The notes under the pieces were generated by a model, which ran no database searches, had not been told where the DNA came from, and was given only the letters and a program-made list of their open reading frames with translations. A program made the position numbers and the translations under genes. Of a DNA stretch of 34,525 nt, positions 1 to 34,525 are shown piece by piece. Origin of the DNA: an uncultured Alphaproteobacteria bacterium. Its GTDB lineage: Bacteria; Pseudomonadota; Alphaproteobacteria; CAAHEQ01; UBA3637. Each line of letters opens with the position of its first letter. Position 1 is the stretch's first letter. The DNA lies in contig CASECI010000020.1 of assembly GCA_949286465.1 (NCBI GenBank), forward strand, positions 1-34,525, in the 5' to 3' direction.

Positions 1-2
1 GT

Positions 3-1640
3 ATCCCTGCCTGTTCCGGTTGTCAGTCTTGCAGAGAGGGAACCTGTTATGATAATAATGCTTTATGTGGAACAAATGAGGTTTGTTCTTCTGGGACTTG
101 TACTTGTGCTCCCGGCGCTATTGAATGTCAAGGAAGTTGTCATGTATGTCCGGAAGGCTATTCTCTTGATACCTTGACATGCTCTTGTACATGTGATCCT
201 CAAGAATGCCCAGAAAATGCGACTTGGAATAGTTTAACCTGTTCCTGTGAATGTATTGAAGGATATGATATGTGTAATAACACATGTCATCCTCAATGCA
301 GTGGTTCTGGCATGACGGGAGAAAGAGATCCTGATACTTGTGCGTGCATCTGTCTTGAAGGCACCAATGCAGAAACTTGTGCTTGCCCAGAAGGGTATGT
401 CTATGTCGATGGACAATGCCAAAGTTTTGAATGCAGAGATGGAACAACTGGACAAACTTTTTTCTGTTATATCAATGGGAAAAGATGCGGAGAATACTGC
501 ACTTACGATGGGAAAAGTTGCGTACATGGAATTTGTTATCCTGATCAATGCCCATCTAATACAACTTTCCGCCAGATGCCATCTCCTTATCAATGGCATG
601 GTTGTCATTCTAAAACGGGGCCTGAATTTTGTACTCGTATTTTTCAAACAACCAATTCAAATTATTGGACATGCTTTGATGAAAATAATGATAGATGTTG
701 TGAGGGAACTGGTTTCGGAGCATGCTCTATAATAGGATCTTGCTATGACACACTGTGCGAAGATCTTGGCGGAACCCCTGCTATGGGAACGCTCGAATAT
801 GCTAAAGGTTGTTTTTTTAAAAATGGTTTAGAGTGTTTTTACCAGAAGAGTGCTTCTGTTTGGGCGTGTTATATGAACGGTACTCTTTGTGGAACATGTC
901 AAAATCCATTAACCTGTTGTCCTAATGCAGAGAAATGTCCTCTCCGTGATTTAAATGGAAATCCTACAACATATAATCCTGAAGATAGAAGTTGTACAAA
1001 TGGTGAAATTTCCTGCATCGGAAAAAATTGTTATAGAGAAGGTACTTCTTGTGGAAAATTATGCCAAGGTTCAATATTTGGCGTTTGCACAATCGGTGAT
1101 TGCTATCCCAAGAGTTGCCCCGGTGGATTTACATATGCTTATGTCAAGCCTCAAGATGGCTGGGGTTGTGTAAAGGGTTCTCTGGCTTGTATAGCTCAAC
1201 GTACTTCAGGTTATAGTGAAGAACAACAATATGCGTGTTACTATAATGACCAACTCTGCGGAACTCTATGCACATCATCAGGAAATTGTTTAAGTCCTTT
1301 ACTTCCTGAATGTAATAATGGAAAGTGTATTTTAGGTCGTTCTATCCCGATGGATTCTCAAGGGAAACCAACATGCGATACAAGTGTCTGTAAAAGTGCG
1401 ATAGAACAGGGATGGTGTTGTCCGGAAGGACATACATATGCGAACGGTGGCTGTACTCTTATTGAGTGTCCAGAAGGACAAATAGCTGATGAAGGAGGAA
1501 TTTGCAAGACTGCTTGTAAAAACAATGCTGAAGTCTTAGATTGCCTCTGTTCAGGAACAACTCATACGAATCAATTCAATGCTAAAATTTGTTGCGAAAG
1601 TGGATATACCTGGAATGAAAACTCTCAAACTTGCCAATAA
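3..1640 (+). CDS. Very Cys-rich repeat protein, C-terminal part (5' end outside window)
   Basis: The frame is open from the left edge of the window and ends at TAA 1638-1640, giving about 545 visible residues. The real start lies upstream. Roughly 79 of these residues are Cys (about 14%), with many Gly, Asn and Thr and no membrane segment in the visible part. Short EGF-like turns such as CPEGY and CxCxC recur at both ends. The centre is built of degenerate 58-70 residue repeats, listed separately. Such Cys density implies many disulfides and therefore an exported, surface or extracellular protein, but the signal peptide would lie upstream. I do not recognise a named family. The EGF-like look does not establish function. 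Codon use and AT content match the neighbouring bacterial genes, so contamination is unlikely. Coding status is near certain, function unknown. Confidence 0.85.
   Translation: MPACSGCQSCREGTCYDNNALCGTNEVCSSGTCTCAPGAIECQGSCHVCPEGYSLDTLTCSCTCDPQECPENATWNSLTCSCECIEGYDMCNNTCHPQCSGSGMTGERDPDTCACICLEGTNAETCACPEGYVYVDGQCQSFECRDGTTGQTFFCYINGKRCGEYCTYDGKSCVHGICYPDQCPSNTTFRQMPSPYQWHGCHSKTGPEFCTRIFQTTNSNYWTCFDENNDRCCEGTGFGACSIIGSCYDTLCEDLGGTPAMGTLEYAKGCFFKNGLECFYQKSASVWACYMNGTLCGTCQNPLTCCPNAEKCPLRDLNGNPTTYNPEDRSCTNGEISCIGKNCYREGTSCGKLCQGSIFGVCTIGDCYPKSCPGGFTYAYVKPQDGWGCVKGSLACIAQRTSGYSEEQQYACYYNDQLCGTLCTSSGNCLSPLLPECNNGKCILGRSIPMDSQGKPTCDTSVCKSAIEQGWCCPEGHTYANGGCTLIECPEGQIADEGGICKTACKNNAEVLDCLCSGTTHTNQFNAKICCESGYTWNENSQTCQ
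459..1310 (+). repeat. Degenerate tandem Cys-rich protein repeats within the first gene
   Basis: A module recurs with the form G/S-C, about 6-8 residues, C, about 4-17 residues, aromatic-x-C-Y/F-x-N/D-x3-C-G/C-x2-C, then a G-x-C-Y-x3-C tail. Cores are seen near 460 (FFCYINGKRCGEYC), 664 (WTCFDENNDRCC), 859 (WACYMNGTLCGTC), 1008 (a shorter variant ending TSCGKLC) and 1229 (YACYYNDQLCGTLC). Successive G/S-C starts lie about 58-69 codons apart. The copies have diverged strongly at DNA level, so these are old protein repeats and not recent duplications. Confidence 0.7.
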
Positions 1641-1644
1641 AAAA

Positions 1645-1675
1645 GAAAATAGGAATTTTAATAAAAGCTATTTTC
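1645..1675 (+). terminator. Weak AT-rich inverted repeat after the Cys-rich gene
   Basis: GAAAATAG at 1645-1652 pairs perfectly with CTATTTTC at 1668-1675 around a 15-base loop, starting four bases after the stop codon. The stem is short and AT-rich and has no real T-run after it, so it is at best a weak terminator. The rest of 1641-1798 shows no gene. A possible -10 (TATATA, 1780-1785) for the next gene lacks a convincing -35. Confidence 0.25.
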
Positions 1676-1798
1676 AACTGATAAAATAAATTCATCTTAT
1701 AAAAAATCTAACCGAAAAGACACAAAATAAATACTGGAAACATATCTTATTATGTGCTACAACTTATCTCATGTTTTCTTATATAGGGTTATTATTAC

Positions 1799-4700
1799 AT
1801 GATTAATACTTTAAAAAATAGACGATTCTTACCTTTGCTCTTCTCTCATATCTGCGGAGCATTCAATGATAATTTAATTAAAAATATATTTGTCCTTCTA
1901 GCCGCATACAAGCTTACTCAAGGAAGCTTCTATTGGATGCTCATCGCCTTCTGCCTTTATGGTGTTTCGTTCCTTGCTACTTCTTTATATGCTGGACCTT
2001 TATGTGATAAATTTCCTAGAAACATGCTTATAAAACGCATCAAGCTTATTGAAATTGGCGTGATGGCTTTTACGCTCGTTAGCATATTCTTAGAAAGTCG
2101 CTTTTTAATGCTCGGAGCACTTACTGCATTAGGAATCTGCACCTCTTTTACGAGATGTGCTAAAAACTCCATTATCCCTAATCTTGTTCCGACAAAAAAT
2201 ATCTTATCTGCAAATGCTCTGCTTAAAGGAGCTACGTTTGCTATGTCTTTGTTGTGTAGTATTTTATTCGCAATAGCTCTTCCTTTGAATATTTCTTTAA
2301 ATATCTTAGGGGGTGTTTTATTATTATCTTCATTGCTAGGATATTTCTTCGCTACAAAAATTCCTACCGTATCGCCAGCTGATGGTGTTTTGGTTGTTGA
2401 AAAAAATCCTCTTAATTATATCTCTAGCTTTTCTGCGTTTATTGAAGAAAACAAAACTTTAAAATTCTATATTTCCTCTATTGCTTGGTATTGGCTACTT
2501 GGAGGAGTAATCGCTTTCTTCTCATTCGATTATGCTCAAGAAGTTTTATTCGCTCAAAATACTATTTTATTATTCTTAACTGCTTTATTCTCTTTCGGGT
2601 ATATTTTAGGGGCAGTATTGTGCGCGCATCTGACAAACATAAAAAAAACTGATTTTATTGTTCCTTTAAGTGCTCTCGGCATCTCTATTTTCCTCTTTGA
2701 TGCTATTCACGCCTCTTTTTCTTTTCAACCCTCTTCTTCACTCGCAACGGTAGGCCAATTCTTTAATTTAGGCTTTTGTTCTTACCGATTAGCTTTTGAC
2801 GTTATCGCTATCGCTGTTTGTGGAGCTTGTTTTGCTATTCCATTCTATGCTCTACTTCAGAAAAATACCCCTAATAAGGTAATAGGCCGTATGATGGGAT
2901 TCTCAACATACGTTTGTTCTTTAGCTGTTATGAGTGCTATTTTAATCGTCTTAGCCCTAAAAATGCTAAACATTTCTATCCTTTTCGTCTTTTTAACTCT
3001 TGCTGTGATTAATTTATTCTTTGTTATTTATGCAAGTCAAATACTCCCTATTCCAACAAGACGCAAAATCTTCAAAAAAATTCTGACACTCTTATTTGAT
3101 GTTCATGTCGAAGGACTAGAAAATCTTAAAAAATCCGGAAAAAGAACATTGATGATTACAAATCATACCTCGTATCTTGATGCTTTAATCATATCAACTT
3201 TTATTGAACAAAAAATAACATTCTCATTAACAAATAAATTAGCTGGAAAATGGTGGATTAAATTCTTTTGTAATTTAATGGATGTCCGTGCTCTTGACCC
3301 CGTTAGCCCTCTCGCCATTAAAGCTATGGTAGAAGAATTAAGACAAGATAAACTGTGTATGATTTTTACAGAATCTCAAGTCGCTGATGGGCAAACTCGA
3401 ATGAAGCTCTATGAAGGCCCTGCTCTCATGGCAGAAAAAGCAAATGCAAATTTATTACCTATTCAGATTTATGGTGCAGATCATTCTATCTTCTCTCGTA
3501 TTAAAACAAAATCATATACGACGTTATTTCCTAAGATTACAATGAAAATACTAGAGCCTATTGATTTCACTCCGCCTAAAAATGTCTCTTTCAGAGAAGC
3601 ACGACGTATATCAAGTAGCAAACTTTATGACTTGCTTTCTATTATGACGTTTAATAATTACGAAATACATCAAACGCTCTTTAGTGCACTTATAAAATCT
3701 ATGAAAATTGTCGGCCGAAATAAGTATCTTTTAGAAGATACTGAAAGAAAGCCTCTGAAAATGAAACATATTTTATTGCGCTCTTTTATCCTAGGAAGGC
3801 TTATTAATAAAGTTCTCCCAAATGAAAAAACATTAGGGATTCTTCTACCGACATCAAATGCTTGCGCTTTAACTGTAATAGGTCTCCACGCTTATGGAAA
3901 ATTACCTGCTATGCTCAATTTTTCAAGCGGACCTAAGCAAGTTATTTCAACCTGTGAAACAGCTCAAATAAAAACAGTTATCACCGCCAAAAAAGTTATC
4001 TTACTTGCAAAACTTGAAAATTTAATTGACGCTCTTACAAAAGCTGGAATTCAAGTTATTTACTTAGAAGATCTCAAAAAAGAATTAACGTTTAAAGATA
4101 AACTATTCGGTATCAAAGGAATGTTTTTCCCTACAAAAACATATAAAGAAACCTCCAATGGAGCTCAATCGACTGATCCCGCCGTTATCTTGTTTACTTC
4201 TGGCTCTGAAGGTCTCCCTAAAGCTGTCTTGTTGAGCCATGAAAATTTCTTGGGTAATATTTATCAAGTCCCAACGAAATATGATATTTTTCCAAACGAT
4301 GTTATGTTGAATTGTTTACCTATGTTCCATTCTTTTGGTTTAATGGCAGGAACATTTTTACCTTTAATACTCGGGATTAAAACAGTTCTTTATCCAACTC
4401 CGTTACACTACCGTATCATACCAGAGCTATGTAGTGCTACACGAGCAACAATTATGTTCGGAACGGACACATTCTTAGCCGGATATGCAAAATGCGCTAA
4501 TCCTTATGACTTTAATAGTTTGAGAATTGTTATTGCTGGCGCTGAAAAGCTGAAAGATGAAACACGACAAATTTGGTCAGAAAAATTTGGCGTACGCGTC
4601 ATGGAAGGATATGGGGCAACTGAATGTTCTCCTGTTATTGCAGTCAATACTTTCCTCCATAATAAAATAGGCTCTGTTGGACGTCTTATGACAGGAATGG

Positions 4701-5203
4701 AATATAAGCTCAAACCCGTACCTGGAATTAAAGACGGGGCTGAATTAGTCGTTCGAGGCCCTAACATCATGTTAGGATATATGAAACATGATAAACCGGG
4801 TGTCTTGCAACCGCCAAAAGACGGTTGGTATGAAACAGGCGATATTGTTCATATTGATGAAGATGGCTTTGTCTTTATTAAAGGACGTTCAAAACGGTTT
4901 GCTAAAATTGGCGGAGAAATGGTTTCTCTGTTGTCTGTAGAACAAGTTATAGCCGAAAACTGGCCTGGCTTCATTAGTGGTGTCGTAAGTATCCCTGATC
5001 CTAAAAAGGGCGAGCAAATTATTTTAATTACAACATGCTCTGAAATCACGCAAGAAAAGTTAGTTCAAGCTTTTAAAACTGCTGGTATAAATGAACTAGC
5101 TATTCCAAAGAAAATTATTTTTACCACAGAACCTCCTCTTTTAGGAACCGGAAAATTCGATTATGTGACAGCTAAAGAAATGGCTTTAAAATCGGCCTCA
5201 TAA
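1799..5203 (+). CDS. aas: LplT-like transporter / PlsC acyltransferase / acyl-ACP synthetase fusion
   Basis: The 1134-residue protein has three parts. Residues 1 to about 420 form a multi-pass MFS transporter like LplT, which flips lysophospholipids inward. Residues about 430-640 form a PlsC-type acyltransferase with the NHxxxxD motif (N455, H456, D461). Residues about 650-1134 form an AMP-binding acyl-ACP synthetase with the nucleotide motif TSGSEGLPK (800-808), EGYGATE and YETGD. The combination predicts one inner-membrane machine that imports lysophospholipid and re-acylates it. In E. coli the work is split between LplT and Aas (about 720 residues). From memory, this triple fusion is annotated in other proteobacteria as acyl-ACP--phospholipid O-acyltransferase. 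The start is the first ATG, about 10 bases after an AGGG. It has its own terminator and stands apart from the division cluster. Confidence 0.9.
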   Translation: MINTLKNRRFLPLLFSHICGAFNDNLIKNIFVLLAAYKLTQGSFYWMLIAFCLYGVSFLATSLYAGPLCDKFPRNMLIKRIKLIEIGVMAFTLVSIFLESRFLMLGALTALGICTSFTRCAKNSIIPNLVPTKNILSANALLKGATFAMSLLCSILFAIALPLNISLNILGGVLLLSSLLGYFFATKIPTVSPADGVLVVEKNPLNYISSFSAFIEENKTLKFYISSIAWYWLLGGVIAFFSFDYAQEVLFAQNTILLFLTALFSFGYILGAVLCAHLTNIKKTDFIVPLSALGISIFLFDAIHASFSFQPSSSLATVGQFFNLGFCSYRLAFDVIAIAVCGACFAIPFYALLQKNTPNKVIGRMMGFSTYVCSLAVMSAILIVLALKMLNISILFVFLTLAVINLFFVIYASQILPIPTRRKIFKKILTLLFDVHVEGLENLKKSGKRTLMITNHTSYLDALIISTFIEQKITFSLTNKLAGKWWIKFFCNLMDVRALDPVSPLAIKAMVEELRQDKLCMIFTESQVADGQTRMKLYEGPALMAEKANANLLPIQIYGADHSIFSRIKTKSYTTLFPKITMKILEPIDFTPPKNVSFREARRISSSKLYDLLSIMTFNNYEIHQTLFSALIKSMKIVGRNKYLLEDTERKPLKMKHILLRSFILGRLINKVLPNEKTLGILLPTSNACALTVIGLHAYGKLPAMLNFSSGPKQVISTCETAQIKTVITAKKVILLAKLENLIDALTKAGIQVIYLEDLKKELTFKDKLFGIKGMFFPTKTYKETSNGAQSTDPAVILFTSGSEGLPKAVLLSHENFLGNIYQVPTKYDIFPNDVMLNCLPMFHSFGLMAGTFLPLILGIKTVLYPTPLHYRIIPELCSATRATIMFGTDTFLAGYAKCANPYDFNSLRIVIAGAEKLKDETRQIWSEKFGVRVMEGYGATECSPVIAVNTFLHNKIGSVGRLMTGMEYKLKPVPGIKDGAELVVRGPNIMLGYMKHDKPGVLQPPKDGWYETGDIVHIDEDGFVFIKGRSKRFAKIGGEMVSLLSVEQVIAENWPGFISGVVSIPDPKKGEQIILITTCSEITQEKLVQAFKTAGINELAIPKKIIFTTEPPLLGTGKFDYVTAKEMALKSAS

Positions 5204-5231
5204 GGAAAGCTCTGAGAGCTTTCCTTTCTTT
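5204..5231 (+). terminator. Rho-independent terminator after aas
   Basis: A perfect 9-bp stem, GGAAAGCTC (5204-5212) with GAGCTTTCC (5216-5224), has a TGA loop and a T-rich tail (5225-5231). It begins directly after the aas stop codon and separates aas from the mraZ promoter. Confidence 0.9.
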
Positions 5232-5337
5232 AGTATTTTATTTACATTTTTATACTAATCTAAGTCATTATACACAAAAGAGGTTGAAAGTTCTTCTTTT
5301 GTTCTAAACTAGTTATTCATCTTATTGTATATTTCCA

Positions 5338-5372
5338 TTGACTCCCATGCCATCCCATGTTATCCCATAGAT
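5338..5372 (+). promoter_or_regulatory. mraZ promoter with three MraZ-type operator boxes
   Basis: TTGACT (5338-5343) lies 17 bases before TATCCC (5361-5366), a plausible -35/-10 pair. Over it lie three direct repeats beginning TCCCA at 5343, 5353 and 5363, exactly 10 bases apart. On the minus strand they read TGGGA three times. MraZ of E. coli is known to bind TGGGN repeats spaced by 5 bases upstream of its own gene, which matches this spacing. Because the boxes cover spacer and -10, autorepression of the division cluster is the natural inference. Confidence 0.8.
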
Positions 5373-5416
5373 ATAAAAAATGGAGAATCGAGTCTGGCGT
5401 AAAACAGGGGATAAAA

Positions 5417-5890
5417 ATGATCAAGAAAAGTTATCTTTTCCTTGATACCATCACAAACAAGATTGATATAAAAGGTCGTGTATCAATCCCTGCAGATTAT
5501 CGTCTCATTTTTGAAGAAAAACAAACAGAACTCATTCTATATCGTTCTTTTAAATATCCTTGCATAGAAGGATGTACATCCGACTTATTAGAGAACCTTG
5601 CAAATAAAATTGATGCCGTTTTTGATGATTTTTCTTTAGAGCAGGATAATCTTACTTCTCTTATTTACGCTGACTCAAAAATCTTTGTCCCTGATAGTAC
5701 AGGAAGAATATCCTTAACGCCCAAATTGATAACGCATGCACAATTATCTGATGTAGCTGCTTTTGTCGGGAAAGGGAAAACATTTCAGATTTGGCAACCG
5801 ACTCTTTTAGAACAACATCTTGAAGGAGTTCGTAAAAAAGCGTTCCAAAATCCACCTACATTAAGTAAAAAAGGAGAGGAGAATTTATGA
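5417..5890 (+). CDS. mraZ: Transcriptional regulator MraZ
   Basis: MraZ is a DNA-binding repressor of the division cluster made of two AbrB-like (SpoVT-fold) halves. Both signature motifs are present: NKIDIKGRVSIPADYR near residues 14-29 and DSTGRISLTPKL in the second half. The 157-residue length is close to the usual 140-155. I chose the ATG at 5417 because AGGGG (5406-5410) sits 6 bases upstream. A longer frame from 5357 would begin inside the operator and is unlikely. The gene opens the cluster, directly after its own predicted binding sites, and overlaps rsmH by 4 bases (ATGA). Confidence 0.92.
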   Translation: MIKKSYLFLDTITNKIDIKGRVSIPADYRLIFEEKQTELILYRSFKYPCIEGCTSDLLENLANKIDAVFDDFSLEQDNLTSLIYADSKIFVPDSTGRISLTPKLITHAQLSDVAAFVGKGKTFQIWQPTLLEQHLEGVRKKAFQNPPTLSKKGEENL

Positions 5891-6804
5891 GCGATAGACT
5901 CCATATTCCTGTTTTACTTAAAGAAGTCATTCATATCTTAGATATTCAGCCGAATGGTATATATATTGATGGCACCTTTGGAGCTGGAGGCTACTCTGAA
6001 GCTATTTTGAATACCAATCCTTCCGTTCGGGTCATTGCTATTGATCAAGATGAAACAGCTATTCAAGCAGGACAAGATTTAGTTAAAAAATACGCTCCTC
6101 GGTTAAGCTTAATACATGGGCGGTTTGGAGACATGGAAAAGCTTATCTCTGAAAAAGTAAATGGTATCGTTCTAGATATTGGTGTTTCTTCTATGCAAAT
6201 TGATCAACCCCAAAGAGGCTTTTCTTTCCAAAAAAATGGACCGTTAGATATGCGAATGGGACAATCCGGTCCAACGGCTGCTGATATTGTTAATACCTAC
6301 AAGGAAAATGATTTAGCCGATATTTTCTATGAATTTGGAGAAGAAAAAGCCTCTCGCAGAATAGCGAAAAAAATTGTCCAACAGAGAGCTATTAAAAAAT
6401 TTGAAACAACTCTAGAGCTGGCAAATACTATTCATTCTTGTCTTCCTCATAAACCTGGGGAAATCGACAGTGCCACAAGAACTTTTCAAGCGCTTCGAAT
6501 TTACGTCAACGATGAATTAGGAGAATTAAAAAAAGGTCTTGCTGCTGCCAAGTCTCTTTTAAAACCAGATGGTATTTTAGCTGTTGTTTCTTTTCATTCT
6601 CTCGAAGACCGTATTGTTAAAAATTTTATGGCACAGGAATCTGGGCATACCTCTAACCCGTCTAAATATCTCCCCACAATCCAAAAAAGTCCGCCCTCTT
6701 TTCATGTTCTAACAAAAAAACCGATTCTTCCTTCTGAAAAAGAATTATCGGAAAATCCTCGTTCTCGTTCTAGTCGACTTCGGGCTGCTAGGAGGCTTAT
6801 ATGA
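5887..6804 (+). CDS. rsmH: 16S rRNA (cytosine-1402-N4)-methyltransferase RsmH
   Basis: RsmH (MraW) uses S-adenosylmethionine to N4-methylate C1402 in the 16S rRNA P-site region. The protein opens with HIPVLLKEV, has the SAM-binding loop GTFGAGGYSEAIL at residues 29-41, then VLDIGVSSMQID, RGFSF and GPLDMRM, and later SFHSLEDRIVK. All are typical of the family. Its 305 residues match the usual length. It is translationally coupled to mraZ through an ATGA overlap with a strong AAGGAGAGGA upstream, and its end overlaps ftsL by 4 bases. Confidence 0.96.
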   Translation: MSDRLHIPVLLKEVIHILDIQPNGIYIDGTFGAGGYSEAILNTNPSVRVIAIDQDETAIQAGQDLVKKYAPRLSLIHGRFGDMEKLISEKVNGIVLDIGVSSMQIDQPQRGFSFQKNGPLDMRMGQSGPTAADIVNTYKENDLADIFYEFGEEKASRRIAKKIVQQRAIKKFETTLELANTIHSCLPHKPGEIDSATRTFQALRIYVNDELGELKKGLAAAKSLLKPDGILAVVSFHSLEDRIVKNFMAQESGHTSNPSKYLPTIQKSPPSFHVLTKKPILPSEKELSENPRSRSSRLRAARRLI

Positions 6805-7133
6805 AACGTTTCCTTTTTAATTGTTTCTTTCTTTTATGTGCTCTTATTGCTTGTTCAGGCATGTTTATTTTGAAATATCAGGTTCTGGATAAAGAAGAAC
6901 AACTCAAATCTCTTCATGCTCAAATTATTCAAAATCAACGGACTATTCATGTACTAAAAGCTGAATGGACTCACCTAAACGACCCCGAAAGAATTCGTTT
7001 TTTAATTGCTCATCACACAACGCTTAACGTCATTAAATCTAATCAAATCATTGAATTAGAAGATGTCGCCTTCAAAGAAGCTCCCTTACCTAGTCGTAAG
7101 CCTGAAATAATTCCTGCATCTTATGAGGAATAA
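6801..7133 (+). CDS. ftsL: Cell division protein FtsL-like
   Basis: The 110-residue protein has a short basic N-terminus, one membrane helix at about residues 4-25, then a predicted coiled coil (about 30-58) and a polar periplasmic tail. This is the FtsL plan: a bitopic protein that joins FtsQ and FtsB and helps activate FtsW-FtsI. FtsL sequences are poorly conserved, so the call rests mainly on size, topology and the fixed position between rsmH and ftsI. LNDPERIRFLIAHH resembles the segment that follows the coiled coil in alphaproteobacterial FtsL. It overlaps rsmH by 4 bases and ends 2 bases before ftsI. Confidence 0.8.
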   Translation: MKRFLFNCFFLLCALIACSGMFILKYQVLDKEEQLKSLHAQIIQNQRTIHVLKAEWTHLNDPERIRFLIAHHTTLNVIKSNQIIELEDVAFKEAPLPSRKPEIIPASYEE

Positions 7134-7135
7134 CC

Positions 7136-8869
7136 ATGCTACGGAAAAAAAAGCCTTCATTTTATTATGTCGGACAAGAAATTCCGACAACATCTAATGA
7201 CCGTTATCGCTTCCTTGATAAGACAACTGTCAGTGCTTTAAAAACTGGCCGTTTTCGTATGCTCCTTGTAGCTTACGTTTTCCTAATCGCCTTTGCTATT
7301 TTAAGTATTCGCTTATTTGAACAAACTGTCCTGAAAAGAAATCCAACCCGCTCGCAACATATATTAATGGTTGCAGATGATCTACCGGTGAAAAGAGCAG
7401 ATATCATTGACAGAAAAGGAACAATCTTAGCAACAAGTCTTCCTACCGTCGATTTATATGTAGACGCACGAGATATTCCTCATCCTCAACAAATGGCAAA
7501 AGATATTTTAAAAATCTTACCTAATTTAGATAAAGAAGATTTATTAAAAAAACTCAAATCAAAATCAAGCTTCCGTTTTATTAAAAGAAATCTAACACCC
7601 AAAGAACAATACGCCATCAACAAATTGGGATACCCTCAATTAAACTTTATAGATGGAGAACAACGAATATATCCGCAAAGTCATTTGTTTTCTCATATTT
7701 TAGGCTTCACAAATATAGACGGAAAAGGTATTTCTGGGCTCGAAATGACATATCAAAAACGGCTCACATCAGAAAAGAAACCCTTACAGTTAACTCTAGA
7801 TACGGGTGTTCAAAATATCGTTCGCTATGAATTGAATAAAGCTATCGAAAAATTTAGTGCCACAGCTGGTGCTGCTATTGTTATGAATGCTCAAAATGGA
7901 GAAATTATTGCTTTAACATCTTTACCCGATTTTGATCCTAATCGTCCTTCGACACGGACAGATAGTAATATCTTTAATCGAGCAACTCTTGGTTTATATG
8001 AAGTTGGCTCTGTTATGAAACCTTTCACTGTCGCTATGGGATTGGAGACTGGCGTCATTAAACCTGATGATCGTGTCGATGCAACAAAGCCTCTCCGATT
8101 TGGTCGTTTTACAGTCACAGATTTCCAAGGGAAAAATCGTTTCTTAAACATACCTGAAGTCTTAATTTATTCTTCTAATATCGGCTCTGCTAAAATAGGA
8201 ATGGCAGTCGGAGTAGAACAACAAAAAGCCTTCTTAGAAAGATTTGGCCTTTTATCTTTAGTCCCTTGTGAGCTCCCAGAAAGAGGTCGACCCATTCAAC
8301 CAGAGATTTGGAGAGAAGTAAATGGAGCAACTATATCTTATGGTTATGGCATTGCTGTTTCTCCTTTACATATGGCGACAGCTGTTAGTGCGCTGGTCAA
8401 TGGAGGTATTTATTATGCGCCTACTTTCATCAAAAGGCCATCTAAAGATACACCTGGAACGCAAATTATTTCTCCCAAAACATCTCAGATTTTAAGACAT
8501 ATGATGCGTGCTGTTGTTGACATAGGCTCTGGTAAAAAAGCAAACATCAAGGGATATCTCGTCGGAGGAAAAACAGGTTCCGCAGAAATGCAAGACTTGC
8601 ATGGTAAATATATTAAAGGGACGCTTCGTACATCTTTCGTTGGAACCTTTCCAATTGATAATCCTCAATACGTTTTATATGTGATGCTTGAAAATCCTAA
8701 AAAAAGAAAAGAAGATTGGTATTTTAATACAGCCGGATGGAATGCCGCTCCAACAGGAGGAGCCATTATTGAAGCAATAGCACCTCTTCTTGGTATTACC
8801 CCGAAAGAAGAACTTGAAAAACCATCCTATATTGAAGTAGCATATGAAAAATATAAAAATAAAGAATAG
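7136..8869 (+). CDS. ftsI: Septal peptidoglycan transpeptidase FtsI (PBP3)
   Basis: This class B penicillin-binding protein cross-links septal peptidoglycan. A short cytoplasmic segment and one membrane helix (about residues 41-60) precede a dimerisation domain and the transpeptidase domain. All three active-site motifs are present: SVMK with catalytic Ser292 and Lys295, SSN at 346-348, and KTG at 479-481. The 577-residue length is normal. The extracellular fold acts in the periplasm with FtsW, encoded downstream. No truncation or missing residue was seen. The ATG lies two bases after the ftsL stop. Confidence 0.96.
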   Translation: MLRKKKPSFYYVGQEIPTTSNDRYRFLDKTTVSALKTGRFRMLLVAYVFLIAFAILSIRLFEQTVLKRNPTRSQHILMVADDLPVKRADIIDRKGTILATSLPTVDLYVDARDIPHPQQMAKDILKILPNLDKEDLLKKLKSKSSFRFIKRNLTPKEQYAINKLGYPQLNFIDGEQRIYPQSHLFSHILGFTNIDGKGISGLEMTYQKRLTSEKKPLQLTLDTGVQNIVRYELNKAIEKFSATAGAAIVMNAQNGEIIALTSLPDFDPNRPSTRTDSNIFNRATLGLYEVGSVMKPFTVAMGLETGVIKPDDRVDATKPLRFGRFTVTDFQGKNRFLNIPEVLIYSSNIGSAKIGMAVGVEQQKAFLERFGLLSLVPCELPERGRPIQPEIWREVNGATISYGYGIAVSPLHMATAVSALVNGGIYYAPTFIKRPSKDTPGTQIISPKTSQILRHMMRAVVDIGSGKKANIKGYLVGGKTGSAEMQDLHGKYIKGTLRTSFVGTFPIDNPQYVLYVMLENPKKRKEDWYFNTAGWNAAPTGGAIIEAIAPLLGITPKEELEKPSYIEVAYEKYKNKE

Positions 8870-8878
8870 GACGATTAC

Positions 8879-11692
8879 ATGTTATTATCTCATCTTTTTA
8901 AAACAGCTCAAATTACTCTGCCAATTCAAGAGGACATCGACATACTCGGTCTTGCAAGAGACTCTCGAGAAGTAAAGAAAGGCTTTCTTTTTGCCGCAAT
9001 GGATGGTTATCAAGGCAGTGGTTCTTCTTATGTTTCTGAAGCAATTCAAAAAGGAGCTGTCGTTATCATAACAAATCACCCTGGTTTAGAGGCTTCTGTT
9101 CCTGTTTATTATATCGAACATATTCGTGAAGCCCTTGCTATGATGAGTGTCATTTTTTATCAACCGCATCCACAGCATCTAGCTGCTGTAACAGGAACGA
9201 ATGGGAAAACATCAACAGTTTTCTTCCTGCGTCAAATATGGGAATATGCTGGTCATAAAAGTGCGAGTTTAGGAACTTTAGGTGTTCAATCCAAAGATTA
9301 TACACATTACAGTGGAATGACTACTTCTGCAAGTGTAACCCTTAATCAAGAGCTTCAGGCTTTAGCAAAAACCGGCGTAACACATGCTGCCCTTGAGGCA
9401 TCAAGTCATGGACTAGATCAGCATCGTTTAGATGGACTAACTTTTGAAGCTACTGCTTTTACAAATCTAACAAGAGACCATTTAGATTATCATAAAACCA
9501 TGGAAAATTATTTAAAAGCTAAAATGCGTCTCTTTACTGATTTAACAGCTAAGAATGGAACGGCTGTTCTGAATGCGGATATTCCAGAATTTGATTTAAT
9601 TTTCAAAACTTGTCAGTTTCATGGCCTTAAAATTCTATCCTATGGGCATAATGGGAAAGAACTGAGACTCATCAAGCAAACACTTCATGAAATTGGACAA
9701 GATTTGACCTTAGAAGTTTTAGGCAAAGAATATCAAGTTTCACTACCTGTTGCAGGAGCCTTTCAAGGAATGAATGTGCTATGTGCACTTGGATTAGCTT
9801 TAGGAACTGGAGTCGATGCTCATACAGCCATAAAAGCTCTTCAAAATTTAAAAGCGCCTGATGGTCGTATGGAACTCGTTGGAAGGACATTAGACGGAGC
9901 AAGTATTTTTGTCGATTACGCACATACGCCTGATGGGTTAGAAACAGCTTTAAAATCTCTTCGACAACACACAAAGAATAAATTGCATGTTTTATTCGGA
10001 TGTGGAGGAAATAGAGATTCTGGAAAACGACCGATGATGGGTAAAATAGCAAATGAGCTTGCCGATGAGGTTATTGTCACAGATGACAATCCTCGTTTTG
10101 AAGATGCGGCTCAGATTCGGCATCAAATTTTATCTGCTGCTCCTAAAGCAATCGAGATTGACGACAGAGGCGTTGCCATTTATACAGCCATTTCTCGACT
10201 TAAGAAGGGAGATGTTCTTCTTTTGGCAGGAAAAGGTCATGAAGAAGGGCAACTCATCAACGGTATGATGTATGCTTTTAATGATAAATTACAAGCATTA
10301 TATGCTCTAAAAGCGCTTCAAGAAAAGCCCTTATGGACGAAACTAGAATTAGAAGAAGCAACCGGAAGTACATTGCCGGAGAACATTCAAGCATTTGGTG
10401 TTTCTATTGATACACGGACGATACAACCTGGAGATATTTTTATTGCCTTAAAAGGCGAAAAACTTGATGGGCATGATTATGTAGAGCAAGCTCTCAAAAA
10501 GGGAGCTGTTGTAGCTATCGTAGAAAAACCTATTATTATTCCGGATACAGATAAATTATTAGTCGTCTCAGATACAGGAAAAGCTCTTTATCAGATGGCA
10601 ACATATGCTAAAAAAAGATCCTCTGCTGTTCGCATCGGAATCACGGGAAGTTCCGGCAAAACAACAACAAAAGAAATGTTGATAAAGGCTTTATCAACTC
10701 AAGGAAAAGTTCATGCAACCACAGGAAATCTTAATAATGAATGGGGCGTTCCTTTGACACTCGCACGACTTCCCAAAGAAACTGATTACGCCATTATCGA
10801 AATGGGAATGAATCACTTTGGAGAATTAACCCGTCTTTCTCAATTAGTCGAACCCAATATTTCTCTCATTACTATGATTGGTTCTGCACACAGGGAATTT
10901 TTTAAATCTGAGGAAGATATCGCAACGGCTAAATCAGAAATCTTTTCTCATATGCCGTCCGATGGAATTGCTGTATTGAATAAAGATTCTGAATTCTTTG
11001 ACTTTTTAAAGCAAAAAGCAAAAGACTATGGCATTCAAAAAGTTTTATCTTTTGGACAAAATAAAACAGCGGATTGCCATTTAACTCAAATGACAATGAA
11101 TCATAACACAACCTCCTTTCAAGCGAATGTATTAGGAGAGAACGTAAATATTACTATGAATTTAGCTGGTATTCACTTCATTCAAAATGCCTTGGGTGTT
11201 TTAACTATTGTAAAAGCATTAAATGGTAACTTAGAAAAAGCATGCCATGGTTTATCTCAAATGTCTGCGGTCAAAGGTCGTGGAGTTTTTGTACAAACAA
11301 ATCATAAAGGAAAAGAGATAACAATTATTGATGATGCCTATAACGCTAATCCGTCTTCTATGAAAGCTTCAATTCAAGTACTCGGCTTACAAAAAGGTCG
11401 CAAGATTGCTGTTTTAGGAGATATGCTAGAATTAGGAGAATTTTCTGATGAGTTGCATATCAGTCTTCTTGATGAATTATTAAAAATTCAAGTCGATCAG
11501 GTGTATGCCGTCGGACCTCAAATGAAAAAACTTTTTGATAAACTGCCTCCAGATAAAAAAGGAGCGTGGAGCGAAACAGCACAAAATATTTTGCCAACAT
11601 TAGAGGAAAATTTACAAAATAATGATACTCTTCTCATCAAAGCATCGAATGGAATGAGGCTATATGAAATTGTTCAAGCATTAATGAAATAG
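8879..11692 (+). CDS. murE-murF: Fused MurE-MurF peptidoglycan precursor ligase
   Basis: A single 937-residue frame joins two cytoplasmic ligases that act consecutively. Residues 1 to about 480 are MurE, which adds the third residue to UDP-MurNAc-Ala-Glu; its P-loop is TGTNGKTS (105-112). DNPR at 403-406 is the motif of meso-diaminopimelate-specific MurE enzymes. Residues about 490-937 are MurF, which adds D-Ala-D-Ala, with its own P-loop TGSSGKTTT (589-597) and MGMNHFGE. Elsewhere these are usually separate neighbouring genes; fused MurE-MurF proteins are known. No stop or frameshift lies at the junction. It begins 9 bases after ftsI and ends 8 bases before mraY. Confidence 0.95.
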   Translation: MLLSHLFKTAQITLPIQEDIDILGLARDSREVKKGFLFAAMDGYQGSGSSYVSEAIQKGAVVIITNHPGLEASVPVYYIEHIREALAMMSVIFYQPHPQHLAAVTGTNGKTSTVFFLRQIWEYAGHKSASLGTLGVQSKDYTHYSGMTTSASVTLNQELQALAKTGVTHAALEASSHGLDQHRLDGLTFEATAFTNLTRDHLDYHKTMENYLKAKMRLFTDLTAKNGTAVLNADIPEFDLIFKTCQFHGLKILSYGHNGKELRLIKQTLHEIGQDLTLEVLGKEYQVSLPVAGAFQGMNVLCALGLALGTGVDAHTAIKALQNLKAPDGRMELVGRTLDGASIFVDYAHTPDGLETALKSLRQHTKNKLHVLFGCGGNRDSGKRPMMGKIANELADEVIVTDDNPRFEDAAQIRHQILSAAPKAIEIDDRGVAIYTAISRLKKGDVLLLAGKGHEEGQLINGMMYAFNDKLQALYALKALQEKPLWTKLELEEATGSTLPENIQAFGVSIDTRTIQPGDIFIALKGEKLDGHDYVEQALKKGAVVAIVEKPIIIPDTDKLLVVSDTGKALYQMATYAKKRSSAVRIGITGSSGKTTTKEMLIKALSTQGKVHATTGNLNNEWGVPLTLARLPKETDYAIIEMGMNHFGELTRLSQLVEPNISLITMIGSAHREFFKSEEDIATAKSEIFSHMPSDGIAVLNKDSEFFDFLKQKAKDYGIQKVLSFGQNKTADCHLTQMTMNHNTTSFQANVLGENVNITMNLAGIHFIQNALGVLTIVKALNGNLEKACHGLSQMSAVKGRGVFVQTNHKGKEITIIDDAYNANPSSMKASIQVLGLQKGRKIAVLGDMLELGEFSDELHISLLDELLKIQVDQVYAVGPQMKKLFDKLPPDKKGAWSETAQNILPTLEENLQNNDTLLIKASNGMRLYEIVQALMK

Positions 11693-11700
11693 GAAGAAAA

Positions 11701-12786
11701 ATGTTATATCTACTTCTTTATCCTTTAGCACAATATCTCAGCTTTTTGAATATCTTAAAATATCAAAGTTTTAGGACGGGAGCAGCTATTTTAACTGCAT
11801 TAATGATTTGTTTTATCATTGGTCCAAAACTCATTCATTATTTAAAGAAAAAACAAGGAAAAGGGCAACCAATTAGAGATAATGGTCCCGAAACCCATAA
11901 GAAAAAAGAAGGAACCCCAACAATGGGTGGTTTAATGATTCTTATTTCCTTATTTACTTCTGTCTTATTATGGGCTGATCTTAGAAATCCATACATATGG
12001 ATTGTCTTACTTTTAACTGCCTCTTATGGAATTCTTGGCTTTATAGACGATTATTTAAAAGTAATTAAACATAATTATGCGGGTATTTCGGGACATAAAA
12101 AATTATTTTGGCAATGTTTAACTGGAGCTCTTGCTGTCTTTGCTATTATGTATTTTGAAACACCCGAAATGGCGACACAATTAACAGTTCCTTTTTTCAA
12201 AAACTTTATGATAAATCTTGCTTGTTTTTATCTTATTTTTGGTGTTTTCGTTATTGTTGGTTCTTCTAATGCCGTCAATTTAACAGACGGGTTAGACGGT
12301 CTTGTTTCAGTCCCTCTTATTATGGCTCATCTTGTATTTTTGGTTATTACCTATGTCGCCGGAAATCATATTTTTGCTAACTATTTACAAATTCATTATA
12401 TCCCTGGGATTGGTGAACTTGCTATTTTTTGTGGAGCCGTTATTGGTTCAGTTTTGGGTTTTCTATGGTTTAATGCCCCTCCAGCAGAAGTTTTCATGGG
12501 AGACACCGGTTCTTTAGCTTTAGGCGGTACCTTAGGGACAATTGCTGTTGCCACAAAACATGAACTTGTACTTGCCATTGTAGGAGGCTTATTTGTGGTT
12601 GAAGCTCTTTCTGATATTCTACAAGTCGGCTCTTACAAGATGCGGAAAAAACGTATTTTCTTAATGGCTCCGATTCATCATCATTTTGAAAAAAAAGGGT
12701 GGCCAGAAACACGTGTTGTTGTCCGCTTTTGGATTATCTCTATAATTCTAGCTTTAATTGGTTTATCAACATTGAAGATCCGTTAA
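11701..12786 (+). CDS. mraY: Phospho-N-acetylmuramoyl-pentapeptide transferase MraY
   Basis: MraY moves phospho-MurNAc-pentapeptide from UDP to undecaprenyl phosphate, making lipid I on the inner membrane. The 361-residue, roughly ten-helix protein has the expected motifs: GTPTMGG, the Mg-binding DDY (116-118), NLTDGLDGL, FMGDTGSLALGG and the HHHFEKKGW segment near the C-terminus. AGGA lies just upstream of the ATG. The next gene starts one base after the stop and is ftsW; the expected murD is not between them. Confidence 0.96.
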   Translation: MLYLLLYPLAQYLSFLNILKYQSFRTGAAILTALMICFIIGPKLIHYLKKKQGKGQPIRDNGPETHKKKEGTPTMGGLMILISLFTSVLLWADLRNPYIWIVLLLTASYGILGFIDDYLKVIKHNYAGISGHKKLFWQCLTGALAVFAIMYFETPEMATQLTVPFFKNFMINLACFYLIFGVFVIVGSSNAVNLTDGLDGLVSVPLIMAHLVFLVITYVAGNHIFANYLQIHYIPGIGELAIFCGAVIGSVLGFLWFNAPPAEVFMGDTGSLALGGTLGTIAVATKHELVLAIVGGLFVVEALSDILQVGSYKMRKKRIFLMAPIHHHFEKKGWPETRVVVRFWIISIILALIGLSTLKIR

Positions 12787-12787
12787 T

Positions 12788-13927
12788 ATGAAAAATCTAT
12801 TTCCTTCATTCCAACAAATTCGTTTCTTCTTAGCTGAATGGTGGCGAACACTAGATAGATGGTTACTTTGGTCAATTTTTGCACTTATCATCTGTGGTAT
12901 TTTCTTAACATTCTCTGCAAGTCCTGCTGTAGCTGAACGTATTTTAAAAACAAAGGACACTTTTTACTTCGTTAAACGTCAACTCTTTTTCCTCGTTCCA
13001 TCTATTGGTATCATGTTAGGCATTTCGATGCTCAATCCTAAACAAATTCGCCGCATAGCTGGCATTTTATTTATTATTTCCTTTGTTATGCTTGTTATGA
13101 CTCTTTTTGCCGGTATGGAGGTTAAAGGAGCTAAACGTTGGCTCTATTTCCCAGGCTTTTCAATTCAACCTTCAGAATTTATGAAGCCAGCATTTGCTGT
13201 TGTTTGTGCATGGATATTTGCCTCAGGGCGATTAATTGACAAATTCCCTGGAGTGCGTATCGCCGGTTGTCTATATTTTATCGTTGTTACACTCTTACTA
13301 TTGCAGCCAGATGTTGGAATGACGATTACTGTTAGTTCGATTTGGGGATGTCAATTATTTCTAGCAGGCCTTTCTATCTTATGGGTTATCATTCTTGGAG
13401 CTTTAGGCATCTTGGCTTTTTTAGGCGCCTACTTTATCTTTCCGCATGTTCAAAGCCGTATTGACCGCTTTTTAAATCCAGAAACCGGAGATGTCTTCCA
13501 AGTTAGAACTTCTTTAGAAGCTTTCCATAATGGTGGCTGGTTTGGACGAGGGCCCGGTGAAGGTATTATAAAAGGGAAACTTCCCGATGCTCACACAGAT
13601 TTTATTCTAGCTGTTGCTGCTGAAGAGTTTGGTTTCTTCCTTTGTGCTGGATTAATCTTCCTATTTGCTTTTATCTTATGGCGAGGTTTCTGGGTCATGA
13701 GTAAAGAAAAAAATCTTTTTAATATGCTCGCTGTTGCTGGACTTTTGACTCAATTTGGTGTACAAGCTTTCATTAATATGGCGTCAACCTTAAACCTTAT
13801 CCCAACAAAAGGAATGACTTTGCCTTTTATTTCTTATGGCGGTTCATCTTTGTTGTCTTTGGCTTTTGGTTTTGGTATTATACTCTCACTGACACGGAGA
13901 CATCCGACACAAGGAGGCTTAGAATGA
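12788..13927 (+). CDS. ftsW: Septal peptidoglycan glycosyltransferase FtsW
   Basis: FtsW is a SEDS-family membrane glycosyltransferase that polymerises lipid II at the septum with FtsI. The 379-residue protein has about ten hydrophobic helices and the family motifs PSEFMKPAF, the extracellular segment with FHNGGWFGRGPGEG, and the C-terminal NLIPTKGMTLPFISYGGSSL. FtsW rather than RodA is favoured by the position between mraY and murG. The ribosome site is poor and the start is one base after mraY, so translation is probably coupled. Its end overlaps murG by 4 bases. Confidence 0.94.
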   Translation: MKNLFPSFQQIRFFLAEWWRTLDRWLLWSIFALIICGIFLTFSASPAVAERILKTKDTFYFVKRQLFFLVPSIGIMLGISMLNPKQIRRIAGILFIISFVMLVMTLFAGMEVKGAKRWLYFPGFSIQPSEFMKPAFAVVCAWIFASGRLIDKFPGVRIAGCLYFIVVTLLLLQPDVGMTITVSSIWGCQLFLAGLSILWVIILGALGILAFLGAYFIFPHVQSRIDRFLNPETGDVFQVRTSLEAFHNGGWFGRGPGEGIIKGKLPDAHTDFILAVAAEEFGFFLCAGLIFLFAFILWRGFWVMSKEKNLFNMLAVAGLLTQFGVQAFINMASTLNLIPTKGMTLPFISYGGSSLLSLAFGFGIILSLTRRHPTQGGLE

Positions 13928-15024
13928 AAAAAAAATTAATTATAATTACAACAGGTGGGTCGGGTGGACATGTCTTTCCTGCTGAAGCCTTTGCTACCGC
14001 AATGAAAAATAAAGATTATGAACTAGCTTTCGTCACTGACAAACGTATTCAAAATAAAATTCAAGGTACCCTTGCAACTTTACCTGTTTACTATGTTGCT
14101 GCTGAAGCTGTCACAGGAAAAAATACTTTCAAGAAAATTATCGCCGCCTTTAAACTACTTTGGGGAACTATTCAATCTATTACTCTGCTTGTGCGTCTTA
14201 AACCTGTTCTTGTCGTCGGGTTTGGAGGGTATGCTTCTCTTCCCGCAACTTTAGCTGCCCAATTCTTAAATATCCCTGTCATGCTTCATGAGCAAAATGC
14301 TATTCTTGGACGAGCTAATCGTTTACTCGCTCGAAGAACAAAATTAATCGCGACCTCTTTTACGCCGACAACCTTAATTCCTGAAGGAATTAAAACTGTT
14401 CAAACAGGAATGCCTGTTCGTCCTGCTATTCTCGAAAAAATAGGGACCCCTTATCCCTCAGACACAACTGAGTTCAGGTTATTAGTTATTGGAGGAAGTC
14501 AAGGAGCAAAAATTTTTGCACAAGTTATTCCTGAAGCTCTTAATCTTCTTTCCCCCGATTTAAAAGCTAAGCTTGTTTTAAATCAACAAGTCCGTGCAGA
14601 AAACATGGAGCAAGTTCAAGAAGCTTATCGAAATAGTGGAATTAAAAGTATTAATCTATCCCCTTTCTTTACAAATGTCCCTGATTTGTTAACAGAGGCT
14701 CATCTTGTTATCTCTAGGTCGGGTTCTTCTTCTTTAGCTGAATTTTCTGCTTTAGGCAAACCTGCTCTTCTCATTCCTTTGCCAACTTCCGCTGATGATC
14801 ATCAAACAGCTAATGCGCGCGTTTTTACAGCAAATGGAAGTGGCTGGTTAATGATTGAAAAAGATTTTACTCCCGAGAAACTCGCTGCTCGTTTAACTGA
14901 ACTTATGGAAAATCCTGCTATTCTTAAAAGAGCTTCTGATTGTGCACTTAAAACCTCTCAAAAAAATGCCGCTGATGCTTTAGTCGATGCTCTTGAGCAA
15001 GTTATCAAAAAGGAAAAATCATGA
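13924..15024 (+). CDS. murG: Lipid II synthase MurG
   Basis: MurG adds GlcNAc from UDP-GlcNAc to lipid I on the inner face of the membrane, forming lipid II. The 366-residue GT-B protein has the glycine-rich loop GGSGGHVFPAE (11-21), HEQNAILGRANR, the second-domain loop GGSQGAK, and the donor-binding stretch running from SRSGSSSLAE to DDHQTANA. Length is normal. It is coupled to ftsW and to murC by ATGA overlaps on both sides. Confidence 0.96.
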   Translation: MKKKLIIITTGGSGGHVFPAEAFATAMKNKDYELAFVTDKRIQNKIQGTLATLPVYYVAAEAVTGKNTFKKIIAAFKLLWGTIQSITLLVRLKPVLVVGFGGYASLPATLAAQFLNIPVMLHEQNAILGRANRLLARRTKLIATSFTPTTLIPEGIKTVQTGMPVRPAILEKIGTPYPSDTTEFRLLVIGGSQGAKIFAQVIPEALNLLSPDLKAKLVLNQQVRAENMEQVQEAYRNSGIKSINLSPFFTNVPDLLTEAHLVISRSGSSSLAEFSALGKPALLIPLPTSADDHQTANARVFTANGSGWLMIEKDFTPEKLAARLTELMENPAILKRASDCALKTSQKNAADALVDALEQVIKKEKS

Positions 15025-16409
15025 TTTATTTCAAAAATAAAACAATTCACTTTATCGGAATTGGCGGTATTGGCATGAGCGCAATTGCAGAATGTCTTTA
15101 TCAAATGAATATCAAAGTTCAAGGTTCTAATAATGTTGAAAATGCTAATTGTGAACGTTTAAGGGCTAAAGGAATTCCTGTTTTTATTGGACATTCTGAC
15201 TTTTCCCATTTAGAAAATGTTGATGTGGTTATTATATCCTCGGCTATTCAAGAAGATAATCCTGAACTTATTGAAGTAAAGCGTCGCGGTATTCCTGTGG
15301 GACATCGCGCAGAAATGTTAGCAGAACTTCTCCGTTATAAACAAGGTATTGCTATTAGCGGAACGCATGGAAAAACAACAACAACAGCAATGATAGCTGA
15401 AATGTTAAGTACTGCTGGACAAGACCCCAGTTTCATTGTCGGAGGCATTTTAAATTCGCAAGCTAGTAATGCTAAACAAGGTAAAAGTGATTGGATGGTC
15501 GTTGAAGCAGATGAATCTGATGGAAGCTTCTTAAAGTTACCTAAAATGATTTCGGTCGTAACAAACATCGATCCTGAACATATGGATTATTATGGTTCTT
15601 TTGAAAACATGAAAAATGCTTATTATTTCTTTATGGAATCAACAGCTTTTTACGGTTTTGCATGTGTCTGTTCTGATCACCCTACGGTTAAAGAGGTTAT
15701 TTCAAAAGTCAAAGCACGCCGTGTCTTAACATATGGCTTCCAAGATGATGCTAGATTACAAGCCATTCATATTCAAGTACTCCCTGGAAAATTATTATTT
15801 GATGTTAAATTAAATAATGTTGTCTATACAGGTTTTGAACTTAACATGTTTGGTCGTCATAATATTCTAAACGCTCTGGCAGCTATTACTATTGGGTTAG
15901 AGCTAGAAATTCCTGTAGAAACAATTAAAAAAGCTCTCTCTCAATTCGGTGGCGTTCAAAGACGCTTTACCAAAACCGGATGTAGCCATGGAGTCACTGT
16001 TTATGATGATTATGCCCATCACCCTGTAGAAATTGCAGCCGTATTAAAAGCGGCTAAAGAAGCATCTCCTCAGCATAAAATCGTAGCCCTTTTCCAGCCT
16101 CACCGCTATTCTAGAGCTTTAGACTTAGCAGATGAATTTGCAACTTGCTTTAAAGATGCCGATACGGTTATTGTCGCTGATATTTACGCAGCTGGTGAAA
16201 AGCCTCTTCAAAATATTAGCAAAGATATATTAGTTCAGAAAATTAAAGCGACAGGACATCCTTCTGTTTATGCATTAGACGCATCTCAATCTCTTCCTCA
16301 TTTTATTTTAAATCATGTATCTCAAGGAGATATTATCATTGGATTAGGGGCTGGCGATATCTCTAAATGGATGCATGATCTTCCAAATCAACTTGATAAG
16401 ATAGGATAA
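15021..16409 (+). CDS. murC: UDP-N-acetylmuramate--L-alanine ligase MurC
   Basis: MurC adds the first amino acid, L-Ala, to UDP-MurNAc using ATP. The 462-residue protein opens with a Rossmann loop (GIGGIGMSAIAE), has the P-loop GTHGKTTTT starting at residue 114, then EADESDGSF, NIDPEHMDYYG and DDYAHHPVEI, all typical of MurC. Length is normal for a single ligase, so it does not hide the missing MurD. It overlaps murG by 4 bases and ends 2 bases before the murB ATG. Confidence 0.96.
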   Translation: MIYFKNKTIHFIGIGGIGMSAIAECLYQMNIKVQGSNNVENANCERLRAKGIPVFIGHSDFSHLENVDVVIISSAIQEDNPELIEVKRRGIPVGHRAEMLAELLRYKQGIAISGTHGKTTTTAMIAEMLSTAGQDPSFIVGGILNSQASNAKQGKSDWMVVEADESDGSFLKLPKMISVVTNIDPEHMDYYGSFENMKNAYYFFMESTAFYGFACVCSDHPTVKEVISKVKARRVLTYGFQDDARLQAIHIQVLPGKLLFDVKLNNVVYTGFELNMFGRHNILNALAAITIGLELEIPVETIKKALSQFGGVQRRFTKTGCSHGVTVYDDYAHHPVEIAAVLKAAKEASPQHKIVALFQPHRYSRALDLADEFATCFKDADTVIVADIYAAGEKPLQNISKDILVQKIKATGHPSVYALDASQSLPHFILNHVSQGDIIIGLGAGDISKWMHDLPNQLDKIG

Positions 16410-16411
16410 AC

Positions 16412-17350
16412 ATGTTTAATTTTATAAAAAAAAGATTCTCACATAGAGTAGTAGCTCATCAAATGCCAAAGACAAAAGCAGAAATTCGGCAAAATGTTAT
16501 TTTAGCTAAAAAAACATGGCTTGGCGTAGGAGGACCTGCAGAATTTTATTTTGAACCAGCTGATGAAAAAGATCTCGCTCGATTTATTAAAAATAAGCCT
16601 TCCATCCCTGTTACAATACTTGGCGGAGGCTCTAATGTTCTTATTCGGGAAAAGGGTATACCAGGTATTGTTATCCATCTAGGAAAAAATTTCACTAAAT
16701 ATACGATTAAGGATAATATTATTTCTTGTGATGCAGGGTTATTAACAATAGATTTATCTAAAATAGCTCAAAAAAATGGATTGTCGGGATTTGAGTTTCT
16801 ATCTGGGATTCCCGGTTCTATCGGAGGTGCATTGAGAATGAATGCAGGAGCGTATGGGTCCGAAATTAAAGACATTCTTGTTTCTATCCGAGCTATTGAT
16901 GGTAATGGAACTATTCATGAATTTGAACCACACCCTGATTTTTTAAAATATCGCAAAAATGCCCTTCCTGATGATTGGATTTTTATTGGGGCCTCTTTCA
17001 AAGGAACTCCGAAAAAACCAGAAGAAATTCTACAAACAATGCAAGATTATAAGAAAAAAAGAGAAGCTTCACAACCAGTTGGCGTTAAAACATGTGGCTC
17101 GACATTTAAAAATCCAGAAGGTCTGAAAGCGTGGAAACTCATTGAAAAAGCAGGATGTCGAGGTCTCAGAAAAGGTGATGCACAAATGTCAGATAAGCAT
17201 TGTAATTTTTTAATTAATAATGGCAAGGCAACGGCTAAAGATCTAGAGGAGCTAGGTGAAGAAGTGCGCCAAAGAGTTCTAAAACAATCGGGCATTTTAT
17301 TAGATTGGGAAGTCAAAAGACTTGGCATTAAAGAGGATATTGAAGAATGA
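16412..17350 (+). CDS. murB: UDP-N-acetylenolpyruvoylglucosamine reductase MurB
   Basis: MurB is the FAD enzyme that reduces enolpyruvyl-UDP-GlcNAc to UDP-MurNAc with NADPH. Visible motifs are LGVGGPAEFYF, the FAD-binding GGGSNVLI, LSGIPGSIGGALRMNAGAYG, and CGSTFKNPEG with the catalytic-type Ser. The protein has 312 residues, compatible with the short (type II) MurB. It sits between murC and ddl, the usual alphaproteobacterial order, and overlaps ddl by 4 bases. Confidence 0.96.
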   Translation: MFNFIKKRFSHRVVAHQMPKTKAEIRQNVILAKKTWLGVGGPAEFYFEPADEKDLARFIKNKPSIPVTILGGGSNVLIREKGIPGIVIHLGKNFTKYTIKDNIISCDAGLLTIDLSKIAQKNGLSGFEFLSGIPGSIGGALRMNAGAYGSEIKDILVSIRAIDGNGTIHEFEPHPDFLKYRKNALPDDWIFIGASFKGTPKKPEEILQTMQDYKKKREASQPVGVKTCGSTFKNPEGLKAWKLIEKAGCRGLRKGDAQMSDKHCNFLINNGKATAKDLEELGEEVRQRVLKQSGILLDWEVKRLGIKEDIEE

Positions 17351-18267
17351 AAAAAGTCGCTGTTGTCGCTGGCGGAATATCATCTGAAAGAGAAATTTCT
17401 CTCCTTTCAGGTCAAGGCGTTTATAACGCTTTAAAAAGCAAAGGGTACGATGTCACCTTAATTGATTTAAAAGATGATATTGTTAGCTTTATTCGAGAAT
17501 TAAAATCCCAAAATCCAGATGTTATTTTTAATGCTCTACATGGGCGTTTTGGAGAAGACGGGAATATTCAAGGTGTTTTCAATCTTCTTCATATTCCTTA
17601 TACACATTCCGGATGTCTTGCTTCTGCTCTAGCAATGAATAAAAAAATGACAAAACGCATTGTAAAAGAAGCTGGTATCCCAGTCGCTGACGATAAAATG
17701 ATTACACTTCTTGATATTCAAAAGGGGAATACTCTTCCTTTCCCTTATGTCATTAAACCCAATAATGAAGGTTCTTCGGTTGGCGTTTCGATTATCGAAA
17801 ATAAATCTGATGAAGATTATTTATTAAATAGTTGGTCCTTTGGGAACGATACTGTTATGATGGAAGAATATATCAAAGGGCGAGAAATGAGTGTCCCTGT
17901 TCTGAATGATAAAGCCCTTGGTATTGTTGAAATTGCTCCTAAGCGTGGATTTTACACTTATGAAAATAAATATACTGAAGGGAAAACAGATCATATTATT
18001 CCTGCTCCCATTCCTGAAGAACAGGCACAAATTTTAAAAGATTACGCACTAAAAGCGCATCAAATACTCGGTTGCCGAGGAGCCTCTCGCTCTGATTTTA
18101 GGTATGATGATAGCAATCCTGATTGCCCTAAAATTATTTTTTTAGAAATTAATACGCAACCAGGTATGACTCCTCTTTCTTTATTACCTGAAGTTGCTAA
18201 AAAAGCTGGTATTTCTTATGAAGATGTCGTATCTTATTTGGTAGAGGATGCGATATGCGAAAAATAA
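17347..18267 (+). CDS. ddl: D-alanine--D-alanine ligase
   Basis: Ddl is an ATP-grasp enzyme that makes the D-Ala-D-Ala that MurF adds to the precursor. The 306-residue protein has the N-terminal GGISSEREISLLSG, LHGRFGEDG, the ATP-binding KPNNEGSSVGV, and the metal-binding EINTQPGMTPLSLLPE near the C-terminus. Length equals the DdlB type found in division clusters. It is coupled to murB by ATGA, and its last 13 bases overlap ftsQ. Confidence 0.95.
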   Translation: MKKVAVVAGGISSEREISLLSGQGVYNALKSKGYDVTLIDLKDDIVSFIRELKSQNPDVIFNALHGRFGEDGNIQGVFNLLHIPYTHSGCLASALAMNKKMTKRIVKEAGIPVADDKMITLLDIQKGNTLPFPYVIKPNNEGSSVGVSIIENKSDEDYLLNSWSFGNDTVMMEEYIKGREMSVPVLNDKALGIVEIAPKRGFYTYENKYTEGKTDHIIPAPIPEEQAQILKDYALKAHQILGCRGASRSDFRYDDSNPDCPKIIFLEINTQPGMTPLSLLPEVAKKAGISYEDVVSYLVEDAICEK

Positions 18268-19115
18268 AAAAGACAAAAAACAAACCTAAATCACCTTTTC
18301 TTCATGCTTTCAAGCGTATTGTCTTTTTAACTTATTTTTTTATTTTTCTAACTCTCATCGTACTGATTGCTTATGGATTTCATTCTGGCTATTTTCAATC
18401 TCAAAAAGAAAAACTTGAAAATAATTTCCATCAATCAATGCAACATGCTGGCTTCGCGGTTACTGATATTTTTATTGATGGCCGTGTCAGAACATCTTTA
18501 TCTGATATAAAAAAAGCTCTCCACGTTCAACAAGGAATGCCAATGACAGAAGTAAACATGCAAGAAATTTTTGATAATCTTCGTCAACTTCCTTGGATTA
18601 AACATGTACAAATTCATAGAAAACTTCCTAATCTCCTTTATGTCAGAATTTTAGAAAAAACACCTATTGCTCTTTGGCAAAAAGATGGAAAACATCATCC
18701 GATTGATGAGGAAGGAAATATTATCAACACTTCTGCTAAAGGTTTAGAATACCTTGTTATCACTGTCGGAGACGATGCACCCAAAAATGCGCCCGAACTC
18801 ATAAACGAAATTTCTCAATATCAAGAACTCGCAAGAAGAACAATGTCTGCGGTCCGTATCGGAGGAAGACGCTGGAATTTAATATTAGACCATATTACAG
18901 ATGGCTTAATTATTGAGCTTCCCGAAGACAACATTCACGAAGCCCTAGAAAGATTATCTGTTCTCAATGAAAAACACCATTTACTGAATAGACAACTCTC
19001 TTTAATTGACCTCAGACTTCCCGATAGATTAATCGTTCAAACAATTAACAATAAACCTATCGAATCCTTTAAACCTAAGAACCTACTACCAAAAGAGATT
19101 GAACAAGATGTCTAA
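18255..19115 (+). CDS. ftsQ: Cell division protein FtsQ
   Basis: FtsQ is a bitopic inner-membrane protein that recruits FtsL/FtsB and later division proteins. The 286-residue protein has a Lys-rich cytoplasmic tail (1-20), one membrane helix (about 21-41) and a periplasmic POTRA domain (about 69-140, ending around RILEKTPIALW), then a beta domain. The call rests on this plan and the position between ddl and ftsA. The ATG lies within the end of ddl with AGAGG shortly upstream. Confidence 0.92.
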   Translation: MRKIKKTKNKPKSPFLHAFKRIVFLTYFFIFLTLIVLIAYGFHSGYFQSQKEKLENNFHQSMQHAGFAVTDIFIDGRVRTSLSDIKKALHVQQGMPMTEVNMQEIFDNLRQLPWIKHVQIHRKLPNLLYVRILEKTPIALWQKDGKHHPIDEEGNIINTSAKGLEYLVITVGDDAPKNAPELINEISQYQELARRTMSAVRIGGRRWNLILDHITDGLIIELPEDNIHEALERLSVLNEKHHLLNRQLSLIDLRLPDRLIVQTINNKPIESFKPKNLLPKEIEQDV

Positions 19116-20361
19116 TTCTATCATTAAAAATGGTTATTTAACTGCTCTAGATATCGGATCAACAAAAATTTGTTGCCTAATTGCTCGTGTTTTATCTGAT
19201 GGTTCTCTCCATATTGTTGGAGATGGATATGCTCAAGCTAAAGGAATTAAAAACGGAGTTATCACACATTTAACAGATGCAGCTTCCTCTATCCAAGATG
19301 CAATCATGATGGCAGAAGAAAAAGCAGAACGTCGCGTAGAATCTGTAATTGTTAATATCTCTTCTACTGGCTTAAAGTCAACCTATGTCGAAGCCTCAAT
19401 AGAGCTCCCAGACAATAGACCTGTTTCTTCTGGTGATGTCAAGAAGTTAATTGATCAAGCTCTTCATAAAATTGACTTAGCAGATCATGAAATTATTCAT
19501 CAATTACCTATCTCTTACAAATTAGATGAGGAAGAAGATATTCAAGAACCAACAAATTTATACGGACATCATTTAAGCGTTATCCTACATGTTATCTCTG
19601 TTCCATTGGCTCAATTACGTAATTTAGTCATGGCTCTTGAAAGATGTCATGTTTCTATCGCTGCAAAAGTAGCTACGCCATATGCTTCTGGATTATCTGT
19701 CCTCTCAGACGAAGAAAAAGAAATTGGGAGTACGGTTATTGATATCGGAGGCGGTCTCACATCAATAGGCATTTTTACGGATGGATTTATTAGATATACT
19801 GCTATGCTTCCATTAGGTGCTCATCTAATCACAAAAGACATTGCTCAAATTTTAAAAACACCTATCTCAGATGCAGAACGTATTAAAACGCTTTATGGAT
19901 GTGCTTTTTTGTCTCCCCAAGACAAAAAAGAAACTATTAATATCCCCGTTATAGGGGAAAAAGAAGAAGGGTCTTTACTTCAAATATCGAAAGCTGATTT
20001 AATCTCTATTATGATTCCTCGAATCGAAGAAATGCTAGAATTAACAGGCTCCTATCTTACGACACAAGAGGGATGCGACTTTGCGACAAAACGTATCGTC
20101 TTAACGGGAGGAGCTAGCTTATTACAAGGGCTTCGAGAAAAAACTAGTGCTTTATTAGAAGCTCAAGTTCGCTTAGGAAAACCCTTTTTCATAAGTGGAT
20201 TACCGGATTCACCTCCAAGTGCGAGCTTTGCAACTTGCACAGGGCTCTTGCGTTACGCTTTAAATAGGCGTATACAAACTAATGATAAAGAAAAAACAAC
20301 AACTCCGAGTTCAAACGGATTTTTAAGAAGGACTATAAGATGGCTGATGCAGAATTTCTAA
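19108..20361 (+). CDS. ftsA: Cell division protein FtsA
   Basis: FtsA is an actin-like ATPase that anchors FtsZ to the membrane. It shows [16 protein letters not shown] near the N-terminus, the phosphate-2 motif [14 protein letters not shown], and the adenosine motif [13 protein letters not shown]. The C-terminus (about [15 protein letters not shown]) can form the amphipathic membrane-targeting helix. I take the ATG at 19108, giving 417 residues, over a TTG at 19099 that would add only three. The start overlaps the ftsQ stop by 8 bases, and the last 22 bases overlap ftsZ. Confidence 0.95.
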
Positions 20362-21878
20362 AAGACCCAGAAACAAATCTTTCTATTGGACTACCAGAAC
20401 AGATGCCTGAAATTCTCCTCACACCCAATATCGGTGTTATTGGTGTTGGTGGCGCTGGAGGAAATGCTGTCAATAATATGATAGAATCGCATCTTGTCGG
20501 AGCTTCCTTTATTGTAGCCAATACAGATGCTCAAGTTATGTCCAAATCTCTGACACATGAACGCATTCAATTAGGTTCTGTTTTAACGCAAGGATTAGGA
20601 GCTGGCTCTAACCCTGAAATAGGGAAACAAGCGGCTGAAGAAAGCCATGACAAAATCAAAGAAGCATTAAAAGACCTACATATGCTTTTTATTGCCGCAG
20701 GAATGGGAGGAGGAACAGGGACAGGAGCCTCTCCAGTTATCGCTAGAATAGCCAAAGAAATGGGGATTCTAACTGTCGGCGTTGTTACAAAACCTTTCCG
20801 CTTAGAAGGCTCTAAAAGAATGCGTACGGCTGAAGCTGGGATTGAAGAACTCGCAAAATATGTTGATACATTAATTATTATTCCGAACCAAAATTTATTT
20901 AGAATCGCTAAAGAAAATACATCTTTCGTAGATGCTTTTAAAATGGCTGATGATATTTTATACCAAGGGGTCAGAAGTATTACAGATTTAATGATGACAC
21001 CTATGTTAATTAATTTGGATTTTGCTGATTTAAAAACTGTAATTAGTGAAATGGGAAAAGCAATGATGGGTTCTGGAGAAGCCGAAGGAGAAAATAGAGC
21101 TCTTATTGCTGCAGAAAAAGCTATCTCAAATCCTCTACTTGATGTCTCTATGAAAGGAGCTAAAGGAATCCTGATTAATATCTCTGGTGGGCAAGATTTA
21201 TCCTTGATGGAAGTCGATGAAGCCGCTGAAAGAATACGTCAAGAAGTCGATGAAGATGCCAACATCATTTTTGGGGCAAGTTGTGATGAAACTCTTGCCG
21301 GGAAAATTCGCGTTTCTGTCGTAGCAACAGGATTATCCAGCGAAAATGAACAAAAACAAGAACATACAAGTGCTATTTTCAATTCTGTTCCAACCTCACC
21401 TGTTGTTATTACCCCTCCACAACCCGCTGTAGATAATACAGAATCAGAAACAGATGTTCCGACAAAAGTGACGCCAGAGGATGTTTCAAATATTACAGTA
21501 TCTGAAATTTCTTTAAATGCTCATTTAAATGAAACCCCGACATTGGAAATTCAGGATATATCTGAAACCTTTATTCCAGAGCCAGCCGTCGCGGTTTCTA
21601 AACCTATTGACGAAGAAGAATTAGATAGTGAGGAAGACTTCATTTCTGAACCGTCTCCCTTAAACAACGATAAGGAAGAACAACCTAAAAAAAGAAAATC
21701 TTTCTTAGCTGACGGATTCTTACCGGGTATTTTCGGAGATCGTTCTTCTTTTGAAGCAACAGAAAAAATACGCCTCAAAAAAGAAGGCTTAAAAATATTA
21801 ACATCCGATGATGAGCTTCCTCAAATCAATGAAGAAGATTTAGAAATACCTTCTTTCTTAAGACGCAAGAGTGAATAA
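20340..21878 (+). CDS. ftsZ: Cell division GTPase FtsZ
   Basis: FtsZ is the tubulin-like GTPase that forms the division ring. The GTPase core spans about residues 30-335, with [13 protein letters not shown] and the tubulin signature GGGTGTG at 123-129. A long acidic, low-complexity linker follows, and the protein ends with the conserved partner-binding peptide [14 protein letters not shown]. The 512-residue length is typical of alphaproteobacteria such as Caulobacter and much longer than E. coli FtsZ. AAGGAC lies just upstream of the ATG. The start lies inside ftsA, and the stop overlaps rsmB by one base (TAATG). Confidence 0.97.
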
Positions 21879-23122
21879 TGACGGATATTGTTCGTCAAAC
21901 AGCTCTTACTATTTTAAAACAAGTTCTTTATAAGAACCAAACAATTGATGATGCCTTCGAAACGGCTTTACAAAAAACTTCTTTAGAAAAACGAGATAAA
22001 GCATTCTTACGATTACTTATTACAACAACAATCCGCCGAATTGGACAAATTGATGATTTAATTCAAAGAGCTTTATCTAAACCCCTTCCGCAGCGAGCTC
22101 AAACAGCTATGGATATTCTTCGTCTCGGTGTTGCTCAACTGATGTTTTTAAAGACACCTCCACATGCCGCCATCAATACATCTGTCGAATTAGCTAAGAC
22201 AGTTCATCAAGATTTCTATACATCCTTAATAAACGGTGTCTTAAGAACAATGACAAGAGCCGGGAAAAATTGGTTTGCTAAACAAGATGAAGCTAAACTC
22301 AATACCCCCGCTTGGTTATGGAATGAATGGTATGGACAATATGGGAAAGAAATAACATATCAAATTGCAAAAGCTAATTTAACAGAGCCAACTTTCGATA
22401 TTACTGTTAAAAATACGCCCGAAAAATGGGCAACTGCTTTAAATGGGAAAATAACACCGACAGGTTCTATTCGTTTAGATTCGCTTTATCAGCCCCAAAA
22501 CTTACCTGGATTTTGCGAAGGTGAATGGTGGGTTCAAGATTCTGGAGCTTCTTTAGCTGTACAAACATTCCTTCATATTCAGAATAAAAGAGTCGCAGAT
22601 TTTTGTGCTGCTCCTGGTGGTAAAACTGCTCAATTAATTATGCGTGGAGCAAATGTTGATGCTTTTGATATCTCAAAAAATCGTATGAAACGTGTCGGAG
22701 AAAATCTATCTCGATTACACCTATCAGCTCACTTAATCGTTGCTGATGCCTCTAAAATCCCAGGGAAAGAAATTTACGACGCAATTTTAATCGATGCTCC
22801 CTGTTCTGCAACAGGGACAATAAGAAGACATCCAGAACTGCTCTTACATCGAACTGAAAATGATATCATTAAGTTATCTCAAAAACAAAACGAGCTTCTG
22901 ATAAATGCTCATCGTCTTTTGAAACCAAAAGGAGAACTTGTTTATTGTACCTGTTCTTTACAGAAACAAGAAGGAGAAGATCGTATCAAAGCTGTTTCTG
23001 ACTTATTTGATATTTTACCTATTGCTTCCCCTTTTGCAACACCAGAAGGATACATTAGAACCTATCCTTATCAAGGTATGGATGGATTTTTTATTGCTCA
23101 TTTACAAAAGAAGGAAAAATAA
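21878..23122 (+). CDS. rsmB: 16S rRNA (cytosine-967-C5)-methyltransferase RsmB
   Basis: RsmB (Sun/Fmu) makes m5C967 in 16S rRNA. The N-terminal third is a NusB-like RNA-binding helical domain. The C-terminal part is a SAM methyltransferase with DFCAAPGGKTAQL and both family cysteines: Cys309 in DAPCSATGTIRRHPE and Cys359 in YCTCS. The 414 residues fit the family. It lies directly behind ftsZ through a one-base overlap and is followed by the next gene through another TAATG, so it is probably part of the same transcript. lpxC, often found behind ftsZ in this group, is not here. Confidence 0.93.
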   Translation: MTDIVRQTALTILKQVLYKNQTIDDAFETALQKTSLEKRDKAFLRLLITTTIRRIGQIDDLIQRALSKPLPQRAQTAMDILRLGVAQLMFLKTPPHAAINTSVELAKTVHQDFYTSLINGVLRTMTRAGKNWFAKQDEAKLNTPAWLWNEWYGQYGKEITYQIAKANLTEPTFDITVKNTPEKWATALNGKITPTGSIRLDSLYQPQNLPGFCEGEWWVQDSGASLAVQTFLHIQNKRVADFCAAPGGKTAQLIMRGANVDAFDISKNRMKRVGENLSRLHLSAHLIVADASKIPGKEIYDAILIDAPCSATGTIRRHPELLLHRTENDIIKLSQKQNELLINAHRLLKPKGELVYCTCSLQKQEGEDRIKAVSDLFDILPIASPFATPEGYIRTYPYQGMDGFFIAHLQKKEK

Positions 23123-23700
23123 TGCCCCTTAATATTGCTTTTTTATTTACTGGAGATGTTGATAGTCCCACAAATGAAGTTTTACTCCAAGCTGTAAAAC
23201 ACCTCAATCGAACACAATACGAACCTATTGTTTTAGTTACGAATCCGAATGGTGTATTTAGTAAAAAGCTGATACAAAATAAAATCCCTTTCAAAGGATA
23301 TACGGGGAAACTCATTGAACCGTCAACAGGACGCTTTAGAGGAGCTATTCAAACATTTAAAGAATCATGCAATATCTTAGGAACAATTGGAACCCTTAAA
23401 ATTGATGCAATTTTATCTTGTGAAATGCGTTTTTTAATTCCCTGGGCTCCTGCAGCGTTTTTAGGTAAAAAACCTTTGTTTTGGCTTCAAGAATCAATCT
23501 GGGGCAACTATCCAATTGCTGAAATGTGGTCAGGTTATACGAATCTTTTCTTCCCTGTTTCTGAACAAGTTATGGCTTCTTTACCTTCTTTTATGCAAAA
23601 CCGAGCTCGTTTAAAGAAAGTTCCTTCACTCGAAGAACTCTCTCAGAACCCTGAAAGTGCAAAAAAGTATTTAGAATCACTTTTTAAAGATTGCATTTAA
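23122..23700 (+). CDS. GT-B glycosyltransferase N-terminal domain-like protein
   Basis: The 192 residues resemble the acceptor-side N-terminal half of GT4-type glycosyltransferases. They start with a beta strand and a short loop (NIAFLFTGDVDSP), then an alternating alpha/beta pattern, and include FWLQESIWGNYP followed by a predicted strand ending FFPVSEQV, where such enzymes pass to the second domain. The donor-binding C-terminal half is missing: after RLKKVPSLEEL the frame ends, and no continuation is seen before the next gene. It may be a stand-alone acceptor-domain protein or an old truncation. It overlaps rsmB by one base. Catalysis cannot be claimed. Confidence 0.6.
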   Translation: MPLNIAFLFTGDVDSPTNEVLLQAVKHLNRTQYEPIVLVTNPNGVFSKKLIQNKIPFKGYTGKLIEPSTGRFRGAIQTFKESCNILGTIGTLKIDAILSCEMRFLIPWAPAAFLGKKPLFWLQESIWGNYPIAEMWSGYTNLFFPVSEQVMASLPSFMQNRARLKKVPSLEELSQNPESAKKYLESLFKDCI

Positions 23701-23750
23701 CCTTTTTTCGTTGTACAAAAGATTATAGTTAGACAAGATAAAGGAGTAAC

Positions 23751-24269
23751 ATGATGAAAAAAATTATTTCTCTTCTGGCTGTCATTTTGCTATGTACATC
23801 AACAGCTCATGCTGCCTCTAATAAAAAACTCGAAATTCTCGGAACTTTTGGCGATTGGACCGCTTACAGCGCTAATGAAAAAAGTGGGAAGTTATGTTAT
23901 ATGGCTTCTGTTCCTCAAAAATCTGAAGGAAAATATAAACGCCGTGGAGATGTTATCCTAATTGTTGCTCATCGACCAAAAGAAAAATCTTTTGATGTCG
24001 TCAGCTTAACAACTGGATACACTTATAAAGCAGGGTCTACTGCTACTGTACAAGTGGATAAACAAAAACCTATTGAATTATTCACGCACGAAGATACAGC
24101 TTGGGGGAATGATTCCAAAACAGATTCTAAAATTGTACGTCAAATGAAAGCAGGAAATAAAGCTGTTTTTAAAGGTAAATCTTCTTTAGGTACATTAACA
24201 ACAGACACTTTTTCATTAAGTGGCTTTACAAAAGCTTACCGCGCCATCAACAAAGCTTGCGGACGATAA
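23751..24269 (+). CDS. Invasion-associated locus B (IalB)-family exported protein
   Basis: A signal peptide is clear: MMKKIISLLAVILLC, then a small-residue stretch ending AHA near residue 21. The mature part starts with a region containing GDWTAYS and KLCYMAS, matching the start of IalB-family domains; a second Cys lies near the end (KACGR), allowing one disulfide. IalB of Bartonella is tied to red-cell invasion, but the family is widespread in free-living alphaproteobacteria, so no virulence role is implied. From memory, IalB-like genes often precede rlmN, as here (ATG directly after the stop). AAGGAG at 23741-23746 could serve either of two adjacent ATGs (23751 or 23754). A weak promoter (TTGTAC, 23711) is possible. 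Confidence 0.72.
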   Translation: MMKKIISLLAVILLCTSTAHAASNKKLEILGTFGDWTAYSANEKSGKLCYMASVPQKSEGKYKRRGDVILIVAHRPKEKSFDVVSLTTGYTYKAGSTATVQVDKQKPIELFTHEDTAWGNDSKTDSKIVRQMKAGNKAVFKGKSSLGTLTTDTFSLSGFTKAYRAINKACGR

Positions 24270-25337
24270 ATGATAGATTTAATTGGATTATCTCGGGAAG
24301 AGCTTCTTGCCGAAGTTATTTCTATGGGAGAGAAGCCTTTCCGTGTAAAACAAATATGGCACTGGCTGTATAATAAAGGGATAACTGATTTTACAAAAAT
24401 GTCAACGATTGCCAAACCATTACAAGAACGTTTGGCAAAAAAATATATTATCTCTCGCCCTCAAGTTATTACAGAAAAAAACTCAACTGATGGAACTCGT
24501 AAATGGCTTTTCCGCTTTAATGATGGGAAAGAAGTCGAAACCGTTTATATCCCTGAAGAAGATCGAGGCGCCGTTTGTTTATCAACTCAAGTCGGATGCC
24601 AAATGGGGTGCCACTTTTGTCATACGGGAACACAAGGTTTTCAAAGAAACTTAACTGCTGGTGAAATCGTATCTCAATTTATGGCAGCTCGGGATAGCTA
24701 TGGTGAATGGCCAACCCCCGTAGATGAAACGCGCTATCTATCTAATATTGTTGTTATGGGAATGGGCGAACCTCTCAACAATTACGATAATTTAGTAAAA
24801 GCGATGCGTATTATTATGGATGGCGAAGGGTTAGCAATTTCTAAACGAAAAATTACAATATCAACATCTGGAATCGCTGATAAAATCCCTCTCTTAGCTA
24901 AAGACTTAGGAGTAAAGTTAGCAATCAGTCTTCATGCGCCTAACGATACGATTCGAAATCAGATTATGCCTATCAATCGAAAATATCCTCTTGCACAATT
25001 AATGCGAGCCTGTAGAACATATCAACAATTATGTGAACATCGCCAGTATATTACAATGGAATATGTGATGTTAAAGGGAGTGAATGATTCTATGGAAAAT
25101 GCTCGAGAGCTCATTCAGCTCGTTAAGGGACTCGAAGTTAAATTCAACCTAATCCCTTTTAATCCATGGAATGGATGTCCTTTTGAGCCTTCTTCAAATA
25201 ATACGATCCATCAATTTTCAAAAGTACTGGAAGACGCTTATTTCGCCGCACCGATTCGCCAATCTAGAGGACAAGACATTATGGCTGCATGTGGACAACT
25301 GAAGTCTGTTTTTCATCAACAAAAAAAAGCTCTTTAA
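24270..25337 (+). CDS. rlmN: 23S rRNA/tRNA (adenine-C2)-methyltransferase RlmN
   Basis: RlmN is a radical-SAM enzyme that makes 2-methyladenosine at A2503 of 23S rRNA and in some tRNAs. The cluster motif CxxxCxxC is present as Cys110, Cys114 and Cys117, followed by HTGTQGFQRNLTAGEI. MGMGEPLNNYDN and SLHAPND are also typical. Cys341 in AACGQL fits the methyl-carrying cysteine near the C-terminus. At 355 residues the length is normal. It starts directly after the ialB-like stop and is followed by a strong terminator. Confidence 0.96.
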   Translation: MIDLIGLSREELLAEVISMGEKPFRVKQIWHWLYNKGITDFTKMSTIAKPLQERLAKKYIISRPQVITEKNSTDGTRKWLFRFNDGKEVETVYIPEEDRGAVCLSTQVGCQMGCHFCHTGTQGFQRNLTAGEIVSQFMAARDSYGEWPTPVDETRYLSNIVVMGMGEPLNNYDNLVKAMRIIMDGEGLAISKRKITISTSGIADKIPLLAKDLGVKLAISLHAPNDTIRNQIMPINRKYPLAQLMRACRTYQQLCEHRQYITMEYVMLKGVNDSMENARELIQLVKGLEVKFNLIPFNPWNGCPFEPSSNNTIHQFSKVLEDAYFAAPIRQSRGQDIMAACGQLKSVFHQQKKAL

Positions 25338-25355
25338 TTTTGTTTTAATAGCTAT

Positions 25356-25391
25356 AAAAAAAGCTCCCTTTTTAGGGAGCTTTTCTTTTTT
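25356..25391. terminator. Bidirectional terminator between rlmN and the prepilin gene
   Basis: AGCTCCCT (25362-25369) pairs with AGGGAGCT (25374-25381) around a TTTT loop. A-rich sequence on the left and T-rich sequence on the right give a U-tract in either direction. It lies between two convergent genes, so it can end both rlmN and the minus-strand prepilin gene. Confidence 0.92.
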
Positions 25392-25400
25392 CAGTCATCT

Positions 25401-25808
25401 CTAGGTAGCTGATGAATATGAATTAAATGTAATCACACCATTGTCGATTTCAACTGTACCGCCAGAACGATTATCCATAGCTTCTAATACCTTTTCAGAA
25501 GCACCAGTAACTGTTACGACAGGTTGATCAACTTCTGTTGCATCAGATGTAATCTCGATACCAGTTGCACCACCCGGCAATGTTTCCCCATCAAGAATTG
25601 TTTGGCAGCTACCTGTATCCATTGTTGAGCCATCACCATTTGTTTGAGCAACAACAACACAACGAGATGCATAATCTAAAATTGTGTTGGCACGATGACG
25701 GTTCATTGCCATTGTATAACCAGCCAAACCACCGATGGACAATACACCGATAATGGCTAAAACACCTAACATTTCGATCATTGAACGACCAGCTTCTGTT
25801 TTTTTCAT
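25401..25808 (-). CDS. Type IV prepilin-like protein with Arg at +1
   Basis: The 135-residue protein starts with MKKTEAG, a short positively charged leader ending in Gly, followed by RSMIEMLGVLAIIGVLSIGG. This is the layout of prepilin peptidase substrates: Gly at -1, Glu at +5 and a hydrophobic helix. The +1 residue is Arg, where Phe, Met or another uncharged residue is usual. The rest is a small polar domain with two cysteines (50 and 68), possibly one disulfide. I chose the start at 25808 because AAAGGA lies 8 bases upstream and a longer frame would start inside the promoter. It is monocistronic, with its own promoter and terminator. It may be a pilin or pseudopilin; the assembly machinery is not in the window. 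Confidence 0.85.
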   Translation of the reverse strand: MKKTEAGRSMIEMLGVLAIIGVLSIGGLAGYTMAMNRHRANTILDYASRCVVVAQTNGDGSTMDTGSCQTILDGETLPGGATGIEITSDATEVDQPVVTVTGASEKVLEAMDNRSGGTVEIDNGVITFNSYSSAT

Positions 25809-25855
25809 GTTTTTTATCCTTTTCTTAGTTATTCTCGGTTTAATACCCATTTTCA

Positions 25856-25884
25856 ATTATAGCATCCCCATAACTGAAAATCAA
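25856..25884 (-). promoter_or_regulatory. Near-consensus sigma70 promoter of the prepilin gene
   Basis: On the minus strand, TTGATT (25884-25879) and TATAAT (25861-25856) are 17 bases apart, with TGC directly before the -10 (extended -10). This is the best promoter in the window and implies strong expression with a leader of about 40 bases. Confidence 0.88.
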
Positions 25885-25979
25885 GAAAATCTCAACCGTT
25901 TACACGATTTTCATTTCTTGAATACAAAGATACGCTTTTCTTTCTTAACAAAGAGTAAAAAATACATGAATTTTTAGCT

Positions 25980-26422
25980 CTAAACATCAAAATTAGGCTC
26001 TCTGACTTCAAGAGACCCTTTCAAAAGTAATTGGAGATATTCTATCTTTTGCAAAATTTCTTTTTTCCCTAATTCAGAACGAACATTCTCTAACTCTTTT
26101 TCAGCATCTTGCAAATCTCGACTGGCTCTAGAAGGATTTAATTTATTCAAGTCTACACCCCACGCTAGAACAGAACAGATATTTCGCCGAATTTCTGCTA
26201 CTCCACGAGAAACCAAAAAACAAATTGGTTTTTCTCCCTTGTTATAAATCCACAAAGCTCCAGGAACGATAAAAAAGAAAGAAGGAGCACGATCCTTTAA
26301 AATCATAACATCACCTCCCTTAGCAGGAAGCAGTACTTTATCAGCTACAGTATCAACTAATGAACACGTAGGGCAAATTAAATGAAAATTCATTTTTCCT
26401 TGAATTTTTAAATTTTCAGGCA

Positions 26423-26423
<1 letters not shown>
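25980..26423 (-). CDS. atpC: ATP synthase F1 subunit epsilon, divergent
   Basis: Epsilon sits at the foot of the central stalk and can inhibit ATP hydrolysis. The 147-residue protein has a predicted N-terminal beta-sandwich (from about MNFHLICP at residue 11) and a helical hairpin (about 95-135), the family plan. It is divergent: where the family has a GxxGVLPGHAP-like loop, it reads GGDVMILKDRAPSF. The call leans on position as last gene after beta. The ATG at 26423 overlaps the beta stop by one base (TAATG) and has AAGGA upstream; an ATG at 26393 would give a more standard N-terminus. No clear terminator follows. Confidence 0.82.
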
Positions 26424-28943
<2,520 letters not shown>

Positions 28944-28947
<4 letters not shown>

Positions 28948-30755
28948 CTAGACTTCTTCTCTATAAATATCTGAACAAACCCTTTTAAAACACGACCTAA
29001 TTCTTCTTCCAGTTTGTTATCCAGATTATCTGCATGTCCTATCTTCTGAAGCAACTCTGGATCTTCTAATTGTATATGCTCTAATAATCCTTCCTCAAAT
29101 CTTAATATATCTTTAGGCTCCAATAATTCTAAATAACCTCGAACTGCCGCGTAAATCGAAATAAATTCTTCCTCAAAAGATAAGGGATGATGTACTTTTT
29201 GTTTCATCATCTCCGTAATGCGAACGCCCTTCTTCAACATATTCTGGCTAGACACATCTAAATCTGAAGCAATCTGCGCAAACGAAAGCATTTCACGATA
29301 TTGTGCCAAATCGAGCTTTAAAGATGAGGATATCTTCGCTAAAAGTGGACGTTGTGCTTTTGACCCAACTCGACTGACCGATAGACCAACATTAACCGCC
29401 GGACGTATCCCTTCATGAAATAAACTACTCTCTAAAAAAATTTGTCCATCTGTAATAGATATAACATTTGTTGGAATATACGCTGATACATCTCCCTCTT
29501 GTGTCTCTACAACCGGAATCGCTGTTAAAGAGCCTCCGCCCTTTTCATCATTCAACATGGCCGCTCGCTCTAACAAACGTGAATGTAAATAAAAAATATC
29601 TCCAGGATAAGCCTCTCTTCCCGGAGGACGTCTAAGAAGTAACGAAATCTGACGATAAGCATTTGCATGTTTCGATAAATCATCATAAAAAATAACCGCA
29701 TTCATATGATGATCACGGAAATATTCTCCAATCGTACAACCAGTAAAAGGAGCTATATACTGCAATGAAGCTGAGTCTGAGGCTGAGGCTGAGACGACAA
29801 TTGTATATTCCATAGCTCCATAATTCTCCAAAGTCCGAACAACTTCTGCAACCGTCGACAACTTCTGTCCAATCGCTACATATATACAGAATAGCTTCTC
29901 TTCCTTTCGGAGAGCCGCATCATTTCTCTTCTTTTGAGCAATAATGGAATCCACAATTAATGATGTCTTACCTGTTTGACGATCCCCTACAATTAATTCT
30001 CTCTGTCCCAGCCCTATCGGAACAAGAGCATCTATAACTTTAATTCCTGTTTGAAATGGTTTCTTAACCGTTTGCCTATCAATAATCCCTGGAGATGGCC
30101 TTTCTATAGGTAAATAAGAGTACGCTGATATATCTCCTTTCCCATCTATTGGGTGACCTAATGCATCTACAACACGACCAAGCAATGTTTCTCCTACAGG
30201 AACTTTTATAACGTCTCCCGTTTGGATTGCTATATCTCCCTCATCTAAAGAATTATCATTGCCTAAAGTTACAACATCCGAAAATTCACTATTTAAATTA
30301 AAAACAATCCCTTGTAAATTATCTGGAAAGTCTATCAATTCACCTGCCTTAGTCGACTTCATACCAGATACACGTGCTATTCCATCTTTTACGGAAATAA
30401 CACGCCCCACCTGTTCTACACGTGGTTTTATTCTTCCTTCTGCCATGAGCTTTTGTAATAGCTGACGAAATTCATCATCAGATAAGTGAACAAGAGAAAT
30501 ATCTTGCAGCGCTTTTTGAAGTACCCTAAGTTTTTGCTTAACTGAAGTATCAATCAAAGATGATCCTATCTGTAACTGAAAACCACTCAACAAAGAGGGA
30601 TCAATTTTGATGTTTAAATGAAGTGTTTTTATCCCTAATTTCTGGCACAATAAATCACTGAGTTGTTTCCTTTGTTCCCTAGACAAAGAAGAAGCTGTTA
30701 TAACATCAACAGTAAGCTCTTCAAACTTATACTCTATTTTCTTTTTAGTTGGCAT
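28944..30755 (-). CDS. atpHA (fusion): ATP synthase fused delta C-terminal domain and alpha subunit
   Basis: Residues about 92-603 form a complete alpha subunit: N-terminal helix (91-105), beta-barrel, P-loop GDRQTGKT (257-264) and the arginine finger Arg462 in SVSRVGSKAQ. The first 90 residues are extra (603 in total, against about 505-513). They match the C-terminal domain of delta (AtpH): VDVITASSLSREQ, then IDPSLLSGF and IGSSLIDTSVKQKL, the same order and spacing as in delta (E. coli VDVISAAALSEQQ, IDGSVRGRL). The helical N-terminal domain of delta is absent. Delta normally links the top of the head to the b stalk. The ATG has AAGGGG 8 bases upstream, so this is the true start. The order delta-alpha-gamma-beta-epsilon fits the usual operon with atpH cut down and fused. 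Confidence 0.9.
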
Positions 30756-30775
30756 CTTTTACCCCTTTTATTTTC

Positions 30776-30804
30776 GTTTTAACACGAACCTAATGGAGCT
30801 GCAA
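30776..30804 (-). promoter_or_regulatory. Possible promoter before the delta-alpha fusion gene
   Basis: On the minus strand TTGCAG (30804-30799) and TAAAAC (30781-30776) are 17 bases apart, 20 bases before the start codon, in the 72-base gap. Match to consensus is modest. It might give a second transcript of the ATP synthase genes. No terminator is seen in the gap, so read-through from upstream is also likely. Confidence 0.3.
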
Positions 30805-30827
30805 GAAAAACACTCAAAAAAAGAACT

Positions 30828-31304
30828 TTATTTCTTTTCTCTTTTTTTCAAGACGTTCTGTTCTATTTCTCTCATACGAGCTCGTACTTCTGATTGTATA
30901 AAAGATAAAGGCTCTTCTTCCTCCATAAAGGGCTGCATATCTGGAGAGAAATCTGTCGTTTCAATCCATTCGTCCTTTGCCGAGGGGGCTGGCTTCTTTT
31001 GTTTTTCTATGTGTGACCGCGAAGTCGAACCATTGACAACTTTAGTTCCTAAGGAGCCTGTGCGTTGATATCTCCCTTTTCCCATCTCAGATGGATGGGA
31101 ATGCTTATAGGCAACAACTATTGAATCATCATTTTGATATTGCTCAACACGAGAACACATATAAAATAATCCTGCCCCGACTCCAACGACTAATAAAATT
31201 TTAATTAAGTATCTGTTGAATATAAATAAGCATGCCCCAATGTTATATATCAGCTTATGAACATAATAAATTATTGTTTTATGACGTTTTACTTTACGAG
31301 GCAT
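30828..31304 (-). CDS. Unrecognised single-pass membrane protein in the ATP synthase operon
   Basis: I do not recognise this 158-residue protein. A strongly basic N-terminus (MPRKVKRHK) precedes hydrophobic segments at about residues 20-52 (one long or two short helices), then a polar tail rich in Lys, Pro and Glu. It ends with a charged helical stretch (about 128-158). The positive-inside rule would put the N-terminus in the cytoplasm; with one helix the tail would be periplasmic, with two cytoplasmic. The ATG at 31304 has AGGG 6 bases upstream; a TTG two codons earlier is less likely. It lies between the 92-residue membrane gene (8 bases) and the delta-alpha gene (72 bases), so co-transcription is likely. 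Confidence 0.7.
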   Translation of the reverse strand: MPRKVKRHKTIIYYVHKLIYNIGACLFIFNRYLIKILLVVGVGAGLFYMCSRVEQYQNDDSIVVAYKHSHPSEMGKGRYQRTGSLGTKVVNGSTSRSHIEKQKKPAPSAKDEWIETTDFSPDMQPFMEEEEPLSFIQSEVRARMREIEQNVLKKREKK

Positions 31305-31312
31305 GCTCAACC

Positions 31313-31591
31313 CTAGTCAATAGGAAGATTAGCTATCGGATCTTTTGGCTCGGTTTTGTTGTAAACATCTTGAGCTTCTTTAAAACGCGTCTCCCCAACA
31401 TTTTTTAATTTTTCTGTGGAAGTTAAAAAATCAGAAAACCCAGTTGCAACACCTTTAGAAAAAGCGACGATTTTATCTTTTACAACAATAGGAAACTGCT
31501 GTGGCGGTATTTTCCAACCAAACCATGCAACGGCTAAAATAATGCCAATTACTATGATCCATTTAAATAAACCAACAAAAAATTCTTTCAT
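31313..31591 (-). CDS. Unrecognised small membrane protein heading the ATP synthase operon
   Basis: The 92-residue protein starts with MKEFFVGLFKWIIVIGIILAV, a membrane helix at about residues 7-27. A mostly amphipathic, charged region (about 35-80) and an Asp/Pro-rich end follow. No family is recognised. AAAGGAG lies 6 bases before the ATG and a promoter candidate about 20 bases further up, so the gene is well supported. It is the first gene of a minus-strand run that continues into the F1 genes. The amphipathic part could be a coiled coil, but no function can be claimed. Confidence 0.75.
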   Translation of the reverse strand: MKEFFVGLFKWIIVIGIILAVAWFGWKIPPQQFPIVVKDKIVAFSKGVATGFSDFLTSTEKLKNVGETRFKEAQDVYNKTEPKDPIANLPID

Positions 31592-31611
31592 TTTTATCTC
31601 CTTTACAAAAG

Positions 31612-31640
31612 AGGATAGCTGATTTAAATATATTTGTCAT
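31612..31640 (-). promoter_or_regulatory. Probable promoter of the membrane-protein/ATP synthase run
   Basis: On the minus strand ATGACA (31640-31635) and TATCCT (31617-31612) are 17 bases apart, about 20 bases before the start codon of the 92-residue gene. The -10 resembles the TATCCC proposed for mraZ. It faces away from the + strand gene at 31693. Confidence 0.6.
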
Positions 31641-31661
31641 CTTCTTTTTAACAGATTTTTT

Positions 31662-31690
31662 TTGAAAAAATAGGTAAAGTAAAGTAAACT
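31662..31690 (+). promoter_or_regulatory. Possible promoter of the Cys-cluster gene
   Basis: TTGAAA (31662-31667) and TAAACT (31685-31690) are 17 bases apart. The -10 ends two bases before the ATG at 31693, so transcription from it would be leaderless or would start at the next ATG (31699). The same form, TTGAAW-N17-TAAACT, occurs before the gene at 32889. Confidence 0.35.
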
Positions 31691-31692
31691 TA

Positions 31693-32142
31693 ATGATTAT
31701 GACAGATAATACTCAAAAACCCTTTTGGAAATATAAAAAGTTAGAAGAACTAACGCCTCAAGAATGGGAAGCGGTTTGTTGTCGCTGCGGCAAATGTTGT
31801 TTGTTAAAAGTAAAGTATTATCGCGTTTATTTTACAAATCTTGCATGTCCTTTTTTAAACCTTAATACTGGCTCTTGTACAATTTATTCCAAACGGCAAA
31901 AAATCGTTCCTGAATGTATGAAAATTACTCCAGACAACTACAAAAAATTATCAAAGGCCCTTCCTAAAACATGCGCATACAGGTGGTTAAAAGAAAAAAA
32001 ATGTTTACCTCCTTGGCATCCATTAATTTCCCAATCACAAGAAACTATTCACCAAATGGGTATCTCTATAAAAAATAGAGCTGTTCATTATTCTCCGCAT
32101 ACAACCTTAGAAGAGCATATCGTATCATGGGAAGATTTATAA
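31693..32142 (+). CDS. YcgN/YkgJ-type Cys-cluster protein
   Basis: The 149-residue protein matches the YcgN (UPF0260) family. It starts with FWKYKKLEELTPQEWEAVC and has cysteines at 29, 30, 32, 35, 36, 52, 62 and 75. The pattern CCxCGxCC, then ACPFL, CTIY and PEC suggests metal or Fe-S binding. The biochemical role of the family is unknown to me. The start is uncertain: ATG 31693 or ATG 31699, neither with a good ribosome site. It overlaps the next gene by 16 bases, so the two are probably co-expressed. Confidence 0.88.
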   Translation: MIMTDNTQKPFWKYKKLEELTPQEWEAVCCRCGKCCLLKVKYYRVYFTNLACPFLNLNTGSCTIYSKRQKIVPECMKITPDNYKKLSKALPKTCAYRWLKEKKCLPPWHPLISQSQETIHQMGISIKNRAVHYSPHTTLEEHIVSWEDL

Positions 32143-32810
32143 CAGTTGACGGAATAGAAATTGAAGTCCTCCGTCAATTAAAAGCAAAATATATCCGCTT
32201 AAAAATCAACAGAAAGACAAATACGCCTGTTGTTACGGTTCCTTATTTCTGCCCTTTATTGATGGCCGAACGCTTTATCAAAAGCCATATCATTTGGTTG
32301 AAAAAAAACTTAGAAAGTATCCCTGCTAAAACAACGTTTCAAGACCAAATGGCTATAACCATTCTCAATCAGCCTGTTATTATTCACCTTTCACATCAAA
32401 AAAGAACAGGAACTTATATTGAAGGAGGTATTCTTTATGTTTCTGGAGACGCTGAATATTTACATCGCCGCGTTAAAGACTATATAAAAAAACAAGTTAA
32501 CCTCTATGCAGGGCAAAAAGCTTTAGAATTTGCAAAAATTTTAAATGTCCATATCAAAGGCGTTACTATTCGCGATACAACATCTAGATGGGGGAGTTGT
32601 TCTTCAACCGGTCATCTTTCTTTATGTTGGCGGCTCGGATTAGCCCCTTTATTCGTTTTAGATTATGTTATTGCACACGAGGTTTCTCACTTAAAAGAAA
32701 TGAATCATTCTCATGCTTTTTGGAAAGAAGTTGCAATCCTCTATCCAGATGTTCGAAAAGCTAAGAAATGGCTTCACGATAATGGAAAAGATTTACACAA
32801 ATTTAACTGA
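32127..32810 (+). CDS. YgjP/SprT-like zinc metalloprotease (DUF45)
   Basis: The 227-residue protein has the family's zinc motif HEVSH at residues 184-188, followed by LKEMNHSHAFW with the probable third ligand. The RDTTSRWGSCSS segment (149-160) is typical of the YgjP/DUF45 group. The N-terminal half has the beta-rich layout of these proteins. No signal peptide is present, so it is cytoplasmic. Natural substrates are not known. The ATG lies within the end of the Cys-cluster gene, without a good ribosome site, which suggests coupled translation. Confidence 0.9.
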   Translation: MGRFITVDGIEIEVLRQLKAKYIRLKINRKTNTPVVTVPYFCPLLMAERFIKSHIIWLKKNLESIPAKTTFQDQMAITILNQPVIIHLSHQKRTGTYIEGGILYVSGDAEYLHRRVKDYIKKQVNLYAGQKALEFAKILNVHIKGVTIRDTTSRWGSCSSTGHLSLCWRLGLAPLFVLDYVIAHEVSHLKEMNHSHAFWKEVAILYPDVRKAKKWLHDNGKDLHKFN

Positions 32811-32829
32811 ATTAATTTTTAAATTTTTA

Positions 32830-32858
32830 TTGAATGCATTTGGAAAATACCTTAAACT
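32830..32858 (+). promoter_or_regulatory. Probable promoter of the gene at 32889
   Basis: TTGAAT (32830-32835) and TAAACT (32853-32858) are 17 bases apart, about 30 bases before the ATG. AAGGA at 32876-32880 supplies the ribosome site. No terminator is seen between the metalloprotease gene and this promoter. Confidence 0.45.
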
Positions 32859-32888
32859 TAAAATAGTAAATGTATAAGGAATAAAAAA

Positions 32889-33674
32889 ATGTTTTTTTGG
32901 CTAGGATTGTTAACTTTTGTTGCCAGTCTTTTATATTTTAGCTTTTTCCCTCGCAATGATGGCCTACGCCTAATTGACAAACCACAAGCTGACGCTCTTG
33001 TTGCACCATTTGTTGCACAACATATGGCCGCTTTAAGAGCCGCTAAACACAAAAATGAAACTGATACACCTGACTACATTACTGAAATGCTGAACAGTAG
33101 CATTAATTTATTTAATCAAAAAAATGCAAACATCGGCGTTATTTCTAAATCAGCAATCAGATCTTATCTTCCTCAGGGAACATCGCTTAATGATTTTACA
33201 GACACTCTTTCTAGCGAGGGTTTTAAAAGTATTATTATTTGTATTAATAATACAACAGGTCAATTATCCGCTTCTTGTGGCTTAACAGATGAAAATGCTG
33301 CCTATACAACATCTGATTTTTTAATCACATATGGAGCTATCCCGAGTTATTGGGGCGACTACTATACTGCACTATCTCCAAGAGCTCTTGGAGAACGCCT
33401 CTTCTTGACAGACTATACACAACAATATCATCTACCCGCCACCTGCGGTGTTTTGTCTTGCACTGCTCCAGAAGCCCCAGCAGGAACAGATTACCAACCA
33501 GGGTCAACGTGTGTTGTAGATACAACACGTTATCGCGTTGTATATTTACCTAAGGCTTTTATAAATAGTGCCCCTATTGCAGGCAATGCTGACACATTAG
33601 TTTGTATATCAAGATTATCAGCTGCCTATACATTTAAAACAAATCCCCCTCAAATAATCTATCCCCAAATGTAA
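32889..33674 (+). CDS. Unrecognised membrane-anchored, Cys-containing exported protein
   Basis: The 261-residue protein has one N-terminal membrane helix (about residues 3-19) directly followed by RN, then a polar domain probably on the periplasmic side. That domain holds several Cys (IICINN, SASCGL, ATCGVLSC, STCVVD, LVCIS), enough for disulfides. It has no prepilin peptidase site. AAGGA lies 8 bases before the ATG. It is followed after 11 bases by a prepilin-like gene, so it may belong to a pilus or secretion pseudopilus operon that continues beyond the window. I found no recognised family. Confidence 0.75.
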   Translation: MFFWLGLLTFVASLLYFSFFPRNDGLRLIDKPQADALVAPFVAQHMAALRAAKHKNETDTPDYITEMLNSSINLFNQKNANIGVISKSAIRSYLPQGTSLNDFTDTLSSEGFKSIIICINNTTGQLSASCGLTDENAAYTTSDFLITYGAIPSYWGDYYTALSPRALGERLFLTDYTQQYHLPATCGVLSCTAPEAPAGTDYQPGSTCVVDTTRYRVVYLPKAFINSAPIAGNADTLVCISRLSAAYTFKTNPPQIIYPQM

Positions 33675-33685
33675 AAGAGGTTAAA

Positions 33686-34525
33686 ATGAGACATACAGAA
33701 TTAAAAAAACAAGAAAAAGGTTCTTTAATGGTAGAAGTTCTTGCCGTATTAGGTCTTCTTGCTCTAATTACGCCTTTGCTTTACCAACAAATCAATCGCC
33801 GGAATGAAGAAATTTCTAACGCAAATATTGCAACAGAAGTTCGAACAATAAAAGATGCAGTCAGTGCTTATATTCAATCTTATGAACAACGCCTTGCAGC
33901 TCAAGATTGTAACCTCATGTTAAATGGTGAGTATAAAAATGTAACAAGTATTCAAGAATGTGTTTCAGCAGAGGGATCTTATAGTAATGAATTACAAGGA
34001 ACAGGCTTCTATCCTGGAATTGATGAAATTTTGGATGATTATGATATTAACTTATTCGCTTATACTCTCCCAGCGGGCTATCAACAATATGATGAAAATG
34101 CGGATGCTCGTGTCCAAGTATATCGCCCTGTTATTTACGGTGTCATTACAGAAAATGCAGTTGATGAAAACCGACCATTAAGAAGATCAGCTAAGATAGC
34201 ATCTCTTATTGGGCTAGATGGTGGCGTCGTTATGGGAAATACCATCAATGGAATGGATGGGACTTGGATTACTGAAAATACAATGAATGCCCCTGATCGA
34301 GCCATTGCAGCAATAACAGCCTATGATGCCGCGACGAACTCAGCAATCTTGACAGATGTAAAAATTGAACATTTTAAGGGAGATACTCTACAAGCGAATA
34401 CAGGTGTTGTAAATAAATTACATGCTCCAACATTTTTCTCTGTCGGAGATGTTACTTACAACTGTGTAGAAAATTACGGAAATGATACCCTTGACGTTCG
34501 AAAATCTGGAGACACTCTTACAGCG
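33686..34525 (+). CDS. Prepilin-like protein, N-terminal part (runs off window)
   Basis: The frame is open from ATG 33686 to the window edge, 280 codons. AAAGAGG lies 5 bases upstream. Residues 1-12 form a charged leader ending in KG; SLMVE follows, giving Gly at -1 and Glu at +5, then a hydrophobic helix (about 16-31). This is a class III signal cut by prepilin peptidase. A likely helical stretch (IATEVRTIKDAVSAYIQSYEQ) and a large domain with few Cys follow. The size exceeds ordinary major pilins and recalls minor or tip pilins of the PilV kind, but that is only a resemblance. Confidence 0.78.
   Translation, partial: MRHTELKKQEKGSLMVEVLAVLGLLALITPLLYQQINRRNEEISNANIATEVRTIKDAVSAYIQSYEQRLAAQDCNLMLNGEYKNVTSIQECVSAEGSYSNELQGTGFYPGIDEILDDYDINLFAYTLPAGYQQYDENADARVQVYRPVIYGVITENAVDENRPLRRSAKIASLIGLDGGVVMGNTINGMDGTWITENTMNAPDRAIAAITAYDAATNSAILTDVKIEHFKGDTLQANTGVVNKLHAPTFFSVGDVTYNCVENYGNDTLDVRKSGDTLTA

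Follow-up and report, generated by a model that had tools for sequence, protein, structure and literature searches.

What kind of protein carries 79 cysteines in 545 residues in an alphaproteobacterium, and where would it act? The question is raised by the first open reading frame (ORF) of the window, by which we mean the whole 34,525-nucleotide stretch analysed here: the complete contig C20 of the draft genome GCA_949286465.1 (G000, hereafter the own genome; 1,243,490 bases in 58 contigs). Two congeneric relatives, G001 and G002, were used for comparison; G001 belongs to a different species from the own genome. Our analysis indicates that the window ORF probably encodes the C-terminal portion of a modular type IV pilin with a Cys-rich module, one of a repertoire that recombination has diversified both within species and across them. 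This apparent interspecies exchange of cassettes is the main feature of the locus and is not visible from the window alone. Modular minor pilins as a kind are already known. For a Cys-rich module with no named family, its expansion throughout the host bacterial family and its interspecies mosaic structure, we found no description in the open-licence literature.

Sequence features of the window ORF

The ORF is one uninterrupted frame of 545 codons on the plus strand. It has no start codon of its own and is without its head, because the frame runs off the start of contig C20. The window contains the following features of interest.

3..1640, plus strand: C-terminal, Cys-rich portion, 545 aa with 79 Cys, of a large and presumably prepilin-headed protein that is truncated on its 5' side by the contig edge
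3..422, plus strand: conserved Cys block (aa 1–140); window 1–438 is 92% identical in nucleotides to the own paralogue C16
423..1412, plus strand: variable middle cassette (aa 141–470); 96% aa and 95.2% nt identical to G001:C17
1413..1640, plus strand: conserved tail; the last 55 aa are 93% identical to own C52 and 75% to G001:C17
1799..5203, plus strand: MFS-like transporter, acyltransferase and AMP-binding fusion, 1134 aa; synteny anchor, 86% aa identity in G001
25401..25808, minus strand: small prepilin-like protein, candidate pilin; 135 aa, GRSMIEML head, two Cys in the mature part
33686..34525, plus strand: possible minor pilin, cut by the contig end; GSLMVEVLAVLGLLALI head; weak match

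The cysteine count given in an earlier note on this DNA, about 79 in 545 residues, stands: Cys makes up 14.5% of the ORF, compared with 0.85% (63 of 7432 residues) in 15 core genes elsewhere in the window. The degenerate modules of 58–70 residues that it also described are borne out only in so far as a motif recurs. The pattern C-[YF]-x-[NDE]-[GDN]-x(1,2)-C-[CG] occurs five times, at residues 15, 155, 289, 343 and 412, compared with at most one copy in each of 2000 shuffles of the ORF. The copies are spaced by 140, 134, 54 and 69 residues, and a degenerate copy near residue 225, read by eye, would divide the 134-residue interval into about 70 + 64. The autocorrelation of Cys positions reaches 7.9 at best against a 95% limit of 9.6 for shuffled sequences, so that no period is significant, and BLAST of the ORF against itself detected no internal repeat. 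The ORF is not a regular repeat. By comparison with related genes, it consists of a conserved block (residues 1–140), a variable middle (residues 141–470) and a conserved tail.

Searches of the ORF against Pfam (E ≤ 1) and NCBIfam matched no family, PDB sequence searches, run with the ORF as well as a seven-sequence profile, returned no chains, and an Rfam search of the window gave no match. No curated profile or solved structure of the known Cys-rich domain families (EGF-like and others) matches the Cys region.

Paralogues and prepilin heads

A DNA search for paralogues located 17 matching places in the own genome, the window ORF included. The best is C16, with 92% identity over window 1–438; the variable middle shows at most 37% amino-acid identity to every other own-genome gene compared. 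The complete paralogues (two on C32 and one on C5, with that on C23 nearly complete) begin with GRSMxExLAVLAIMGILTIG, a class III prepilin signal with a polar leader, a G cleavage site, E at +5 and a hydrophobic helix (summary motif GRSMxEMLAVLAIxG). The paralogue C32b is matched by TIGR02532 with 18.5 bits (cut-off 16.3). In these proteins the signal is followed by a head of ~150 aa, the conserved Cys block, the variable Cys-rich middle and the conserved tail; an extra Cys-rich module that bears no Pfam or NCBIfam name is thus fused C-terminally to a pilin module. This architecture supports the location outside the cytoplasm implied by the earlier note; the export signal belongs to the prepilin class, however, and differs from an ordinary Sec signal. 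For the window ORF itself a head of this type is presumed from its paralogues. Contig C46 ends in a head, the last residues of which precede the starting point of C20, as judged by paralogue C16.

When the head was used as the query, 37 places in the own genome were matched at E ≤ 0.1, the last of which are doubtful. The head-motif expression gave 36 matches in the fetched stretches of this genome; removal of C29 (eight residues) as spurious left 35 ORFs, of which 15 are truncated at a contig boundary. The Cys region keeps its status as a sequence with no known-family match, but the protein does not stand alone, being one of about 35 prepilin-headed paralogues. Many contig edges of the own genome fall inside genes of this family. 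Draft genomes of the host group consequently probably undercount these genes and may mis-join them, and short-read genomes of the host bacterial family can be expected to break at them.

Heads were surveyed in 57 genomes, 33 of the host bacterial family (own genome included) and 24 of other families in the class. All 33 host-family genomes contain them, from 10 to at least 70 each, compared with two of the 24 other Alphaproteobacteria sampled (one and three matches). Within its own lineage, the description of the protein as unusual therefore finds no support. The 333-aa variable domain of the window ORF is found in seven of 43 host-family genomes, from three genera, and a scan of named genomes gave two loci, both from one MAG (BRZ_AF__bin11) that is apparently the same genome as G001 (identical contig coordinates).

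The gene at the far end of the window (33686..34525) matches the NCBIfam ComGE model with E = 0.0013 and 18.7 bits, below the cut-off of 49, and its product is 40.7% identical over 59 aa to that of a gene beside the G002 pil operon. AlphaFold2 models, one built with three sequences (mean pLDDT 44.4) and one of the small window pilin (single sequence; mean pLDDT 45.5), were too poor for a fold search and support neither a pilin fold nor a structure of the Cys module.

Pilus machinery genes

The gene set of the genus is, as judged by homology, that of an R64-like type IVb pilus. The operon is complete in G002 (stretch L165), in the order TcpQ protein, PilN-type secretin, PilO, PilP, ATPase and T2SSF, and its secretin scores highest with the type IVB PilN model, although at 266.6 bits it falls slightly short of the cut-off of 287.65. 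The own genome encodes a prepilin peptidase and a secretin adjoining a TcpQ-domain protein, on the same contig as homologues of VirB2/3/4. T2SSF was not found in the own draft genome and is found in 40 of 43 genomes of the host bacterial family. The own assembly lacks most of the operon, which is probably lost at the edge of contig C6: where this contig begins, the operon is interrupted within a gene that resembles, in its first part, the PilO-like gene found in the relatives. Two ATPases, one VirB11-like (C7) and one PilT-like (C42), score below their cut-offs and neither was taken as proof of a pilus motor.

These genes bear on two alternatives to a pilus that displays adhesins towards host surfaces. 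The modules might be adhesins resembling PilV of R64/TP114, which choose partners for VirB-type DNA transfer. The R64-like pil operon, the VirB2/3/4 homologues beside secretin genes, a VirB8/9/10/11 cluster on contig C7 and the movement of cassettes between species (see below) are all in keeping with mating; dozens of dispersed loci, however, are unlike a single pilV with a shufflon, and we regard recipient recognition as a rather unlikely function. The second alternative is a type II-like secretion machine, the subunits or substrates of which build a matrix or coat and are not pilus adhesins. Although the ATPase and inner-membrane proteins also match GspE/GspF models, and bulky modules in many copies would suit such a coat, the preference of the secretin for the type IVB PilN model and the presence of PilO/PilP homologues render this improbable. 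The modular pilin is the preferred reading.

Probable cassette exchange between species

The core of the window is 71–73% identical in DNA to G001, compared with 93% between window 156–1645 and G001:C17. Over the variable middle (329 codons) the identity to G001:C17 is 96.0% in protein and 95.2% in DNA, and 109 of 124 four-fold sites are identical, against 105 of 383 in the gene next to the window ORF. The last 25 residues of the ORF are 56% identical to G001:C17 and resemble own paralogues. At the syntenic position in G001 (C91, with the same downstream gene) a gene of the Cys-rich family lies directly upstream, but its middle is only 38% identical. The syntenic locus of G001 thus holds another cassette, and the window cassette is located at different loci in the two genomes. 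Nothing close to the window middle was found in G002 (31–33% identity over most of the domain; at best 40% over 78 aa). The gene-by-gene comparisons drew on 31 stretches of G001 and five of G002, which cover only part of their pilin loci, and missing partners are therefore to be expected.

Two further pairs show locally raised identity. For C32b and G001:C11, which lie inside contigs in both genomes, the four-fold identity is 31% over the head; the middle has 73% in its first part and 47% in its second. In the syntenic pair C12/C53, the identity is ~75% in the distal core gene and 91–100% over the C12 pilin gene.

For a wider comparison of four-fold sites, pairs with fewer than 30 such sites were left out. 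The identity is 0.07–0.51 in 37 of 39 reciprocal pairs from outside the gene family, and the other two (0.62 and 0.80) lie next to pilin genes; by this sequence measure, the silent sites of other genes are near saturation between the own genome and G001. The 11 reciprocal pairs of the Cys-rich family span 0.25–0.93 (rank test against non-family pairs, p = 0.01), and one of them, a 177-aa protein, was admitted solely through the Cys filter and could be the product of an ordinary gene. Nine of the 11 lie at 0.25–0.49, near or only moderately above the core, so that recent exchange of whole cassettes is clear for a minority only. Of the 42 family genes, 16 contain tracts of 100 bp or longer with an identity of 90% or higher (8650 of 48480 nt in all), compared with one of 188 others (243 of 146511 nt), a set that includes short and partner-less ORFs. 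The contrast persists against the 39 reciprocal pairs, the tract-bearing gene included (16/42 versus 1/39; Fisher p = 6.5e-5). The head and middle trees also differ: the three G001 heads form one group (support 0.998), in a grouping by genome, whereas the middles pair across genomes (C32b with C11, 0.996; C20 with C17, 1.0; C23 with C85, 0.993).

The main rival to these findings is an assembly artefact, in which the gene family is real but the sharing of cassettes between species reflects chimeric contigs or contamination between co-occurring species. Chimeras are plausible because short-read assemblers tangle in repeated genes such as these. The truncation of 15 of 35 heads, the contamination estimate of 5.79% for the own genome and the near-confinement of near-identical tracts to this gene family would all fit. 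A chimera should, however, be ~99–100% identical. Most of the shared tracts fall at 90–98% instead, and their differences are dispersed and in part silent; in the window cassette, 15 of 124 four-fold sites differ. Furthermore, the same mosaic is present in C32b and C11, both of them entire genes that lie within contigs and have different neighbours in the two genomes, and the identity of the C12/C53 pair is raised around the gene on syntenic contigs, with the far core at ~75%. An artefact is hence not a likely explanation, and recombination between species remains the interpretation that we favor.

Cysteine parity and probable disulfide formation

Complete large members were taken as those with 300 or more mature residues; the set excludes duplicates and ORFs that lack a 3' end, fall short of 300 aa or extend before base 1 of their stretch. 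The resulting 28 proteins (14 from the own genome, 12 from G001 and two from G002) contain from 35 to 90 Cys, and 27 of them have an even number, that with 35 being the single odd one. The binomial p value of 1.1e-7 is a guide only, as the members are related; in a control set of other complete ORFs the number is even in 85 of 164. This parity points to paired disulfides and supports the oxidative folding suggested in the earlier note. As to the Dsb system sought there, the own genome encodes two DsbA-like proteins, with CSHC and CGYC motifs; a search of this draft genome for DsbB (PF02600) was negative. The DsbA-like protein with the CGYC motif has a Cys-rich N-terminus and is encoded just upstream of a prepilin-headed gene (contig C11, about 60.5–61.5 kb).

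A cytoplasmic metal-binding or thiol-storage protein, suggested by the high Cys content alone, is highly improbable in view of the export-type prepilin heads of the complete paralogues, the even Cys numbers and the lack of a match to any Pfam or NCBIfam metal-binding family. The two outcomes named beforehand as contrary to an exported protein, a full gene with no signal peptide and a match to a cytoplasmic metal-binding family, did not come up.

Proposed function and comparison with known systems

The full protein would comprise a class III (prepilin) signal and a pilin head of ~150 aa, as the complete paralogues do and as is likely for the truncated window copy. The prepilin peptidase, encoded along with machine genes, would cut at G^RSMxE, and the head would be assembled into the R64-like type IVb pilus, in which it would probably be a subunit of the minor or tip kind. 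The Cys-rich part of 300–550 aa would fold outside the cytoplasm into a rigid module, in which the even Cys numbers are consistent with disulfide bonds, and which may serve in recognition or adhesion. This putative role is suggested by analogy with modular pilins (PMC8179133) and PilV (PMC9045228). Homologous recombination would diversify the dozens of loci, with the conserved head, block and tail providing homology and the variable middle moving between loci and congeneric species; the tracts, the silent-site identities, the displaced synteny and the conflicting trees all support this step.

More tentatively, the repertoire might be a communal one: the host bacterial family would keep tens of pilin-anchored, disulfide-locked recognition modules per genome, the variable cores of which circulate between species via conserved ends, by homologous recombination, resembling a shufflon spread over chromosomes and species and not confined to one locus. 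If these proposals are correct, a large display repertoire that undergoes recombination can arise from modular pilins in Alphaproteobacteria that have small genomes and are largely uncultured, cassettes cross between species otherwise near saturation at silent sites, and both the surfaces that these bacteria recognise and their exchange of DNA become testable.

In PilB and PilC of Streptococcus sanguinis, a small pilin module at the N-terminus is joined to a bulky additional one, which is thought to be exposed on the filament (PMC8179133); a survey in the same paper, based on named InterPro domains, lists 264 architectures of modular pilins. The Cys-rich family shares with PilB/PilC the pilin head and the bulky C-terminal module (PMC8179133), but its module matches no known domain, is extremely Cys-rich and occurs in dozens of recombining paralogues per genome. 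PilV of the IncI plasmids R64/TP114 has a constant N-terminal pilin part and alternative distal recognition parts generated by a shufflon (PMC9045228); the genus has an R64-like pil operon and a similar combination of a constant pilin part with alternative distal parts. Unlike the PilV shufflon, the Cys-rich genes are dispersed on contigs with core genes, their variable part lies in the middle and is followed by a conserved tail, and they have tracts common to two species.

In Neisseria, pilE/pilS gene conversion varies the pilin through conserved flanks, using silent partial donors and one expressed locus. Variation through conserved flanks is probably a feature of the Cys-rich family too, but many of its loci are complete open genes with heads (14 large complete ORFs in the own genome). 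The DUF1559 proteins of Planctomycetes are likewise an expanded prepilin-headed family with many paralogues per genome; their domain is different, and we know of no comparable Cys content among them.

Other genes

Within the C7 cluster, the VirB10-like protein has 2266 residues (stretch L022:2931–9731, plus strand), with the VirB10 domain confined to about residues 1917–2132. In the window, a single ORF of 937 aa (8879–11692, plus strand) contains two sets of Mur ligase domains and appears to be a fusion, probably of the MurE–MurF type as judged from its place in the cluster. A 603-aa ORF (28944–30755, minus strand) fuses the ATP synthase alpha chain with the terminal part of an OSCP/delta domain.
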